Shown here: positions 1 through 64,000 of the stretch, piece by piece
Numbering within the stretch: the stretch's first letter is position 1
How the letters are laid out: every line of letters starts with the position of its first letter
From: Roseimicrobium gellanilyticum
GTDB lineage: Bacteria; Verrucomicrobiota; Verrucomicrobiia; Verrucomicrobiales; Verrucomicrobiaceae
Direction: 5' to 3'
Assembly: GCF_003315205.1 (NCBI RefSeq)
Contig: NZ_QNRR01000001.1
Span: 62,001 to 126,000 of the forward strand
DNA length: 64,000 nucleotides
The notes under the pieces: generated by a model
What the model was told of the DNA's origin: nothing
Seen by the model: the letters and a program-made list of their open reading frames with translations, nothing else
Databases searched by the model: none
Program-made: the position numbers and the translations under genes

Positions 1-268
1 GTCCGCACAGACAGTCGAATCTTAAAATCTTTTGGGGAGGCGTCAATTGCGGGGGGGCACTTTTTCAAAAACAGACCCTCATTCTCACTTTTGAGAGGGT
101 GTTTCGGGCCCCTTTTACGAAAATTTTAGGATTATTCCGTTTGACAGGGGGTGAAGCCGCTCCGGCTGCAATTTTATTTACCGAGAAATTTCACATTTCT
201 CAAAAGAAAGGGCTTGCCACCTCCGTGGAGGCGGCAAACCCGGCGTGGAAAATCCGTAGGTTATTCGC
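1..268. other. Left edge, no gene recognised
   Basis: No convincing coding sequence is visible here. The stretch holds an AT-rich hairpin at 183-201 (GAGAAAT/ATTTCTC) and the stronger hairpin at 214-237 described separately. Both lie downstream of the leftward SBBP gene, so the region is mostly its 3' flank. Confidence 0.5.
214..237 (-). terminator. Hairpin terminator candidate for the SBBP gene
   Basis: TTGCC-A-CCTCC, loop GT, then GGAGG-C-GGCAA forms a nearly perfect stem. Read on the minus strand it lies about 30 nt past the stop codon of the SBBP propeller gene and is followed by a pyrimidine-rich run (AAGCCCTTTCTTTTG). This fits an intrinsic terminator with an imperfect U-tract. Confidence 0.5.
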
Positions 269-2164
269 TCAGCGGCAGAAGGTTTTTACCGTCCATCCTT
301 CGGCACTTTGGAACTCCGTAGCGCACACCAGCTTGCCGACGAAGTCCACCGTCCAGAACTGCTTTGCGCCGTCTGTGTGTTCCCACAAAATCTTACCAGT
401 ACCGTCCGTGCCAATGCGGTAGCTGACCGCTTTCCATCCTGGCTTGTTTTCGATCTGCGTCTCGATTTTGATCTCGTCCGAAGTGTTGAGCGTCCAGACC
501 AGCGCTTTGCCGCTGTTGGGATCAGACCACAACATTCTGCCCACGGCACCTTCGCCGGTACGGTCATAGCTGGTGGCGATGAAGCCGGGAACTGAGTAGG
601 ATTTCGAGTCCACCTTGTCGCCGCAGCCATCCACCGTGAGCAGGGTGGCATTGCCTGACTCGTCGCTCCAGAGAACTTTCGAGTGGGTGGTGAGGCGCAC
701 AACGAACGCGTCGAAAACGCCGTCAGGTCCTGCGTTGGTAAGGTTGAGCACTCCATCTCCGGGGTCGTAGTCTCCTGTGCCGTCGTGGTGACCGCAGCAC
801 CAGACATTGGCCGAGACCGCATCTGTCGTGATGGCATTGCCGAACTCACTCTCGGCGCCGCCCATGCGGATGGCCCACTCCAGATTACCCAGTACGTTGA
901 GTTTGCTGACGAACACATCCGGGTTCGCGGAAGTGGTTGAGGTCAGAAGGAGCGCAGCTGGACCGGTATCGAAGTCCACCGTGCCGCTGAATTTTCCGGT
1001 GAGCAGGATGTTTCCCAGAGAGTCCACCGCCAGGGCGTCGCTCGATCCTGCGGTATTCTTCGCCCAGAGGAGAGCGCCATTGCTGTTCAGCACGCTCACG
1101 AAGCTCGTGCCATGGGCGCTGCTGAGTTGGAACACACCACCATTCGGGTCGAAGTCCACAGTGCCGAAGAAGCTGCCGATGAGATGGATGTTCCCCGCAG
1201 CGTCCAGAGCGAGATCATGGGCACGTTCCTCCGCAGTGCTACCGACACGTTTCACCCACTGAAAGATGCCGGCACTGCTCAACTTGTGGATGAAGAGGTC
1301 CGTCTGATCTGCCGTGGTGGCGGTTACGGCAGTGATGCCGGGACCGGGGTCGAAGTCATTCGTGCCGGAAAACCAGCCCGTGGTGTACACATGGCCGGCG
1401 GCGTCCACGGCAACGGCAGAGGCATTGTCGTCATCTCCTGAGCCACCCAAGGTCTTGGCCCAGATGAAGAGACCATTCGCACTGAGCTTGCTGATATAGA
1501 TGTCCTGGAATGCTACGGCGGTGAGGTTGGTGGTCAGGAGGCCGGGGTCGAAGTCGGCGGTGCCACTGAAGCGTCCCACGGTGATGACGTTTCCACTGGC
1601 ATCGATGGCAATGTCGTTGGCCGTCTCTCGGCTTGTGCCTCCAAGACGTTTTGCCCAGACGAAGTTGCCGTCCGTGTCCAGCTTGCACACGAAGCTGTCG
1701 TCCTGTCCGGCGCTGATGAGGTTGAACGTGGCCGGGCCCGGATTGAAATCGCTCGTGCCTTCGAAGCTGCCGGTGCACACCACATTGCCGGAGGGATCCA
1801 GTGCCAGGGCTTGGGAGAATTCCGTTCCGGTTCCCCCGACCCGCCTGGCCCAGATGAGTTGGTTGTCGTGGTCGTACTTCGCCACAAAGGCATCATACCC
1901 GCCCGCGCTGGAGAGTTTGGCGAGGCCCGGACCCGGGTCGAAGTCCACGGTCTCCATGAAGAAGCCGGTCACGTAGAGGTTGCCTTCTTTGTCGCGGACG
2001 ATGTCGGTGATTTCGTCATTGCCGATGTCTCCCGCACGGAAGGCGGAGCCAAAATGCTGGGCTGGGGAGGTGCCTGCGGTAAGGCTTAGCACCGAGGCGG
2101 CGAGCAGGCTGAGCAATGAAACCGACCTGCGGATGTGGTGGCGACGTATGATAGAGATTCTCAT
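269..2164 (-). CDS. Secreted SBBP-type beta-propeller protein
   Basis: This 631-aa protein starts with a signal peptide: a basic N-terminus (MRISIIRRHHIRR) followed by a hydrophobic stretch ending near SPAQ. From about residue 40 to 510 it repeats units of about 55-60 aa with the pattern GN(L/V)..TG.F.GT.DFDPG....L...G..D.F..KL...G...WA...GG, which is typical of SBBP beta-propeller repeats. The last 130 residues hold three degenerate units of about 50 aa, each beginning (V/M/I)LW. No catalytic motif is visible, so a structural, binding or surface role is likely but unproven. It is monocistronic, divergent from the PQQ-like gene and followed by a hairpin. Family assignment is strong; function is unknown. 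Confidence 0.85.
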   Translation of the reverse strand: MRISIIRRHHIRRSVSLLSLLAASVLSLTAGTSPAQHFGSAFRAGDIGNDEITDIVRDKEGNLYVTGFFMETVDFDPGPGLAKLSSAGGYDAFVAKYDHDNQLIWARRVGGTGTEFSQALALDPSGNVVCTGSFEGTSDFNPGPATFNLISAGQDDSFVCKLDTDGNFVWAKRLGGTSRETANDIAIDASGNVITVGRFSGTADFDPGLLTTNLTAVAFQDIYISKLSANGLFIWAKTLGGSGDDDNASAVAVDAAGHVYTTGWFSGTNDFDPGPGITAVTATTADQTDLFIHKLSSAGIFQWVKRVGSTAEERAHDLALDAAGNIHLIGSFFGTVDFDPNGGVFQLSSAHGTSFVSVLNSNGALLWAKNTAGSSDALAVDSLGNILLTGKFSGTVDFDTGPAALLLTSTTSANPDVFVSKLNVLGNLEWAIRMGGAESEFGNAITTDAVSANVWCCGHHDGTGDYDPGDGVLNLTNAGPDGVFDAFVVRLTTHSKVLWSDESGNATLLTVDGCGDKVDSKSYSVPGFIATSYDRTGEGAVGRMLWSDPNSGKALVWTLNTSDEIKIETQIENKPGWKAVSYRIGTDGTGKILWEHTDGAKQFWTVDFVGKLVCATEFQSAEGWTVKTFCR

Positions 2165-2483
2165 GGAGGGGACTGGTTCTCTCTAAAGGCATGTCCCCCG
2201 CCGCCCGAAGCGTGACGTGAATGTTCGAGCTGAAATCCAGAAAAAGTGCGTCACGAGGAGTCCAAAAAACACCTCTACGGCGGTTCAAGACATGTCCCTC
2301 AACCCGTGACCCTCGCGGGTTTCTTCCCACCCTGCGTCAGACATGCTGCTTCTGATAGATTTCTCCCATCGCCCCCGTTCCTTCGCTCCGCGTTGCGGTG
2401 CTCGGCCGGGTTTGCGCTTTTGGTTGAAGTCTTTAGACGCCCCGTGTTGAGTTTTGTCCCTGCCGTTTTCCCACCAATCCGTC
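2165..2483. promoter_or_regulatory. Divergent intergenic region between propeller genes
   Basis: About 320 bp separate the leftward SBBP gene from the rightward PQQ-like gene, so both promoters should lie here. A weak hairpin AACCCG/CGGGTT at 2301-2321, followed by TCTT, is the only structure noticed. No clear -35/-10 pair or operator could be assigned. Confidence 0.35.
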
Positions 2484-4784
2484 ATGACCCTGCATCACCG
2501 CCACCTGGCTCTCCTTGCCGTCGGACTCTCCGTTTTCGCCCCGGCCGTCATCCCCGCTTCTGCGGCTGACGCTGGTAATGGAAAGAACAACTGGACCACC
2601 TGGCGTGGCCCTTATCAGAACGGGGTCTCCGCTGAACATTATAAGAACGGCAAGCTGAACCCTTCCCCTGCCTGGGTGTATGACAGCAATGGCCGTGGCA
2701 CACCGGTGGTGTGCGATGGCAAGGTCTTCTCCTGGGGCTACCGGGGCAAGGACGGCAACTTGGTGGAAATCCTCAGCTGCCTCGACGCTGCCACTGGCAA
2801 GAAAATCTGGGAGCACGAGTTCCAGGATTTCCTGAGCGATACCATTTATGACCGCTATTCGATTGGAGCCCCGGCGGTCGACCCCGAGACGAAGCGGGTC
2901 TATTTGATCACCCACTACGGCATGTTCTCCTGTTATGACTTCGACGGGAAACTCCAGTGGACCATCTCGACGATGGAAGACTACGGCCGCATGAGCTTCC
3001 CGAACGCCCGCGTGGGTACGCCGGTGATTGAAGGCGACCTGGTCATCATCCACGGCATCACCTCCAACTGGGGCGCAGACGGTCCTGCCGCCGACCGCTT
3101 CTATGCGTATGACAAAATGACGGGCGAGCTCGTGTGGTGGTCCCGCCCAGGCATTGTCCCGCCGGTGGACAGTTCCTTCTCCACGCCGGTCTTCGAAACC
3201 CGAGACGGCAAGCGCGTATTCTACTCCGGCACCGGCTGCGGCAATGTGGTGTGCGTGAACGCCCGCACTGGCAAGCCGCTCTTCCGTTTCCAGGCAGCAA
3301 AGAATGGCGTGAATGCTTCCGTGCTGCTTTATAAGAACAACATCATTGCGGTGCACGGCGATGAAAACGTGGACTCCTCCGAGAAGGGCCGCCTCGCTTC
3401 CATCAAGATTCCTGCGAAGCTCACTCCGAATCTGAGCCCCGAAGGTGAGATCATCCCGCTGGCCACGGCAGACGCGGAAGCCTGGCGTTCCCCTGTGGGT
3501 TCGAGCAACGGTTCCCCTGTGCTGGTCGGCAATCGCATTTTCCAGCTCGATGACACTGGCGTTCTCAATGTCGTGAGCGCCGACACGGGAGAAACTCTGT
3601 GGACCAAGAAGATGGCGACTGGCAACGTGCATGCCACGCCGCTGTATGTGGATGGCCTCCTCTATCTGACCCTTCTTGATGGCCGCCTGGTCGTGATGAA
3701 GCCCGGTGACAAGGATGGTGAAATCCTCCAGGAAGTGAAACTCGACGGCCAGTGCCTCGGCGCTCCGGTGGTGTGCAATGGCCAGCTCTTCGTGCATACC
3801 ACGGTGAAGTTCTATTGCTTCACCATTGAGAACAAGGGTATCACCACAGACACGATTGCTGCCCCGGAAATGCCCAAAGCCGGCAAGCCCGCTGCGCTGC
3901 AGGCTATTCCCGCAGAAGTGGTGCTGACCCCCGGCGCTACCCAGAAGTTCCGCGTGCGTGAAATCGATGCCAATGGCTTCGTGGTTGGCGAAGCGAAGAA
4001 TGTGAAGTGGGAGTCCTTCATCCCTCCGACCGCTCGCGTGAAGAGCACCATGGACGCCAAGTTCAACGACAAGGGTGAACTGGTTGCCGGACCCGAAGCC
4101 CACCTCTCCGCAGGTGCTTTCAAGGCCACGGGTGAAGGTGGCATCTTCGGCACCATCCGTGGACGCTTGCTTCAGAACCTTCCCATCAATCAGGATTTCA
4201 GTGCCGTGGAACTCAACGAAGAGCAGCCTTCGGAGCACGTGAAGTTCGCCTTCCCGCCCCTGCCATGGATCGGTGCTCGTCTGAAATTCGACGTGCGTGA
4301 GTTGAACGGTGAGAAGGTCTTTGCGAAGACGTTTGACCGCATCCTCTTCCAGCGTGCGACGGCATTCATTGCGAAGTCCGACCTGTCCAACTACACCATG
4401 CAGGCAGACGTGCTCACGGACGGCAGCGCCCGCGTGAAGTCGGACATCGGCCTCATCAACCAGCGCTACATGATCGCGCTGCGTGGCAACGCCGGCCAGC
4501 TCGAAGTCAGCTCCAACATGGAGCGTCTCAAGGCGACCGCTCCCTTCAAGATGAAGGCCAATGTCTGGTACACTCTGAAGACCCGTGTGGATGCGAACGG
4601 CGATGGCGGTGGCACCGTCCGCGCCAAGGCCTGGGAAAAGGGCCAGGCGGAGCCTGAAGCCTGGACCCTTGAAGTGCCGCTGGCACGTATCCATAAGAAT
4701 GGCTCACCGGGCATTTTCAGCTTCACCCCGCTGAACCAGAAGCGCGCCTATCTGGACAACATCTCCGTGACCCCGAACAAGTAA
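2484..4784 (+). CDS. Secreted PQQ-like beta-propeller protein with C-terminal LamG-like region
   Basis: The 766-aa product begins at the ATG giving a clean signal peptide (MTLHHRHLALLAVG.., cleavage after PASA); an upstream in-frame ATG would add ten non-signal residues. Just after the signal comes W..WRGPYQNGVS, the usual N-terminal motif of PVC PQQ-like propellers, and residues about 40-460 carry blades with D..TG...W patterns and VYLITHYG/LYLTLLDG strands. The last 140 residues (SNYTMQADV..., LDNISVTP at the end) resemble a LamG/3-keto-glycoside-hydrolase-like jelly roll. It probably acts in the periplasm or at the cell surface. It lies 43 bp upstream of a second PQQ-like gene in the same direction. 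Whether it binds PQQ or acts as an enzyme cannot be told. Confidence 0.85.
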   Translation: MTLHHRHLALLAVGLSVFAPAVIPASAADAGNGKNNWTTWRGPYQNGVSAEHYKNGKLNPSPAWVYDSNGRGTPVVCDGKVFSWGYRGKDGNLVEILSCLDAATGKKIWEHEFQDFLSDTIYDRYSIGAPAVDPETKRVYLITHYGMFSCYDFDGKLQWTISTMEDYGRMSFPNARVGTPVIEGDLVIIHGITSNWGADGPAADRFYAYDKMTGELVWWSRPGIVPPVDSSFSTPVFETRDGKRVFYSGTGCGNVVCVNARTGKPLFRFQAAKNGVNASVLLYKNNIIAVHGDENVDSSEKGRLASIKIPAKLTPNLSPEGEIIPLATADAEAWRSPVGSSNGSPVLVGNRIFQLDDTGVLNVVSADTGETLWTKKMATGNVHATPLYVDGLLYLTLLDGRLVVMKPGDKDGEILQEVKLDGQCLGAPVVCNGQLFVHTTVKFYCFTIENKGITTDTIAAPEMPKAGKPAALQAIPAEVVLTPGATQKFRVREIDANGFVVGEAKNVKWESFIPPTARVKSTMDAKFNDKGELVAGPEAHLSAGAFKATGEGGIFGTIRGRLLQNLPINQDFSAVELNEEQPSEHVKFAFPPLPWIGARLKFDVRELNGEKVFAKTFDRILFQRATAFIAKSDLSNYTMQADVLTDGSARVKSDIGLINQRYMIALRGNAGQLEVSSNMERLKATAPFKMKANVWYTLKTRVDANGDGGGTVRAKAWEKGQAEPEAWTLEVPLARIHKNGSPGIFSFTPLNQKRAYLDNISVTPNK

Positions 4785-4827
4785 CCGCCGCCACCACCAA
4801 CCCCACCAACATCTAAGTTACCCTGCG

Positions 4828-6456
4828 ATGAACAAGAAAACTGTCCTCATGCTCGCGGCGGGCCTCGCCTGGGGCTGCCTGCATGCTGCTGACCACACCC
4901 AGTGGGGCGGCGTGAATGCGCGCAACATGGTGTCCGATGAAAAGGGCCTTCCGTCGGAAATGGAACCCGGCAAGAAGCTGGGTCCGAAAGCAGCGCCGAA
5001 GGCGGCGGGTCGTCTCCGCCCAGATGCCCAGGAAGCGAATGCGGCTCCTGGTGCAGAGGACATCGACATGTCCACCACCAAGAACTGTCTCTGGGTGGCC
5101 AAGCTTGGCTCGCAGACCTACGGCTCGCCCATCATTGCCGATGGCAAGGTGTATGTCGGCACGAACAACGAAAGCCCGCGGAATCCCAAGCACATTGGTG
5201 ACCGCGGTATTGTGATGTGCTTTGAGGAGAAGACGGGCAAGTTCCTCTGGCAGCTCGTGAGCCCGAAGATGGGCACCGGCAAGGTGAATGACTGGGAATA
5301 CCTCGGCATTTGCGGTTCTCCCACCATCGTCGGCAAGAAGGGTTACGTTCCCGGGAACCGTTGCCAGATCATCTGCTTCGACGTGGATGGCATGGCGAAT
5401 GGCAACCAGGGCATGCAGGATGAGGCCCAGTTCATGGCCGCTCCCGGACCCGATGGCAAGCCGGTGCCGGTGGAGCCCGGACCCACGGATTGCGACATCC
5501 TCTGGGTGTATGACATGTACAAGGAGCTCGGTGTGTTCCAGCACAACGCCACCTCCGGCTACCCGCTCGTGGTTGGTGACAAGGTCTTCGTCCCCACCTG
5601 CAATGGCGTGGACTGGACCCACTCGAACATTCCCGCGCCGAACGCTCCCAGCTTCATCATGCTGAGCGCGGAAACCGGTGAACTGCTCGGTGAAATGGAT
5701 CACGTGGTGAGCGAGCGCGTACTGCACTGCTCCTGGTCCTCACCCATTGAGGCGATGGTGAATGGCGTGCAGCAGATCATCTTCGCTGCCGGCGATGGCT
5801 GGGTCTATGGCATGGCCCCCGAGACCAAGAAGAACGACGAAGACCTCGACATCCTGAAGGAGTACTGGCGCTATGATGCCAATCCTCCCGAGTACCGGAA
5901 GGACGACAGTGGCAAGCCCCGCAAGTATGCCGAGTTCGACGGCCCCAGCGAAATCATCGCGACCCCTGTGTTCTATGAAGGTCTTGTGTACGTGCCCATC
6001 GGTCAGGACCCCGAGCACGGTGAAGGCCTCGGCATGATCAGCGCCATCGACCCGAAGAAGACCGGCGACTTCACCGGCCAGGCCGTGTGGACCTTCAAGG
6101 GCATCGAACGCTCCATCAGCACCCCTGCTCTCAAGGATGGACTGGTGTACGTGGCCGACTATACCGGCCGCCTCTTCTGCCTGGATGCCAAGACGGGCAA
6201 GGAATACTGGAAGTATGACACCAAGGGACACATCTGGGCGAGCCCGCTCGTGGCAGATGGCAAGGTGTACATCGGCAATGAAGAAGGCGAACTCTTCGTG
6301 CTCGCCGAGGGCAAGGAGATGAAGGAACTCGCGGTGATTGAGTTCCCCGCTCCGATTCTCGGTGGCGTGAGCGCGGCCAATGGCGTGCTCTACGTGGCCA
6401 GCCACACCCACCTGTACGCCTTCAAGCAGGGAGCCCAGGGCGTTGCCCAAAACTGA
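4828..6456 (+). CDS. Secreted PQQ-binding-like beta-propeller protein
   Basis: This 542-aa protein has a signal peptide (MNKKTVLMLAAGLAWGCLHAA) and then the QWGG...RNM motif that opens many PVC PQQ-like propellers. Blades follow with D.KTGK..W..., VYVADYTGRLFCLD and VYIGNEEGELFVL strands, as in BamB or quinoprotein dehydrogenase repeats. It shares family and direction with the preceding gene (43-bp gap), so the two are probably co-transcribed and may act together at the envelope. No cytochrome c or membrane domain is present. Dehydrogenase activity is possible but not supported by a specific motif. Confidence 0.85.
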   Translation: MNKKTVLMLAAGLAWGCLHAADHTQWGGVNARNMVSDEKGLPSEMEPGKKLGPKAAPKAAGRLRPDAQEANAAPGAEDIDMSTTKNCLWVAKLGSQTYGSPIIADGKVYVGTNNESPRNPKHIGDRGIVMCFEEKTGKFLWQLVSPKMGTGKVNDWEYLGICGSPTIVGKKGYVPGNRCQIICFDVDGMANGNQGMQDEAQFMAAPGPDGKPVPVEPGPTDCDILWVYDMYKELGVFQHNATSGYPLVVGDKVFVPTCNGVDWTHSNIPAPNAPSFIMLSAETGELLGEMDHVVSERVLHCSWSSPIEAMVNGVQQIIFAAGDGWVYGMAPETKKNDEDLDILKEYWRYDANPPEYRKDDSGKPRKYAEFDGPSEIIATPVFYEGLVYVPIGQDPEHGEGLGMISAIDPKKTGDFTGQAVWTFKGIERSISTPALKDGLVYVADYTGRLFCLDAKTGKEYWKYDTKGHIWASPLVADGKVYIGNEEGELFVLAEGKEMKELAVIEFPAPILGGVSAANGVLYVASHTHLYAFKQGAQGVAQN

Positions 6457-6499
6457 GTCACCTGTTTCGGTGGATCTGCCTTTGTTGTGAACCTGTCCC

Positions 6500-6539
6500 G
6501 CCCCCGGCGATTGCTCTGTCCAAAGTGCGCGCCGGGGGC
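6500..6539 (+). terminator. GC-rich hairpin after the PQQ-like pair
   Basis: GCCCCCGGCG at 6500-6509 pairs perfectly with CGCCGGGGGC at 6530-6539 (10 bp, 20-nt loop) and is followed by ACTTTCTCTC. It lies 44 bp after the second PQQ-like gene and before the next transcription unit, so it is a plausible intrinsic terminator despite a poor U-tract. Confidence 0.5.
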
Positions 6540-6648
6540 ACTTTCTCTCCCGAATTGCAGGGACAGTGGCAGGCGGGTGAAAACCCGCTAACGTTTCCGC
6601 CCCAGTTCACCCACCGCCCACCACCACTCCCACGCATCTCTCAAGACC

Positions 6649-7698
6649 ATGACCGCTCAAGACCGCCTCGAAGCCCATCTCAAGGAAATCATCCAGTGGC
6701 ACTTCTCCCCTGAAACCGGCTGCCAGTTCTGGCTGGACTGGGCGAAGAAGAACTTCGATCCCCGCCAGGAGATCAAGTCGATGGAGGACATGAAGAAGTT
6801 CCCCCACTTCCAGGATGAGTGGCTGCGCGACCTGCAGCCCGAAGTGTGGGTGCCTGCCGCGTACAAGGGCAAGCCCTTCAACATCTTCGAAACCGGTGGC
6901 ACCACCGGCATGCCAAAGCAGCGCATCGGATGGGAGGACTACAAGACGGACTACAGCGAATTCTCCACCAAGATTTCGGATGAGCATTTCCCGCCCGGCG
7001 GTGCATGGCTCATGATGGGACCGACCGGTCCGCGTCGCCTGCGGCTCGCCATTGAGCACCTTGCCAATGTGCGTGGCTCTTCCTGCTACTTCATCGACCT
7101 CGACCCGCGCTTTGTGAAGAAGCTCATCTCGAACAAGCAGTTCGATGTGGCGCGCCAGTACATGGACCACGTGGTGGACCAGGCGGCGATCATCCTGAAA
7201 CATCGCAAGGTCAGCGGGCTCTTCACCACGCCGAAGCTGCTCGAAGCACTCGCCGAGAAGGTGGACGTGTATGAGGCCGGCATCCGTGGCGTGTTCTGCG
7301 GTGGCACCACCATGGCTCCCCAGTACGTACGTTTCATTGTGGAAGAAGTGCTGGAAGGCCGCATCGGATTCTATCCCACCTATGGCAACACGCTCATGGG
7401 CCTCGCCGCCAGCGTGCCGCTCCAGAAGGAGGACAACTATTCCATCACCTACTACGCGCCGCAGCCTCGCGCCGTGCTTCGCGTCGTGAAGCCGGATGAT
7501 ACCAAGGTGACCGTGGACTATGACACCTGGGGCCGTGTGGAACTCACCACACTGACGAAGGAGTTCTTCATGCCGCGCTTCCTTGAGCGTGACGAAGCCC
7601 TGCGTCGCAAGCCCCGTGCTCCCTATGAGTGGGACGGTGTGGCCGAGGTGCGTCCCTTCGGTGCCATGGAGAACAAGATCGTGGAAGGCGTGTATTAA
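6649..7698 (+). CDS. Short adenylate-forming enzyme (EhpF/LuxE/PaaK-like)
   Basis: The 349-aa protein carries the ANL-superfamily phosphate-binding loop TGGTTGMPK near residues 82-90 and a GRVELTTLT segment near residue 290. The latter resembles the GE.V.T.L strand that precedes the C-terminal swivel domain in phenylacetate-CoA ligases. It ends soon afterwards, so most of the about 100-residue C-terminal domain is missing, as in LuxE and the phenazine protein EhpF. By family knowledge it should activate a carboxylic acid with ATP. It opens a three-gene set with an acyl-CoA-reductase-like ALDH and an Fe-alcohol dehydrogenase, consistent with reduction of an acid to an alcohol. The substrate is unknown. 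Confidence 0.7.
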   Translation: MTAQDRLEAHLKEIIQWHFSPETGCQFWLDWAKKNFDPRQEIKSMEDMKKFPHFQDEWLRDLQPEVWVPAAYKGKPFNIFETGGTTGMPKQRIGWEDYKTDYSEFSTKISDEHFPPGGAWLMMGPTGPRRLRLAIEHLANVRGSSCYFIDLDPRFVKKLISNKQFDVARQYMDHVVDQAAIILKHRKVSGLFTTPKLLEALAEKVDVYEAGIRGVFCGGTTMAPQYVRFIVEEVLEGRIGFYPTYGNTLMGLAASVPLQKEDNYSITYYAPQPRAVLRVVKPDDTKVTVDYDTWGRVELTTLTKEFFMPRFLERDEALRRKPRAPYEWDGVAEVRPFGAMENKIVEGVY

Positions 7699-7721
7699 TC
7701 AGTCAGCAGTCAGTCGTCATC

Positions 7722-9161
7722 ATGAGCAGCATCCCGCACCTACCCGCCCTGCGCAAAGGGCAGCCCTATGAAAGCCTCGACAAGGTCGAGGTGAAGGATC
7801 ACCGCACCGGCGAGGTCATGGCGACCGTGAGCCAGGTGAATGCCGGCATCCTTCGGCGTGACCTCAACCGCATCGGAGAGGCGCGTCAGGCATTGCGCAA
7901 GTTCACCGTGGACCAGCTCATCGCCATCTCCGCGAAGGCGGGTGAGCTGTTTTCCGAAGGGACGCTGCCTCTCGGCGACAAGGGCCACACGCAGACCGTC
8001 CAGCAGTACACAGAAACGCTTTCCCGCACGAGCGGTCTGCCGCACGCGATGGTGAAGCGCAACATCGCCAAGGTGGCGGATGCGCTCTTCAACATGCGCA
8101 CCGTGCTCAATGGCCTGACACGTGGTCTGGACACAAGCGTGATCGACATCGGCTTCGGCGAGCAGGCTGGTTGCCCGGTGAGCTACTACCCCACGACGAA
8201 TGCGCTGGGGCTGGTGATGCCGAGCAACTCTCCTGCGGTGAATTCCCTCTGGCTTCCCGCGATTGCGCTGAAGACTCCGGTGATCATCAAGCCGGGTCGT
8301 GAAGAGCCGTGGACGCCGTTCCGCCTCATTCAAGCCTTCATCGCTGCCGGCGCTCCTGCCGAGGCATTTGGCTTCTATCCCACCGACCACGAAGGTTCGG
8401 GTGAAGTGATGAAGATCTGCGGCCGCGCGCTCATCTTTGGCGACGCAAACACTGTGGCCCAGTACAAGGACAATCCGAAATATGAGTGCCACGGTCCTGG
8501 CTTCAGCAAAATTCTGATTGGTGCGGACGAAATCGAGCGCTGGCCCGAGTTCATCGACTTGATTGCCGGTTCCATCTCAGACAACGGCGGCCGCTCCTGT
8601 ATCAATGCCTCTGCGGTGGTGGTGCCGAAGTACGGCAAGGAAATCGCCGACGCCCTCGCGAAGACGCTTGGCCCCGTGGCCCCGACTTCGCCTGATGATC
8701 CCGAAGCGAAGCTCAGCGGCTTTGCCAATCCGAAGATGGCTGAGTTCATCGACGGCGCGATTGAGAACGGTCTCAAGGAGCCCGGCGCGGAAGACATCAC
8801 GGCGAAATATCGCGGTGGTCCCCGCAAGGCTGAACGTGACGGTGGTGTGTACATGCGCCCCACGATCGTGCTGTGCGACTCCTTCAAGCACACGCTGAGT
8901 AACAAGGAATACCTCTGCCCCTACGCCAGTGTGGTGGAAGTGCCGCAGGCCGACATGCTCGCGCAGATTGGGCCTTCGCTTGTGGTCACCGCGATCACGA
9001 AGGACCCGCGTTTCATCGAGCAGCTTCTCGAGTCACCGCTCATCGAGCGTCTGAACATCGGGCCCATCTCGACGATGCGCATCTCCTGGAACCAGCCGCA
9101 TGAAGGGAACATGTTCGAGTTCCTCTACAAGCGCCGCTCCATCGAAGTAGCGCAGAACTAG
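7722..9161 (+). CDS. Aldehyde dehydrogenase / acyl-CoA reductase family protein
   Basis: The 479-aa enzyme starts at the ATG of MSSIPHLPAL; a longer in-frame reading would overlap the upstream gene by about 70 bp. It shows ALDH-superfamily marks: PSNSP (about 167), IIKPG with Lys190, and the nucleophile context NGGRSCINAS with Cys293. Its size and its pairing with a truncated adenylating enzyme resemble LuxC/EhpG-type reductases, which convert an activated acyl group to an aldehyde with NAD(P)H. It sits 23 bp after the ligase gene and 54 bp before the alcohol dehydrogenase gene, so co-transcription is likely. The direction of reaction (acid reduction rather than aldehyde oxidation) is inferred from context only. 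Confidence 0.75.
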   Translation: MSSIPHLPALRKGQPYESLDKVEVKDHRTGEVMATVSQVNAGILRRDLNRIGEARQALRKFTVDQLIAISAKAGELFSEGTLPLGDKGHTQTVQQYTETLSRTSGLPHAMVKRNIAKVADALFNMRTVLNGLTRGLDTSVIDIGFGEQAGCPVSYYPTTNALGLVMPSNSPAVNSLWLPAIALKTPVIIKPGREEPWTPFRLIQAFIAAGAPAEAFGFYPTDHEGSGEVMKICGRALIFGDANTVAQYKDNPKYECHGPGFSKILIGADEIERWPEFIDLIAGSISDNGGRSCINASAVVVPKYGKEIADALAKTLGPVAPTSPDDPEAKLSGFANPKMAEFIDGAIENGLKEPGAEDITAKYRGGPRKAERDGGVYMRPTIVLCDSFKHTLSNKEYLCPYASVVEVPQADMLAQIGPSLVVTAITKDPRFIEQLLESPLIERLNIGPISTMRISWNQPHEGNMFEFLYKRRSIEVAQN

Positions 9162-9215
9162 CCAGGTTCTGCCGTCCTCCTTCCATCCTTAGTTCAAGCC
9201 CCCCGCTTCACCCGC

Positions 9216-10340
9216 GTGACAACCCTTCTTGCGCCGTTCGATCACATCCCCCGCACCCGCCTGGTCTTCGGAAACGGAACCGTGCAACGCATTGGTGAGC
9301 TGGCGCAGGAACTCGGCGGCAAGCGGGTGCTGGTGGTCTCGGATGCCGGCATTGTAAAAGCCGGGCACACCGGGCATGCCGTGGAGGCTTTGCGCAAGGC
9401 GGGCTTGGAGTCGGCGGTGTTCGACCAGGTGCATGAGAATCCCACGAACCTGGATGTGGATGCCTGTGTGGAATTCGCCAGGGAGTTCAAGACAGACCTC
9501 ATCATCGGCCTCGGTGGCGGCAGCAGCATGGACACTGCCAAGGGCTGCAACTTCATCCTCACCAATGGTGGCACGATGAAGGACTACTGGGGCGTGGGAA
9601 AGGCCACGAAGGCTATGCTGCCCCTCATCGCCGTGCCCACCACGGCAGGCACGGGCAGTGAGTGCCAGAGTTTTGCCCTCATCTCGGATGCCGTGACGCA
9701 TGTGAAGATGGCCTGCGGCGACCCCAAGGCCGCGGCAAAAATTGCCCTGTTGGATCCGGAGCTCACGGTCTCCCAACCGGCACGCGTCACCGCCGTGACG
9801 GGCATTGATGCCGTGGCACATGCACTGGAGACGGCGGTAACGAACAAGCGCAATCCGCTTTCCACCACCTATTCCCGCCAGTCGTTCCGCTTTCTCATGC
9901 GCGGCTTCGAGCGCGTGCTGAAAAACCCAGCGGACCTGGAAGCGCGAAGCTCCATGCAGCTGGGTGCTGCTTTCGCGGGCACGGCCATCGAGAATTCGAT
10001 GCTCGGCGCCGCCCACTCCTGCGCGAACCCGCTCACGGCGGAGTTCGATATCGTGCACGGTCAGGCGGTGGGTTTGATGCTGCCACACATCATCCGCTTC
10101 AATTCCGGACTTCCCGAAATCGCCGAGATCTATGCCAGCTACCACGCCAATGATCTGCCGGGACGTGTCACGGAACTCCTTCGCGCCGCTGGCCTCTGCA
10201 CGCAGCTTCGCGAGCTGAACGTGGATCGCGAACGCATCCCGGTGCTGGCCCAAGGAGCCGCAAAGCAGTGGACTGCCAACTTCAATCCACGCCCGCTGAC
10301 GGAGGCTGATTTCATCGCGCTCTACGAAGCTGCGTGGTAA
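9216..10340 (+). CDS. Iron-containing alcohol dehydrogenase
   Basis: The 374-aa protein uses a GTG start (MTTLLAPFDHIP). It has the family's NAD-binding motif GGGSSMDTAKG (about residues 100-110) and PTTAGTGSE. The metal ligands of group III ADHs are all present: Asp198 and His202 in GIDAVAHALE, His267 in GAAHSCANPL and His281 in FDIVHGQAVG. The enzyme interconverts an alcohol and an aldehyde in the cytoplasm. As the third gene of the ligase-reductase-ADH set it most simply completes the reduction of an acid to an alcohol. Full length; no truncation seen. Confidence 0.88.
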   Translation: MTTLLAPFDHIPRTRLVFGNGTVQRIGELAQELGGKRVLVVSDAGIVKAGHTGHAVEALRKAGLESAVFDQVHENPTNLDVDACVEFAREFKTDLIIGLGGGSSMDTAKGCNFILTNGGTMKDYWGVGKATKAMLPLIAVPTTAGTGSECQSFALISDAVTHVKMACGDPKAAAKIALLDPELTVSQPARVTAVTGIDAVAHALETAVTNKRNPLSTTYSRQSFRFLMRGFERVLKNPADLEARSSMQLGAAFAGTAIENSMLGAAHSCANPLTAEFDIVHGQAVGLMLPHIIRFNSGLPEIAEIYASYHANDLPGRVTELLRAAGLCTQLRELNVDRERIPVLAQGAAKQWTANFNPRPLTEADFIALYEAAW

Positions 10341-10451
10341 GTGGGCAGTCTTGTGGAAGAGACGGTCATACGGCGTCGTTCAGCCGAATGCGTTCTATGG
10401 TTTGGTGAGCGCCTGTTTCTCTACCCGGCTACCCCAGCTGCCTTTTCTGCC

Positions 10452-11372
10452 ATGAAAACACTTTCCGCCATCCTCGCTGCCACCATTGCCGTGGCATTTG
10501 CATCGGCTGCTTTTGCCCAGGCTCCTGAAAAGCCCAAGACTCCAGCGCCTGCGAAACCAAAGTTCACCAAGGTGCTGCCCGCCTTGCCCGACACACTGGC
10601 TCTGCATGAGAAGATTGAGTGCTCTCGTGTGGGTGACTTCTCCGTGCTCCTGGACATCTATGTTCCCAAGGCTCCGGGCAAGTATCCTGCCATCCTGCTC
10701 ATTCACGGCGGAGGCTGGAGGGCTCGTCAGGTGGAGGCAGACAAGCCTCTGGCGGAGCGTCTGGCCCAGCGCGGATATGTGGTCGCCCAAGTGGCCTACC
10801 GCCTCTCCACCGATGGCAAGTTCCCGGCAGCGCTGCATGATTGCAAAGCGGCCTTGCGTTTCCTCCGGGCACATGCGGGAGAGTATCACCTCGACCCTGA
10901 GCGGATTGGCGTCGCGGGCGGTTCCGCCGGCGGCCAGCTCAGCGGATTGATGGGAATGACCGGGGGCGTGAAGGAGTTGGAGGGCACCGGTGGTGAGCCT
11001 GAGCAGTCCACTGCTATCAAAGCCTGCATCGTGATGGCTGCGACCATGGACTTTGTGGAGTCGAACCGGATGCAGAACAACGAGGCGGTGATTCAATACC
11101 TTGGTAAATTCGACGAGAACAAGGCGCTGTACGCCCAGGCCTCGCCCATCACCCACGTGAAGCAGGGTTGCCCGCCCACCTTGTTCCTCGAAGGGGAACA
11201 TGACACGGAAAAGATTGGTCGCCCCGAGATGCAGGTGAAGCTGCGTGCGCTGGGCGTACCCACGGAAGTGATCACTCTGAAAGGCGCCCCGCATCCGTTC
11301 TGGATGAGCCAGCCCTGGCTGGATGAGACTGCCAAGGCGGCAGGGGACTGGTTTGACAAGTATTTGAAGTAG
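10452..11372 (+). CDS. Secreted alpha/beta hydrolase (esterase/lipase, BD-FAE-like)
   Basis: The start is set at the ATG giving a signal peptide (MKTLSAILAATIAVAFASAAFAQ); this makes a 306-aa protein. A Pro/Lys-rich linker follows. The catalytic domain has the oxyanion motif HGGGW (85-89), the nucleophile elbow GGSAGG with Ser158, and likely Asp and His in EGEHDTE and GAPHPFW near the C-terminus. These are features of the hormone-sensitive-lipase/BD-FAE esterases, often found in carbohydrate esterase roles in Verrucomicrobiota. It should act outside the cytoplasmic membrane on an ester, but the substrate is not deducible. It lies 111 bp after the ADH gene and before a REP pair. Confidence 0.85.
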   Translation: MKTLSAILAATIAVAFASAAFAQAPEKPKTPAPAKPKFTKVLPALPDTLALHEKIECSRVGDFSVLLDIYVPKAPGKYPAILLIHGGGWRARQVEADKPLAERLAQRGYVVAQVAYRLSTDGKFPAALHDCKAALRFLRAHAGEYHLDPERIGVAGGSAGGQLSGLMGMTGGVKELEGTGGEPEQSTAIKACIVMAATMDFVESNRMQNNEAVIQYLGKFDENKALYAQASPITHVKQGCPPTLFLEGEHDTEKIGRPEMQVKLRALGVPTEVITLKGAPHPFWMSQPWLDETAKAAGDWFDKYLK

Positions 11373-11833
11373 GGGGCGATGACCTCCAAGAGAGAGCAGG
11401 CGAAAAGTCTCAAGGCCTTTGCACGAACTCCTGTGGAGGATTTGACCCCAAGAGGATGCTGCGACCCAAGGAGTGGGAACGCCTCGTTCCCATGGTGAAA
11501 GGGTGCATGATTTACCCCGCCCGAAGCGCTTCTCCGACACAAGAGAGGTCGCGTGGGTGCCGAATCACAAGGGGTAGTTACGTACTGATGGGAACGAGGC
11601 GTTCCCACTCCTTGGGCATGAATGGCGCGTGAAAGGGGAAGCTCCCAGCCACAAACCGAGTGGGCAGGAGTGAGTCTATTTGGTGGCATCTATTGCACCC
11701 AAACGCGCGCCGCCCCCTGAATTTCCCCTTGGGCCAGACCCGCTCCGGATCACCCGATTTGCCTTCGAGTGCATTTTCTACTTTCCACCCCGGCAGCGCT
11801 CGCTCTAAATCCTCGGGATTTCCTCACATCATC
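11373..11833. other. Intergenic region carrying a REP pair, upstream of pheA
   Basis: This 461-bp gap holds no gene. It contains the inverted REP pair at 11465-11616 and about 215 bp of presumed pheA leader. No terminator or promoter motif stood out. Confidence 0.6.
11465..11616. repeat. REPIN-like inverted pair, family 1, copy A
   Basis: A perfect 29-nt inverted repeat has arms at 11465-11493 and 11588-11616. Each arm holds the palindromic core GGGAACGCCTCGTTCCC (11475-11491, and reverse complement 11590-11606), preceded by the foot AAGGAG. The same core flanks the RAYT transposase at 26.1-26.9 kb and occurs in a third pair at 36.1-36.2 kb. The arrangement, two inverted REPs with a short spacer, is that of a REPIN. 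Confidence 0.85.
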
Positions 11834-12922
11834 ATGACACTGGAAGACGTTCGTATTGAGATTGACCGCGTGGATCAGGACCTCCTTCGCCTCCTGAACG
11901 AGCGCGCCGATCTGGTGCATCACGTTGGGGAAATCAAACGCAAGGAGGGACTGGAGATCTACGCCCCGGACCGCGAGGAGCGGCTGCTGAAGAAACTCAT
12001 CGAGCTGAACAAGCAGAACAAGGGCCGCCTTCCCGAGAAGTCCATCCGCGCCATCTACCGGGAGATCATCTCTGCCGCCCTGGCCCTGGAGCAGGACATG
12101 CGCATTTCCTACATGGGTCCGGCGGGGTCCTGGACTCACCAGGCGGCCATCAGCCGCTTTGGCAACAGCGTGCTGTATCTCCCTGAGGCGAGCACGGAAG
12201 ATGTTTTCGAGCGCGTGACCACCCAGGAGGCGGACTACGGCGTCCTGCCCATCGAGCACAGCACGGAGGGCGCAGTGCATCACACGCTGGATCACTTGGT
12301 GGACTCGCCTATGCAGATCTATTCGCAGTTCCTTTGGCGAACGGAAACTGTCCTCATGTCCAACGGTCCCAAGGATACGGTGGACTACATCTATGGCCAC
12401 CCGCAGGTGATTGCCCAGTGCCGCAAATGGCTGACGCATAACTTTCCCGATGTGGAGCTGCGTGAAGCTCCCAGCACCAGCCAGGCGGCTGCCTTCGCCT
12501 GCGAGCACCCAAACTCCGCTGCGCTGGGCACGGCCCTTGGTGCGGAACTGCAGGGCCTGAAAATCATCGCGGCCTCAATCGACGACAGTGCGTCCCAGGC
12601 CCGTTTCATCGTGCTGGGTCGTCGACCCGCCCCGGCTACGGGAAATGACCATACCATGCTCATGGTGACTGCCCGCGACCGTGTGGGCGCGCTGCTGGAG
12701 ATACTCAAGGCATTTGCCGACCATGGCATCAACGTGCGGCAGATTGAAAATCGCCCGGTGCCTGTGGAAGAATCTGCTTCGCAAACGCATGTGCGGTTCT
12801 TCCTTGAAGTCACGGGTCATTGCCACGACGAGGCTTTGAAGAAGTCGCTCGATGTGGTGATCAATGACGGCGACGCCATCAAGATTCTCGGGAGCTATCC
12901 GAGCTCGCCCTGGGGGGAGTGA
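11834..12922 (+). CDS. pheA: Bifunctional chorismate mutase / prephenate dehydratase (P-protein)
   Basis: The start at MTLEDVRIEIDRVD gives a 362-aa P-protein with three domains. An AroQ chorismate mutase spans about 1-90 (ID.VD..LL.LLNERA). Prephenate dehydratase follows from about 93 (YMGPAGSWTHQAA, EADYGVLPIEHSTEGAV), and an ACT domain from about 280 (GALLEILKAF, then IENRP). It makes phenylpyruvate from chorismate for phenylalanine synthesis. Two motif departures stand out. The catalytic TRF motif of the dehydratase reads ARF (SQARFIVLG), and the ESRP phenylalanine-binding motif of the ACT domain reads ENRP. Activity or feedback control could therefore differ from the E. coli enzyme. It is convergent with kup across a perfect palindrome. 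Confidence 0.92.
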   Translation: MTLEDVRIEIDRVDQDLLRLLNERADLVHHVGEIKRKEGLEIYAPDREERLLKKLIELNKQNKGRLPEKSIRAIYREIISAALALEQDMRISYMGPAGSWTHQAAISRFGNSVLYLPEASTEDVFERVTTQEADYGVLPIEHSTEGAVHHTLDHLVDSPMQIYSQFLWRTETVLMSNGPKDTVDYIYGHPQVIAQCRKWLTHNFPDVELREAPSTSQAAAFACEHPNSAALGTALGAELQGLKIIAASIDDSASQARFIVLGRRPAPATGNDHTMLMVTARDRVGALLEILKAFADHGINVRQIENRPVPVEESASQTHVRFFLEVTGHCHDEALKKSLDVVINDGDAIKILGSYPSSPWGE

Positions 12923-12931
12923 GGGGAAGCG

Positions 12932-12963
12932 GATTTGAAATTTGAGATCTCAAATTTCAAATC
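12932..12963. terminator. 32-bp perfect palindrome between convergent genes
   Basis: GATTTGAAATTTGA-GATC-TCAAATTTCAAATC reads identically on both strands, without a mismatch. It lies between the stop codons of pheA and the leftward kup gene. It can form the same AT-rich hairpin in either transcript, so a bidirectional terminator is the simplest reading. It lacks a U-tract, and a protein-binding palindrome is the alternative. Confidence 0.6.
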
Positions 12964-12969
12964 GCCGGC

Positions 12970-14847
12970 TCACAGCTCCATCTGAATCCCCAGTTCAATG
13001 ACCTGTCGTGAAGGCAGGTCGAAGTAGCCGGTGGCGGGGCGGGCGATGCGGGAGAGGAAGATGAAAAGCTTTTTCCGCCAGGGCATCATGCCGCTCTTGC
13101 CGGTGGGGAGGAGCAGTTCTCTTGCCTGGTAGAAGCTGATGTTGCTCATGTCGCCGCCGCGTTTCACGGCGAGGGCACGGCAGAGGTCGCGCATCACATC
13201 AGGGGATTCCACGAAGCCGTACCTGAGCACCACGCGGTAGAAATCAGGCATCAGCTCTGTGACGGTGAAACGCTCCTCCTTGGTTGCGTGGGGTTCCTCG
13301 AGGAATTGCACCGTGAGCAGCACCACGCGCTCGTGCAGGGATTTGTTGTGCTTCAGATGGTGCAGCAGCACAAGGGGCATGCCATCCGAGGAGCCGCTCA
13401 TGAAGACGCCGGTGCCACGCACCCGGGGAATCCGTTTGTTCTCCAGTTCGCCCAGCAGGTGCACAATGGGAATCTGCCCCCGTGTCATGATGCGCCACAG
13501 CAGCGCGCGGCCATCCTGCCAGGTCTTCATGAGAATCCAGAGCAGCAGGGTCAGCAGCAGCGGCATCCACGCGCCGTGGAAGAGTTTCGCGAGGCTGCCC
13601 GCCACATAGGTGGACTCCCACATGAGGAAGAGAATCACTGGGACCATCCCCTTCCACCAGGGCCACTTCCACAGACGGGTGACCACGATGAGCAGCAGGG
13701 CGCCGGAGAGCATCATGTTCGCGGAAACCGTCAACCCGTAGGCAGCCGCCAGCTTGCTGGAACTCCCAAAGGCCAGCACCAGGGCGAGGCAGCACACGCA
13801 GAGCAGGAGATTGATCTGCGGCAGGTAGATCTGCCCACGCACATGAGGGTTCGTGTGCTTGATCTTCAGGCGGGGCAGGAAGCCGAGTTGTACGGCCTGC
13901 TGGGTGAGGCTGAAGACACCGGTAATCATGGCCTGCGAGGCGATGATGGTGGCCAGGGTGCTCAGGATGACCAGGGGCAACAGCCAGCTTTGCGGCACGA
14001 GACGGAAGAAGGGGCTCTCATGCGCAGAAGGATCACGCAGCACCAGTGCCGCTTGACCAAGATAGTTCAGCGTCAGACCGGGATAGGCCACGAGGAACCA
14101 GGAGCGCTGCATCGCTGTGCGTCCGAAGTGGCCGATGTCCGCATACAGTGCTTCGCACCCCGTGACGCACAGCAGCACACTGCCCATGATGCCGAGTCCA
14201 TGGTGGCCATGCTCCAGAAGGTACCGCACCCCATAGTGTGGAGAAAGCGCAGCCACCGCGCCGGGATGCTGTATCAGATTGTAGATGCCCAAAAAACCCA
14301 GCACGCCAAACCAGATGAGCATGATGGGCCCGAAGCCCGCACCGATGCGGTGGGTGCCATGCCGCTGCACGAGGAAGATGGCCAGCAGGATGGCCACCGC
14401 CACCGGCACCACGTACTTCTCGAACTCGTGGTTAATTTCTTCCAATCCCTCGACAGCAGAGAGCACCGAGATGGCTGGAGTGATGACGCCGTCTCCGTAG
14501 AGCAGCGCCGCGCCGACGATGGCGAACAGGCCCAGCCACTTGAGGTGTTCCTTCTTCAGTCCTGCTTCCGGATGCCGGAGGATGGAGAGCAGGGCAAAGA
14601 CGCCGCCCTCACCTTGATTGGTCGCTCGTACGAGGATGAGCAGGTACTTGATGCTCACGATCAGGATGAGCGACCAGAGCATGAGGGACACGGGTCCCAG
14701 GATGGTCACCGGGTCGTTCGCATGGAAGCGACCTTCGGCCAGACACTCGCGTAGCGCATACAGCGGGCTGGTGCCGATGTCTCCATACACCACACCAAGC
14801 GCTGCCACGGCGACCGCCCAGCTTCTGGCATGATGTGGATTGTTCAT
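12970..14847 (-). CDS. kup: Kup-type potassium transporter (second of tandem pair)
   Basis: The 625-aa protein begins with the Kup signature VVYGDIGTSPLYAL and has about twelve hydrophobic segments over the first 440 residues, including GEGGVFALLS and LYGDGVITPAISVLSAVEG. A C-terminal cytoplasmic domain of about 180 aa follows. Kup proteins import K+ with H+. It lies 33 bp downstream of another kup gene on the same strand and is closely similar in sequence (the ends PATGYFDLPSRQVIELGIQ and PATGYFQLPSRQVIELGIQ differ at one residue), so the pair is a tandem duplication, probably one transcript. Confidence 0.93.
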   Translation of the reverse strand: MNNPHHARSWAVAVAALGVVYGDIGTSPLYALRECLAEGRFHANDPVTILGPVSLMLWSLILIVSIKYLLILVRATNQGEGGVFALLSILRHPEAGLKKEHLKWLGLFAIVGAALLYGDGVITPAISVLSAVEGLEEINHEFEKYVVPVAVAILLAIFLVQRHGTHRIGAGFGPIMLIWFGVLGFLGIYNLIQHPGAVAALSPHYGVRYLLEHGHHGLGIMGSVLLCVTGCEALYADIGHFGRTAMQRSWFLVAYPGLTLNYLGQAALVLRDPSAHESPFFRLVPQSWLLPLVILSTLATIIASQAMITGVFSLTQQAVQLGFLPRLKIKHTNPHVRGQIYLPQINLLLCVCCLALVLAFGSSSKLAAAYGLTVSANMMLSGALLLIVVTRLWKWPWWKGMVPVILFLMWESTYVAGSLAKLFHGAWMPLLLTLLLWILMKTWQDGRALLWRIMTRGQIPIVHLLGELENKRIPRVRGTGVFMSGSSDGMPLVLLHHLKHNKSLHERVVLLTVQFLEEPHATKEERFTVTELMPDFYRVVLRYGFVESPDVMRDLCRALAVKRGGDMSNISFYQARELLLPTGKSGMMPWRKKLFIFLSRIARPATGYFDLPSRQVIELGIQMEL

Positions 14848-14880
14848 GAGTTCCGGACTGCGTCCAACTGCGCCACTCCA

Positions 14881-16770
14881 CTACAGTTCGAGCTGGATGC
14901 CCAGTTCGATGACCTGTCGTGAGGGAAGCTGGAAGTAGCCGGTAGCGGGCCGGGCGATGCGGGAAAGAAAGACAAAAAGTTTTTTCCGCCAGGTGGCCAT
15001 GCGGCCCTTGCCGTCGGTGAGCAGGAGTTCACGGCTCTGGTAGTAGCTGATGTCCCCGAGCTTGGTGATGCCCTGCCTCTTCAGCGCGGTGGTGAGGTCG
15101 CGCATCACTTCCGGCTGTTCCGCAAATCCATAGCGCAGAATGATGCGGCAGAAGGATTCGTGCAGTTCCACAATCTGAATGCGGTCCGCATTCTTGATGT
15201 ACGGCTCCTCCTCGAATCGCACAGTGAGGATGACGGCATTCTGATGCAGCACCTTGTTGTGCTTCAAATGATGCAGCAGCACGAGGGGGAGGCCATCCGA
15301 GGAGGACGAAAGGAAAACGCCGATGCCCGGCACACGGAGGATTTTGTTTTTCTTCACCTCCTCCACGAGGTGAGTCACCGGGATGAGCTGGCGGGTGACG
15401 CGCTTCACCAGGATGGCACGGCCGTCGCGCCAGGTCTTCATCAGCGTCCAGAGGATGGCGGTGATGACCAGGGGGATCCAGGCGCCATGCAGGAGCTTGG
15501 TGAGGCTGCCCAGCCAGTAGCCGATTTCCATGGAAAGGAAGATGCCGATGGGGATGGCGGCCATCCAGGACGGCGTCTTCCACACGCGGGTCATCACCAT
15601 GAAGAGCAGGATGCTGCTCAGCAGCATGTCCGAGGACACGCTCAGACCGTAGGCGCCGGCCAGCGAACCGGACTCCTGGAACACGACCACAAGAGTGAGG
15701 CATGCCACGCACAGGAGCATGTTCACCTGCGGCATGAAGATCTGGCCGCGCATGTCCGGAGAGGTGTGCACGATCTTCAACCGGGGAAGGAAGCCGAGCT
15801 GCACCGCCTGCTGGGTGAGGCTGAAGACGCCAGTGATCATGGCCTGTGAGGCGATGATGGTAGCGGCGGTGGCGAGGAAAACGAGCGGCCAGTGGGACCA
15901 CGCCGGCGCCATCTGGAAGAAGGGATTGAACTTCGGCTGGTCCACCATGCCGGGGTTGTTCAGGATCAGGGCGCCCTGGCCAAGGTAGTTCAGGATCAGG
16001 GCTGGGTAGGCGGCGAAGATCCAGGAGCGGTTCATGGCCGTGCGGCCGAAGTGGCCGATGTCGGCATACAGGGCCTCGCAACCTGTCACGCAGAGCAGCA
16101 CGGTTCCCATGATGTGCAGGGCCTCGGAGCGCTCATAGATGAGGTAGATCCAGCCGTGGTGAGGCAGCAGCGCGGTAAGGATGCCGGGCGCCTTCACGAG
16201 ATTCATCAGCCCGAGAAGGGCCAGCACAAAGAACCAGACCAGCATCACCGGTCCGAAACTGGCGCCAATGCGTACCGTGCCGTGCCTTTGTACAAGGAAG
16301 AGTCCCAGCAGCAGGATGGCCGCACACAGGGGCACAATGAAATGCGGCAGGTCCGGATTGATGACGTAGAGACCTTCCACCGCCGCGAGCACCGAGATGG
16401 CGGGCGTGATGATGCCGTCCCCATAAAGCAGGGAGGCTCCCACGAGGGCGATGATGCTCAGTACTCCAATGGCTCGCTTGGAAAGACCCGCGGCTTGCTG
16501 GCGCAGGAGCGCATAAAGGGCAAAGACCCCGCCCTCACCCTGATTGTCCGCACGCGAAAGGAGCAACAGGTACTTGATGGTGACGATGATGGTCAGCGAC
16601 CAGAACATCAGGGACACGGGCCCGTAGACGGTGAGCACCTTGTCCGCCTCGAACCTGCCGTGGGACACGGTCTCCTTCAGGGCGTACAGTGGGCTCGTCC
16701 CAATGTCTCCATACACCACCCCGAGCGCCAGTAGCGCGAGAGTCCAGCTCGAGGATTTCTTGTCTGACAT
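14881..16770 (-). CDS. kup: Kup-type potassium transporter (first of tandem pair)
   Basis: This 629-aa K+/H+ symporter has the same layout as its neighbour: VVYGDIGTSPLYAL near the N-terminus, GEGGVFALYALL, LYGDGIITPAISVLAAVEGL, about twelve membrane segments and a cytoplasmic C-terminal domain ending in IELGIQLEL. It is the promoter-proximal gene of the pair. The 213 bp upstream contain overlapping inverted repeats that may be regulatory. Two adjacent full-length copies suggest divided K+ uptake duties, for example different affinities, but the sequence does not show which. Confidence 0.93.
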   Translation of the reverse strand: MSDKKSSSWTLALLALGVVYGDIGTSPLYALKETVSHGRFEADKVLTVYGPVSLMFWSLTIIVTIKYLLLLSRADNQGEGGVFALYALLRQQAAGLSKRAIGVLSIIALVGASLLYGDGIITPAISVLAAVEGLYVINPDLPHFIVPLCAAILLLGLFLVQRHGTVRIGASFGPVMLVWFFVLALLGLMNLVKAPGILTALLPHHGWIYLIYERSEALHIMGTVLLCVTGCEALYADIGHFGRTAMNRSWIFAAYPALILNYLGQGALILNNPGMVDQPKFNPFFQMAPAWSHWPLVFLATAATIIASQAMITGVFSLTQQAVQLGFLPRLKIVHTSPDMRGQIFMPQVNMLLCVACLTLVVVFQESGSLAGAYGLSVSSDMLLSSILLFMVMTRVWKTPSWMAAIPIGIFLSMEIGYWLGSLTKLLHGAWIPLVITAILWTLMKTWRDGRAILVKRVTRQLIPVTHLVEEVKKNKILRVPGIGVFLSSSSDGLPLVLLHHLKHNKVLHQNAVILTVRFEEEPYIKNADRIQIVELHESFCRIILRYGFAEQPEVMRDLTTALKRQGITKLGDISYYQSRELLLTDGKGRMATWRKKLFVFLSRIARPATGYFQLPSRQVIELGIQLEL

Positions 16771-16853
16771 CGGATGCCTTCCCCGTGTTCCTAAGGTCCG
16801 GGTCGAGGGACTGCCATCTATGCATTGCGCCGGAGATTTGGCAACTTGGAAGA

Positions 16854-16877
16854 TGTGAACGTGCAGTTCACACGTTC
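16854..16877. promoter_or_regulatory. Overlapping inverted repeats upstream of kup
   Basis: TGTGAAC (16854-16860) pairs with GTTCACA (16866-16872), and the overlapping GAACGTG (16857-16863) pairs with CACGTTC (16871-16877). The two pairings exclude one another. They lie about 85-105 bp upstream of the first kup start codon, a position suited to an operator or a leader-RNA switch. No known riboswitch class was recognised. Confidence 0.3.
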
Positions 16878-16983
16878 AACGTAAGTACGTTATGCATACG
16901 TGTTGAGGGTGGCGTGGAGAAACCCGTGTGCCCCCGCCTTCATCGCGGAATCTGCTGCACCTCTATTTAGAGGACGGGGCGAA

Positions 16984-17865
16984 TTACCGCCGCAGCACCT
17001 TGGCGATGCGCTTCCTGAGGGCCTCGGCCTTGCGGTCTTCGCCCATGGAGTCCAGCACGTTGGCGTAGTCCATGCCGATTTCCTCGTAGCTGTCTGCGCA
17101 GGTATCGATGTTCTGTTCGAGAATGCGCAGGGCCTTTTCGTAGTTCTGCTGGGCAGCCGCGTCGTCCTGCAGTTCATAGCAGGCGGTGGCGAGGTTGCTA
17201 TAGCTCTGGGCCACTTCTGGATGCTCGGGGCCGAAGACCTTCGTGCGGATGTCGAGTGCCTCCATGTGCATCTCCTTCGCCTGCTCGGGGAAGCCGGCGG
17301 TGTAGTAGAGACCACCCAGGTTGTTGAAGACGGCGGCCACGCGTTCATTGTCACGGCCGTAGTCCTTCTCCAGAGTCTCCAGCGCCATCAGGTAGTGCTG
17401 CTCCGCAAGAGGGTAGCGGCCCAGGCTTTTGTAGATCATCGCCAGATTGTTGCGCATCTGGGCGCTGTCATGGGTGCGCGGCGGCACCATGCGGTCGTAG
17501 CCTTCGATGGCCTGCTCATACAGCGGGATGGCCTGGTCCTCTCGCTGGTTGAAATCATACAGGGTGGCCAGTCCTGAGCGGAGGCGGGCCATCTGGAAGG
17601 TGTCTGCGCCACCGCGCTCGCCGGTTTCGATGCCTTCCTGATACAGGGACTCGGACTTCTCGAAGTCGCCGGCCTGGCGATGCAATTCCCCGAGGGTTTC
17701 CAAGGCGTTGACCAGCAGGGGAAGGTTGGCTTCATCCTCCTCGGCTGCCTGTCGCGCATTGCGCAGGGCGGTGCTGGCCACCCTCAGCGCGTCGTCGATC
17801 TTCCCGGCATCCAGCAAACTGGACAGATGTCCTTCGAGCAGCGTGTTGAGGTTTTCTGAGGACAT
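16984..17865 (-). CDS. Tetratricopeptide repeat protein (Nephrocystin/kinesin-light-chain-like TPRs)
   Basis: The 293-aa protein has no signal peptide or membrane segment. From about residue 45 to 280 it carries tandem repeats of about 42 aa with the TPR_12 pattern A..YNNLA.IY...G.Y..AE..Y..ALE..EK..G..H..VA; three central units are clear (NNLAMIYKSLGRYPLAEQHY, NNLGGLYYTAGFPEQAKEMH, SNLATACYELQDDAAAQQNY). Such arrays mediate protein-protein contacts in the cytoplasm; no partner is evident. It stands alone between recO and the kup pair, all on the minus strand. Confidence 0.85.
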   Translation of the reverse strand: MSSENLNTLLEGHLSSLLDAGKIDDALRVASTALRNARQAAEEDEANLPLLVNALETLGELHRQAGDFEKSESLYQEGIETGERGGADTFQMARLRSGLATLYDFNQREDQAIPLYEQAIEGYDRMVPPRTHDSAQMRNNLAMIYKSLGRYPLAEQHYLMALETLEKDYGRDNERVAAVFNNLGGLYYTAGFPEQAKEMHMEALDIRTKVFGPEHPEVAQSYSNLATACYELQDDAAAQQNYEKALRILEQNIDTCADSYEEIGMDYANVLDSMGEDRKAEALRKRIAKVLRR

Positions 17866-17916
17866 GGGTTCAGTTTGAAGCCGAAAGGATCACAACAAGC
17901 ATGGACCGCGTTTCCA

Positions 17917-18492
17917 TCAAGCAAAATCGCGATCGCTGCGGGATTCTTGTTTAGGGATTTTGGCAAGTTCTTCAAGCAGTTGCTTGCGCTGAGGTGGCAG
18001 CGGACGGTGATAAACATCGTGCAGGAGGGCAGCCGCGCCCTTCTGCCCATCCCCCAGGCCCAGTTCCGAGCAAAGGCGGGTCTCGTATCGCTGGACCAGT
18101 CTTTCCGAGGGTTCGTGCTCCACGAGGTAGTCCAGGCTCAGTGTCAGCAACTCGTGAATACCACCCAGCGGTGTTTCCTTTTCGGCCACCAGATCAATAA
18201 GCTTGCTGAAGTAAGTGGCGGCCAGCACCCGCAGGTAACTGGCTCGGAGCTGCAGTCGCGGGTTCGTGAGATGCACTTCACGCAGGGTGTGTAAATCGGT
18301 CTTTGGGTTGCGGGCCCACACCACCTCGCAGGTGACGAAGAGATCCAGCCGTCCTGCAAAAGGGGACTTGGGCTGGAGAGCACCCTTGGCCACCGTCTTG
18401 AAGAGCCCGTCCTCCGCCGAGCACCAGTGCACGATCAGACTGGTTTCGGTGAGCCGGGTGCGGTTGATGAGGATGGCACTGGAAGTTTCCAA
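17917..18492 (-). CDS. recO: DNA repair protein RecO
   Basis: The open frame runs much further upstream, antisense to the SDR gene, but RecO homology begins only at ETSSAILINRTRLTE. A TTG at 18492 fits as start because it is preceded by GGAGG with an 8-nt spacer. This gives 191 aa. The N-terminal OB-fold strand pattern (ET.LIV.WCSAEDGL...VAKGA..PKSPFAG.L) and the helical C-terminal region match RecO, which with RecF/RecR loads RecA at gaps. It is shorter than the usual about 240 aa and lacks the Cys4 zinc module seen in some homologues. It is divergent from the SDR operon across about 93 bp. Confidence 0.75.
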   Translation of the reverse strand: METSSAILINRTRLTETSLIVHWCSAEDGLFKTVAKGALQPKSPFAGRLDLFVTCEVVWARNPKTDLHTLREVHLTNPRLQLRASYLRVLAATYFSKLIDLVAEKETPLGGIHELLTLSLDYLVEHEPSERLVQRYETRLCSELGLGDGQKGAAALLHDVYHRPLPPQRKQLLEELAKIPKQESRSDRDFA

Positions 18493-18585
18493 ATAGAAAT
18501 GCCTCCGGATGGGGTGGGGAAGAAATATGAAACCTTCTTTTCCACGGAATGTAAAGGCTTGCAGAGCTCGTGGCGTTCCGATTTT

Positions 18586-19359
18586 ATGACGCCCGGCATG
18601 AGCATCGCCATCGATCTGACTGGAAAAACCGCCCTCATCACCGGGGCATCGCAAGGCATTGGCGCCTGCATGGCACGCACGTTTCACCAAGCGGGCGCCA
18701 CCGTGGTGATCAATCACCCTGGCATGGGCAGCACCGCTGCGGATGCGGCGTCCCTCGCCGCGGAGCTTGAGCAGGAACGCGCAGGAAGTACCCTCGTGGT
18801 GGAGGCGAATGTCGCAAGCGCGGAGGCAGTGCAGGCCATGATGCAGAAAGTACGCGAAGCCTGCGGTGGACTCGATTACCTCATCAATAATGCCGCCATC
18901 ATCCGTGACCGCACCGTCGCGAAGATGTCGCTGGAGGAATGGCAGTCCGTGATGGATGTAAATCTCTCCGGGGTCTTCCACTGCTGCAAGCATGCGCTGG
19001 AGATCATGCGTGATCACGGCGCCATCGTGAGCATGGGCAGCATCGCTGCGATCCAGGGGTTCTACGGCCAGGCAAACTACGCTGCAGCGAAGGCAGGCGT
19101 GCAGGCGATGATGCGGGTGATCAGTCGCGAGGCGGCGAAGCGTGGCATCCGCGCCAATGCCATCGCGCCAGGGGTGGTGGATACCTCCATGGCGGCGACT
19201 ATTCCGGAGCATGTGCGCGCGGAGATGCTGAAGAATGTGCCACTGGCCCGCTTCGGCACGGTGGAGGAGATTGCGCATGTGGCGCTTTTTCTTTGCTCGC
19301 CACTCGCGTCCTATGTCACCGGGCAGACCATTGAGGTGAACGGAGGCTGGCGCGGATGA
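18586..19359 (+). CDS. Short-chain dehydrogenase/reductase (FabG/3-hydroxybutyrate dehydrogenase-like)
   Basis: Starting at MTPGMSIAIDL the protein is about 257 aa (a second ATG four codons later is equally possible). It has the SDR cofactor motif TGASQGIG, the NNAAI motif and the catalytic Ser-Tyr-Lys set (SMGSIAAIQG, then YAAAK). The C-terminus (ASYVTGQTIEVNGGW) is typical of FabG-like enzymes. It reduces or oxidises a 3-hydroxyacyl compound with NAD(P). The stop codon overlaps the start of a 3-ketoacid CoA-transferase gene (ATGA), and a thiolase follows. 3-Hydroxybutyrate dehydrogenase is therefore the most attractive specific role, by inference. Confidence 0.82.
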   Translation: MTPGMSIAIDLTGKTALITGASQGIGACMARTFHQAGATVVINHPGMGSTAADAASLAAELEQERAGSTLVVEANVASAEAVQAMMQKVREACGGLDYLINNAAIIRDRTVAKMSLEEWQSVMDVNLSGVFHCCKHALEIMRDHGAIVSMGSIAAIQGFYGQANYAAAKAGVQAMMRVISREAAKRGIRANAIAPGVVDTSMAATIPEHVRAEMLKNVPLARFGTVEEIAHVALFLCSPLASYVTGQTIEVNGGWRG

Positions 19360-20891
19360 GGGCCGCTGCGCGAGTCGTCTCTGTGGAGGAAGCCGTGGCC
19401 GCGATCCCGGATGGCGCGACCGTGGCCGTGGGGGGCTTTGTAGGGGCCGGGCATCCGGAGATGCTCACGGCGGCGCTGGAGCGCCGCTTTCTCGCGGGAG
19501 ACGGACCCCGTGATCTCACCCTGATGTATGCGGCAGGGCAGGGCGACCGTGCGTCGCGTGGACTGAATCATCTCGCTCACGAAGGCCTCTTGAAACGGGT
19601 CATTGGTGGACACTGGAACCTTGCTCCGAAGCTGGGAAAGCTGGCGCTGGAAAACAAGATCGAGGCGTATAACATTCCCCAGGGGGTGGTGTGTGTCCTG
19701 TTTCGAGAGATTGCTGCGAAGCGTCCGGGCATCTTTACCAAGGTCGGGCTGAATACCTTCATCGATCCTGTGCATACGGGAGGCCGCATGAATGCACGTA
19801 CGACGGAGCCTCTGGTGGAGCGGCTCGCGATGGATGGCGAGGACTGGCTGCGCTACCGCACCGTGCCAATCCATGTGGGGCTCATCCGCGCCACCAGTGC
19901 GGATGCGCGGGGGAATCTCACGATGGAGCGCGAGGGTCTCGTGGGGGAAGTCCTGCCCATCGCCCAGGCGGCACGCAATCACGGCGGCATCGTCATCGCA
20001 CAGGTGGAACGCCTCACGGAAGGCAGCGTGGATCCCAAGGCGGTGCGCGTGCCCGGTGCGCTGGTGGATTATGTCGTGGTGTCCGATGCGGAGCAGCACG
20101 CGCAGACCTTTGGCGAGCAGTATAATGAGGCGTACGTCACCGCGTTGGGCGAGAAGCTGGAGCCGCCACGGCTCTCCTTCTCTGAGCGCAAAATCATCGG
20201 GGCTCGTGCGCTGCAGGAGATACGACCCGGTGAAATGGTGAACCTGGGCATTGGCCTGCCCGAGGCAGTGGCGTCCGTGGCAGCGGAGACAGGCAGGTTG
20301 CGGGACTTTACACTCACCGTGGAAAGCGGGCCTGTGGGCGGCGTGCCGGCCTCAGGTTTGAGCTTTGGCTGCAGTCATCGCCCGGAGGCGGTGATCGACC
20401 AGCCATCGCAGTTCGACTTCTACGATGGGGGGGGCATGGACATCGCGATCCTCGGCGCGGCGGAGATCGATGCCGAAGGCAGCGTGAATGTGAGCATGAT
20501 GTCCGGCCGCTTTGCCGGAGTGGGTGGCTTTGTGAACATCGCGCAGAGTGCAAAACGTCTCGTCTTCTGCTGCACTTTTACGGCAGGGGATCTCGCGGTG
20601 GAGATGCAGGAGGGGGGCCTCCGCATCATGCGGGAGGGGAAGCACTCCAAGTTTGTGAAGCGGGTGCAGCAGGTCTGCTTTCACGGCCCCACCGCCATGC
20701 GTGAGGGACGAAAGGTCATTTATGTCACGGAGCGGGCAGTTTTTGAGCTGACCCCACAGGGGCCGGTACTCGTCGAGCTGGCTCCGGGAATCGATCTCCA
20801 ACGCGATGTGCTGGATCGTATGGAGTTTGCGCCTGTGGTACAATCGACACGCACGATGCCCTCCGAATGTTTCCCGCAGCGCCTGTCCTGA
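19356..20891 (+). CDS. Fused alpha-beta 3-oxoacid/acetate CoA-transferase
   Basis: The 511-aa enzyme fuses both class I CoA-transferase subunits. The alpha half starts with PDGATVAVGGFVGAGHPEML. The beta half (from about 280) has GIGLPEAVA and the catalytic-Glu segment TVESGPVGG. Layout and length match E. coli YdiF and propionate CoA-transferases. It moves CoA between acyl groups, e.g. acetyl-CoA or succinyl-CoA to acetoacetate. It overlaps the SDR gene by 4 nt and is separated from the thiolase start by one base, so the three are translationally coupled. The set suits activation of acetoacetate for cleavage to acetyl-CoA. Exact acyl specificity is not readable from sequence. Confidence 0.88.
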   Translation: MRAAARVVSVEEAVAAIPDGATVAVGGFVGAGHPEMLTAALERRFLAGDGPRDLTLMYAAGQGDRASRGLNHLAHEGLLKRVIGGHWNLAPKLGKLALENKIEAYNIPQGVVCVLFREIAAKRPGIFTKVGLNTFIDPVHTGGRMNARTTEPLVERLAMDGEDWLRYRTVPIHVGLIRATSADARGNLTMEREGLVGEVLPIAQAARNHGGIVIAQVERLTEGSVDPKAVRVPGALVDYVVVSDAEQHAQTFGEQYNEAYVTALGEKLEPPRLSFSERKIIGARALQEIRPGEMVNLGIGLPEAVASVAAETGRLRDFTLTVESGPVGGVPASGLSFGCSHRPEAVIDQPSQFDFYDGGGMDIAILGAAEIDAEGSVNVSMMSGRFAGVGGFVNIAQSAKRLVFCCTFTAGDLAVEMQEGGLRIMREGKHSKFVKRVQQVCFHGPTAMREGRKVIYVTERAVFELTPQGPVLVELAPGIDLQRDVLDRMEFAPVVQSTRTMPSECFPQRLS

Positions 20892-20892
20892 T

Positions 20893-22059
20893 ATGAAATG
20901 GCCGACCCCCATCTATGTTGTCGAAGCGAAGCGCACGCCCATTGGCCGCTTTTGCGGTGGGTTGAAGGAAATGTCACCGGTGGAGCTGGCACTGGCGGTA
21001 GCGCAGACTGTGATGCCGGATGAACTGGGCGGGCAGGTGGATGAAGTAATCCTCGGCCAGGTGCTGCAGGCTGGCTCGGGCATGAATGTGGCGCGGCAGC
21101 TCGTGCTGCAACTGGGCCTCGCACAGAGTGTGACGGGTTTCACGGTGAATATGGTCTGCGCCTCCGGCATGAAGGCCGTGGCGCTCGGGGCAGATGCCAT
21201 CGCGTCTGGACAATCCTCCGTGGTGCTCGCGGGTGGCGTGGAGTCCATGAGCCGTGCGCCGCACTATGCGCGCAACGTGCGGGAAGGGACGAAGCTGGGC
21301 CATGCCACCCTGGAGGACTCCATCTTTGTGGATGGCCTGACGGATCCAATTCTCAAAGTGGGCATGGGTGAGACGGCGGAGCGCATTGTGGATGCCTGCG
21401 GCATCACCCGTGAGGCGCAGGATGTCTTTGCGATGACCAGCCAGGAGCGCGCGGCCGCAGCAGTGGAGGCCTTTCAGCGGGAAATCGTGCCGGTGGAAAC
21501 AAAGGCCGGCATGATCACCCATGACGAGCATCCGCGTGCAGACACCACCCCGGAGAAGCTGGCGAAGCTGAAGCCCGCCTTCCGCAAGGATGGCACGGTG
21601 ACCGCAGGGAATGCTTCAGGCGTCAATGATGGTGCCGCGCTGTTGCTTCTGGCTTCAGAGGAGGCGGTGCAGAAGTACGAACTGCAGCCTCGCGCGCGCC
21701 TGATTGCGGGTGTTTCTACCGGTTGTGAACCGGCGACGATGGGATTGGGGCCTGTATCCGCCGTGCAGAAGCTGCTGAAGGAAACGGGCTGGTCCATGGA
21801 TCAAGTCGATGCCATGGAGATCAACGAGGCCTTTGCTGCGCAGACCCTCGCATGCGCCGAGCAACTTGGCGTGGATCGCGCGAAGCTGAATCGCCGTGGT
21901 GGCGCGATTGCCCTGGGGCATCCTGTGGGCTGCAGCGGTGCTCGTGTGCTGGTGACCTTGTTGCACATCCTCGAAGACGAGGAACTGAAGCGCGGTGTGG
22001 CGACTCTGTGCGCCGGTGGCGGCATGGGCATTGCGATGGCGATGGAGCGGGTGGAGTAG
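20893..22059 (+). CDS. Acetyl-CoA C-acetyltransferase (thiolase)
   Basis: The start at MKWPTPIYVVEAKRTPIGRF, one base after the previous stop, gives 388 aa, the normal thiolase size. The acylated cysteine is Cys89 in NMVCASGMKAV. The catalytic His lies in GGAIALGHPVGCSGAR and the second Cys in TLCAGGGMG near the C-terminus, so the active site is complete. It splits acetoacetyl-CoA to two acetyl-CoA, or condenses them. As the last gene of the SDR/CoA-transferase/thiolase operon it likely completes ketone-body-type catabolism. Confidence 0.93.
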   Translation: MKWPTPIYVVEAKRTPIGRFCGGLKEMSPVELALAVAQTVMPDELGGQVDEVILGQVLQAGSGMNVARQLVLQLGLAQSVTGFTVNMVCASGMKAVALGADAIASGQSSVVLAGGVESMSRAPHYARNVREGTKLGHATLEDSIFVDGLTDPILKVGMGETAERIVDACGITREAQDVFAMTSQERAAAAVEAFQREIVPVETKAGMITHDEHPRADTTPEKLAKLKPAFRKDGTVTAGNASGVNDGAALLLLASEEAVQKYELQPRARLIAGVSTGCEPATMGLGPVSAVQKLLKETGWSMDQVDAMEINEAFAAQTLACAEQLGVDRAKLNRRGGAIALGHPVGCSGARVLVTLLHILEDEELKRGVATLCAGGGMGIAMAMERVE

Positions 22060-22095
22060 AGCCTCGCGATTCGGCTGACATGGAGGAGAGGGTGC

Positions 22096-23421
22096 CTACT
22101 CATCCCTGCTGCCCGCGTCCTCATGCTCCAGCGACCTTCTGCTCGTCTCTGCCGCAATGAACACACACGCAATCGTGATGGCACCCATCACGATCAGATA
22201 CACCGCGATGGGCCAGGGCTCGTTGTCGCTCCACTTGAGAAGGCCGGTCGCAATGAGGGGCGCCAGCCCACCGGCCAACGGAGAGGCAAGCTGATAGCCC
22301 AGGGAGGTGCCGGTGTAGCGCGTGCGCGTGCCAAAGAGTTCCGAGAAAAACGCGGCCTGCGGCCCATACATGGCAGAGTGGCCGATCATTCCGAGGACGA
22401 TGGCCGTCCATACCAGCAGGGTGTTCTGCGTGTCCACCAGCCAGAAGAAAGGAAATGCCAGCAGCACCAGGAAGAAGGCACCTCCCAGATAAACCGGGCG
22501 GCGACCGACGCGGTCTGAGATGGCGCCAAACCACGGAATGGTGACCAACTGGATGGCGCTGCCCAGCAACACGCCATTCAGAGGAGTACTCTTCGGGAGA
22601 CCAAGCTTCTCGGTGGCATAGGTCAGCACCCACACAGTGAAGATGTAGAAGAAGGCGTTCTCCGCGAGACGTGCACCCATGGCGAGCAACACATTGCCGG
22701 GATGTGTCTTCAGTACTTCCAGCACGGGCATCCTGGCAGGCGGCTTCTCCTTCTTTGCCTGCTCAAAGGCGGGACTCTCCAGCACCCGCAGGCGGATGAA
22801 GAAGCCAATGCCCGTGAGAAAAATGCCAAGCAGGAAGGGCACACGCCAACCCCAGTCAAGGAAAGTCTCCTGCGGCATCAAGTTGAAAAGACTCATGACC
22901 CCCGTGGCCAGAAGCATGCCCGCCGGCACACCCGCCTGCACCCAACTGGCATAGAGCCCGCGCTTCTCCTGTTTCGCATGCTCCACCACCATCAGAACGG
23001 CGCCGGCCCACTCTCCACCCACGCCGAGTCCCTGAATGAATCGCAGAAACACCAATGAGATGGGTGCCCAGATGCCAGCCGCTTCATATGTGGGTAGCAG
23101 GCCGATGGCACAGGTGGCCAGCCCCATCATCATGAGGGTAGTCACCAGCATCGACTTGCGTCCGATGCGGTCACCGTAGTGTCCGCAGATCACGCCGCCC
23201 AAAGGACGGGCGAAAAAGCCCACTGCATACGTCGCGAAGGACGCCATGGTCCCCATAAGCGGGTCGAAGGTGGGAAAGAAGAGTTTGTTGAAGACCAGCG
23301 CAGCCGCCGTCCCGTAGAGGAAGAAGTCGTACCATTCGATGGCCGTGCCGACGAAGCTGGCGGTCACCACGCGGCGCATCGCATGCGGATGGGGTGGTGA
23401 GGCAGGAACGGATGAAGACAT
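22096..23421 (-). CDS. MFS transporter, metabolite:H+ symporter (MHS) family
   Basis: The 441-aa protein has twelve predicted membrane segments and the MHS hallmarks: FVGTAIEWYDFFLYGTAAAL in segment 1, the loop GHYGDRIGRKSML, and R.IQGLGVGGEWAGA in segment 4. Members (ShiA, ProP, KgtP) import organic acids or osmolytes with protons across the inner membrane. The gene converges with the thiolase operon with a 36-bp gap. Uptake of a short organic acid such as hydroxybutyrate is an attractive but unproven match. Confidence 0.88.
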   Translation of the reverse strand: MSSSVPASPPHPHAMRRVVTASFVGTAIEWYDFFLYGTAAALVFNKLFFPTFDPLMGTMASFATYAVGFFARPLGGVICGHYGDRIGRKSMLVTTLMMMGLATCAIGLLPTYEAAGIWAPISLVFLRFIQGLGVGGEWAGAVLMVVEHAKQEKRGLYASWVQAGVPAGMLLATGVMSLFNLMPQETFLDWGWRVPFLLGIFLTGIGFFIRLRVLESPAFEQAKKEKPPARMPVLEVLKTHPGNVLLAMGARLAENAFFYIFTVWVLTYATEKLGLPKSTPLNGVLLGSAIQLVTIPWFGAISDRVGRRPVYLGGAFFLVLLAFPFFWLVDTQNTLLVWTAIVLGMIGHSAMYGPQAAFFSELFGTRTRYTGTSLGYQLASPLAGGLAPLIATGLLKWSDNEPWPIAVYLIVMGAITIACVFIAAETSRRSLEHEDAGSRDE

Positions 23422-23586
23422 GGGAGAGCTGGAGGCGGAAGAAAAACGGGTCGTCGATGCAACTTCTCTCGGAAGCTCAATGTGAAGGTTCTACCAAAAA
23501 TAAATGAATGCCTATGAGAATATCCTTACGCCCGCTTATCTTTGTGCCTGATCACTCACGGCTCGTGAATTTCATCCCCCTCCCCC

Positions 23587-23991
23587 ATGTCCAGCCCTCT
23601 TCGCATCGTCCACTACCGGGCCACTTCCCCTTCATTTGTTCAACGGCTCGGTCCCTATAAAATCGAGTCTCTGGTGGCTCCGGAGGATGAGCGTGCTGCC
23701 ACGGCGTACCGCGTGTGCATTGAGCCGCACCAGACCACCGGCGTGAGCTACCACAAGGTGGCGGAGGAGTTCTACTATGTGCTGTCCGGCAGTGGCACGG
23801 CCATCCTGAATGGCGAACCCTTCAAGCTGGCGGCGGGTGATTTCCTGCGCCTGCCTCCGGGCACGACGCATGGCTTCGTCACTCAGGAGGAGGAGCTGGT
23901 GATGCTGGATTTCCACACGCCGGGCTCGCGACCGGACCATGATGTCTACTTTGTCGGCGCGACTCCAGAGGGGTTCACGGTCAAGGAGTAG
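23587..23991 (+). CDS. Small cupin-domain protein
   Basis: The 134-aa protein is a single conserved cupin barrel. Motif 1 is recognisable around YHKVAEEFYYVLSGSGTAILNG and motif 2 around GDFLRLPPGTTHGF; His, Glu and the second His are potential metal ligands. Such small cupins may be isomerases, dioxygenases or sugar-binding proteins, and nothing here distinguishes them. There is no signal peptide. It lies alone between the MFS gene and prfB. Confidence 0.75.
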   Translation: MSSPLRIVHYRATSPSFVQRLGPYKIESLVAPEDERAATAYRVCIEPHQTTGVSYHKVAEEFYYVLSGSGTAILNGEPFKLAAGDFLRLPPGTTHGFVTQEEELVMLDFHTPGSRPDHDVYFVGATPEGFTVKE

Positions 23992-24072
23992 GGCTGGAAA
24001 GAGGCGCGGCCGCTGCGAGGGAGAGATACGTATCTTTTCTTGCGCAGCCGCCATGGTGTGGCTACCTGACCT

Positions 24073-25219
24073 ATGGACCAAGCCAAGACCGTCATCACTG
24101 ATATGCAAGCCTTCGACACCGAGAGCCTGAAGGGCCGCCTCGGCGCGCTCCGGAGGTATCTTTGACGTCGCGAAGCTGAAATCCGAACTGGAGACGCTCG
24201 AGGAACAGACCGCTACGCCTGAGTTCTGGAACGATCAGGACACGGCGCGCAAGGTCATCGGGCGCGTCAACGCGATCAAGGGCCAGCTCGAGCCGCTGGC
24301 TGCGTTGGAAACGCGGCTGGAGGATTTTCTCGTCCTGGGTGAAATCGCCGAGCATGAGAATGACCTCGCCTCCTGGAAAGAGGTGGAGAAGGAATTTGCG
24401 GCTCTCGACAAGGCGCTCGGCGAGTTCGAACTCACCGTGATGCTCAGCGGCGAGTATGACAAGAACGGTGCCTTCATGACCATCCACTGCGGTGCGGGCG
24501 GCACCGAGTCCTGCGATTGGGCAGACATGCTCCTGCGCATGTACACCCGCTGGTCTGAGCGCTCCGGCTTCAAGGTGGAAATGGTGGACTTCCAGCCCGG
24601 TGAAGAAGTGGGCGTGCGCAACGCCACCTTCAAGGTCACGGGTGACTACGCCTTCGGGAAGCTGAACTGCGAACGAGGCGTGCATCGCCTGGTGCGCATC
24701 TCACCCTTCGACGCGGCGAAGAAGCGCCACACCAGCTTCGCCAGTGTGGATGTGACGCCCGACATCGAAGACGACGGCGGCATCGAGCTGAATGAGGCCG
24801 ACATCAAGTTTGAAACCTACCGAGCCGGCGGCAAGGGCGGCCAGAACGTGAATAAGGTGGAAACGGCCGTGCGCCTCATCCACGCTCCCACGGGCATCAT
24901 CGTGAACTGCCAGGTGCAGCGCTCTCAGGGCAAGAATCGCGAAATGGCGATGCACATGCTCAAGGCCAAGCTGTACCAGCTTGAGCAGGACAAGAAGAAG
25001 TCCGAGATGGAACGCCAGTACGGTGAGAAGGGTGATGTGGCCTGGGGCAACCAGATTCGCAGCTACGTCTTCCAGCCGTATCAAATGGCCAAGGACCACC
25101 GCACCGGGGAAAAGACCGGCAACATCCAGGCCGTGATGGATGGCGACATCGACGCCTTCATCGAAGCCAAGCTCCGCGGCCGCAAGGCGGGTGAGAGCGA
25201 TGGGGATGAGGAGGTGTAA
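24073..25219 (+). CDS. prfB: Peptide chain release factor 2, expressed by programmed +1 frameshift
   Basis: The coding sequence is 24073-24162 joined to 24164-25219, giving 381 aa. The first frame has 30 codons (ATG GAC CAA ... AGG TAT CTT) followed by an in-frame TGA. Slippage at CTT-TGA-C continues into the long frame ([15 protein letters not shown]). RF2 features follow: the stop-codon-recognition SPF tripeptide in [15 protein letters not shown] and the peptidyl-hydrolysis GGQ motif in [14 protein letters not shown]2 releases peptides at UGA and UAA, and the shift is the classical autoregulation: slow UGA decoding favours frameshifting. A gene finder without this rule would call a truncated start near 24305. 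Confidence 0.95.
24152..24166 (+). promoter_or_regulatory. prfB programmed +1 frameshift site
   Basis: GGAGG-TAT-CTT-TGA-C: an internal Shine-Dalgarno-like GGAGG lies 3 nt before the slippery CTT, followed by the in-frame TGA and a C. This matches the conserved bacterial RF2 recoding signal and joins the two frames described under prfB. Confidence 0.95.
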
Positions 25220-25249
25220 GGAGAAGGGATAAGGGAGTCGCGGCAGTTC

Positions 25250-25285
25250 GTGCTTCTGCTCTGGCATGGACCGGTGCAGAAGCAC
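25250..25285 (+). terminator. Hairpin between prfB and trmD
   Basis: GTGCTTCTGC (25250-25259) pairs perfectly with GCAGAAGCAC (25276-25285). It lies 30 nt after the prfB stop and 40 nt before the trmD start. It lacks a U-tract, so it may be a weak terminator, a processing site or an attenuating leader for trmD. Confidence 0.35.
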
Positions 25286-25324
25286 GCTTGCTCACTCTGC
25301 GCCTCCTGCTACTTGTGCCGCATC

Positions 25325-26002
25325 GTGCTTGCTGACATCATCACCCTCTTTCCCGAAGTCGTAAACGTCCCGCTGGGCTCCAGCATCATGGGGCGGGCAC
25401 GGGACAAGGGGCTGTTTCAATTTCGTGTGCATGACCTGCGGGAGCAGGGCATGGGGAAGTATCGCCAGGTGGATGATGAGCCGTATGGCGGCGGCCCGGG
25501 CATGGTGCTCCGGCCAGAGCCCATCTTTGCGACTTTGGAGCCGTTGCGCACGCCGCAGAGCCGCGTGTTGCTGATGACGCCGCAAGGGAAGCCCTTCAAG
25601 CAGGAGGATGCCGTGCGGCTCAGCAAGGAGGAGCACCTTATCTTCTTGTGTGGTCACTACGAAGGTGTGGACCAGCGCATCGTGGAGAGTTGCGTGGACG
25701 AAGAGCTGAGCCTCGGCGACTACGTGCTCACGAATGGCGCGATCGCCGCCGCGGTGATGATCGATGCCATCGTGCGTCTCTTGCCCGGAGTGCTCGGTGA
25801 TGATGAGAGCGCGGTGCAGGAATCCTTTGGCGAGTCTGGTTTGCTGGACCATCCGCACTACACCCGTCCGGCGGAGTGGCGTGGCATCAAGGTACCGGAT
25901 ATCCTGCTTTCCGGTGACCACGGGAAGATTGCCAAGTGGCGCAAGGAGCAGGCGCTCGAGCGCACAAAGGCGAATCGGCCGGATTTGCTCGAAGGAAAGT
26001 AG
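25325..26002 (+). CDS. trmD: tRNA (guanine-37-N1)-methyltransferase
   Basis: The family starts with M.IDI.TLFPE, so a GTG at 25325 (reading MLADIITLFPEVV) is preferred over the ATG 25 codons earlier; this gives 225 aa. Diagnostic motifs are present: YGGGPGMVL, LCGHYEGVDQR and the trefoil-knot SAM-binding segment LGDYVLTNG. The conserved DDESAVQESF and DHPHYTRP follow. It methylates G37 of tRNAs and prevents +1 frameshifting. It is not in the usual rpsP-rimM-trmD-rplS cluster here but follows prfB by about 105 bp. Confidence 0.92.
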   Translation: MLADIITLFPEVVNVPLGSSIMGRARDKGLFQFRVHDLREQGMGKYRQVDDEPYGGGPGMVLRPEPIFATLEPLRTPQSRVLLMTPQGKPFKQEDAVRLSKEEHLIFLCGHYEGVDQRIVESCVDEELSLGDYVLTNGAIAAAVMIDAIVRLLPGVLGDDESAVQESFGESGLLDHPHYTRPAEWRGIKVPDILLSGDHGKIAKWRKEQALERTKANRPDLLEGK

Positions 26003-26078
26003 TCCGCCGAGCTTCGTCGGCGGGGGCGACAAGGCCTGCAAACACCAGCAGACTACAAGCGTCTCAGGCAGGTGAGCG

Positions 26079-26128
26079 CAGGCCCAAGGAGAGGGAACGC
26101 CTCGTTCCCTTCAGGGTGAAACGTCCCA
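26079..26128 (+). repeat. Left REP arm of the RAYT locus (family 1)
   Basis: CAGGCCCAAGGAGAGGGAAC... continues through the palindromic core to ...AAACGTCCCA. It matches the right arm in inverted orientation apart from one extra C in the right copy and lies just past the RAYT stop codon. Confidence 0.85.
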
Positions 26129-26153
26129 TGACGAATCCATCCCAGCTAACGTC

Positions 26154-26807
26154 TCAGTCCTCAACCGGAGCGAATTTCCTCGCTAGCTCCGTCTCATAGA
26201 GCGTGTATTCACCCTCTCGCAGTTTCGCCTTGGAAGGATTCCTCCTGATATACCTCACACAATTCGCGAAATGGTTCCCATCCCGAATGAGTCGGTCAAA
26301 GTAATCCACTTGCCAAAGCGTTCCCCGCCTTCCGGCCAACCTGTTGATGGGATGTGTTGAAGAGCCCTTCCACGATTTCATGATTTCCTTGAGATCCGAC
26401 TCGATGTGCAGGGACGTCAAGGTGTGCGCGTGATTGGGCATGATCACCCATGCGTGATGCCAGTAGAGCACCTCATCAGAATGCCGCAGCGTGGCTTCCA
26501 CAAGAGCGCGGCAGCCGGGGTCTCGAAGCAAACAAGAACCATGTCCGGCATCCAGCCACGCATCCATCTTGGCTGAAAAGCGTTTGTGGTATTCTTTCTG
26601 CACTTCCGCGGTCCACGGCTCAGGATGATGGGAAAGCCAGATTTCGCGTTCTTGTTTCCATTGAGCGCGCAGCTTGGCGGGTACAGCGTCGGCGAGGCGG
26701 ATTGTGAGGAAGTAGGTGCGATCGGGTTGCTGCCAGTGAGGGAGGCGGTTGGCGGTCTTCGCGACGTGGTCGAAGGGGTTATAAAAGTGTAGCGACTCGC
26801 GGTCCAT
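26154..26807 (-). CDS. REP-associated tyrosine transposase (RAYT, Y1/HUH family)
   Basis: The 217-aa protein shows the IS200-like Y1 transposase fold. The HUH metal motif is in VIMPNHAHTL (His126, His128). The downstream segment WQVDYFDRLIRD offers the likely nucleophile Tyr169, and VRYIRRNP closes the conserved region. An N-terminal insert relative to small IS200 TnpA is usual for RAYTs, which are single-copy, domesticated-looking proteins that nick and join REP DNA. The gene is complete, has no partner ORF and is enclosed by inverted REPs. It lies on the same strand just downstream of the Rieske/desaturase operon and might be read through from it. Confidence 0.85.
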   Translation of the reverse strand: MDRESLHFYNPFDHVAKTANRLPHWQQPDRTYFLTIRLADAVPAKLRAQWKQEREIWLSHHPEPWTAEVQKEYHKRFSAKMDAWLDAGHGSCLLRDPGCRALVEATLRHSDEVLYWHHAWVIMPNHAHTLTSLHIESDLKEIMKSWKGSSTHPINRLAGRRGTLWQVDYFDRLIRDGNHFANCVRYIRRNPSKAKLREGEYTLYETELARKFAPVED

Positions 26808-26874
26808 CGCTGGATGGTTGCGCGATATGAATGCAGAATCAAGGTCGGTGATATGCCATGGTGATGGTGGATCG

Positions 26875-26925
26875 TGGGACGTTTCACCCCTGAAGGGAAC
26901 GAGGCGTTCCCTCTCCTTGGGCCTG
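26875..26925 (-). repeat. Right REP arm of the RAYT locus (family 1)
   Basis: Inverted copy of the left arm, containing the core at 26895-26911. It lies upstream of the RAYT start and 29 bp past the stop codon of the squalene/phytoene-synthase-like gene. Confidence 0.85.
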
Positions 26926-26953
26926 TGCTTCCGTCGTGGATGACTTGTAGGTG

Positions 26954-27757
26954 TTATCGTGAGGCGTAGCTTTCGACGGAACGCTGAAACACACCCAGCA
27001 GCTTCGCAGCCTCAGGCTCCCGTACCGAGACTTCCGCGAGCTCGGCACGTGACTGCGTGAGGTGCTCTTTTACCCTCTCGTGCTCTTCCTTCAGCCACGC
27101 GGCGACATCCGGAGTTTGCATCGTGATGGATGCTTCCTCTCCCGCACCCGCATGTGCGCGCACTGCCTCCACCACCTTTTGCGGCACGTTCACAATACCC
27201 GCCTTCACATCATCCTCGAAATCCCTCACCACAGAGCACCATGCGAGGGCTTTCACCAGGCCGGGCACTTCTCTCGCACGTGTCTGCAATCCAGACACCA
27301 CCAGCAAAATATCCACCGAGTGGTAAAACGTGCGATGCAGATGCGCGTGCAGCGTCTTCTCATCCAGCAATAGTCGCTGCACGCGGCGCTGGGAATCGAA
27401 GTGCATCGCTTGCAGCAGGGCATACACATCCGTGCGGCCTTCGGGAGTAGCTTCGAGTTCTTTCCAAAAGACTTCGCCGAGCTGGGAGAGGGGAATGTCC
27501 CCAGCAAAAACACCCGAGTCCCACTCCGCCTGCATGCGCGCAGCCAGCGCATCGAGAGAACCGTCCCAGGTGCGATCGCCGTCCATGTAGTCGTCAAACA
27601 ACTGCAGGAAAGCATAGCCCACGCGGGCGGCGCGCATCTTCCTCCAGCGCAGCAGCGAGCGTCCGTAGAGGACGAGAAAGATACCGAAGTAGCGCCGGTG
27701 ACGTCTCGCAAAGCGCAGGCACTCGGTGAAGCACAACCATTCAACGCCACGCTTCAT
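26954..27757 (-). CDS. Squalene/phytoene synthase-like isoprenoid enzyme
   Basis: With the start at MKRGVEWLCFTECL (ATG overlapping the desaturase stop, ATGA) the protein has 267 aa. Two aspartate-rich motifs of trans-isoprenyl-diphosphate head-to-head synthases are visible: DDYMDGD (55-61) and VVRDFEDDVKAGIVNVP (about 176-192). The second mirrors the RD..ED...GR..LP motif of phytoene synthases, except that the expected Arg after Gly is Ile. These enzymes condense two prenyl diphosphates using Mg2+. It is somewhat shorter than the usual 280-350 aa. As the last gene of a four-gene operon with a desaturase and a Rieske oxygenase it suggests a lipid or terpenoid product. Exact reaction unknown. 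Confidence 0.7.
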   Translation of the reverse strand: MKRGVEWLCFTECLRFARRHRRYFGIFLVLYGRSLLRWRKMRAARVGYAFLQLFDDYMDGDRTWDGSLDALAARMQAEWDSGVFAGDIPLSQLGEVFWKELEATPEGRTDVYALLQAMHFDSQRRVQRLLLDEKTLHAHLHRTFYHSVDILLVVSGLQTRAREVPGLVKALAWCSVVRDFEDDVKAGIVNVPQKVVEAVRAHAGAGEEASITMQTPDVAAWLKEEHERVKEHLTQSRAELAEVSVREPEAAKLLGVFQRSVESYASR

Positions 27758-28674
27758 GTCTCTGGTTTCTCCGGCATGGGGCGGGGACCGCGCCACATGT
27801 TCAGATAGATACGCAGGAAGGAGGGGCGCGGCTCGGTGAAATCCACATGCTTGTGCAGGTGCACCCACGGCACATCCGGATGCTGGTGATGCGCCTTGTG
27901 GTGGTGGTAGTTCAGAAAGAGCCACTGCACCACCTTGTTCACCTTCAGGTTCCAGGCACCTTCCTTCACATCGAGTTCCGACCAGGCGTGGTCTGCGTAT
28001 TGCAAGGAACTCCAGTTCACTGCGAAAGCCGCATAGCAGAGCAGCCAGCCTTGCCAGGTGGCATCCGAGAGGATGAAAAGCGCCGCCTGCACGGCGAGCG
28101 TGAACAGGATCTCCAATCGAATCCTCCCACTCGGTGCGTTGTCAAAACCCTCCAGCATCGCGTCCGCTGCGGTCTGCTGGGCGAAACGAGAATCATCGGA
28201 ACGAAGCGCCTTCATCTGAAATGCACCCGGCCACACGAGGTACATCATCATGCCCAGCGGTGAGGCGGTCCAGTAGAGTCCGGTGAGGATGCAGTACCAC
28301 TGGAGGTATTTCAGGAGCTTGTTGTCATGCGGGCGCAAATAGTCGAACTGCTCGACCTCGGTGCGATTGTTCCTGTGATGCCGCAGATGGAAGATGCGCT
28401 GAAACGTGAGTGCGGTGGGGAAGAAGGCTGCGGCAATGCGCCCGCCCCATTCATTCATCGCGCGATTCGAATGGAAGATCCCGTGCACGGACTCGTGCAG
28501 CAGGGAGAAGAGGGTGTTTCCCACGAAGGAAAACGCCACCATGGCGAGCAGCACCTGCCACCAGGCGGAGGCGTGGGACGCGGCGTGCAACAAGGAGCCG
28601 GCCACCACGGCTGCGCCTGCGAGCAGCAGCAGGTTCAGCCGGTCGGGAATGGCGCGGAGCTCAGGAAAGGACAT
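27754..28674 (-). CDS. Membrane fatty-acid desaturase / hydroxylase family
   Basis: The 306-aa integral membrane protein carries the three histidine clusters of diiron desaturases: HESVH (early), HLRHHRN (middle) and YHHHKAHHQHP (late). Hydrophobic segments lie around 14-55 and 190-225. Such enzymes desaturate or hydroxylate acyl chains or carotenoids with O2. The stop codon overlaps the start of the squalene/phytoene-synthase-like gene, and an NTF2-like gene lies 45 bp upstream. The link with an isoprenoid synthase and a Rieske oxygenase makes a polyprenyl or carotenoid-like substrate as plausible as a fatty acid. Confidence 0.8.
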   Translation of the reverse strand: MSFPELRAIPDRLNLLLLAGAAVVAGSLLHAASHASAWWQVLLAMVAFSFVGNTLFSLLHESVHGIFHSNRAMNEWGGRIAAAFFPTALTFQRIFHLRHHRNNRTEVEQFDYLRPHDNKLLKYLQWYCILTGLYWTASPLGMMMYLVWPGAFQMKALRSDDSRFAQQTAADAMLEGFDNAPSGRIRLEILFTLAVQAALFILSDATWQGWLLCYAAFAVNWSSLQYADHAWSELDVKEGAWNLKVNKVVQWLFLNYHHHKAHHQHPDVPWVHLHKHVDFTEPRPSFLRIYLNMWRGPRPMPEKPET

Positions 28675-28719
28675 GGCCGCAGGAAGGTAAGGTCACACGC
28701 GGCCATGCTCAAGCCTCAC

Positions 28720-29466
28720 TCAGCGGCGGCCGCTCGTCTTGCGGCCAATCATCATGCCCAGCAGGATGCCGACCACGGCGCAGCCCATGCCGACCATCAT
28801 CATGGTCTTCTGCAGGGCGGTGAGCACAGGGTTGTCGAACATGTTCGTGGAATAGTGGATGGCGGTCACGAGCCACTTGCCATCTTCCTTGATCATCGTG
28901 GCCGTCCAGCGGGCATTGATGTCCAGGCGCTGGCCTCCCTTGAGTGTATAGACATCCTGGGTGGAGCCGTAGCACACGCCCATGCTGTCATTGAGATAGA
29001 GGCTGGTGAGGTCGTCCGCGTCGAACTTCACCGTCAGGTTGTCCACCACGCGGTTCGGGCCGGACATCATTTTCACATAGTAGTCGCGGATGCCCTGGTG
29101 ACCTTTGGCCACGTCGCCGTTCATCGTGGTGAAGACGATGTTGGGATGCAGAAAGGCGACGAGGGCATTCACATCCTTCTTGTTCATGGCATCCGTGATG
29201 CCATCGCGCAGCACGCGGAGCTGCTCGTGATTGGGATTCTCCGCGGCGCGTACTTCGAGAGGTGCGGCAGCGGTGCCGGGTGCCGGAGCTGGCGCAGGAG
29301 CAGCGGCAGGTGGTGTCGCGGGCGCGGGCGCCGGGGTGTCCGGCACGGGTTGAGCAACGGATGGCGCGGGTGTGGGCGCTGGCGCCGGGGCGGCGGGTTG
29401 CTGGGCAGAGGCGCTCGTGATGCAAGCCAGCACAAGCAGTGGAAGGAGAAGCTCGAGGCGGGTCAT
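28720..29466 (-). CDS. NTF2-like (SnoaL/DUF4440) protein with signal sequence and C-terminal membrane anchor
   Basis: The 248-aa protein has a signal peptide (MTRLELLLPLLVLACITSASA), a long Ala/Pro linker (about 22-68) and an NTF2-like domain (about 78-208) with LRDGITDAMNKKDVNALVAFLHP and DGKWLVTAIHYSTNMF. A hydrophobic segment (about 218-238) precedes RKTSGRR. The domain would thus sit on the outer face of the membrane. NTF2-like pockets bind or isomerise hydrophobic ligands, but many are non-catalytic. The start overlaps the Rieske gene stop (ATGA), placing it firmly in the operon. Confidence 0.75.
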   Translation of the reverse strand: MTRLELLLPLLVLACITSASAQQPAAPAPAPTPAPSVAQPVPDTPAPAPATPPAAAPAPAPAPGTAAAPLEVRAAENPNHEQLRVLRDGITDAMNKKDVNALVAFLHPNIVFTTMNGDVAKGHQGIRDYYVKMMSGPNRVVDNLTVKFDADDLTSLYLNDSMGVCYGSTQDVYTLKGGQRLDINARWTATMIKEDGKWLVTAIHYSTNMFDNPVLTALQKTMMMVGMGCAVVGILLGMMIGRKTSGRR

Positions 29467-30482
29467 AGCGGCTGCGGGGAGTGAGGTTGGGGGATGCTAC
29501 CGGAGCCTTGGCGTGCGGCAAAGCTCAAATACTTGCAAAGATACGGATCTTCCTCCGGAGTCACCTTCGGAGAAAAACGCATGCCTTCCAGAATGCGGAT
29601 GTCCTTCTTCAGGAAGGCGTGGAAAAGCCAGCCCGCCACCTGCACCCGAAGCCGGGAGAGCAGTGGGGCGGACCCACGCGGAACTGCGTACAGGGGTTTC
29701 ACGATCGTGCCGCCTTCCGCCGGAAGAAAGCTGAGCCACAGGAAGGTCTCCCGGCGTTGAGTGCGCGTCTTCACCGTGAGCACAGAGCCCTCCCAGCAGT
29801 GGATGGTCACGTCGATGGCATTGCCAGAGACCTTCCGCATGATGCGGTCGGCCAGCTCGTTGCCAGTCACTTTCGACATGTACTTAAATTCCAGTCGATG
29901 TCCCTGGTCATCGATGCTCGGCGTGCCATGCAGGGCCCGGGCGTGGACCGTCTGGAAATGATTTAGGTCAAAGGCGTTTGCCACCACGGCCTGCCACGGA
30001 CAGCGGAGGAAGACGGGCGTGCCCTGCTTGTACAGGAGTGACTCGGGTGAGACTCCATCAAAGAGCGGGAAGGGCTTCGCGTCGGCTTCTTGTCGTGGCG
30101 TCACCCAGATGGCGTCGCAGGCTTCGCGGACTGCATAGGAACGCAACGCAGGACGAGGCTGGAGCTTGGCAGGAGCTCCAGGGCCAGCACATCCGGGGGG
30201 ACTTCCATGGCTGCCCCCGCACTCGAACCGCCAATGGTGCAGGGGGCACTGCAGCGAGGAGCCATGCACAGAGCTGTGGGCCAGATGCGTGCCCATGTGC
30301 GGGCAGTAGGCCTGCACGGCGCGTACGGCGCCGTCTTCTCCCCGAAATACTACAAGCGGCAGACCGGGCAGGTCAAAGGTGAGTACGGTGCCGCGCTTCA
30401 GCTGGCTCGAAGGCGCGACGAGGAACCAGCCGTGCAAGGGCAGTGGCTTATGCCAGTCGAGCTCAGGGAAGGGGGGCTCCAT
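29463..30482 (-). CDS. Rieske-type oxygenase, oxygenase component
   Basis: The 339-aa protein has an N-terminal Rieske [2Fe-2S] domain with CPHMGTH and CPLHHWRF (C-x-H ... C-x2-H). A catalytic domain follows with a mononuclear-iron segment AFDLNHFQTVHAR giving candidate His-His-Asp ligands. The domain order is that of ring-hydroxylating and sterol-modifying oxygenases (KshA, Neverland/DAF-36 type). No reductase or ferredoxin gene is nearby, so electrons must come from elsewhere. It is the first gene of the four-gene operon and is coupled by ATGA to the next. A membrane-lipid or terpenoid substrate is inferred from its neighbours. Confidence 0.78.
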   Translation of the reverse strand: MEPPFPELDWHKPLPLHGWFLVAPSSQLKRGTVLTFDLPGLPLVVFRGEDGAVRAVQAYCPHMGTHLAHSSVHGSSLQCPLHHWRFECGGSHGSPPGCAGPGAPAKLQPRPALRSYAVREACDAIWVTPRQEADAKPFPLFDGVSPESLLYKQGTPVFLRCPWQAVVANAFDLNHFQTVHARALHGTPSIDDQGHRLEFKYMSKVTGNELADRIMRKVSGNAIDVTIHCWEGSVLTVKTRTQRRETFLWLSFLPAEGGTIVKPLYAVPRGSAPLLSRLRVQVAGWLFHAFLKKDIRILEGMRFSPKVTPEEDPYLCKYLSFAARQGSGSIPQPHSPQPL

Positions 30483-30551
30483 CGCGGGGGTAAATGACCA
30501 TCCTAAGCATGTGTGGACTCGTCAACTGATGAGGTGTCATGCGCATCAAAG

Positions 30552-30587
30552 GAAAGCGCCGGTACCCAGTGAGGTTCCGGCGCTTTC
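30552..30587 (-). terminator. glyS terminator
   Basis: GAAAGCGCCGG (30552-30562) pairs perfectly with CCGGCGCTTTC (30577-30587), with a short inner ACC/GGT stem. On the minus strand the hairpin ends in CUUUC and is followed by CUUUGA. It lies 42 bp past the glyS stop and before the Rieske operon. Confidence 0.7.
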
Positions 30588-30629
30588 AGAGGGTTCACGA
30601 GACGTGAACTGCGGATGTGGGCGGGCTGA

Positions 30630-32396
30630 CTACTGCACGCGCTCCACCAGCCAGCCAAGCAGCTCGCTGATCTTGATGCGGTGCTGGGCATTGCTGTCGC
30701 GCTCGCGGACGGTGACGGTGTCCTTCAATTCTTCGCCTTTTTCGCCGAGGGTTTCGAAGTCGATGGTCACGCCGAAGGGAGTGCCCGCCTCGTCCTGTCT
30801 CGCGTAGCGGCGGCCGATGGCAGCCGTTTCGTCGTAGAAGCAGTTCATGTGCTTCTTGAGCAGGTCGTAGACTTCACGCGCCTTGGACACGAGCTCGGGC
30901 TTGTTCTTCAGCAGCGGGAACACACCCACCTTGATGGGGGCGATGCGCGGATGCAGGCGCATCAGGGTGCGGACTTCCACCTTGCCATTCATATCGGCCT
31001 TTTCTTCTTCACAGAAGGCACTCGCCAGCACGGCGAGCGCGAGGCGGTCAAGTCCGGCGGAGGGCTCGATCACGTGCGGTACATAGAAACCTTTGAAGAG
31101 GCGGTCAAACCAGGCACGCACTTCCGCTTCCGTGAGCGGGGTGCCCTTGGTCTTGGCCTGCTCAGCGGCGATGCGCTTCTGGATCATCGCTTCCTTCTGC
31201 TCCTCGGTCAGCTTGGCAGCGGCGGCCTTCAGTTCATCATCAAAGTACTCCTGCGGCTTGCCGCTGTGCTTCTGGTGCTGGCTGAGGTCGAATTCACCAC
31301 GAGCCGCCACACCTTCCAGCTCATCCGTTCCGAAGGGGAACTTGAAGAGGATGTCCGTGCAGGCTCGCGCGTAGTGCGCGAGGTCGTCAGCCGACTGCGT
31401 GTAGTAGTCGAGCACATCGGTTCCGAGACCGATGGAATTGTAGTACTCGGTGCGCTGAGCCACCCAGTAGCGGTGCCACAGGTCCCAGCCCCAAGTGGGC
31501 TGCGGTGTGGAGAGGTCTGCACTTTCGCTCCAAGCCTGCGCAGGAGCGCCGGTGAGGATTTCGATGGCCTCGTCCGGCTTGATAAAGAACTCGAGTTCCA
31601 TCTGCTCGAACTCACGCGAGCGGAAGGTGAAATTCTTCGGGGTCACCTCGTTGCGGAAGGCTTTTCCAATCTGGCAGATGCCGAATGGCACCTTCACGCG
31701 AGAGCTGTCCACCACGTTCTTGAACTGCGCGAAGATGGCCTGCGCCGTCTCCGGGCGAAGGTACGCGACATCCGCATCCGTGGCCGTCGGGCCCACGAAG
31801 GTGCGGAACATCAGGTTGAAGGGACGCGGCTCGGTGAGCTGAGCACCGTTCTCGGGGTTGAAGGCACGTGTATTCTCCACCTTCTCGCCGGTCTCACCAC
31901 CGGTGGGTTCCGGGGACTTCACCCCGCGCTGTTCGTAGAAGAGCTTGGCAATCTTCAGCGCGGACTCACGAGGCTTGCCCTGCGGGGCGAGTACGGCAAA
32001 GGGGACGTCACTCTTCGTGTCCTCAGCACCGGTTGCTCCGGTGAAGCGATAGACCATGCCACTCTGCAGATCGACGTGGTCCGAGCGGAAGCGCTTCTTG
32101 GTCAGAAGGCAGTCACTCATCGGGTCGCTGAAGGTATCCACGTGACCGCTCGCCTTCCAGATGTTGGGGTGCATGATGATGGTGGCGTCGAGGCCGACCA
32201 CATCTTCACGCTCACGGGTCATGGCGCGCCACCAGGTGTCGCGCAGGTTGCGCTTGAGTTCCGCGCCCAGGGGGCCGTAGTCCCAGAAGCCCGCGATACC
32301 GCCGTAGATCTCGCTCGACTGGTAGATGAAGCCGCGGCGCTTGCAGAGGCTCACGAGCTTTTCCATGGAGGCAGTATCTTTCTTGTCTTCGGGCAT
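30630..32396 (-). CDS. glyS: Glycyl-tRNA synthetase, single-chain alpha2 type
   Basis: Starting at MPEDKKDTASMEKLVSLCKRRG the enzyme has 588 aa. This is the eukaryote/archaea-like homodimeric GlyRS rather than the alpha2-beta2 form. The N-terminal SSEIYGGIAGFWDYGPLGAELK is diagnostic. Class II motif 2 is in GKAFRNEVTPKNFTFRSREFEQ and motif 3 in EPSAGLDRLALAVL, with a C-terminal anticodon-binding domain (RIAPIKVGVFPLL). A long insert between motifs is usual for this group. It charges tRNA-Gly in the cytoplasm. It is monocistronic, divergent from the GH32-like gene and followed by a good terminator. Confidence 0.93.
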   Translation of the reverse strand: MPEDKKDTASMEKLVSLCKRRGFIYQSSEIYGGIAGFWDYGPLGAELKRNLRDTWWRAMTREREDVVGLDATIIMHPNIWKASGHVDTFSDPMSDCLLTKKRFRSDHVDLQSGMVYRFTGATGAEDTKSDVPFAVLAPQGKPRESALKIAKLFYEQRGVKSPEPTGGETGEKVENTRAFNPENGAQLTEPRPFNLMFRTFVGPTATDADVAYLRPETAQAIFAQFKNVVDSSRVKVPFGICQIGKAFRNEVTPKNFTFRSREFEQMELEFFIKPDEAIEILTGAPAQAWSESADLSTPQPTWGWDLWHRYWVAQRTEYYNSIGLGTDVLDYYTQSADDLAHYARACTDILFKFPFGTDELEGVAARGEFDLSQHQKHSGKPQEYFDDELKAAAAKLTEEQKEAMIQKRIAAEQAKTKGTPLTEAEVRAWFDRLFKGFYVPHVIEPSAGLDRLALAVLASAFCEEEKADMNGKVEVRTLMRLHPRIAPIKVGVFPLLKNKPELVSKAREVYDLLKKHMNCFYDETAAIGRRYARQDEAGTPFGVTIDFETLGEKGEELKDTVTVRERDSNAQHRIKISELLGWLVERVQ

Positions 32397-32548
32397 GGCA
32401 GGGGTGGGGTAAAGAGGGCAGGCAACCAAGGCCTTCCGGCCCCCCTGCGCAAGCAGAAAGAGGGGATACGGCGGCCGGGCCCGGGCTGGCCGAAAAGGTT
32501 TCACATTCGCCGCCAGCAAAGGGTCGGCCGGGACGTAGTGAACGCACG

Positions 32549-33922
32549 ATGATGCGTTTGCGACTTCTCCTGGCGGGCCTGTTCGCGCTTTCGCTCCCCG
32601 TGCAGGCGCAGGAAGGCCCCGCCCGGTGGCATTTCAAGCCGAAGGACCACGCTCTCGGAGATGTGCACCCCTTTTTCCACGAGGGGCGCTGTTACCTCTA
32701 CTACCTGAAGCCGGGGAAATACGAGGCCGCTCTCACCATCTCCACCTCGGACGATTGGCTGCAGTGGTCCGAGGCTCCCTTGACGCACGGACCAGTGAAG
32801 CCGGAGGACTGGATGAAGCCCTACTTTGTGCTGGGCGTGTTCCGCGACTCGAAGGCCAAGGTGTTCCGCAGTTTCTACGGTCACTTGGAGGGACGGATGG
32901 TCAGCTCCACCAGCGGCGACTTGCGGCATTGGGAATGCGCGCCCCGAGAGTTCCACGTTCCTCCAGCGGGCTACTACCAACGCCGGCGTGATCCTTACGT
33001 CTTTTGGATTCCGGAGAGGAAGCAGTGGGGATGCGTGATGACCACCTGGATGAAGGACCGGCCCAAGGAAACCGCCGGGGCGGTGAGCCTGGCCACCTCG
33101 CCCGACCTCAAGGTGTGGAAGGATCACGGACCCATTCTGGACCCGGGCAACATCGGCGAGCCCGAGGTCCCGCAGATGTTCCGCCTCGGTGGGCGTTGGA
33201 TCCTGCTGGCCAGCATCTATGACCGTGCCGTGGGACCGCCGGTGTACTGGGGCAGCGAGTCACCCACGGGGCCTTGGAAAATGGAGCCCGAAGGCCAACT
33301 CGATGGCAAGGACCTCTGCGCCGCGCAGATCGACTTCGAGAGAGAGGTGCCAGTGTTGTTCGGCTGGATTCCCCTGAAGCCGTCCACACCCGGCGGGCAG
33401 CATTGGGGAGGTCATCTCGCCCTGCCGCGTGAGGTACACGTGCTGCCCAGTGGTCGATTGGGCACGAGGCTTCCTTCCAGGGTAGTGGATACTTTCAAGA
33501 AGTTGCCGTGGGTGGAGAAGCCGGACTTCACTGTGGAAAAGAAACCACACACCCTCGAAGGAAGCTGGCAACGGCTCGCCGTGGAGTTCACGCTCGCTCT
33601 GCCGGAAGGCGTCGATGAGGTCCAGGTGAACATCGCTCCACTCGGCAGGGTGATTTTGAAACGCGATCAGATCCGCATTCTGGATTCCGCTGGTGAATGC
33701 TGGAGTGACCTGCCTGTGAAACTACCCGCAGCGAAGCCTGTGCAAGTGAAGCTCTTCGTGGAGCAGGACATGGTGGAGTGCTTCGTCCACGAAGTCTACT
33801 CACTCGCTGCGAGAGTGCCCGCGCAGGCAGGAAAGCTGAGCTTGTCCTTTGATGCCGGGCATTCTGGTGCGCAAGTCACCAAGCTGCGGGTGAGTGAATG
33901 GGAACTGGCTCGCGACCCCTGA
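32549..33922 (+). CDS. Secreted GH32-like glycoside hydrolase
   Basis: The 457-aa protein has a signal peptide ending at PVQAQ and a five-bladed propeller domain followed by a beta-sandwich (from about 330). GH32 marks are an Asp in GDVHPFFHEG (residue 38), the RDP motif in RRRDPYVFW (147-149), a Glu in IGEPEVPQMF (204/206) and LALPREVHVLPSGRL. The canonical WMNDPNG nucleophile box is not present; GDVHPFFH takes its place. A fructan- or other glycan-cleaving exo-enzyme is likely, but the altered first motif makes specificity uncertain. The gene is divergent from glyS and ends 8 bp from a convergent gene. Confidence 0.75.
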   Translation: MMRLRLLLAGLFALSLPVQAQEGPARWHFKPKDHALGDVHPFFHEGRCYLYYLKPGKYEAALTISTSDDWLQWSEAPLTHGPVKPEDWMKPYFVLGVFRDSKAKVFRSFYGHLEGRMVSSTSGDLRHWECAPREFHVPPAGYYQRRRDPYVFWIPERKQWGCVMTTWMKDRPKETAGAVSLATSPDLKVWKDHGPILDPGNIGEPEVPQMFRLGGRWILLASIYDRAVGPPVYWGSESPTGPWKMEPEGQLDGKDLCAAQIDFEREVPVLFGWIPLKPSTPGGQHWGGHLALPREVHVLPSGRLGTRLPSRVVDTFKKLPWVEKPDFTVEKKPHTLEGSWQRLAVEFTLALPEGVDEVQVNIAPLGRVILKRDQIRILDSAGECWSDLPVKLPAAKPVQVKLFVEQDMVECFVHEVYSLAARVPAQAGKLSLSFDAGHSGAQVTKLRVSEWELARDP

Positions 33923-33930
33923 CCAAATGA

Positions 33931-34443
33931 CTACGCGGGACGAATCAGCGAGGCGAAATCGCAGTTCCCGCTTTTGGTAATCCACAGGAGGCAGCCAAAG
34001 GCCAGACCTGCGGTCATCCACAACACACCGACCACCAGCGGAGCAAGACTCCCCGAGCGAAATCCAGTGGCCAGAAAGGCTTGTGCAGGATTCTCGGGGC
34101 AATACATGACCTGCACCCTCCGGCCCGGTTGCAGTGCCTCCTTCAGTGCGTCGTGCGCCTTGAGCCGGGAATTTCCGCCATAGGTGGGATGAATCTTGGT
34201 GCCCTCGTACTGAGTGCCGTTCACCTCGTACGAATAGGTAGTCTTGATCTTCACGGAGCTATTTCCCCTGCGGCCTTGCGAGACCTTTTCGTCCACCTTG
34301 GAAATAGTGCCGGTGGTGATGGGCCACTTCTGGGCACGCAGGGCAAGCCATTGGCCATGCAATGCCCAAAGGGTGAGTCCTGCTCCCATCAAGACGAAGG
34401 CAGCGGGCAGCAGGTAGAAGAACTTGGAAATGGACTGATCCAT
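33931..34443 (-). CDS. DUF3592 membrane protein
   Basis: The 170-aa protein has two membrane segments (about 9-31 and 134-156) enclosing a small beta-rich domain with the DUF3592 pattern W..T.G.I.......YSYEVNG..Y.G and G.RV.VMYCPENPAQAFL. Family function is unknown. It lies 44 bp downstream of the L,D-transpeptidase gene on the same strand and is convergent with the GH32-like gene. Confidence 0.75.
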   Translation of the reverse strand: MDQSISKFFYLLPAAFVLMGAGLTLWALHGQWLALRAQKWPITTGTISKVDEKVSQGRRGNSSVKIKTTYSYEVNGTQYEGTKIHPTYGGNSRLKAHDALKEALQPGRRVQVMYCPENPAQAFLATGFRSGSLAPLVVGVLWMTAGLAFGCLLWITKSGNCDFASLIRPA

Positions 34444-34487
34444 ACCCGCCGATAGTGCGGCAGTCCTGGGCCTTCAAGCTTCCCAGT

Positions 34488-35051
34488 TCACCGCGGCAGC
34501 ATGTTCACGGGCGGTAGCGGGCCAGGCAAGATGTCCACACGGGCGCCTTTGCCCACCACGTCATACAGCCAGATGATGTCCCGCGAGGCCATGCGCACGC
34601 AGCCGTAGCTGGAAGGGGTGCCGAGCGTGCGCTCTTCTGCGGTGCCGTGGATGTAGATGTAGCGGTCGTAGGCACGGGCATTCTGGGGTTCCAGGCCCTT
34701 CAGCCACAGGATGCGGCTCACAATCGGGTCGCGGCCAGGAGCATTCACAGGCACGATTTCACCGGTGAAGCGGCGGTCCTTCAGCTTTGCGCCCACGGGC
34801 AGGCCATCGCCGAATTTCTTGGCAATCTTGAAGCGGCCCAGCGGGGTGAAGTTGGACCCCGGATAGTCGCCGAGCCCGAATTTGGAGGTGCTTACGGGGA
34901 ACACGGCGATGGGCTGGCCTTCGCGGAAGCAGGCAATGCGCTGCTGTGCCACGCTCACAATCATGCGATGCTTCGTGTCCGCGCACTGGGTGAGGAGAAG
35001 TGCGGCAACGAGGCCGGTGAGAAATGCAAGCGGGCGGCGGGGGAATTTCAT
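34488..35051 (-). CDS. L,D-transpeptidase lipoprotein (YkuD domain)
   Basis: Starting at MKFPRRPLAFLTG (an ATG three codons earlier is possible) the protein has 187 aa. The N-terminus is a lipoprotein signal with lipobox LTQC (Cys23). The YkuD catalytic motif is intact: IYIHGT (His135) and SSYGCVRM (Cys151). These enzymes form 3-3 crosslinks in peptidoglycan or attach proteins to it, in the periplasm. Like small ErfK homologues it has no separate peptidoglycan-binding domain. It is divergent from aguB. Confidence 0.88.
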   Translation of the reverse strand: MKFPRRPLAFLTGLVAALLLTQCADTKHRMIVSVAQQRIACFREGQPIAVFPVSTSKFGLGDYPGSNFTPLGRFKIAKKFGDGLPVGAKLKDRRFTGEIVPVNAPGRDPIVSRILWLKGLEPQNARAYDRYIYIHGTAEERTLGTPSSYGCVRMASRDIIWLYDVVGKGARVDILPGPLPPVNMLPR

Positions 35052-35129
35052 CGCGGGCATTATGCCAATGAAACAGAAGTTCTCCAGCCTTCCATTTGCA
35101 TCGTATCGCATTGGGTCCATCCATAATTC

Positions 35130-36002
35130 ATGAGCAGCATCATCAATCTTGGCCTCATCCAGACGCACGCCACCGAGGACAAGGCGGACAACCTCCGCCG
35201 GCACATCGCCTTGATCCGCGAGGCCGCGAAGCGCGGCGCGCACGTGGTGTGCCTGCAGGAGCTCTTCCTCACGCCCTATTTCTGCAAGCGTGAAGACACC
35301 GCACTCTTTGACCTGGCGGATCCGATTCCCGGAGACACCACGAAGCAGCTTGGCGATCTCGCCCGCGAACTCGGCGTTGTCATCATCGCCTCGATGTTTG
35401 AGAAGCGCGCCATCGGCCTGTACCACAACACCGCCGCCATCATCGATGCGGATGGCGAGTACATGGGCAAGTTCCGCAAGATGCACATCCCCGAGGACCC
35501 GGGCTTCAATGAGAAGTTCTACTTCACGCCTGGCGACCTCGGCTACAAGGTGTGGGACACGAAACGCGGCCGCCTTGGCGTGCTCGTGTGCTGGGACCAG
35601 TGGTATCCCGAGGCCGCGCGTCTCACCGCCATGAGCGGCGCGCAGATTCTCTTCTATCCCACCGCCATCGGTTGGCTGAAGAGCGAGAAGGCCGAGCTCG
35701 GCAAGGCCCAGCACACCGCCTGGGAAACCGTGCAGCGCGGTCATGCCGTGGCGAACGGTTGCTACGTCGCCGCCGTGAATCGCGTGGGTGTGGAGGAGGA
35801 AACGGAGTTCTGGGGACAGTCCTTTGTGGCGAACCCGTACGGTGAGATCGTCGCCAAGGCGTCGCCGAGCGATGAGGAGATTCTCATGGTGCCCTGCGAT
35901 ATCAAGGCCATGGAAGATTTCCGCCGCATCTGGCCCTTCTTCCGCGATCGCCGCATTGATTCCTACAACGACCTCACGAAGCGGTGGCGGGATGATGGCT
36001 AA
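35130..36002 (+). CDS. aguB: N-carbamoylputrescine amidohydrolase
   Basis: The 290-aa nitrilase-family enzyme has the complete triad: Glu44 in CLQELF, Lys117 in FRKMHIP and Cys154 in VLVCWDQWYPE. Those segments and PEDPGFNEKFYF are characteristic of the plant/bacterial N-carbamoylputrescine branch. It hydrolyses N-carbamoylputrescine to putrescine, CO2 and ammonia. The partner gene aguA follows 477 bp downstream on the same strand, separated by a palindrome and a REP pair. Confidence 0.9.
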   Translation: MSSIINLGLIQTHATEDKADNLRRHIALIREAAKRGAHVVCLQELFLTPYFCKREDTALFDLADPIPGDTTKQLGDLARELGVVIIASMFEKRAIGLYHNTAAIIDADGEYMGKFRKMHIPEDPGFNEKFYFTPGDLGYKVWDTKRGRLGVLVCWDQWYPEAARLTAMSGAQILFYPTAIGWLKSEKAELGKAQHTAWETVQRGHAVANGCYVAAVNRVGVEEETEFWGQSFVANPYGEIVAKASPSDEEILMVPCDIKAMEDFRRIWPFFRDRRIDSYNDLTKRWRDDG

Positions 36003-36479
36003 GTGATGGTCAACCGAGCCATAGCCATCGTGACATCGCCGATTTGAAGGCGCATGCGCCTTCTCAAGGAGCGGGAACGCCTCGTTCCCGAACCCCTGAT
36101 GTGACAATCACACTGCCCGATGCAGGCAACATCATGATTCCCGCGCGCGCATCTACTCTAATCCGTGGAGCAACCTGGCGGCGCATGCGATGGCCGTCGG
36201 TAATGGCCACCTCAGTCGTGCGGGAACGAGGCGTTCCCGTTCCTTGGGCGTGCGCTCCAACCGTGTTGTGGTTGTTACGGGCTTTGATGTTGTCACGCCC
36301 CGGCACACCCGTGAGTTGACATCCCGACGATCACGCCCATTCCCAATGTCAATGATCGCGTGCACTGCATGGCGCGATTTTGAAACGAGAATCTGATTGA
36401 GTCCATCTGGATTCTGCGGATTGAAATGGGTGCGTCTTTTCGCACTCAAAACGTCCCCTCGTCTCCTCAGTAATTCTTC
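36003..36479. other. aguB-aguA intergenic region with palindrome and REP pair
   Basis: This 477-bp gap holds no gene. It contains the 18-bp perfect palindrome GAAGGCGCATGCGCCTTC at 36046-36063 and the inverted REP pair described separately. About 230 bp of relatively AT-rich sequence precedes aguA and probably carries its promoter. Confidence 0.6.
36065..36246. repeat. REPIN-like inverted pair, family 1, copy B
   Basis: Cores GGGAACGCCTCGTTCCC at 36073-36089 and the reverse complement at 36222-36238 lie in inverted arms of about 26 nt (CAAGGAGCGGGAACG... against CAAGGAACGGGAACG...), which differ at one position. A perfect palindrome at 36046-36063 abuts the left arm. It matches the pair at 11.5 kb and the RAYT flanks, but the spacer is different. 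Confidence 0.82.
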
Positions 36480-37535
36480 ATGAGCAAAGCCTCCCCCAGT
36501 CCTCACTACATGCCTGCCGAATGGTCTCCTCAAGAGGCCGTGTGGCTTTCCTGGCCGTGTAATCCCGATAGCGCTCCACGCACGCACGAAGTGCTGCAGG
36601 ACAAGTTCGGTGAAATCGCCGCAGACATCTCGCGCTTTGAAAAGGTGCGCATCAATGCACCCGCCATCGCGCACCACAGCATCCGCCTGCACATCGCGGA
36701 TCACGAGGGGGACTTGAGCATGGTGGAACTGTTCGACCATCCCACAAATGATGTGTGGTGCCGTGACCATGGTCCCATCTTTGTGAAGGATCGTGCAACG
36801 GGCGCGCTGACCGTCACCGACTGGGGATTCAACGCGTGGGGTGGCAAGTTCCCTCCGTTCGACCTGGACAACCAGGTGCCTGCGCGCGTCGCCGAGGCCT
36901 TCAAGTTGCCCCGTGTTGCATCGGACATGATTCTTGAAGGCGGCTCCATTGAAGTGAATGGCGCCGGTGTGCTCATCACCACCGAGGCGGTCCTGCTGAA
37001 CAAAAACCGCAATCCGGACTGGTCGAAGAAGCAGATCGAAGACGAGATCAAAAAGAACCTCGGCGTGTCCTCCATCTTCTGGCTGGGCAGCGGCATCGAG
37101 GGAGATGATACGGACGGCCACATCGACGACATCACGCGCTTCATCCGCGAAGATGCCGTGCTGACCGTGGTGGAGAAGCGCGACTCAGATCCGAACTACA
37201 AGATTCTGGAGGAGAATCGCGAGCGTCTGCAGGACCTTCGTACGGAGGACGGTAGCCGCGTGGAAGTGCTCACCATCGAAATGCCCGAGCCGCTGCGCCC
37301 GAAGAAGGGCTGGCGCCTGGACCGCCTGCCGGCGAGCTACGCGAACTTCCTCATCATCAACGGAGCCGTGCTGGTGCCCATCTTTGGCCAGAAGCGCAAT
37401 GACAACAAGGCCCTGGGTATCATCCGTGACTGCTTCCCCGGTCGCGAGGTGATTGGCATTCTGGCGAGTGATCTTGTGTTCGAAGGCGGGGCGATCCATT
37501 GTATCTCCCAGCAGCAGCCGACCGCGAAAGCGTGA
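36480..37535 (+). CDS. aguA: Agmatine deiminase
   Basis: The 351-aa protein belongs to the guanidino-group-modifying (pentein) family: MPAEWSPQEAVWLSWP at the start, NDVWCRDHGPIFV, DWGFNAWGGK, LEGGSIEVNG, DGHIDDITRF, and the catalytic cysteine (Cys341) in GGAIHCISQQQP. It converts agmatine to N-carbamoylputrescine, the substrate of the upstream aguB product. The two therefore give an agmatine-to-putrescine route. Full length with all key segments present. Confidence 0.93.
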   Translation: MSKASPSPHYMPAEWSPQEAVWLSWPCNPDSAPRTHEVLQDKFGEIAADISRFEKVRINAPAIAHHSIRLHIADHEGDLSMVELFDHPTNDVWCRDHGPIFVKDRATGALTVTDWGFNAWGGKFPPFDLDNQVPARVAEAFKLPRVASDMILEGGSIEVNGAGVLITTEAVLLNKNRNPDWSKKQIEDEIKKNLGVSSIFWLGSGIEGDDTDGHIDDITRFIREDAVLTVVEKRDSDPNYKILEENRERLQDLRTEDGSRVEVLTIEMPEPLRPKKGWRLDRLPASYANFLIINGAVLVPIFGQKRNDNKALGIIRDCFPGREVIGILASDLVFEGGAIHCISQQQPTAKA

Positions 37536-37583
37536 GGCTTCTTCTCTAGCTGCGAATCCGGAACCAAAGACAGACGACTCTCC

Positions 37584-38309
37584 ATGGGTGCACAATGGAA
37601 ACAGAAATGGCGTGAACTGGCGGCAGACCAGAAGGGCAAGATTGTCGGCAAGCTGACGCGTGAAATCCAGGTGGCCACCAAGCTGGGTGGCCCCAACCCG
37701 GAATTCAACGCGCGCCTCGCCGCCGCCATTGCCGTGGCCAAGAAGCAGAGCGTCACGCGCGACACCATTGAGCGCGCCATCGCCAAGGGGTCCGGCACCG
37801 GGGCGGACGCGGTGCAGTACCACACGGTCGTTTACGAAGGCTTCACCCCGCACCGCGTGCCGGTGATTGTCGAGTGCCTCACGGACAACAACAACCGTAC
37901 CTCGACAGAAATTAAGATGCTCTTCAAGGCCGGTAACTTGGGCACCCCGGGCTCGGTCGGCTGGATGTTCGAGCACTGCGGCCTGGTGGAGGCGCATCAT
38001 CCCGACACCTCAACGGATATCGAAACTGCCGCACTGGAGGCGGATGCGGACAATGTGGAGCCGCTGGAGCTGGATGACGAGGAGCTGGCCCATCATATCG
38101 GCGCACGTTTCTTCTGCCCGACTACGAAGCTGGATGCCGTGACGAAGGCGCTGAAAAGTGCTGGCTGGATCGTCACCACCTCAGAGCTGCACTACCATCC
38201 CAAGGAGTGCCCGCCGCTCACAGACGCCCAGCGTGAGGAAGTGACAAACTTCCTGCAATCGCTCGACGGCCACGCGGACGTGCATCGTGTGTACGCGGCG
38301 ATTGCGTAG
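37584..38309 (+). CDS. yebC: YebC/PmpR-family protein
   Basis: The 241-aa protein matches the YebC family: a basic helical N-terminus (MGAQWKQKWRELAADQKGKI), KLGGPNPEFNARLAAAI.AKK, RDTIERAI.KG, YEG..P..VPVIVECLTDNNNRT and G..GSVGWMFE. Homologues act as DNA-binding regulators and/or in relief of ribosome stalling. The usual N-terminal GHSKW is replaced by GAQWK. It lies 49 bp after aguA, so co-transcription is possible. Confidence 0.88.
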   Translation: MGAQWKQKWRELAADQKGKIVGKLTREIQVATKLGGPNPEFNARLAAAIAVAKKQSVTRDTIERAIAKGSGTGADAVQYHTVVYEGFTPHRVPVIVECLTDNNNRTSTEIKMLFKAGNLGTPGSVGWMFEHCGLVEAHHPDTSTDIETAALEADADNVEPLELDDEELAHHIGARFFCPTTKLDAVTKALKSAGWIVTTSELHYHPKECPPLTDAQREEVTNFLQSLDGHADVHRVYAAIA

Positions 38310-38319
38310 AGCACCCGAT

Positions 38320-38353
38320 TGGAGCGCAGCGGGCGAAAACGCCCCGCGCTCCA
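38320..38353. terminator. Bidirectional terminator hairpin between yebC and the kinase gene
   Basis: TGGAGCGC...GGGCG-AAAA-CGCCC...GCGCTCCA forms two stacked stems (8 and 5 bp) with a small internal asymmetry. It lies between the convergent 3' ends of yebC and the Ser/Thr kinase gene. U-tracts are poor on both sides. Confidence 0.55.
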
Positions 38354-38402
38354 TTCCGATTGCTTCGCCTCTTAACGCCGCTTCCAACTGGAGTTGGTTG
38401 CC

Positions 38403-40979
38403 CTAGCTCCCCGTCTTCGTGAGCACCACCTTGTCGAGGCGCATGAGCTGGTCGCCCAGCGCAATCTGCTTGGGACGGATCCAGAGGCGGTAGTGTCCGG
38501 GACTTGGAATGCGAGCCTTGCCCAAAGTCACCGTCTTCGGTGTCGGCGAGATATCCACCTGACGGGGGAAAAGCTTGCTGCCGAAGGTCACGGTGTAGTG
38601 GCCGGGTTTCGTCCCGGGGTACGTCTGGCTGAGCTGGACCTCATACTCACCCGGTTGCTCGACCTGCACCAGCCAGCTCACCTGATCGGCAATGCCGAAC
38701 CAGTTGGAGATGACGCCATCTTTGGCCAGCAGAGGGCCGGGAGTGAGCACGGCCTTCTCTACGGGCAGTGTCGTGGTGTCACCGGTTACAGGCACGGTGT
38801 TGAGCAGCAGCGCATTGATGCGCTTCACCCCTGCCTCTGCCTGGGGCTTGCTGCGGGGTTCGGTAGTGGGTAGTTGCAGGAGGTAGTCTCTCGCTTCCGG
38901 AGCGGCCACGCGCTCCAAAGCACTGAGGATGGAGGCCATTTCGCCTGCGTCCTTGGTGTTGTTGCGGGCCTCGATGAGTGACTTGGCAATTTCTTCCTGC
39001 GGAGTTTCACCGGACAAGCCTGCGAGGTTGCCGAGGCTGTTGACGGCATTCTTGCGGATGTAGGGATCCTTCGCCTTGGGGATGAAAGCCTCCAGGGCAG
39101 GAATGGGCTCTGCATTCGGCCAATCTGCAAGGGCGATGGCGGCGGCATTGCGGATCTGGGGATTGTTGTTTTCCAATGCATCCGTCACGTCCTTGAGAGA
39201 GTCCTTGCCACCGAGGCGCGAGAGCACCCGGATGTAGGTGGCACGCACATCGTCCGCGCCGGAGTTGCTTCGGTACGCCTGGAGGAAGGGCGAGCTGGCG
39301 CTGTCAGCATTGGTATCTTGGGAGGCTGCGTTCACGAGCGCGTTTTCGGCAGCTTTCAGTTCATTGGTATCACCCGCGATCAGATTGGTCAGCATCTCCG
39401 GTACATGCGCCGGGCTGGCGACACGGCCCAAGGCCTGCCAGATGGCGATGCGAGTTTCGCGGTCCTGCACCTTGGGGAACTGGCGCAGCAGCGGGTCCGC
39501 AGCGTCATTGATTCCGCGGGCCGCAATGGCTCCGGCGAGGTTCTTCCGGGCGATGTCGGACTTCGCCGACAGCACGTAGCGGGAGATGAGAGTATTGACG
39601 GTGTCGCTGCCTTCCAGTTTTTTGAGCGTTTCGCCCGCCACTTGGCTGTTGCCGGGCTCTTCCAGGAATTGGAGGAGAAGATTCACGTCTTTGACGTTGC
39701 CCTGAGGCTTCTCCATGTTTGCCAGTGCTTCGAACCGGCTTTCGGCACGGGCGCGTGAGACGAACTGGAAGGCAAAGAACGCGACGACCAGCGCCGCGAT
39801 TCCCACCGGTGTCCAGAGTGTGAGCCACTTTGGCAGGGGAGCCTTGTGACGCAGGTGCTCCGGAGCCATGGCGGCGGCGATATTTACCGGACGTATCATC
39901 GGCCTGGGAGCCGGACGTGCGCCCACCACTCCGGAAGGAGTGCGAGCCACCGGCCGTGTGGGCCGTGGTGCCGTAGGCCGGAGGGGGCCAGAGGAAGAGC
40001 CTGGCCGGACATAGCGAGGGACTCCTTGAGACGGTGTGGTCGGAGGATAGCCGCCCTGATCTTCCGGCAGCGCTTCGGCAATGTATTCCTCCTCTTCGGG
40101 CGTGGCCATGGCCACGGTGCCGTCATCGGTGAAGGGCTGCTCCGGTTCCATATTTGGAACCTGACCGGCCTGGAACCACTCGAAGGCCTGGCTTGCTGTG
40201 ACCGGGCGGGCATCCGGATCGCGCATCATGAGCCACTCGACCCAAGCAGTCAGCGCCCTTGGCAGGTCGGGACGGATTTGTTCCAGCGGCACCCGGCTGT
40301 GGTAGAGGTGGCTCGCCATCACTTCCGGAGCGGTCTCACCCTGGAAAGGATACTGCTGGGTGAGTGCGAAGTAATACACGCAACCCAGTGAATAGAGGTC
40401 CGTGCGTACATCCACCGGGGAGCGCTCGAACTGCTCCGGAGCCATGAAGAAAATACTTCCCAGGATGGAGCCATCCGCATCCACTTCCTGGATGTGCGGT
40501 TGGTGGGCAATCTTCGCGAGACCGAAGTCGAGGATCTTGATCTGGAACTTGCCGCTCGGCAGCCAGATGACCATGAAGTTCTGCGGCTTGATGTCGAGGT
40601 GAATCAATCCGGTCGCATGAGCGGCGATCATCCCTTCGAGGGATTGCGAGACCAGCTCGCGGAAGTCTCCATCATTGAGCGCGCCACGCTGGATGATGTC
40701 CTCAAGAGTTTCCCCCTTGAGCAGTTCCATCACAATGTAGGCGCCTTCCACATCCTTGCCCACGTCGAACACGGTGACAATGTGTGGATGCTGCAGTGTT
40801 GAGATGGTGCGGGCCTCCTCAAACAACTGATCCGCCTGGCGATCCGCCTCCTCCTGGGAATCTGCGCGCACCCGTTTCAGGGCGACCTCGCGACGAAGGT
40901 TTCTGTCATACGCCTTGTAGACGCTGCCGAGGCCACCTTCGGCGATTTTTCCAAGGACTTCGTAACGATTTTGGCTCAT
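38403..40979 (-). CDS. Membrane Ser/Thr protein kinase with HEAT repeats and C-terminal beta-sandwich
   Basis: Starting at MSQNRYEVLGKIAEGGLGSVYKAYD the protein has 858 aa. The kinase domain (about 1-270) has the Gly-loop, VALK lysine (Lys35), HLDIKPQNF as catalytic loop (HLD for HRD, Asp kept) and DFGLAK. A Pro/Arg-rich linker leads to one membrane segment (about WLTLWTPVGIAALVVAFFAF). Outside follow HEAT-like repeats (DTNELKAAENALVNAA, NPQIRNAAAIALADW, DPYIRKNAVNSLGNL) and a C-terminal beta-sandwich (SWLVQVEQPGEYEVQLSQTY). It is a PknB-like receptor kinase, and the external part probably senses or binds a ligand. Nothing nearby indicates its substrates. Confidence 0.88.
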   Translation of the reverse strand: MSQNRYEVLGKIAEGGLGSVYKAYDRNLRREVALKRVRADSQEEADRQADQLFEEARTISTLQHPHIVTVFDVGKDVEGAYIVMELLKGETLEDIIQRGALNDGDFRELVSQSLEGMIAAHATGLIHLDIKPQNFMVIWLPSGKFQIKILDFGLAKIAHQPHIQEVDADGSILGSIFFMAPEQFERSPVDVRTDLYSLGCVYYFALTQQYPFQGETAPEVMASHLYHSRVPLEQIRPDLPRALTAWVEWLMMRDPDARPVTASQAFEWFQAGQVPNMEPEQPFTDDGTVAMATPEEEEYIAEALPEDQGGYPPTTPSQGVPRYVRPGSSSGPLRPTAPRPTRPVARTPSGVVGARPAPRPMIRPVNIAAAMAPEHLRHKAPLPKWLTLWTPVGIAALVVAFFAFQFVSRARAESRFEALANMEKPQGNVKDVNLLLQFLEEPGNSQVAGETLKKLEGSDTVNTLISRYVLSAKSDIARKNLAGAIAARGINDAADPLLRQFPKVQDRETRIAIWQALGRVASPAHVPEMLTNLIAGDTNELKAAENALVNAASQDTNADSASSPFLQAYRSNSGADDVRATYIRVLSRLGGKDSLKDVTDALENNNPQIRNAAAIALADWPNAEPIPALEAFIPKAKDPYIRKNAVNSLGNLAGLSGETPQEEIAKSLIEARNNTKDAGEMASILSALERVAAPEARDYLLQLPTTEPRSKPQAEAGVKRINALLLNTVPVTGDTTTLPVEKAVLTPGPLLAKDGVISNWFGIADQVSWLVQVEQPGEYEVQLSQTYPGTKPGHYTVTFGSKLFPRQVDISPTPKTVTLGKARIPSPGHYRLWIRPKQIALGDQLMRLDKVVLTKTGS

Positions 40980-41302
40980 GCGGTGTGTTGAGAAAAAAAT
41001 CAGATGGCCGGCAGGAGGAGCATGGGAGAGGCTCCGGTGGACGGCACGCCGCGAAGGAGACACTGAAGCGGGGATTTCAAGATGGCCTCGCGTTCCGCGG
41101 AATGCATGACACTCATGATGTGGAGGGCGGAAGGATCAGGCAATCAAAAAAAAGCGCACAGGCCACGCAGGCGTTCACTATGTACCTACCAGGACGTTTC
41201 AATCTCTCTGGAAAAACACTTTTGAATGTGTGCCTGAAAAACCAACGGGACGCCTTGTGGGGCGCCCCGCTTTGCAAAAGAATTGTCAGATGGCGGTGGT
41301 GA
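40980..41302. other. Intergenic region between kinase and cyclophilin genes
   Basis: About 320 bp without a gene. It contains the terminator at 41237-41269 and, towards the kinase start, presumably the kinase promoter. An A8 run near 41150 is the only other notable feature. Confidence 0.5.
41237..41269 (-). terminator. Intrinsic terminator of the six-gene folding/protease operon
   Basis: Read on the minus strand, CGGGGCGCC-CCACAA-GGCGTCCCG forms a 9-bp stem with one G-U pair and is followed by TTGGTTTTT. It lies 33 bp past the cyclophilin stop codon and is the best-formed terminator in the window. Confidence 0.8.
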
Positions 41303-42130
41303 TTACCAGACGCGGTACAGGAATTTCTCAAAGCCATTCATGCCGGCTTCGCTCTTGATGATGCTCTTCTTGCCCTTGCTGTTCACGCTCACGAGCGGTC
41401 CCTTCTGCTCGATGACCTTCAGGCTCTTGATTTCCACGCGCTCCAGCGGGCAGTCGTTGGAATCGGTCGCCACGCGGGAGAGCTTCTTCAGGGCATCAAG
41501 GCCGGAATAGACCTGGCCGAAGACGGTGTACTGGCCGTTGAGAGCGGACATGTTTCCGAGCACGAAGTAGAACTGGGTGCCGTCACTCTGGCGCTTGGGA
41601 TTCATCTTGTCGCCACGGCGCGCCATGGCCACAGCACCGGTGACGTGGGGCAGCTTGAACTCGCCCGGGATGGTGTACTCCTGGCTGAGTCCCCAGTTGT
41701 CACGCGAAGCATCGTCCTTGCTCACCGGGTCACCGGTCTGGACGAGATAGTCATCCACAGAGCGATGGAAGGCCATGCCGGTGTAGATGCCCTTCTCCGC
41801 GTTGCTGACGAAGTTCTGTACTGTCTTGGGAGCGGCATTGCCCAGAAGCTCAAACATGACCTGATGCTCTTCACCCCCGAACTCGATGACCATCACGGCC
41901 ACGGTGTGCACTTCATTGAGTTGCTCCTTGGTGGGCTTGGCGGCAGCAGCCGCGTCTTTCTTGGTAGCGCTAACAGGCTTGGAGCCGACATCGCTGGCAC
42001 CTGAAACGGTGCTTCTCGGAGAGCCCGTGTCAGTTTTCGGAGCAGGGACGGACTGGGTTTGTGCTTGGACTTGGAGCGACACCGCCGCAAACAGGGCGGC
42101 AAGGGTCAGGCAGCTACGGGAGAACTTCAT
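41303..42130 (-). CDS. Secreted cyclophilin-type peptidyl-prolyl isomerase
   Basis: The start at MKFSRSCLTLAALFAAVSLQVQAQ gives a signal peptide and 275 aa. After a Pro/Ser/Lys linker the cyclophilin domain begins near residue 85 (VMVIEFGGEEHQVMFELLGNAAPKTV). It continues with NFVSNAEKGIYTGMAFHRSV, VQTGDP, GAVAMARRGD and GTQFYFVLGNMSALNGQYTVFGQV. It should catalyse proline isomerisation in the periplasm. It is the last gene of a six-gene minus-strand run that also contains a parvulin, and ends at the terminator. Confidence 0.9.
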   Translation of the reverse strand: MKFSRSCLTLAALFAAVSLQVQAQTQSVPAPKTDTGSPRSTVSGASDVGSKPVSATKKDAAAAAKPTKEQLNEVHTVAVMVIEFGGEEHQVMFELLGNAAPKTVQNFVSNAEKGIYTGMAFHRSVDDYLVQTGDPVSKDDASRDNWGLSQEYTIPGEFKLPHVTGAVAMARRGDKMNPKRQSDGTQFYFVLGNMSALNGQYTVFGQVYSGLDALKKLSRVATDSNDCPLERVEIKSLKVIEQKGPLVSVNSKGKKSIIKSEAGMNGFEKFLYRVW

Positions 42131-42178
42131 GATGATGGCGTGTGGGTTCGCGTATTCAGGCGGGAGGTGTGCCAAAAA

Positions 42179-42544
42179 CTAGCGCAGGTTGTCCGGAATG
42201 GGAGGAGCGGGAGTGGGTGGCGGAGCGGGGACTTCAGGAGTCGGCGAGGGCACCGGATCAGCAGCAGGCTCCTGAAGGGTCGGTGCAATGGGATTGACCG
42301 GTACGGGCTCGGGCTCGGACGTCTTGGGAGACTCGTTCATGTAGTCGCCGGGCATTGCGGCACGGTACCGCGGCTTCACCTGGCGCCTGGGCATGCCCCA
42401 CTGGTCATGCAGGCGGTCCATGTCATCCACGGAAGGATTGCGGATGACTTCTCCGCTGCTCGCCGTTTCAAATCCAGTGCACGAAGAAAGCAAGCCGACG
42501 GCGGTAAGGCCGAGAGCAGCAAGCATGATGTTTTTCCAGTTCAT
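42179..42544 (-). CDS. Small proline-rich lipoprotein
   Basis: The 121-aa protein has a lipoprotein signal (MNWKNIMLAALGLTAVGLLSSC, lipobox LSSC) and a C-terminal half made largely of Pro/Glu/Ala (about 75-121). The middle part (NPSVDDMDRLHDQWGMPRR) matches nothing I recognise. The start codon overlaps the ygfZ stop (ATGA). A spacer or wall-associated role is possible. Confidence 0.7.
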   Translation of the reverse strand: MNWKNIMLAALGLTAVGLLSSCTGFETASSGEVIRNPSVDDMDRLHDQWGMPRRQVKPRYRAAMPGDYMNESPKTSEPEPVPVNPIAPTLQEPAADPVPSPTPEVPAPPPTPAPPIPDNLR

Positions 42545-43491
42545 GTAGGGGAAATGTCAACCTTCGCAAAGATTCTAGGCGGTTCTTCGCTGCCAATCAA
42601 TAGCGAATCCCCTGCCTCCAATCCGTGACGCACATACGCAAGGCCCACGGGACGGTCAAGCACGGGATGGTGGGTGATGCTGGTCATTTGACCCACCGCC
42701 TTTGGGGGCTCTTGAGAGCTGTCAAAAAGGGTCCACGGAACCGCATTGGTTCCGTGAGCGGGGGTGTCGGCGGGGAGAGCCCCGAAGTCGACACGCACGA
42801 GGCGGCGAGGCATTTTGCCCGTGAGCTTGATGCGGGAGAGGATTTCCTGCCCGATGTAGCAGCCCTTGGTAAAGCTCATGGCGCGACCCTCCAGTCCGGC
42901 CTCTTGGGGAAAGGCGTCATTGTTGATTTCCTGCGGCCAGCGGGGAACGCCCTTCAGGATGCGGAGGGCCTCCCATGTTTCGGGAGCGACGGTCTGCACA
43001 TCCGGGGGAAGTGCCAGTCCTACCCCGGAGGCGGGAACCCAGACATCCACTCCCACGGCACCCAAGCGCGTAACATCCAGCCGGGCCGAGCCTGTCGGAA
43101 GGGGCAATTGCCGGGCGGCTTCTGCCGCCGGACCAAAGAAATGCCAGAGGCGCCAGTCTTCCGTCACATCGCGAAGCTCGACATCGTCGGCCACAATATA
43201 GCGCTCAAGCCGTGCGCCCAGATGTTCCCTTAGCCCTTCCTCCGCATCGAGCAGGAGCAGGCTGCCGGGATCTGCGGAGGCGTGGATGAAGACATCGCCT
43301 TCGATGCGGCCTTTCGCATTCGTGACGCAGGCATAGATGGCGGCGGCAGGCGAGGCACCGCGGACCTCATTCGTGACCTGGCCATTCAGGTAACGCACGC
43401 GGTCCGCACCGGCGAGGGCGAACTTCGCTCGGGCGGAGAGGTCGGCGGCCCCGCCTTGGGATTCCAGGCGCTGGTATAGTTCCGGTGTCAT
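42541..43491 (-). CDS. ygfZ: Folate-binding protein YgfZ/GcvT-like
   Basis: The 316-aa protein belongs to the GcvT/YgfZ superfamily. The signature K-G-C-Y-x-G-Q is present in FTKGCYIGQEILSRI, preceded by INNDAFPQEAGLE. The N-terminal RVRYLNGQVTNEV and FIHASADPGSLLLL segments fit the folate-binding fold. YgfZ supports assembly or repair of certain Fe-S enzymes using tetrahydrofolate. Iron-sulphur clients are not obvious in the operon. It overlaps the next gene by 4 nt. Confidence 0.85.
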   Translation of the reverse strand: MTPELYQRLESQGGAADLSARAKFALAGADRVRYLNGQVTNEVRGASPAAAIYACVTNAKGRIEGDVFIHASADPGSLLLLDAEEGLREHLGARLERYIVADDVELRDVTEDWRLWHFFGPAAEAARQLPLPTGSARLDVTRLGAVGVDVWVPASGVGLALPPDVQTVAPETWEALRILKGVPRWPQEINNDAFPQEAGLEGRAMSFTKGCYIGQEILSRIKLTGKMPRRLVRVDFGALPADTPAHGTNAVPWTLFDSSQEPPKAVGQMTSITHHPVLDRPVGLAYVRHGLEAGDSLLIGSEEPPRIFAKVDISPT

Positions 43492-43509
43492 GAAGCAGGG
43501 CTTTCTGGG

Positions 43510-44526
43510 CTAGCTTCCATTGGCCCCGGACTGCTTGGGTTCCTCTACTTCCACGTCGTCCTCTGCGTTGTCACCTTCCATCTCGAAGGTCGAGGCCTTG
43601 AGGGTGATGCGCGTCTGCTTCTTCAGGATAATGGGCTTCGACTCGGGACGGGAGACGGCACCCACGGCCACCGTGGGGGTCTGGAGGTTCTCAAAGACCA
43701 CAGAGTAGTCCTGCTCTCCTTTGCCCGCGCGCTCCGCCTGTTCCATGGCGGCCACGGTGGCGGCGAGTGCAGGGGTGATGATGTTCTTCTCCTTGGCGAG
43801 CTCCTGGGCGTAGCGGCCGTCCTTGAGCATGTTCTTCAATGAGAAGTGGGGCTCATACGCGCCATTCATCATGGCGGGCAGCTTCATAGTCACCAGGGGC
43901 GAGCAGTTCGCGTTGTTCTGGAAGGCCTCCAGCAGTTGAGCTCCAGCGATGCCCTGGGCCTGCGTGATGGCCAGGGCTTCGGCGACGGCCTGCACGATGT
44001 TTGCGCTCACCAGGTTGGTGGCGATCTTCAGCACGGTGGCGTCGCCCACCTTGAGCCCGAAGTTCAGGATCTTTTTCGAGCTGGCTTCGAGGAAGGGTTT
44101 GGCCTTCTCCTGCTCGCGCTCGTTTCCGGAGAGGTAGTAGACCAGCTCGCCCTTCTCCGCGGCTGCCTTGCTACCGGTGAATGGGGCATCAAGAAATCCC
44201 GCGCCAACTTCATCCGCGATGGCGTACGCCTGATTCATGGCGAGTGGGCTCACGGTGGCGTGTGCGCAGATGACGTGCGTCTTCTTCAGCGCGGGCTGCA
44301 TGTCCTTCATCACCTCCACCAGCGCATCCCCATCCCGCACAAAAATCTGGATGTACTGCGCCACCTCTGCGAGCTCGGCCGGGGAGGAGAGGAAGTTGGG
44401 CTCGGCCCGGGACGTGCGGTTCCACACAAACACATCATGCCGCGCCCGGCGAAGACACTCCGCCACGCGGCTGCCAATGATACCCAGGCCAATCACGCCC
44501 ACGGTCAGACTCTTGCTGCCAGACAT
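43510..44526 (-). CDS. 3-Hydroxyisobutyrate-dehydrogenase-family oxidoreductase
   Basis: The 338-aa protein has an N-terminal Rossmann motif GVIGLGIIGSRVAE and the family's FLDAPFTGSKAAAEKG segment; the usual form is F.DAPVSGG..GA..G. The conserved Lys is in VLKIATNLVSANI. A C-terminal extension of about 55 aa (from FENLQTPTVAVG) is acidic and not typical of the family. Members oxidise beta-hydroxyacids such as 3-hydroxyisobutyrate or tartronate semialdehyde with NAD(P). The substrate cannot be assigned. Confidence 0.83.
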   Translation of the reverse strand: MSGSKSLTVGVIGLGIIGSRVAECLRRARHDVFVWNRTSRAEPNFLSSPAELAEVAQYIQIFVRDGDALVEVMKDMQPALKKTHVICAHATVSPLAMNQAYAIADEVGAGFLDAPFTGSKAAAEKGELVYYLSGNEREQEKAKPFLEASSKKILNFGLKVGDATVLKIATNLVSANIVQAVAEALAITQAQGIAGAQLLEAFQNNANCSPLVTMKLPAMMNGAYEPHFSLKNMLKDGRYAQELAKEKNIITPALAATVAAMEQAERAGKGEQDYSVVFENLQTPTVAVGAVSRPESKPIILKKQTRITLKASTFEMEGDNAEDDVEVEEPKQSGANGS

Positions 44527-44573
44527 GCGGACAAACTACGCGCGCCCGCGCTCCACGCAAAGGGAGATGCCGC

Positions 44574-45662
44574 TCATTTCGCCACGCCATCCCAAGGCGC
44601 AGGGGCCAGATCCTTCGCAAAGCCGGGGGCTTCTTGGATGGTGGCTGCGGCGCGGAGTTCTGCGCGAAGCCGGCCTAATGCGCTCACGCGCCATTCGTTT
44701 CCCAGCATGGTCATGATCTCGGCCTTCACCTCGGAGAACTCGGGGGGGCGTGCGGGCTTCTTCTCATGCACCAGGGCGATGTGCCAGCCCAGCTGCGTAC
44801 GGAAGACCGGACTGGGCTTTCCGACGGGCAGGGCAAAGAGCGCCTTGGCAAAGTCCTCCGGGACACGCTCCCGGGAGAGCCATCCCAGATCACCGCCCAC
44901 CTTCTTGCTCCTTTCATCGTCGGAGAATGCGGCGGCGAGTTGCGCGAGGGTGGCTGCGCCCGCGGTGAGCTGCTGCTGGATGGCTGCCATCTCGGCGGTG
45001 CGATCCGGCTTCCCGACATCGTGCGCCGTCAGGAAAATGTGGGAGGCACGCACACGCTCAGGCAAGCGCATGGATTCACGATGGGCCGCGAACCATTTCT
45101 GCGCGGCCGCCTCGTCGAGTTGCGAAACGGAGGAGGTGCGCTGGCTTTTCAGCCATGACTCGATGGCCCGCGTCTGGGCCAGCTCTGCCGTGAGCCGCTC
45201 GCGAAGTTGCAACTCGGTGAGGCCTTGCAGTTCCATGCGCTGCTTCCAGTGATCTGGAGGCTCGAATTGCCGGATGAACTGCTGAAAAGCGGCTTCTGCC
45301 TCGGCCGGTGTGATGGCCGTGGCGTGTGGAGCCCTGGCGGCGAAGTCGGCTATGAGGCGCCTTTCCACCAACGCATCGACGGCCTCGCGCCGCAGCTTTT
45401 CCTCAGCGGCGACATCCAGACTTTCCCAAACCATGCTGCGTCTCCAGAGGAGGCCGCGCAACTCGCGAGCCACTTCCTCGCGGGTGATGGAGACGCTGTT
45501 GACGGTGAGTGTCGCCTCAGGCTGTGGCGAGGCAGGTTTGCAACCAGCCAGCAACACGCCCGCCATGGAGAGGGCGCACAGGAGGCGAGCAGCAGATGCG
45601 CGAAAATGGGGCCGCGCCTCAGGCCCGGATGCGCCGTTCCCAAGCCGTACCTCCTTTGCCAT
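44574..45662 (-). CDS. Parvulin-type peptidyl-prolyl isomerase lipoprotein (SurA/PrsA-like)
   Basis: The 362-aa protein has an N-terminal lipoprotein signal with lipobox LLAGC (Cys41) after a longer-than-usual n-region, then a SurA-N-like helical domain (VNSVSITREEVARELRGLLW...). The parvulin domain spans about 210-300: RASHIFLTAHDVG, GGDLGWLSRERVPEDFAKALFALPVG and LGWHIALVHEKK. It probably folds exported proteins at the membrane. It starts 3 bp after the stop of the Clp-fold protease gene, so the two are co-transcribed. Confidence 0.87.
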   Translation of the reverse strand: MAKEVRLGNGASGPEARPHFRASAARLLCALSMAGVLLAGCKPASPQPEATLTVNSVSITREEVARELRGLLWRRSMVWESLDVAAEEKLRREAVDALVERRLIADFAARAPHATAITPAEAEAAFQQFIRQFEPPDHWKQRMELQGLTELQLRERLTAELAQTRAIESWLKSQRTSSVSQLDEAAAQKWFAAHRESMRLPERVRASHIFLTAHDVGKPDRTAEMAAIQQQLTAGAATLAQLAAAFSDDERSKKVGGDLGWLSRERVPEDFAKALFALPVGKPSPVFRTQLGWHIALVHEKKPARPPEFSEVKAEIMTMLGNEWRVSALGRLRAELRAAATIQEAPGFAKDLAPAPWDGVAK

Positions 45663-45665
45663 GCG

Positions 45666-46673
45666 CTAGCGGATGTGGAAGCGCTTCGTGACCATCTTGC
45701 CCGCGAGCAGCTTGATGCGGTTCCACGCGCTCTGATCATTGAGCGGCACCCAGCGGCGCTCTTCCTTGCGGTAGTGCCAGTCCTTGTCGTTCTGGTAGTT
45801 GAACGCCGCGCCGCGACCTTCAATGATGTTCAGGATCTCGTGGTCGTGGTAGTTGAGCTCGTCGTAGTCTGTGATCGCCTGCTGGCCCATCTCTGAGTAC
45901 AGTTCATTCAGGTCGATGAGCAGGTCGTTGAGATCGGTATCGAGCTCCTTCACCTTCAAGCCGACGCGCTGGGCCTCCTTCAGCATGATGGGATAGCCGT
46001 GGCTGGGATAGGCGGAGTTCAGGTGCTTGCTGATGCGCTCGCGCTCCTTCGGATCCTTGAGGTGGTAGCTGAGGATTTCCTCGCAGATCTTGATGGAAAG
46101 GGAGCTGGCACGGTCGATCGCGCCGAAGACGAGAGGATGCACATGCTCGTACAGATTTTTGTACGGATTGCTGTCATTTGCCTGGGCGGATTCGCGCCAG
46201 AGACGGAGCACACGATTCAGCTCATCCTGGCTTACCGAGACCGCGTAGTTATTTCGGTCGACCGGAGACAGGGCATGCGTGAGTGAGGTATCCACCGCGG
46301 TCAGGTAGGCCAGCGGTCCCATGTGGATCTCATCTGCACCGAGGGCCATCATGGTGGCGGCGCTGGCACACTCCAGAGGCACGAGCGCCGTGATGCGATC
46401 GTTGTGCTGGCGCAGGAGGTTCACAATGCGCAGGGCCGCCTGGCCGTTGCCGCCGTTGGACTTGATGAAAAGATAGAGGCGCTTCTGCGGGCCGATTTCC
46501 TTGAGGACTTCGAAGAAGGCCGCCACGTCATTATGGCACACGCTGCCGTTGCCACTGCTCCAGTAGGCAATGAACGCGCCGTCGAGCTTCTTCTCGATCT
46601 TGGTGATGATCTTTTGCGTCTGCGCAAAGAGGATCGGCGGCTTGTTGATTTTCACGGCTTGCTTCTTCTGCAT
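45666..46673 (-). CDS. SDH-family Clp-fold serine proteinase
   Basis: Starting at MQKKQAVKINKPPILF the protein has 335 aa. It has the Clp/crotonase fold segments of this family: FIAYWSSGNGSV, the oxyanion loop LFIKSNGGNGQAALRI, and the nucleophile context ECASAATMMALGADEIHMGPLAYLTAVD (probable Ser104). No signal peptide is seen, although this family is often membrane-associated in other bacteria. Substrates are unknown. It is the first gene of the six-gene run, divergent from the large PVC-type dehydrogenase gene. The ATG lacks a good ribosome-binding site, so the exact start is less certain. Confidence 0.78.
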   Translation of the reverse strand: MQKKQAVKINKPPILFAQTQKIITKIEKKLDGAFIAYWSSGNGSVCHNDVAAFFEVLKEIGPQKRLYLFIKSNGGNGQAALRIVNLLRQHNDRITALVPLECASAATMMALGADEIHMGPLAYLTAVDTSLTHALSPVDRNNYAVSVSQDELNRVLRLWRESAQANDSNPYKNLYEHVHPLVFGAIDRASSLSIKICEEILSYHLKDPKERERISKHLNSAYPSHGYPIMLKEAQRVGLKVKELDTDLNDLLIDLNELYSEMGQQAITDYDELNYHDHEILNIIEGRGAAFNYQNDKDWHYRKEERRWVPLNDQSAWNRIKLLAGKMVTKRFHIR

Positions 46674-46839
46674 GGGGGGCAGAGCATGGAGGAAAGCGAA
46701 CCAATGTGCAAGGATTTCGCCATCGGCATGACATTGTGCCGGGGCGATGTCCGATTTCTTACAAAGATTGTCCGCCAGTTGCAAGGCTGTTTCCCGTAGC
46801 CTTTTTCCGCTTCCACCCGGTATTCACCCCTCGCACGCC

Positions 46840-49800
46840 ATGTCCCCCTTTTGTTGGCCGTCTTCAAATTCCGCACTTAACCTGTGTTCAGCCGTCGCTC
46901 TGGCGCTGAGTTTTGTCTCACCCCTTTCGCTTTCCGCCGCGCCCAAGGAGCTTGAGGGTGCCCGTGCTCCCTCCCAAAGTGAGTGCCCCAGCCCGGAAGA
47001 GGCTCGCAAAAAGATGACTGTGCCCGAGGGTTACGAGGTGCGTTGCTTTGCGCACGAACCCATGGTGCAGAATCCCGTCGCCATGACGTGGGATCATCGT
47101 GGCCGCCTTTGGGTGGTGGAGCTCTATGAATATCCGGAAGGCACGCCGCTCCCGGTGGACAAGCGCCCTTTTGGCCAGGCTGCGACCGACAGCAACTACC
47201 GTCCGGTGCCCGATCTTTGCAAGGGGGAGCAAAAGGATGCAGAGGGCAAGATCCCGCGTGACCGCGTGCTCATCCTCGAAGACACGGACAACGACGGCGT
47301 GGCGGACAAGCGCACCGTCTTCCTCCAGGGACTGGACATGGCGTGTGGCATCATCTGTGGCGACGGTGGCGTGTACATCGGCCAGCAGCCGCATTTACTC
47401 CACTTCAAGGACAACGATGGCGATGACAAGCCGGATGAGTGGCGAGTGGTGCTCACGGGTTTTGGGCGTGAGGATACGCATGAGCTCATCAACAGCTTCT
47501 CCTGGGGGCCGGATGGCTGGCTCTACATGACACATGGCGTCTTCACCAATTCGAAGGTGCGCCGCCCCGGCGAACCCGTGGAGAAGGGCTTCAAGTTCGA
47601 TGCTGGTATCGGCCGCTGCAAACCGCTCACGGGTGAGTTCGAAGTCTTCGCGGATGGCACGAGCAATCCGTGGGGCTGTGACTTCGACGCGAATGGCAAT
47701 TTCTTCGTGAGTGCCTGCGTGATTGATCACCTCTTCCACATGGCGCCGGGGGGCATCTATGTGCGGCAGGGTGGTGCGCCGGAGAATCCGTATGCGTATG
47801 AACTGCTGCCCAGCATCGTGAAGCACAAGCACTTCCGCGCGGCCTATGCGGGTATCCAGATCTATCAGGGTGGGGTATACCCGAAGGATACGCATGGACA
47901 TTTGTTCATCGGGAACATCCATGACAATGCCATCCACGAGGAGAAGGTCACGCCGGTGGGTGCCACCTTCAAAGCGGAGCCCGTGCGCGACTTCCTGCGC
48001 GCCAATGACGGCTGGTTCCGTCCCGTGAGCACACAGACGGGCCCGGACGGCAACCTCTGGATCATGGACTGGTGTGACAAGTATCCCTGCTACCAGAATG
48101 CCAAGGCGAATCCCGAAGGCGTGGACCGCGCGCGTGGGCGTGTGTGGCGCGTGGTGACGAAGGGGGCGGAGCCGGGCAGTCGTGAGGAGAAGGGAATGGA
48201 CTTGAAGAAGCTTGAGGCGGCAGACTTGGTGAAGCTGATGGGTCATTCCAACAATTGGATGAGCCGGACTGCGAAGCGGATGCTGGTGGAAGCCTGGCGA
48301 GGCGAGTGGAGCGTCACGACCAAAGCTCCCATAGACAAGGTTTTGCTCCCCTTGATCCAGGACAAGGATTCGTCCCGCGCCATGATGGCCGCATGGACAC
48401 TTATTTCCGCGGAGGCTATGAGCGCGGAAGCGTGGGAGGCTCTCGCCGTTTCCAAGGACCCTGCGCGGCGCGCCTGGGCGGCACGGGCTGTCGGAGAGAT
48501 GGCTGTGCGAGTCTCCCAGTCCGGCAAGAAGGTAGACTTGCCAGCACTTGAAGGGCTGGCTGTCGATGAGGATCCAACGGTGCGACATTCGGTAGCCATT
48601 GCCCTCAGACAGATGGCGAGCACTTACCTGACAGTAGGTGCAAAGAGCGATGTGTCCGTGAAGACGATGCCGGATGACTATTCCGAGCTATTTCGGTTTC
48701 CGGTGGGCGCTGCGGGTCATGATCCCGTGAGTGCCTTCGGTCTCTGGCAGGCATTCGAGCCCGTGCTGGCAAAGGACCCTTCTTTCTGGATGCAGTGGTT
48801 TGCTGAGATCGCGCCCCACTCTGAACCTGTGTCCCGTACAATCACCTTCAAAGCGATGCGTCGTCTTTGCGACACGCGGAATGCTGAGAATCTCAATCAT
48901 GCCATTACCTTCTGCGAAAAGATCCACTCCCATGACAGCCTGCTGGCGCATGCACTTGATGGACTTGTGAAAGGGCAGGAATCGGGCGTCATCAAACCCA
49001 AGAAGGACACCACCAAGCAACTTGCCGCCTGGCGTAAGAACGACAATGCCGACGTGCGCAAGTCGGCGGAGCAACTCGCGGTTCTGTGGGGCGACTCGGA
49101 AGCGACCAATGCCCTCATCGCCGTGGCAGTGAATGAAGCGACGCCGACGCCGGAGCGTTTGCAGGCCATCAAGACTCTGCGCCGCGTGAAGACGGATGCG
49201 GTGCGCTCCGGACTGGCAAAGCTCCTGACCGAAAAACTCCCCGCTACGGTCAGCGTGGAGGGCATTCGCGCTGCCGGCGATCTCGGTGGTGATGCTTTCC
49301 CACCCGTGCTCATCACATTGGCTGCATCCAAGGACTTCTCCATCCGCCTTGCCGCGCTGGAAACCCTCTCTGGACGTGTGGACTGGGCCAAGCTGATGCT
49401 CACCGCGATCGAGGAGAAGAAGATCAGCGGCGCTGAGTTCCCCGTGCCGGTGCGTCGTGCTCTCGCCACCAATGGTGAAAAGGCCGTGCGTGACCATGCC
49501 TTCCGCGCGCTCGGTGCGTGGAAGGAATCCTCCGCGGATGTGAAGACCTTGATTGATGCGAAAAAGAAAGCGGCACTCGCGGGCACGCCGGATCTGGAAC
49601 AGGGCAAGCTCATGTTCCAGGCCACCTGCGCCATTTGCCATCCCTTCCATGGTGGTGGACAGAAGGTTGGCCCGGATCTCATCGGCAGTGGCCGCAGCAA
49701 TCTGGATGCGCTGCTCGCCAATGTGATCGATCCGAATCAGATCATCGGCAACGGCTATGAGAACATGATCGCCTCCACGAAGGATGGTCGCACGCTTGCT

Positions 49801-50502
49801 GGTCGCCTGGTGGAAGACACCCCGTCGCACATCAAGCTTCTTGCCGCGGGTGGTGCTGAGCAGATTGTGCCGCGTGATCAGCTCGCGAAGCTGGAGAACA
49901 CCCACCAGAGTCTCATGCCTGCAGGTTTCGGCCAGCTGCCGGATGAGCAATTCCGTAATCTCATGTGGTATGTGCTCGCTCCGCCGGAAGAAGGTCCGCT
50001 GACCAAGGAGAAAAAGGAACTGCTCAGCAAGGGTGTGGAAGGTGGCGAAGCGGCCAAGAAATCCACCGGAACCAACTGGCACAAGCCTGATTGGGAAAGT
50101 GTCTCTCTGTGGAATCCCAAGTGGAAGGTGAGCGCTCCTGAGTTCGAACGCACGCCCGTGAAGCTCTCCGATTTCCACGGACGCAAGAACGTCCTGCTCA
50201 TGCATCCCTTCGACAAGAACAAGCCCACCGTGCTGGAGAGCACCATGAAGCTGGATACCGGCAAGCCGCATAAGTTGACGGCCATCGTCGCCGCTCACGA
50301 CCAGGGCGATTGGGAACTGCGCGTGAAGGTGAACGGCAAAGAGGTGAAGAAGCAGGTCATCGACCACGACGGCGAACGCTGGAAGACCGTGACCGCGGAC
50401 CTGAGCGAATTCGCCGGCCAGGAAGTCACCCTCCAACTCGAAGGCGCCGCCACCGGCTGGGCCTGGGAATTCGGCTACTGGGCCGAGGTGCAGGTGGAGT
50501 AG
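46840..50502 (+). CDS. Secreted PVC-type membrane-bound dehydrogenase with HEAT repeats and cytochrome c domain
   Basis: Starting at MSPFCWPSSNSALNLCS (hydrophobic export signal) the protein has 1220 aa. The first 430 residues form a glucose/sorbosone-dehydrogenase-like propeller (PEGYEVRCFAHEPMVQNPVAMTWDHRGRLWV, ILEDTDNDGVADKRTVF, SWGPDGWLYMTHG, GPDGNLWIMDW). HEAT-like repeats fill about 480-890. A PVC-type cytochrome c domain follows with CAICH at 930-934, GPDLIGSG and VIDPNQIIGNGYE. The last 150 residues form a beta-sandwich that may bind carbohydrate. Proteins of this layout are typical of Planctomycetes and Verrucomicrobia and are thought to oxidise sugars or other substrates extracytoplasmically. 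Substrate unknown. Confidence 0.9.
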   Translation: MSPFCWPSSNSALNLCSAVALALSFVSPLSLSAAPKELEGARAPSQSECPSPEEARKKMTVPEGYEVRCFAHEPMVQNPVAMTWDHRGRLWVVELYEYPEGTPLPVDKRPFGQAATDSNYRPVPDLCKGEQKDAEGKIPRDRVLILEDTDNDGVADKRTVFLQGLDMACGIICGDGGVYIGQQPHLLHFKDNDGDDKPDEWRVVLTGFGREDTHELINSFSWGPDGWLYMTHGVFTNSKVRRPGEPVEKGFKFDAGIGRCKPLTGEFEVFADGTSNPWGCDFDANGNFFVSACVIDHLFHMAPGGIYVRQGGAPENPYAYELLPSIVKHKHFRAAYAGIQIYQGGVYPKDTHGHLFIGNIHDNAIHEEKVTPVGATFKAEPVRDFLRANDGWFRPVSTQTGPDGNLWIMDWCDKYPCYQNAKANPEGVDRARGRVWRVVTKGAEPGSREEKGMDLKKLEAADLVKLMGHSNNWMSRTAKRMLVEAWRGEWSVTTKAPIDKVLLPLIQDKDSSRAMMAAWTLISAEAMSAEAWEALAVSKDPARRAWAARAVGEMAVRVSQSGKKVDLPALEGLAVDEDPTVRHSVAIALRQMASTYLTVGAKSDVSVKTMPDDYSELFRFPVGAAGHDPVSAFGLWQAFEPVLAKDPSFWMQWFAEIAPHSEPVSRTITFKAMRRLCDTRNAENLNHAITFCEKIHSHDSLLAHALDGLVKGQESGVIKPKKDTTKQLAAWRKNDNADVRKSAEQLAVLWGDSEATNALIAVAVNEATPTPERLQAIKTLRRVKTDAVRSGLAKLLTEKLPATVSVEGIRAAGDLGGDAFPPVLITLAASKDFSIRLAALETLSGRVDWAKLMLTAIEEKKISGAEFPVPVRRALATNGEKAVRDHAFRALGAWKESSADVKTLIDAKKKAALAGTPDLEQGKLMFQATCAICHPFHGGGQKVGPDLIGSGRSNLDALLANVIDPNQIIGNGYENMIASTKDGRTLAGRLVEDTPSHIKLLAAGGAEQIVPRDQLAKLENTHQSLMPAGFGQLPDEQFRNLMWYVLAPPEEGPLTKEKKELLSKGVEGGEAAKKSTGTNWHKPDWESVSLWNPKWKVSAPEFERTPVKLSDFHGRKNVLLMHPFDKNKPTVLESTMKLDTGKPHKLTAIVAAHDQGDWELRVKVNGKEVKKQVIDHDGERWKTVTADLSEFAGQEVTLQLEGAATGWAWEFGYWAEVQVE

Positions 50503-50816
50503 GTCAAAAGGTTGGACGCAAAGGAGCGAAGCAGCAGAGGCGGTGTGCGGGTGGTGCACCGCAGGGAAGATCCTGGTTAACCGCAAAGGGGCAGAGGGGC
50601 AAAGGACGCAGAGGATTGAAAGGATTGGTGCAGGGTATGCAGCAGGGTCCAGCGAGGGTAGCGCCTCGATGCAGAGGAGGCAGAGACGCGTAGGGATCGT
50701 CAACAGCGAGTGTTGCCATGAGGTGTGCCGTGGTTCATAGCGAGAACAAGGCTGGGGATACAAGGACGAAGCGAAGAAATTGGGTGAACCGACGGTTAAA
50801 ATCGCCAGATTGCTGA
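50503..50816. other. Intergenic region containing the left arm of the GxxExxY cassette
   Basis: No gene between the PVC-type dehydrogenase and the GxxExxY gene. The region is mainly the left inverted-repeat arm, followed by about 115 bp of lower-GC sequence next to the GxxExxY start. Confidence 0.6.
50561..50699 (+). repeat. Left arm of the long inverted repeat
   Basis: It runs from GCAGGGAAGATCCTGGTTAA through AAAGGGGCAGAGGGGCAAAG to GACGCGTAGGGATCG. The reverse complement recurs at 51240-51378 with few substitutions, so a transcript could fold the two arms into one long stem enclosing the gene. Confidence 0.85.
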
Positions 50817-51221
50817 ATGAGGTCAGAGCCAACGCCACACGAGAATGAGATTGCTGCCAAGGCAATCGGGTGCGCCATCAGAGTGCATCGGACTTTGGGG
50901 CCTGGGCTGCTGGAGAGCATCTATGAGACGTGCTTTACGCATGAATTGGCGAAAGTTGGTTTCGAAGTTCATCGTCAAAAACCGCAACGAATCGTTTATG
51001 AAGGTATTGTGCTGGAGGACGCGCTCAGACTGGACCTCGTAGTCAACGACATCGTTCTCATCGAGGTTAAAGCGGTTGAGAAAATTCAGCCCATCCACAA
51101 AGCGCAGTTGCGGACCTATCTCAAACTGGCCAATCGCCGCCTGGGACTGCTCATCAATTTCAATTCAGAGCTCGTTAAGAACGACATTCATAGGGTGGTG
51201 AACGGCGAGGTCACCGATTGA
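50817..51221 (+). CDS. GxxExxY protein (PD-(D/E)XK nuclease-like fold)
   Basis: The 134-aa protein has the naming motif GLLESIY (30-36) after IGCAIRVHRTLGPG. A PD-(D/E)XK-like core follows: Asp73 in RLDLVVNDIV, then Glu83 and Lys85 in LIEVKAV, and a conserved HKAQLRTYLKL helix. The complete active-site set suggests nuclease chemistry, but the family's function is not established. Base composition is lower in G+C than neighbouring genes and the gene sits alone between long inverted repeats; both fit transfer. No cognate modification or immunity gene is seen. Confidence 0.82.
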   Translation: MRSEPTPHENEIAAKAIGCAIRVHRTLGPGLLESIYETCFTHELAKVGFEVHRQKPQRIVYEGIVLEDALRLDLVVNDIVLIEVKAVEKIQPIHKAQLRTYLKLANRRLGLLINFNSELVKNDIHRVVNGEVTD

Positions 51222-51239
51222 CTCCCATCTTGCGACGGG

Positions 51240-51378
51240 CGATCCCTGCGCGTCTCTGCCTCCTCTGCATCGAGGCGCTACCCTCGCTGGACCCTGCTGC
51301 ATACCCTGCACCAATCCTTTCAATCCTCTGCGTCCTTTGCCTCTTTGCCCCTTTGCGGTTAACCAGAATCGTCCCTGC
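51240..51378 (-). repeat. Right arm of the long inverted repeat
   Basis: Reverse-complement copy of the left arm, beginning CGATCCCTGCGCGTCTCTGC and ending ACCAGAATCGTCCCTGC. It lies 18 bp past the GxxExxY stop codon and ends about 60 bp before the ABC permease gene. Confidence 0.85.
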
Positions 51379-51441
51379 CACCCACTACCTCCCACCATCC
51401 CCAGTTGATTTCTGTAACACCCCCGCCACAATCAGCGCGCG

Positions 51442-52362
51442 ATGCTCGCGTTCATTCTGCGCCGATTCTTCAGCAGCCTGGTGGTGCTGTATTTCGTCGT
51501 GTCGCTGACATTTCTGCTGACCACGGCGCAAAAGGGTGGGCCGTTCGAAAAGGAAAAGATGACGGCTACGGCCAAGGCGGAGAAGGAGAGGAAATACGAG
51601 CTGGATGGTCCCAAATGGTGGCAGCTGGCGCGTTACCAAAAGCGGTTGTTGCTGGAAAGGGACATGAATGTCTCGATCCGGTATGGGGATCTGACGGTCG
51701 CTGAAATCCTCGCGCAGAAGCTGCCGAATTCACTCACGCTCGGGGCGTGCGCCTTCCTCATTGCTGCCATTGGCGGTGTGGCGTTTGGCTTCATCGCGGC
51801 GCTGAGGCGGGATTCGTGGGTGGACGTGTCCGCGATGTTCTTCGCCCTGGGGGCCATCAGTATTCCCACGTTCATCACGGGGCCGTTGATGATTGCCGTG
51901 CTCGGGTTGTGGCTTGGATGGTTGCCCATCGGGGGCTTTGGGACGTGGCAGCAGTTGATGCTACCCTCCATCTGCCTCGGCCTGCCGTTCCTGGCGTATG
52001 TGGCACGGCTCACCCGGAACAGTCTCCTGGACGTGATGTCGCAGAACTACATGCGCACAGCGAAGGCGAAGGGGCTGGATGACAGCACAGCGCTGCTGCG
52101 TCACGCGTTGAAGGTGGCCATTCTGCCGGTGGTCACCTACCTCGGCCCCATGGCCGCATATGTGCTCACCGGGTCGTTCGTAGTGGAGAGCGTGTTCAAC
52201 ATTTCAGGAGTGGGCATGGTGTTCGTGAATGGCATCCAGAACCAAGATCCCTTCCTCCTCTGCGGCGCGGTCATCGTGTATTCCGCGCTGCTGGTGTTCT
52301 TCAATTTCGCGGTGGATGTGACCTACACATTCCTGGACAAGCGCATCAAACTTCATGGCTGA
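51442..52362 (+). CDS. ABC transporter permease, DppB/OppB type
   Basis: The 306-aa inner-membrane protein has six predicted membrane segments. The first is followed by a charged loop of about 55 aa unusually rich in Lys/Glu (KEKMTATAKAEKERKYELDG). The permease EAA loop is visible as YMRTAKAKGLDDSTALLRHALK, followed by the ATPase-contact region and SVFNISGVGMVFVNGI. It pairs with the next gene (8-bp overlap) to form the channel of a peptide/nickel-type importer. No ATPase or binding-protein gene is adjacent, so those components must be encoded elsewhere. Confidence 0.88.
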   Translation: MLAFILRRFFSSLVVLYFVVSLTFLLTTAQKGGPFEKEKMTATAKAEKERKYELDGPKWWQLARYQKRLLLERDMNVSIRYGDLTVAEILAQKLPNSLTLGACAFLIAAIGGVAFGFIAALRRDSWVDVSAMFFALGAISIPTFITGPLMIAVLGLWLGWLPIGGFGTWQQLMLPSICLGLPFLAYVARLTRNSLLDVMSQNYMRTAKAKGLDDSTALLRHALKVAILPVVTYLGPMAAYVLTGSFVVESVFNISGVGMVFVNGIQNQDPFLLCGAVIVYSALLVFFNFAVDVTYTFLDKRIKLHG

Positions 52363-53350
52363 CGGGACCTCCACTGCCAATCGCTGGACCGGCGCCCCAC
52401 CGAATGGATGGGACGTGCTGAAGCGCAATCGCGTGGCCATGGTGTCGCTGTGGTTCCTCGTGTTCGTGGCGCTCTCAGCGATTGTCATCCCGTTCTTTCT
52501 GCCCGATGCACTCAAGACCACGAGCGATGCCTCATTCTCTCCGCCCATGAGCGAGAGCGCCGACAAGCAACATGTCCACTACCTCGGCACGGATGTAAAT
52601 GGGCAGGACCTGTTCTACCGCCTGCTGATGGGGGCGCAGGTCAGCATGGGGGTGGGACTGGTCGCGGCACTGGTGAGCCTGCTCATTGGCGGTGTGTACG
52701 GCATGGTCAGCGGCTACGCCGGAGGCCGCGTGGACGGCGGCATGATGCGCCTGGTGGACATCCTGAACTCAGTGCCCAGCCTCTTGTTCGTGATGATTTT
52801 CATCTCCGCATTCGACGGTCACTTCAAGGACGCACTGGATGGCATGCGCCTCTATGGTCAGGAGAAGCACTGGCAGTGGCTGGAAAAGTTCGGCGCCAAT
52901 CTCATTCCCTACTCGCGCATCATGATCCTGGTCATCGCGCTAAGCTTCATCCAGTGGCTCACCATGGCGCGCATCGTGCGTGGGCAGGTGCTGGTGCTCA
53001 AGGAACTGGCCTTCGTCACGGCGGCGCGCACCATGGGGCAGAGTGGCTGGGCCATCCTCTGGAAGCATCTCTGGCCAAACCTCAGCACCATCGTCCTCAC
53101 CTACCTCACACTCACCATCCCGGCGGTGATTCGTGACGAGAGTTTTCTCAGCTTCCTCGGGTTGGGCATCGATGACCCAGCGGCGAGCTGGGGTTCCCTA
53201 CTGAAGGACGGCGCACAGGTCATCAACCCGCTCGACAGCAAGTGGTGGCTGCTGGCCTTCCCGGCCGGTCTGATGTCCGCCTGCCTGCTTGCGCTCAATT
53301 TCCTCGGGGACGGATTGCGGGACGCCTTTGACCCGAAAAGCAACGATTAG
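52355..53350 (+). CDS. ABC transporter permease, DppC/OppC type
   Basis: The 331-aa partner permease has an N-terminal OppC_N segment (WDVLKRNRVAMVSLWFLVFVALSAI), then HYLGTDVNGQDLFYRLLMGAQVSMGVG, which is diagnostic of DppC-like subunits. The EAA loop is KELAFVTAARTMGQSGWAILWKHLWPN, and the C-terminus has ESFLSFLGLGIDDPAASWG and LALNFLGDGLRDAFDP. An insertion of about 50 aa after the third membrane segment (FDGHFKDALDGMRLYGQEKH) is longer than usual. It overlaps the upstream permease gene by 8 bp. Confidence 0.9.
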   Translation: MADGTSTANRWTGAPPNGWDVLKRNRVAMVSLWFLVFVALSAIVIPFFLPDALKTTSDASFSPPMSESADKQHVHYLGTDVNGQDLFYRLLMGAQVSMGVGLVAALVSLLIGGVYGMVSGYAGGRVDGGMMRLVDILNSVPSLLFVMIFISAFDGHFKDALDGMRLYGQEKHWQWLEKFGANLIPYSRIMILVIALSFIQWLTMARIVRGQVLVLKELAFVTAARTMGQSGWAILWKHLWPNLSTIVLTYLTLTIPAVIRDESFLSFLGLGIDDPAASWGSLLKDGAQVINPLDSKWWLLAFPAGLMSACLLALNFLGDGLRDAFDPKSND

Positions 53351-53419
53351 CCCGGATCCGCATTCTGTGCATTGACACAATGCACTGGCCACTCCACGTT
53401 GACGTCCGTCGCAGATCCT

Positions 53420-53779
53420 ATGGCTTCGAAAGCAAAATCCCGACGGACCAAGCTCCAGGCTCGCAAGTGCACAGCTACTCGCATGTGCTCCATCAGCTCC
53501 ACCGGTGTGGTGTTTCTGAATGCCAGGGCACTCGATGTCTCTTCTGAGATCACCCTCAGCGTCCAGACGAACATTCTTGGCAATGAGCAGGAGTGGACCG
53601 TCCACGGCTGGGTGGTGGAGTGCGTGCCCGCGGAGGAGCAGCGGGGGACTTTCAAGGTCACCTTGCTATTCTCCAATCTGCCGAAGGAGCTCCAGCAACT
53701 CCTGGCCCTTGCCGAAGGCTGCCACGGGGCCAGCGCTTGCAAGCGTGTGCCGGGTGCGGAGTTGTTTGGGCTGAATTGA
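53420..53779 (+). CDS. Small PilZ-like protein
   Basis: The 119-aa product is taken from the internal ATG (MASKAKSRRTKLQAR), because the preceding in-frame stretch from 53372 reads like non-coding sequence. It has a basic N-terminus, a central beta-rich part (SISSTGVVFLNARALDVSSEI, then WVVECVPAEEQRGTFKVTLLF) and a C-terminal LPKELQQLLALAEG helix. The SxxG...F pattern is reminiscent of PilZ, but the full cyclic-di-GMP motif (RxxxR...DxSxxG) is incomplete. Function unknown; the PilZ link is tentative. Confidence 0.55.
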   Translation: MASKAKSRRTKLQARKCTATRMCSISSTGVVFLNARALDVSSEITLSVQTNILGNEQEWTVHGWVVECVPAEEQRGTFKVTLLFSNLPKELQQLLALAEGCHGASACKRVPGAELFGLN

Positions 53780-53804
53780 GAGCGTTGGCGTCAATTCAAA
53801 TCGT

Positions 53805-53912
53805 TGCAGCCCTGGGAGCGCTGGCCTCTGGCCGGCGTCTTTGAAGCTTATACGCCGCAAGCAGGCGGCAGCGAAAATACGCCGACGGGACGTCAGCGCT
53901 CCCAGGGCTGCA
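53805..53912. repeat. REPIN-like element, family 2
   Basis: TGCAGCCCTGGGAGCGCTG (53805-53823) recurs inverted at 53894-53912. Each half places GGGAG before a small hairpin: CGCTGGCC-TCT-GGCCGGCG (53819-53837) in one, and CGCTGACG-TCC-CGTCGGCG, read on the other strand (53880-53898), in the second. The stems differ by paired changes that keep base-pairing. It lies between the PilZ-like and nucleoside-transporter genes. Confidence 0.8.
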
Positions 53913-54029
53913 TCCGGCGCATGAGCCGTCATGGTAGTTCTGTGCCGCATCCCGACGGTTTGGTGCTGACCTGGGGCGTACGGACCCTGCGAGTGAATGG
54001 ACACGGGCGCGGCGGCGTATTCGTGCTCC

Positions 54030-55241
54030 ATGCAAACCGCTCTCAAGGCAAAGCTGTCCTCTTTCATGTTCCTCCAGTACTTCATCTGGGGTTCATGGTA
54101 TGCGAGCATGGGAACCTACCTGGCGAATACCCTCAAGTTCGGTGGTGAGCAAATCGGTGCGGCGTATGGAGCTTTTGCCATCGGAGCGATGATCTCGCCC
54201 TTCTTTGTGGGACTCATCGCTGACCGTTACTTTGCCTCTGAGAAATTGCTCGGCATCTTGGGCATTCTTGGCGGGGTGGTCCTGTGCTGGCTTCCCAGTC
54301 TCACTACATTTGGCAGCTTCTATCCCGCGCTGATTCTGTATTGCGCGCTTTTTGTGCCCACCCTCGCTCTGGGCAATTCACTTTCACTCACACATCTTGC
54401 CGATGCGCGTACCGACTTTCCGAGGGTAAAAACACTTTCTGCCGTTGGTTGGATCGCAGGTGGTGTGACTCTCAGCTTGCTGAAGGGGGAACAGTCGCCG
54501 TTGCAGTTTTACCTCGCCGGCTCGGTCTCGATGGCATTTGGCATCTTCTCCCTCTTCCTGCCGCATACTCCCCCAACGAAGACAGGGGCAAATGTGAGCA
54601 TGGCTGAAATCCTTGGGCTGGATGCGCTGGCCCTGCTGAAGAAGCCAGCCTTCGCCATCTTCGTCGTGTGCATGTTTCTCATCTGCATCCCGCTCTATTT
54701 CTACTTTGTCATGCTGGGCATCTATCTCACGGAACTGAAGTGGGAAAGCATGGCGGCGAAGATGACGCTCGCCCAGGTGTCGGATGTCATTTTCCTGTTC
54801 CTGCTCCCGGTATTCCTGAAAAAGTTTGGATACAAGAAGACCATCTTCATCGGCATCCTCGCGTGGGCACTCCGTTATCTTGCCCTTTCTGGCAGCGTGG
54901 GTGGTGCTGGCGCCCAGGTGGCGCTTATCTTTGCGGCGATCCTTCTGCACGGAGTTTGTTATGATTTCCTTTTCATCGCAGGGCAACTCTATGTCGACGA
55001 CGAGGCCGGGGAACGTATTCGTGGTGCGGCCCAGGGGTTCATCGCTTTCATCCTTTGGGGTGTGGGCGCTTTTGTAGGCACGTTGCTCGCAGGCAAGGTG
55101 ATGGCGGCAAACAAACTCGCCACTGCGCAAGGGACCATTGCTCACGACTGGCAGGCCATCTGGCTGACTCCGGCTCTGGGCGCGTGCGCGGTGCTTGTTG
55201 TCTTTTTGATTTTCTTCCGCGAGCCCAAGTCGCGCACCTGA
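54030..55241 (+). CDS. MFS nucleoside:H+ symporter (NupG-like)
   Basis: Starting at MQTALKAKLSSFMFLQYFIWGSW the protein has 403 aa and about twelve membrane segments. The N-terminal LS.FMFLQYFIWGSWYASMGTYL pattern, ADRYFASEKLLGILG after segment 2, and the later ILLHGVCYDFLFIAGQLYVD segment are characteristic of the nucleoside:H+ symporter family (NupG/XapB). It should import nucleosides across the inner membrane. The gene stands alone between a REPIN-like element and the SGNH hydrolase gene. The upstream ATG at 53997 would add 11 residues without a better signal. Confidence 0.85.
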   Translation: MQTALKAKLSSFMFLQYFIWGSWYASMGTYLANTLKFGGEQIGAAYGAFAIGAMISPFFVGLIADRYFASEKLLGILGILGGVVLCWLPSLTTFGSFYPALILYCALFVPTLALGNSLSLTHLADARTDFPRVKTLSAVGWIAGGVTLSLLKGEQSPLQFYLAGSVSMAFGIFSLFLPHTPPTKTGANVSMAEILGLDALALLKKPAFAIFVVCMFLICIPLYFYFVMLGIYLTELKWESMAAKMTLAQVSDVIFLFLLPVFLKKFGYKKTIFIGILAWALRYLALSGSVGGAGAQVALIFAAILLHGVCYDFLFIAGQLYVDDEAGERIRGAAQGFIAFILWGVGAFVGTLLAGKVMAANKLATAQGTIAHDWQAIWLTPALGACAVLVVFLIFFREPKSRT

Positions 55242-55296
55242 TTCTCCGTCTGACTCTCCATCTCCAACACGAATTCCGTTCTTTGACCTCTTTCTT

Positions 55297-56136
55297 ATGA
55301 AGTTGCTTCCTCTTCTCGCTGCCCTCACGGTTTCAGCCCTGCTCACCCCCCTCCACGCCGAGCATAACGGCAAGCTTCAGGTCCTGCTCCTGGGGGATAG
55401 CACCACGGAAGCGCGCATTCCAAAGCAACACCAGCCCAAGGGACCTCACTTCGAGGACATCATCCGCATCCTGATGGCTGGGGAGAAGGACATGCCGCCC
55501 TGCAACGTCATCAACTCAGGGGTGAGCGGTGAGTTCATCCGCCGGTTGCTGGATTCAAAACGTTATGAGCGTGACGTCCAGAAGCTTCCCGGCCTGGACT
55601 ACATCTTCATCCGCTACGGCATCAACGACCAGAACAAGCGCGAGAACTTCACCGAGAATTTCACCAAGGACTATCAGGAGCTCCTCGCGCTCCTGAAGAA
55701 GGATCACCCCAAGGCGCAGATCATCATCATGACGATCATTCCCTATGGCAATCTGGAGAAGAACCAGCAGGTGAATGCCCTCAATGAAAAGGTCGCCAAG
55801 GACGCAGGACTCCCTCTCTTCGACATCTTTCCTCGTTACCTGGCAGAGCTGAAGAAGGGCGAGAACATGCTGAACTACCGCCGCATCTCTCTGGACAAGA
55901 TCCCGCCGCAGTACCTCGATATCGTGAAGCCGTTCACCTTTGAAAATCCGCCTCGCGTGGAAGTCCTGGACAACCAGCTCGACGCCATCCTCGGCCACAT
56001 TCCCGCCTGGTATGCCGACCGACATCCCAATGCAGCGGGCTACAACGTGATTGCCGATGAGACGGCGAAGTATCTCACGAAGATGATTCGCGAGAAGAAG
56101 GGCGCAGCAGCTCCGGCAACAGCAAAAGCTCCGTGA
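55297..56136 (+). CDS. Secreted SGNH/GDSL hydrolase
   Basis: The 279-aa protein has a signal peptide (MKLLPLLAALTVSALLTPLHA). SGNH blocks are present: LLLGDSTTEARI (nucleophile Ser35), the Gly block NSGVSGEF, the Asn block IFIRYGINDQN, and the Asp-His pair in YADRHPNAAGYNVIA. It is probably an esterase acting outside the cytoplasm, often on acetylated polysaccharides in this phylum. It lies 55 bp after the transporter gene, and its last codons form part of a terminator hairpin shared with the convergent ROK gene. Confidence 0.87.
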   Translation: MKLLPLLAALTVSALLTPLHAEHNGKLQVLLLGDSTTEARIPKQHQPKGPHFEDIIRILMAGEKDMPPCNVINSGVSGEFIRRLLDSKRYERDVQKLPGLDYIFIRYGINDQNKRENFTENFTKDYQELLALLKKDHPKAQIIIMTIIPYGNLEKNQQVNALNEKVAKDAGLPLFDIFPRYLAELKKGENMLNYRRISLDKIPPQYLDIVKPFTFENPPRVEVLDNQLDAILGHIPAWYADRHPNAAGYNVIADETAKYLTKMIREKKGAAAPATAKAP

Positions 56137-56149
56137 GCGGAGCCTTTTC
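56128..56149. terminator. Bidirectional terminator at SGNH/ROK convergent ends
   Basis: AAAA-GCTCCG-TGAG-CGGAGC-CTTTT: a 6-bp GC-rich stem with a tetraloop and T-runs on both strands. It overlaps the SGNH stop codon and lies just before the ROK stop, so it can end transcripts from both sides. Confidence 0.75.
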
Positions 56150-56162
56150 AAATTGTGCGGAC

Positions 56163-57065
56163 TTATCTCCCCTTCGCCTGCTTCGCCAGCACCATGGCAC
56201 CGAGCATCCCGGCTTGGTCGCCCAAGCCCGGTGGCACGATGTAGTTATCAATGTCCTGCAGCACCTCATTGGTCTGCACGTAGCCATTGAGCATGCGCTG
56301 CACCTCCTCGCGAATCATCGGGAAGAGCTGGGCCTGGTGCATCACACCACCCCCGAGGATGATGCGTTGCGGGGACAGCGTGAGGATGAGATTGGAAAGA
56401 GCCAGCGCCATGAGCGTGGAGAATTCTCCCCAGCACTCGTGATCTGCGGGGAACGTCTCCGCAGGGGCCCCCCAGCGAGCGGCGATGGCGGGGCCGCTGA
56501 TGAGTCCCTCCAGGCAATCGCCGTGGAAAGGGCAGATGCCATCCGGGTTCGGCGCATCTGACTGGATGGCGGGAATGAACAAGTGGCCAATCTCCGGGTG
56601 CAGCGAGCCGTGCAGCGGCCTGCCATTCACCAGCACGCCACCACCGATGCCAGTGCCCACGGTAATGTAGATAAGCGGGTCGCAGCCTTCGCCATTGCCC
56701 CAGGTGTATTCGCCCAGAGCGGCAGCATTCACATCCGTGTCGAAGCCCACCGGCGCGTGGAAGAGCTCTCCCATGGAGCTCAGCAGGTCCGTATATTTCC
56801 AGCCTTCCTTCGGAGTCGTGGTGATGTAGCCGTAGGTGTCACTCTGGCGGTTTAGGTCGATGGGACCGAAGGAGCCCACCCCAATCCCTGCGATACGGCC
56901 AAGCTTGGAGGCGTTCTGGAGAAACTCCATCACGTCATGAAGCGTATCTGTGGGGGTGGTGGTGGCGATGCGGACGGAGGCGCGGATGTCATCCGGACCG
57001 GTGCCCACGGCGCAGTTGAACTTGGTGCCTCCAGCTTCGATGGCTGCGAACAGATCCGACTTCAT
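56163..57065 (-). CDS. ROK-family sugar kinase (fructokinase-like)
   Basis: Starting at MKSDLFAAIEAGGTKFNCAVG (ATG overlapping the metF stop) the protein has 300 aa. The ATP-binding AGGTKF motif, DTDVNAAALGEYTWG, the glycine-rich VGTGIGGGV and the ROK zinc-binding segment (HPEIGHL, later CPFHGDCLEGLISGPAI) are all present. Sequence flavour (EAGGTKF rather than DIGGTK) points to the fructokinase/mannokinase branch. It phosphorylates a hexose in the cytoplasm. Coupling to metF by a 4-nt overlap is metabolically odd. Confidence 0.88.
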   Translation of the reverse strand: MKSDLFAAIEAGGTKFNCAVGTGPDDIRASVRIATTTPTDTLHDVMEFLQNASKLGRIAGIGVGSFGPIDLNRQSDTYGYITTTPKEGWKYTDLLSSMGELFHAPVGFDTDVNAAALGEYTWGNGEGCDPLIYITVGTGIGGGVLVNGRPLHGSLHPEIGHLFIPAIQSDAPNPDGICPFHGDCLEGLISGPAIAARWGAPAETFPADHECWGEFSTLMALALSNLILTLSPQRIILGGGVMHQAQLFPMIREEVQRMLNGYVQTNEVLQDIDNYIVPPGLGDQAGMLGAMVLAKQAKGR

Positions 57066-57994
57066 GAGGGGCGGGGGTGTGACTGGAATGAATGGGAGTC
57101 CTTCAGCCCGAGTTCCGCATAGATTTCCCTCGTAGCCTTGCTCTTGTTTAGCGTATAGAAGTGGATTCCGTCCACCTGATGATCGAGCAAATCGGCGCAC
57201 TGCTCGGTGGCATAGTGCACGCCAACGCGCTGCACGGCGTCCTCGTCGTTGCCACAGCGGGCGATGGCGCGGAGCAGCTTTGCAGGGAAGCGAGCTCCAC
57301 CGGCCAATTCGGCCATGCGCTTCATCCCACCGGCGCTGGTGATGGGCATGATCCCTGCCAGGATGGGCACGTGGATGCCGGCCAGGCGGCAGCGATCGCG
57401 GAAGTCAAAGAAGTCACGATTGTCGAAAAAGAGCTGCGTGCAGATGTAGTCCGCACCGGCATCCACCTTCGCCTTCAGGTAATCCATCTCCATGAGGCGA
57501 TTCGGCGTGGAGGGGTGGCCTTCGGGGAAGCCGGCCACACCGATACCAAAGCCACGGCCATCCGGATGCGCGCCATTGCTGCCAAAGCGGCGGATGAAGC
57601 GTACAAGGTCCGAGGCGTGTTGGAAGGCGTCCTTCGCCTTTTCGTAGTTGGGCAGGTTGCGCGGCGGGTCGCCACCCAGTGCGAGGATGTTGCTTACCCC
57701 GGCTTGCGCATAGCGCTCCAGGATGCTCGCGATGTCCTCCTCATTGTGGCACACGCAGGTCAGGTGCGGTACCGGGTCCAGTGAGGTGGTCTGCTTGATG
57801 CGCACGACAAGGTCATGAGTCAGGTCCCGGGTGGTGCCACCTGCGCCATAGGTCACGCTGACGAAGGCGGGTTTGTACACCTCCAGCTCGCGGATGGCTT
57901 CAAACAGGGTCTCGGCACCCTCGGGGGTCTTCGGCGGGAAGAATTCAAAGGAGAAGGTCGGCTTGCGCTCGTTGAAGATGTCACAAATGTGCAT
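57062..57994 (-). CDS. metF: Methylenetetrahydrofolate reductase
   Basis: The start at MHICDIFNERKPTFSFEFFPPKT gives 310 aa; a much longer open frame upstream is antisense to the ABC-F gene and not real. MTHFR motifs are clear: FSFEFFPPKTPEG, FVSVTYGAGGTTRD, ILALGGDPP, IGVAGFPEGHP, QLFFDN and GIMPI. It reduces 5,10-methylene-THF to 5-methyl-THF using FAD, supplying methionine synthesis. It is divergent from the ABC-F gene across about 130 bp and its stop overlaps the ROK kinase start. Confidence 0.93.
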   Translation of the reverse strand: MHICDIFNERKPTFSFEFFPPKTPEGAETLFEAIRELEVYKPAFVSVTYGAGGTTRDLTHDLVVRIKQTTSLDPVPHLTCVCHNEEDIASILERYAQAGVSNILALGGDPPRNLPNYEKAKDAFQHASDLVRFIRRFGSNGAHPDGRGFGIGVAGFPEGHPSTPNRLMEMDYLKAKVDAGADYICTQLFFDNRDFFDFRDRCRLAGIHVPILAGIMPITSAGGMKRMAELAGGARFPAKLLRAIARCGNDEDAVQRVGVHYATEQCADLLDHQVDGIHFYTLNKSKATREIYAELGLKDSHSFQSHPRPS

Positions 57995-58123
57995 GAGAAG
58001 TGGCCACTGTAGGGACTGCCGCGCTGGTGGCAACAAGGATGCGCAAAACCCTCTGTGAGGTTCGGTGGAGTCTTCGCCTTGCACTTGCGGGCTTTGCGCG
58101 CATGCTCCCCGCCCCCCACTCCC

Positions 58124-60115
58124 ATGCTCGCTGCTGAAAATCTCGGTATCTCCTTTGGCCCGCGCCGCCTCTTTGGCGGGCTGAACTTCACCCTGCGTGC
58201 GGGAGAGCGCGTGGCTCTGGCTGGTCCGAACGGCGCCGGCAAGTCCACCCTGCTGAAGATCATTGCCGGTGTCGAGCAGAACGACGAAGGACGTCTCATC
58301 AAGGCAAAGGCGGTGGAGGTGGGCTACCTGCCACAGGAGGGCGTGGAAGTCCATGGCCGCACGCTGATGGCCGAGGCGGAGACTGCCTTCGAAGGAGCCC
58401 TGAAACTTCAGCGTGAACTGGAAGAGACCGGTGAACTGCTGGGCCAACTCGCCCACGACACCCCTGAGTACGCGGATGCGCTGGAGGTCTTTGGGGATCT
58501 GCAGCTCCGCCTGGAGCATCACGACGTCTCCACCATGAAGCCACGCATCGAGCGCGTGCTGACCGGCTTGGGCTTCTCCCATGAGGATATGGGCCGTCTC
58601 ACGGATGAGTTCAGCGGCGGCTGGCAGATGCGCATTGCCCTGGCGAAGCTCCTGCTCGCCGAGCCCAGTGTGCTGCTCCTGGACGAACCGACCAACCATC
58701 TGGACATTGAGAGCGTGGTCTGGCTGGAGGACTACATGAAGTCCTACCACGGCGCCGTGCTGCTCATCAGCCACGACCGCCAGTTTCTGGACAACCTGAC
58801 GAACCGCACGCTCGCCTTTGAGAATGCGAAGGTGAATCTCTACTCGGGGAACTACTCCTTCTTCGTGAGGGAGAGCGCGGCACGGCGTGAGCAACTGGAG
58901 CGTGCCAAGAAGAATCAGGACCGTGAGATCGCGAAGACGCAGGCCTTCATTGACCGCTTCCGCGCACAGGCTACGAAGGCCTCCCAGGCGCAGAGCCGCA
59001 TCAAGATGCTCGACAAGATCGAGCGCATCGAGCTCGAAGATACAGAGGACGAGATTGGCTTCAGCTTTCCCCAGCCGCCGCCCAGCGGGCACACGGTGGT
59101 GCGTATGGAGGGCATTTCGAAAAGCTACGATGGCGTGAAGCTGATCCTGAAGCCCTTCGACTTTGAAATCACGAAGGGAGATCGCATTGCCATCGTGGGC
59201 GTGAATGGCGCGGGCAAGACCACTTTCAGCAAGATCGCAGCCGGCGTGGAGCAGGCCACGGGTGGCACCCGTGAACTGGGGCATCACGTGCGCATCGGCT
59301 ACTATTCGCAGGATCACGCGGACTCGCTGGATGGCACGAAGACCGTGCTGGAGACCATCGAGAAGAATGCCACCGGACTTTCCGAGGCACAGCTCCGCAC
59401 ACTGCTGGGGTGCTTCCTCTTCCGCGGGGATGATGCCTTCAAATCCGTGAAGGTGCTCAGTGGTGGTGAGCGTGGCCGGCTTTCGCTCGCCAACATGCTG
59501 CTGACTCCGGCGAATTTCCTGGTGCTGGATGAACCGACCAATCACCTGGACATGCGCTCGCAAAGCGTGCTGCAACAGGCGCTGACGGAGTACACCGGCA
59601 CATACATGATCGTTTCCCACAATCGCGCCTTCCTGGATCCGATTGTGAACAAGACGCTGGAATTCCGCGTGGGTGAGCCGCCACGGCTGTACCTTGGGAA
59701 CCTGAGCTACTACCTCGAAAAGAAAGCCGAGGAAAAGGCCCGCCTGCAGCAGGCTGCCGCAGTGATGAACACCTCTGCGGCCGCCACGCTGCGAGCCGGA
59801 GACGGCGAGGTGACGAATGCGAAGGAGCGTCGACGCCTGGAAGCCCAGCGCCGCCAGGAGAAGACCCGCATCCTGAAACCTCTTCAGGACCAGCTCGAAG
59901 TCGTTGAGACCACCATCTCCAATCTTGAAGCGGAAAAGGCGGCCCTCACCGCGAAGATGAGCAGTGAGGGCTTCGGCGAGGATGCTGGCGTGGTGGTGGA
60001 GACCACTTCAAAATTCGCCGATGTCGAGGCCGCTCTGGAGCGGGCCTTCAGCCAATGGGCCACTGTGAGCGAGGACATTGAGCGCGCTGAGAAACAATTC
60101 GGGGACGAGCCCTGA
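58124..60115 (+). CDS. ABC-F family ATPase
   Basis: Starting at MLAAENLGISFGPRRLF the protein has 663 aa with two ABC domains and no membrane segments. Walker A motifs are GPNGAGKST and GVNGAGKTT. Signature motifs are FSGGWQMRIALAKLLL and LSGGERGRLSLANMLL, with Walker B LLLDEPTNHLD and LVLDEPTNHLD. A charged linker joins the two domains and a coiled-coil C-terminal extension (about 560-660) resembles Uup/YheS types. ABC-F proteins act on the ribosome in translation quality control or antibiotic resistance. Confidence 0.92.
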   Translation: MLAAENLGISFGPRRLFGGLNFTLRAGERVALAGPNGAGKSTLLKIIAGVEQNDEGRLIKAKAVEVGYLPQEGVEVHGRTLMAEAETAFEGALKLQRELEETGELLGQLAHDTPEYADALEVFGDLQLRLEHHDVSTMKPRIERVLTGLGFSHEDMGRLTDEFSGGWQMRIALAKLLLAEPSVLLLDEPTNHLDIESVVWLEDYMKSYHGAVLLISHDRQFLDNLTNRTLAFENAKVNLYSGNYSFFVRESAARREQLERAKKNQDREIAKTQAFIDRFRAQATKASQAQSRIKMLDKIERIELEDTEDEIGFSFPQPPPSGHTVVRMEGISKSYDGVKLILKPFDFEITKGDRIAIVGVNGAGKTTFSKIAAGVEQATGGTRELGHHVRIGYYSQDHADSLDGTKTVLETIEKNATGLSEAQLRTLLGCFLFRGDDAFKSVKVLSGGERGRLSLANMLLTPANFLVLDEPTNHLDMRSQSVLQQALTEYTGTYMIVSHNRAFLDPIVNKTLEFRVGEPPRLYLGNLSYYLEKKAEEKARLQQAAAVMNTSAAATLRAGDGEVTNAKERRRLEAQRRQEKTRILKPLQDQLEVVETTISNLEAEKAALTAKMSSEGFGEDAGVVVETTSKFADVEAALERAFSQWATVSEDIERAEKQFGDEP

Positions 60116-60216
60116 GTGACTGTGCCAGCCTTGCCAAGACGACAGAACTGGTGCATCTCCTCTTTTGCGGTCTCTCTGCACCACACACCCTTTTCACCCA
60201 TCACTCCACGCTTCAC

Positions 60217-60510
60217 ATGAAAGTCCGCCTCCACTCCCAGCAGCATGAGTGGCGATCCCGCGACGAGGAGAACCAGGTGGTGATCATCCGCGCTGAGTGG
60301 GATTCGCTGAAGTGGAACTTCATCTACACCACAAAGAAGGATCCTGAGTGGCACGATCTCACGGAGCCATTGCTGCACCACTACGAGGAACTGCGCGAAA
60401 TCCTTTTCAATAAGTATCAGCGTCGTCGCCTGCCCTGGCGCTTCGTCGAAGAGCTCGATGCGCACATTGCGAAGATGCGCAGTGAAGAGGGTATGCAGGA
60501 GTCGGAGTAG
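60217..60510 (+). CDS. Conserved-looking small protein of unknown function
   Basis: From the ATG at MKVRLHSQQHEWRSRDEENQ the product has 97 aa, rich in Trp, His, Arg and Glu, with no signal peptide or membrane segment. A longer reading from 60151 adds low-complexity residues. Its amphipathic pattern (LTEPLLHHYEELREILFNKY) suggests a helical cytoplasmic protein. I do not recognise a family. It follows the ABC-F gene by about 100 bp on the same strand. Confidence 0.55.
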   Translation: MKVRLHSQQHEWRSRDEENQVVIIRAEWDSLKWNFIYTTKKDPEWHDLTEPLLHHYEELREILFNKYQRRRLPWRFVEELDAHIAKMRSEEGMQESE

Positions 60511-60541
60511 GGCCGAAGGGGGGGCGTGCAAGGCTGCCTCG

Positions 60542-60639
60542 CCGCGACCAGCGGTCGCAGCCACAGTAGCGCCAAAGCTACTACTGACACGTGACAGCCT
60601 GAGCTCAACTCAAGCTGTGGCTGCGACCGCTGGTCGCGG
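60542..60639. repeat. REPIN-like element, family 3
   Basis: A perfect 25-nt inverted repeat (CCGCGACCAGCGGTCGCAGC... at 60542-60566, and its complement at 60615-60639) flanks a 48-nt centre. Each arm is itself a hairpin (GCGACC-AGC-GGTCGC), and the centre contains a small TAGC/GCTA hairpin. It lies between the small unknown gene and the M20 gene. Confidence 0.8.
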
Positions 60640-60718
60640 TGACAGCGCACGAATTCCTAGTCTTAGCTGCTCTGCTGCTTTCGCTGCTTTGTGACAAATC
60701 GCCTTCCGCAGACGGTGT

Positions 60719-62098
60719 CTACTTCGCCAGCGCCGCCTGCACTGCGGTGGTGAGTGCGCCCACGCCATATTGGAGACTACCGTCCGATTCCGGCTTGTAG
60801 AAGGGTGAATGCAGGCTGGGCAGAGGCGGACCCCCGTGCTCCGCCTCAGAAGCGCGGGGTGGGGCAATGGTGCCAAGCCAGAACATGCAGATGGGAATCT
60901 TGTCCTCCGTCATGCCGTAGCGGCTGAAATCTTCGCCTCCCATGGTGGCGCGCCGGCTTTTTACCGAGGGCTCGCCATAGCGTTCTTTCAGTGCCGCTCC
61001 GATGCGTTTGGTGAGTGCGGGGTCATTCTGCACCACGGGCGTGAAGCGCTCCGCTTCTTTGATGATGGGAAGATGGGTGTCCGGCAGGCCGGCGGTGCGG
61101 GCCATGCCTTCCGCGATGCGGCGAATGGCAGCGAGGGTTTTACCACGGACCTCGGTGTTGAAGGTGCGAATCGTTAGTTGCAGCTTCACTTCATCCGGAA
61201 TGATGTTGTGCTTCGTGCCGCCATGGATGCTCCCGACGGTGATTACCACGGCTTCGCGTGGATCGATCTCGCGGCTGTCGATCATTTGAAGAGCCACGAT
61301 GATCTGCGCGGCGAGTACCACGGGATCCTTCGTGGTGTGAGGCGCGCTGCCGTGGCCACCCACACCGCGCACGGTGATGTCCACGCTGTCCACGTTTGCA
61401 GTGGCAGGGCCCTCTGTGAGGCCGAAGGTGCCGACCGCCATGTCGCTGTTGCAGTGGAGCGCCACGCAGGCATCAGGCTTGGGGAAGCGTGTGTAGAGGC
61501 CGTCTTCCAGCATGGGAGCGGAGCCGCCGCCTTTTTCTTCTGCGGGTTGGCCGATGAAAACCAGGGTGCCATTCCATTCCTTTTTATTTTCGGCGAACCA
61601 GCGTGCCGTGCCTGTCCAGCAGGCCATATGCATGTCATGGCCACAGGCGTGCATGACCGGCACATCTGTGCCGTCCGTGTCCTTCACACGAACTTTACTC
61701 GCAAAAGGCAGGCCGGTCATTTCGCGAACCGGCAGGGCATCCATGTCTGTGCGCACCAGCACCGTGCGACCTTCACCATTTTTCAAGACGCCCACGACGC
61801 CCCATCCGCCGACTTTTTCCGTCACCGTGAAGCCTGCTTCTCGGAGCTCCTTTGCGAGACGCTGGCTGGTCTTCTCTTCGTGGAAGGAGAGCTCGGGCGC
61901 TGCGTGAAGATCTTCGTAGAGCTTCTTTAACCGCGCATGCTCTTCATCGGAAAGCTTTGTCGACAGGACAATCTGCGCCACTCCCGGCTTCGAGTTCGCA
62001 CAAGGCAGGCAGAAGGAAAAGCCAAGGAGTGCCGCCCCGAAAACGGGGAAGACCAGGCGCGAAGAAGAAACGCGCTGCGAAGACTGGGTGGATGACAT
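60719..62098 (-). CDS. Secreted M20-family amidohydrolase (N-acyl amino acid hydrolase-like)
   Basis: The 459-aa enzyme has an N-terminal hydrophobic export signal (LVFPVFGAALLGFSFCLPCANS; possibly a lipoprotein). M20D motifs follow: LHAAPELSFHEEKTS, VRTDMDALPV, the metal-binding MHACGHDMHMA, GQPAEEKGGG, GHGSAPHTTKDP in the dimerisation domain, and MGGEDFSRYG near the end. It resembles hippurate/IAA-amino-acid hydrolases that cleave N-acyl amino acids. Export to the periplasm is less usual for the family. It is monocistronic, flanked by a REPIN-like element and a hairpin. Confidence 0.88.
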   Translation of the reverse strand: MSSTQSSQRVSSSRLVFPVFGAALLGFSFCLPCANSKPGVAQIVLSTKLSDEEHARLKKLYEDLHAAPELSFHEEKTSQRLAKELREAGFTVTEKVGGWGVVGVLKNGEGRTVLVRTDMDALPVREMTGLPFASKVRVKDTDGTDVPVMHACGHDMHMACWTGTARWFAENKKEWNGTLVFIGQPAEEKGGGSAPMLEDGLYTRFPKPDACVALHCNSDMAVGTFGLTEGPATANVDSVDITVRGVGGHGSAPHTTKDPVVLAAQIIVALQMIDSREIDPREAVVITVGSIHGGTKHNIIPDEVKLQLTIRTFNTEVRGKTLAAIRRIAEGMARTAGLPDTHLPIIKEAERFTPVVQNDPALTKRIGAALKERYGEPSVKSRRATMGGEDFSRYGMTEDKIPICMFWLGTIAPPRASEAEHGGPPLPSLHSPFYKPESDGSLQYGVGALTTAVQAALAK

Positions 62099-62234
62099 GG
62101 CAGGTCTGGGAGTAGACCGACCCGGGGGCGGGGCCAGCGAGCTTTTTCCATGCTGACGCCTCGCTGGCTGCTTGTGAAGGAGAAAAATCTGCTGCGCAAA
62201 AAATAGGGGCTGCCGACCGAGCTCGTCGGAAATC

Positions 62235-62282
62235 CGTTCGTCCGTCCGCGAATTTACCCAAGGATTCGCGGACGGACGGACG
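62235..62282. repeat. Strong hairpin with tandem CGTC units
   Basis: CGTCCGTCCGCGAAT (62239-62253) pairs perfectly with ATTCGCGGACGGACG (62264-62278), and the stem extends to about 19 bp including one G-T pair. The arms are partly tandem TCCG/GACG units. It lies between the M20 gene and the leftward 56-aa membrane gene and could be the latter's terminator. Confidence 0.6.
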
Positions 62283-62311
62283 CGCGCAATAGGCCGCCGG
62301 GGGCTGGCGGG

Positions 62312-62482
62312 TCAGGTGGCCCGTTTTCCGGTGAGCTGGCCGAAAATCCAAAGCACGACAAAGATGATGGCTGCAATCCAAAGCAAGTGAAGGAGCACAC
62401 TCGTGATGGCGAGGGCGACCTTTAACACGAGCCACAGCACCATGAGGGCGAGTGCCAGCCAGATGAAGGTAGAGGAGTGCAT
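62312..62482 (-). CDS. 56-aa hydrophobic membrane protein (lmo0937/DUF5670-like)
   Basis: The peptide MHSSTFIWLALALMVLWLVL followed by KVALAITSVLLHLLWIAAII and a short basic tail (GQLTGKRAT) makes one or two membrane helices. The layout resembles the small lmo0937-family membrane proteins, whose function is unknown. The start is chosen at the ATG giving this compact protein; the larger open frame upstream reads as non-coding. It lies 34 bp after another small membrane gene on the same strand. Confidence 0.6.
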   Translation of the reverse strand: MHSSTFIWLALALMVLWLVLKVALAITSVLLHLLWIAAIIFVVLWIFGQLTGKRAT

Positions 62483-62516
62483 GAGGAGGAAGGCAGTTGG
62501 AAGTGGAGATGGGTGG

Positions 62517-62753
62517 TCAGTTCGTGCGCCGCTGGAATTGCGTGCGCCACCCCAGCCACCCCAGGAGAAAAATCCAGCCGAGGAGTGCTGAGGGACCAAG
62601 GAGCTTCGGCGTGTGCCCTCCATGGTAGGCATTAAGCCAGGCAGCGGAGACCAGCACGACATTCGCGACCCACGCCATGATGAGCGACAGCCGCACGAAA
62701 GAGAGAAGATGGGAAATCCCGATGCTGGGTACCTCGTGTTTGGGGGACATCAT
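62517..62753 (-). CDS. Small two-helix membrane protein
   Basis: The 78-aa product (MMSPKHEVPSIG...; either of two adjacent ATGs may be used) has two hydrophobic segments, about 22-42 (LSLIMAWVANVVLVSAAWL) and 51-67 (LLGPSALLGWIFLLGWLGW), and ends in the polar tail RTQFQRRTN. I do not recognise a family. It is likely co-transcribed with the 56-aa membrane protein downstream. Confidence 0.5.
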   Translation of the reverse strand: MMSPKHEVPSIGISHLLSFVRLSLIMAWVANVVLVSAAWLNAYHGGHTPKLLGPSALLGWIFLLGWLGWRTQFQRRTN

Positions 62754-63056
62754 GACGGGCCTCTTTTGTTACCCGCCATCCGACGCCTCACGAGGAAGGC
62801 GTCGGATGGAGAGCGGGGGGTTTGGCGGTTGGTTTTTTGGAAGGCTGCCGAAGCAGCCTTGCGACATAGGGTGCTGGATGAATGCCAAGTGGCGAAGATC
62901 TGTGTAAAGTTCTCTTTTTCAGCAAGCTGCGTCGCAAGGCGTTTTGCGATCCCAGTTTTTCTTCCGTGCAAAAGGCCCTCGGTCATGCATTGCGGTATGC
63001 AGGAAGCAAGGCCGGGACAACGGGGTGGGGTGGGAGCGCGACCTCCCTCACGCCAC
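62754..63056. other. Intergenic region with two stable hairpins
   Basis: About 300 bp between the response-regulator stop and the small membrane gene, with no gene seen. It contains a perfect 13-bp stem CCATCCGACGCCT/AGGCGTCGGATGG (62776-62809) and an 8-bp stem AAGGCTGC/GCAGCCTT (62841-62860). Read on the minus strand the latter has a C-UUCG-G tetraloop, a very stable RNA cap. Termination of the kdpE-like transcript is plausible although U-tracts are lacking. Confidence 0.6.
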
Positions 63057-63734
63057 TCAGGCACTCGGGGCGGACATCCTGTATCCGATGCCCGGCTCGT
63101 TTTGGATCTGGGGCGCTGCCGGATCTGGTTGAAGTTTTTTTCGAAGCAGATTCACATACACACGCAGGGAGTGTGCGTGGGTGTCCGCGCTTGGCCCCCA
63201 CACTGCTTTCAGAAGCTGCTTTTGTGTGACGATGCGACCGGAGTGGGTGGCAAGTTGGGTGGCGAGCGCGTACTCGGTGGGTGTCAGCTTGAGTTCGTGG
63301 CCAGCGAGTGTCACCTGATGTGAAGACAAATCGATGCGCAAGCTGCCACAATCGAGCACAGGAGATTCCTGCACGCTGCTGGAGCGTCGCTGGATGGCTT
63401 GCAGCCGCGCGAGCAGTTCCGCAGTGCTGAAAGGTTTGGTCACGTAGTCGTCGGCGCCGAGTTCGAAGGCCCGCACCTTCACCTGCTCCTGATCGCGCAC
63501 GGAAAGGATCAGGACAGGCACTTCGCTCCACTCGCGCAGCCTCTGTAAAACTTGCGTGCCATCCATGTCCGGCAGGCCGAGGTCGAGGAGGACGACATCG
63601 GGTCGATGAAACGCGGCTTCTTGCAGGCCGAGTTGACCTGCCTCCGCTTCGCGCACTTCGTATCCACGCGATTCCAAAGCCAGGCGTAGCAGCCTCCGGA
63701 TTTGGATTTCATCGTCGATGATGAGGGCGAGCAT
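63057..63734 (-). CDS. kdpE: OmpR-family response regulator, KdpE-like
   Basis: Starting at MLALIIDDEIQIRRLLRLALE the protein has 225 aa. The receiver domain has acidic residues Asp7/Asp8, phosphoacceptor Asp51 in VVLLDLGLPDMDG and the conserved Lys in DDYVTKPFS. The C-terminal winged helix contains KLTPTEYALATQLATHSGRIVTQKQLLKAVWG and HSLRVYVNLLRKKL, closest in flavour to KdpE. It follows the sensor-kinase gene by 38 bp. KdpE normally activates the kdpFABC K+ pump, which is not in this window. The kup pair is a possible but unproven target. Confidence 0.8.
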   Translation of the reverse strand: MLALIIDDEIQIRRLLRLALESRGYEVREAEAGQLGLQEAAFHRPDVVLLDLGLPDMDGTQVLQRLREWSEVPVLILSVRDQEQVKVRAFELGADDYVTKPFSTAELLARLQAIQRRSSSVQESPVLDCGSLRIDLSSHQVTLAGHELKLTPTEYALATQLATHSGRIVTQKQLLKAVWGPSADTHAHSLRVYVNLLRKKLQPDPAAPQIQNEPGIGYRMSAPSA

Positions 63735-63772
63735 GTGTGATGGTGAGAATGAGTCACTAACGGCGAGAGGAC

Positions 63773-64000
63773 TCAAGCAGGAAGCGAGGGCTCCAGCATC
63801 TGAGAGTGCGCTTGTGTGGAAACAGCAAGCTCCATGACAAAGACAGCGCCGCCTTCCGGATGATTGTGCGCCGTAAGATCGCCGCCCTGTGCACGCATGA
63901 GTCCGCGAGCGATGGCCAGGCCGAGCCCGGTGCCACCTGCGGGTGAGCCGGGTGCACGATAGAACTTCTCAAAAACCTTCGACTCGGCACCCTCTGGCAG
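63773..64000 (-). CDS. kdpD: Sensor histidine kinase, KdpD-like (C-terminal part, cut by window edge)
   Basis: Only the last 75 residues are in the window. They are the end of an HATPase domain: [27 protein letters not shown] (F and G2 boxes) and [11 protein letters not shown], with a short tail. The F..FYR......[10 protein letters not shown]...A.GG pattern matches KdpD-type kinases. It is upstream of the KdpE-like regulator gene on the same strand, so the two form a two-component system. Sensor domains lie outside the window, so the KdpD name is provisional. Confidence 0.75.

Follow-up and report, generated by a model that had tools for sequence, protein, structure and literature searches.

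By what means a RAYT recognises its REPs, and how a single family of enzymes comes to give rise to many private repeat families, are open questions, with experiments available for a few GTAG systems only. Both questions arise at a locus within a 64,000-nucleotide stretch of Roseimicrobium gellanilyticum DNA (hereafter the window), in which a RAYT gene lies between inverted hairpins that recur elsewhere in the same stretch: does this enzyme mobilise the REP family around it, and what would it read in a REP?

The RAYT gene and its flanking arms

The RAYT (TnpA_REP) gene occupies positions 26154-26807 on the minus strand and encodes 217 aa, as established from the list of open reading frames, profiles, an alignment to E. 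coli TnpA_REP (4ER8) and a predicted model. Its identity as a RAYT, proposed in an earlier note made from the letters alone, was borne out by profile, motifs and fold. The protein matched Pfam Y1_Tnp (5.9e-7; score 30.1, cut-off 23) and narrowly passed NCBIfam NF047646 (REP_Tyr_transpos), with 81.5 bits against a cut-off of 80. Searching the PDB with its AlphaFold model (pLDDT 89) returned the TnpA_REP-REP complex 4er8 as the best match (E 4.8e-06, TM-score 0.57 on target length), followed by IS200/IS605 TnpA proteins. In the 4ER8 alignment the HUH motif (H126-A127-H128) and the catalytic tyrosine Y186 (in YIRRNP) coincide with their E. coli counterparts, H126, H128 and Y186 being invariant in 16 relatives, and the E. 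coli guide segment W94-Q95-E100-H101-R104 corresponds to W165-Q166-D171-R172-R175. The same alignment ruled out Y169, the residue in DYFDRLIRD that had initially been put forward as the candidate catalytic tyrosine and that sits within the guide segment.

A Y1/HUH protein with terminal hairpins, whose fold relatives include the TnpA proteins of IS608 and ISDra2, could in principle belong to an ordinary insertion sequence of the IS200/IS605 type. We consider this very improbable, because the gene is single-copy (the next paralogue is 58% identical), its tyrosine lies in Y---NP (YIRRNP) rather than Y---Q, no tnpB accompanies it between the neighbouring trmD-like and terpene-type ORFs, and the flanking hairpins form an inverted pair that recurs in dozens of gene-free copies. 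The window does not hold a self-contained system, as had been supposed: the source genome (G000) encodes seven Y1 proteins, and of the six paralogues of the window RAYT (all at 58% identity or less) at least five are flanked by hairpins or inverted repeats of their own, unlike those of the window RAYT.

The left arm of the cassette (26075-26131, plus strand) consists of the foot CAAGGAG (26085-26091), the hairpin A-GGGAACG-CCT-CGTTCCC-T (26092-26110) and an inner part, TCAGGGTGAAACGTCCCATGA; the right arm (26872-26929, minus strand) has its hairpin at 26894-26912 and its foot at 26913-26919 (CTCCTTG on the plus strand). The arms pair over 42 nt at 98% complementarity (26075-26116 with 26888-26929) and then over 18 nt at 94% (26114-26131 with 26872-26889). 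Inverted arms bearing the palindrome GGGAACGCCTCGTTCCC thus flank the RAYT as the earlier note had described, except that they measure about 57 nt instead of about 50. The GGAG foot given there was incomplete: the full foot is CAAGGA followed by one variable base.

A dispersed REPIN family in two sister species

The core GGGAACGCCTCGTTCCC occurs six times in the window, as three facing pairs (11475/11590, 26093/26895 and 36073/36222), so that the two satellite pairs announced at 11.5 and 36.1 kb are indeed present. The first is a REPIN at 11467-11614 (core spacing 115, outer pair T-A) and the second a type B REPIN at 36065-36246 (core spacing 149, outer pair C-G). Allowing up to three mismatches, we counted 12 core matches in the window (palindromes counted on both strands) versus 0.39 expected from shuffles. 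The 7.93-Mb, 32-contig assembly contains 51 exact cores, against none for the reversed control, and a looser pattern gave 70 matches genome-wide, again with none for the control. The copies are mainly inverted pairs: 24 of 38 elements comprise two REPs, 23 of these with both feet outward. Their core spacings are 111-117 (15 elements), 135-151 (7), 298 (1) and 802 (the RAYT cassette), and the 22 REPIN pairs with spacings of 111-151 bp fall by their interiors into two main types, A (111-117) and B (135-151).

Each REP copy is built of CAAGGA plus a variable base, followed by N-GGGAACG-CCT-CGTTCCC-N', an 8-bp stem with a 3-nt loop. Across 59 copies the foot positions -7 to -2 read C59 A58 A55 G59 G58 A59, and position -1 reads G39 A10 C6 T4. 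The outer pair N-N' is C-G in 39 copies, T-A in 10, G-C in 4, A-T in 2, T-G in 3 and G-G in 1; it is thus Watson-Crick in 55 of 59, against 31 expected from independent bases, and this compensation shows directly that the hairpin itself is kept, not the sequence alone. The arrangement of two inverted REPs around a short spacer in many copies is that of REPINs. The foot is not the GT[AG]G of canonical REPs, since the 59 copies read CAAGGA+N, and the family copies do not carry the CGTC at the hairpin end that marks CGTC-tagged REPs (PMC3733652).

A few single copies (C1:48322, C4:412624 and C16:63179) have a foot on both sides, a 'double foot' form for which PMC6006769 suggests a possible origin by deletion between paired REPs. 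At C5:449918, C4:412624 and C16:63179 of G000 the loop is inverted relative to the foot and/or two feet are present, as would result from the two arms of a hairpin trading places. Unrelated to the REPs, the window also contains a perfect 14-bp stem with a 4-nt loop at 12932-12963 (GATTTGAAATTTGA GATC TCAAATTTCAAATC), AT-rich within a GC-rich region.

What ties these copies to the window RAYT? Hairpin and foot are identical in the cassette and the family. Beyond the hairpin, GGGTGAAA and neighbouring bases recur at the ends of the cassette and at the left end of type A REPINs, which the inner part of the left arm resembles, a match equalled in 0 of 1000 shuffles; type B REPINs have the hairpin and foot alone in common with the cassette. 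Of 143 genomes two contain the core, both from this genus, and core plus foot had no match among 84,980 species, a set from which its own and near genomes may have been left out, so that this is no proof of absence. One of the two genomes is that of the sister species (G001), with 36 exact core copies and 59 loose matches. No RAYT adjoins a family copy there: all 17 RAYT-profile matches lie at least 11 kb from any copy, and the orthologue of the RAYT site is without a RAYT. The earlier note had proposed that the window RAYT probably mobilises this REP family, and that a core rare elsewhere in the genome, or equally common in relatives without the RAYT, would speak against it. Confinement to the genus fits the proposal and 36 copies without a flanking RAYT do not, which leaves it unsupported in the form stated; mobilisation of the family by the window RAYT is nonetheless plausible. 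The G001 copies imply that either the RAYT was lost in G001 or a relative serves the family.

On the latter alternative, an older or paralogous RAYT reading the AAGGAG foot would have spread the GGGAACG REPINs, and the window RAYT would merely carry the same arms. The G001 copies speak for this, as does the foot, which is common to several paralogues. Moreover, besides the RAYT site, six G000 elements coincide in position with G001 members, from which it follows that the family is older than the split between the two species. Against it, the other RAYTs that we examined in G000 and G001 have stems that are private or common only to their own orthologue, in agreement with the one-RAYT-one-REP rule (PMC6006769), and the similarity of the cassette ends to type A REPINs extends past the hairpin. 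In addition, the highest interior identity within a genome is 0.94 in G000 and 0.86 in G001, a difference that leans towards more recent copying in the genome that has the RAYT. On balance we regard spread by a relative as unlikely.

A further alternative is that a host function, for example at transcript ends or in mRNA stability, keeps the hairpins, with a domesticated RAYT and marginal transposition. At three intact REPIN pairs at common sites the arms are identical at 154 of 156 positions and the interiors at 66-80%, indicating that hairpin and foot are the conserved parts while interiors drift; this holds in G001 too, where no RAYT flanks the copies, and the elements lie between blocks conserved in both species. 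RAYT orthologues of the two species are likewise under purifying selection (dN/dS ~0.03-0.06): the pair L032/L112 has dN 0.012 and dS 0.41, and two other pairs have dN 0.08 and dS 1.3-1.4. The window RAYT itself is without an orthologue in G001, and its dS versus L113 is saturated. However, none of the listed family copies in G000 has a T-run after the hairpin, copying or gene conversion among members would equally keep arms alike, and sites turn over fast, as most comparable G000 sites hold other REP families or nothing in G001. We therefore give upkeep by a host function even less credence than spread by a relative, and retain a RAYT with its own REPs as the preferred reading.

The turnover was seen at 11 other G000 sites for which both flanks were mapped: none has a copy of the window family in G001. 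In five of these G001 slots there are strict (8-bp) hairpins belonging to other REP families, and several more contain weaker ones; overall, one or more strict hairpins occur in 6 of 11. The slots have 3.65 hairpins per kb versus 0.08 elsewhere in the same stretches, an unmatched control in that elsewhere is mostly coding. Site content thus differs between the species, and an intergenic position with one REP family in G000 can have another in G001. Neither a target-site duplication nor an exact empty site was readable, the flanks of G000 elements mapping in G001 mostly to other REPs or diverged DNA.

At the RAYT site itself, the trmD-like/terpene-type interval of G001 holds 338 bp with a GGGGACA-stem REPIN, which keeps the same CTCCTTGGGCCTGTGCT foot side and has a CGGCACTA REPIN nested within it. 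In this locus (L111, G001:C1:877500-885000), orthologous to window positions 26002-26906, the outer foot side equals that of the right arm of the window cassette and the stem differs (GGGGACA..TGTCCCC). Close by, at G001:C1:879047-881003, about 1.9 kb extra separates the prfB-like and trmD-like orthologues, a distance of about 100 bp in the window.

The best sign in our data of REP-bounded units relocating comes from the RAYT with the CGGCACTA stem (L032 in G000, L112 in G001), whose positions in the two species are non-orthologous. The sequence to the right of L032 has its counterpart at G001:160782-161891, next to another RAYT, one with a GT[AG]G foot (L117, 160002-160616); the L112 flanks gave no alignment with those of L032, and one end of the common cassette stops exactly at the foot. 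The same neighbourhood is thus occupied in G000 by a GGAG-foot RAYT (L032, G000:C5:318867-322481) and in G001 by one with a GT[AG]G foot (L117, G001:C1:158500-162100).

Foot type and residue 172 across RAYT clades

We surveyed the feet of the RAYTs of G000, of the congener G001, of relatives in the order and of 80 named loci in GTDB genomes. At each gene we compared the hairpins that recur to its left and right and called the flank more alike between copies the foot, its sequence not being presupposed. Nearly all RAYTs of the window (DYFDR) type have a CAAGGAG foot next to differing stems (CGGCACTA, TGGGGGCA, CGGCGATT, GTTGGGGCG, TGATGGCT, GGCGGTT, GGGCGACG and more), and in the wider clade the foot is NGGAN, for example in Lamprocystis (Pseudomonadota) and Syntrophobacter records. 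A sister clade of ESYDH-type (DH) RAYTs in the same genomes has a GT[AG]G foot.

The distribution of foot types agrees almost perfectly with the RAYT phylogeny. With 44 RAYTs in the tree, 2 changes suffice to explain the three foot labels, which is the minimum, compared to a mean of 9.6 for shuffled labels. On a tree of 100 RAYTs, GGA versus GT[AG]G requires 3 changes, of which one stems from a misread label (L274, labelled GGA by pattern, reads AAGTGGAA, i.e. GTGG). No foot label was assigned automatically at 23 of the 100 loci, several of which read CAAGGTG or CAAGGCG, the same foot with one base changed. L114, whose GTGR-like flank had made it a candidate exception, has CAAGGAG...CTCCTTG as its outer arm and was left unlabelled; L197, which has an in-frame stop, was left out of one protein alignment.

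These data suggest a scheme that we hold to be probable: the locus is a REPtron, in which a single-copy RAYT with its own flanking REPs is accompanied by about 60 REP copies, mostly non-autonomous REPINs, with specificity in two layers. The RAYT would bind one DNA strand folded as the predicted hairpin with 8-bp stem and 3-nt loop and read the foot 5' of it (CAAGGA plus 1 nt) as a guide, and Y186 would cleave and rejoin the strand by HUH chemistry such that REP pairs are moved or copied. The first layer would be the foot, which all members of the enzyme clade have in common (NGGAN in general, AAGGAG within Verrucomicrobiaceae), and the second the stem sequence, private to most RAYTs. We infer binding, cleavage and movement, as well as the role of the window RAYT, rather than a relative, as maker of the copies, from sequence.

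The protein column that best separates the feet is that of R172, a residue adjacent to the active site: GGA-type proteins have R there in 50 cases and T in 5, and GT[AG]G-type proteins have H in 25 of 25, five foot labels having been corrected manually after inspection of the feet. Within the GT[AG]G types, one small subclade has T at this position together with a GGA foot, a second loss of H along with the foot. The foot change goes together with R172 (the E. coli equivalent being H101) and with Y169, and R172 may read the foot; H101 of E. coli TnpA_REP has been discussed among the guide-contact residues (PMC6006769). Only about two changes in the tree underlie the association, so the independent events are few. 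Furthermore, subclasses 2.5 and 2.7 have GT[AG]G-type REPs although R at times stands in place of H101 in them (PMC6006769); an R at this position is thus not enough to impose a GGA foot, and the residue cannot be the only determinant. Pseudomonas REPs read GTAGGAG or GTGGGAG ahead of the stem (PMC2817692), and the AGGAG part may accordingly be common or ancestral, with only the GT lost. The broader proposition is that a large clade, centred on Verrucomicrobiota and reaching Pseudomonadota, Thermodesulfobacteriota and others, would read NGGAN (AAGGAG at home) rather than GT[AG]G, that the H101-equivalent residue would set the switch (R/T for GGA, H for GT[AG]G) and that most members would re-invent stem specificity; our confidence in this is evenly divided.

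Relation to known RAYT and REP systems

The window system resembles E. coli TnpA_REP (4ER8; PMC8266576, PMC6006769) in its HUH-Y1 core, its W-Q...R guide segment and the tyrosine in Y---NP, and resembles E. coli TnpA_REP with its BIMEs in the single gene copy, flanking inverted REPs and dispersed intergenic REP pairs. It differs in having CAAGGA+N and R172 where E. coli has a GTAG foot and H101, in a perfect 8-bp REP stem with a 3-nt loop and no bulge, and in a longer protein segment before the HUH motif. With RAYT subclasses 2.4, 2.5 and 2.7 (PMC6006769) it has in common the WQ motif, YI(R)xNP, the length (median of 213 aa for 2.7) and the presence outside Proteobacteria, but the REPs of these subclasses are described as GT[AG]G-footed; the automatic REP search in that study required GT[AG]G, and its main text is without mention of Verrucomicrobia. 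TIRYTs and TIRtrons (PMC3733652) are similar in that RAYT-like genes are flanked by inverted repeats without GTAG, some of them in repeat families. Their repeats, however, are described as unrelated to REPs, whereas the inverted repeats of the window contain a REP-like hairpin with a conserved, fixed foot that recurs as REPIN pairs, in a type found in many genera. Pseudomonas fluorescens REPINs (PMC3116915) likewise consist of two facing REPs in many dispersed copies; the window family is smaller (about 60 REPs), has another foot and comprises two interior types (A, 111-117; B, 135-151).

The verrucomicrobial origin that the earlier note had thought probable was confirmed, family mates being identical to Prosthecobacter and Verrucomicrobium records. 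The novelty it saw in a REP/RAYT system outside the well-studied hosts has a precedent, as PMC3733652 already describes REPs from Opitutus terrae (Verrucomicrobia) and R. baltica, together with RAYT-like genes from other phyla. RAYT, REP and REPIN are thus known, and the unusual part is the foot and its link to a residue, for which the open papers searched gave no earlier report: PMC3733652, PMC2817692, PMC6006769 and PMC8266576 make no mention of a GGAG foot, and a full-text search of open papers had no RAYT paper containing 'GGAG' among the matches listed.

Two guide types occur within one genome and split cleanly on the tree and at one guide-segment residue, and by virtue of this clean split the determinants of the guide could be identified with few swap mutants and oligonucleotides. 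Three further loci from Lentisphaerae and uncultured, RUG-named genomes (L217, L222 and L269) have a foot of approximately CTGGGA or TTGGGAC, possibly a third guide class.
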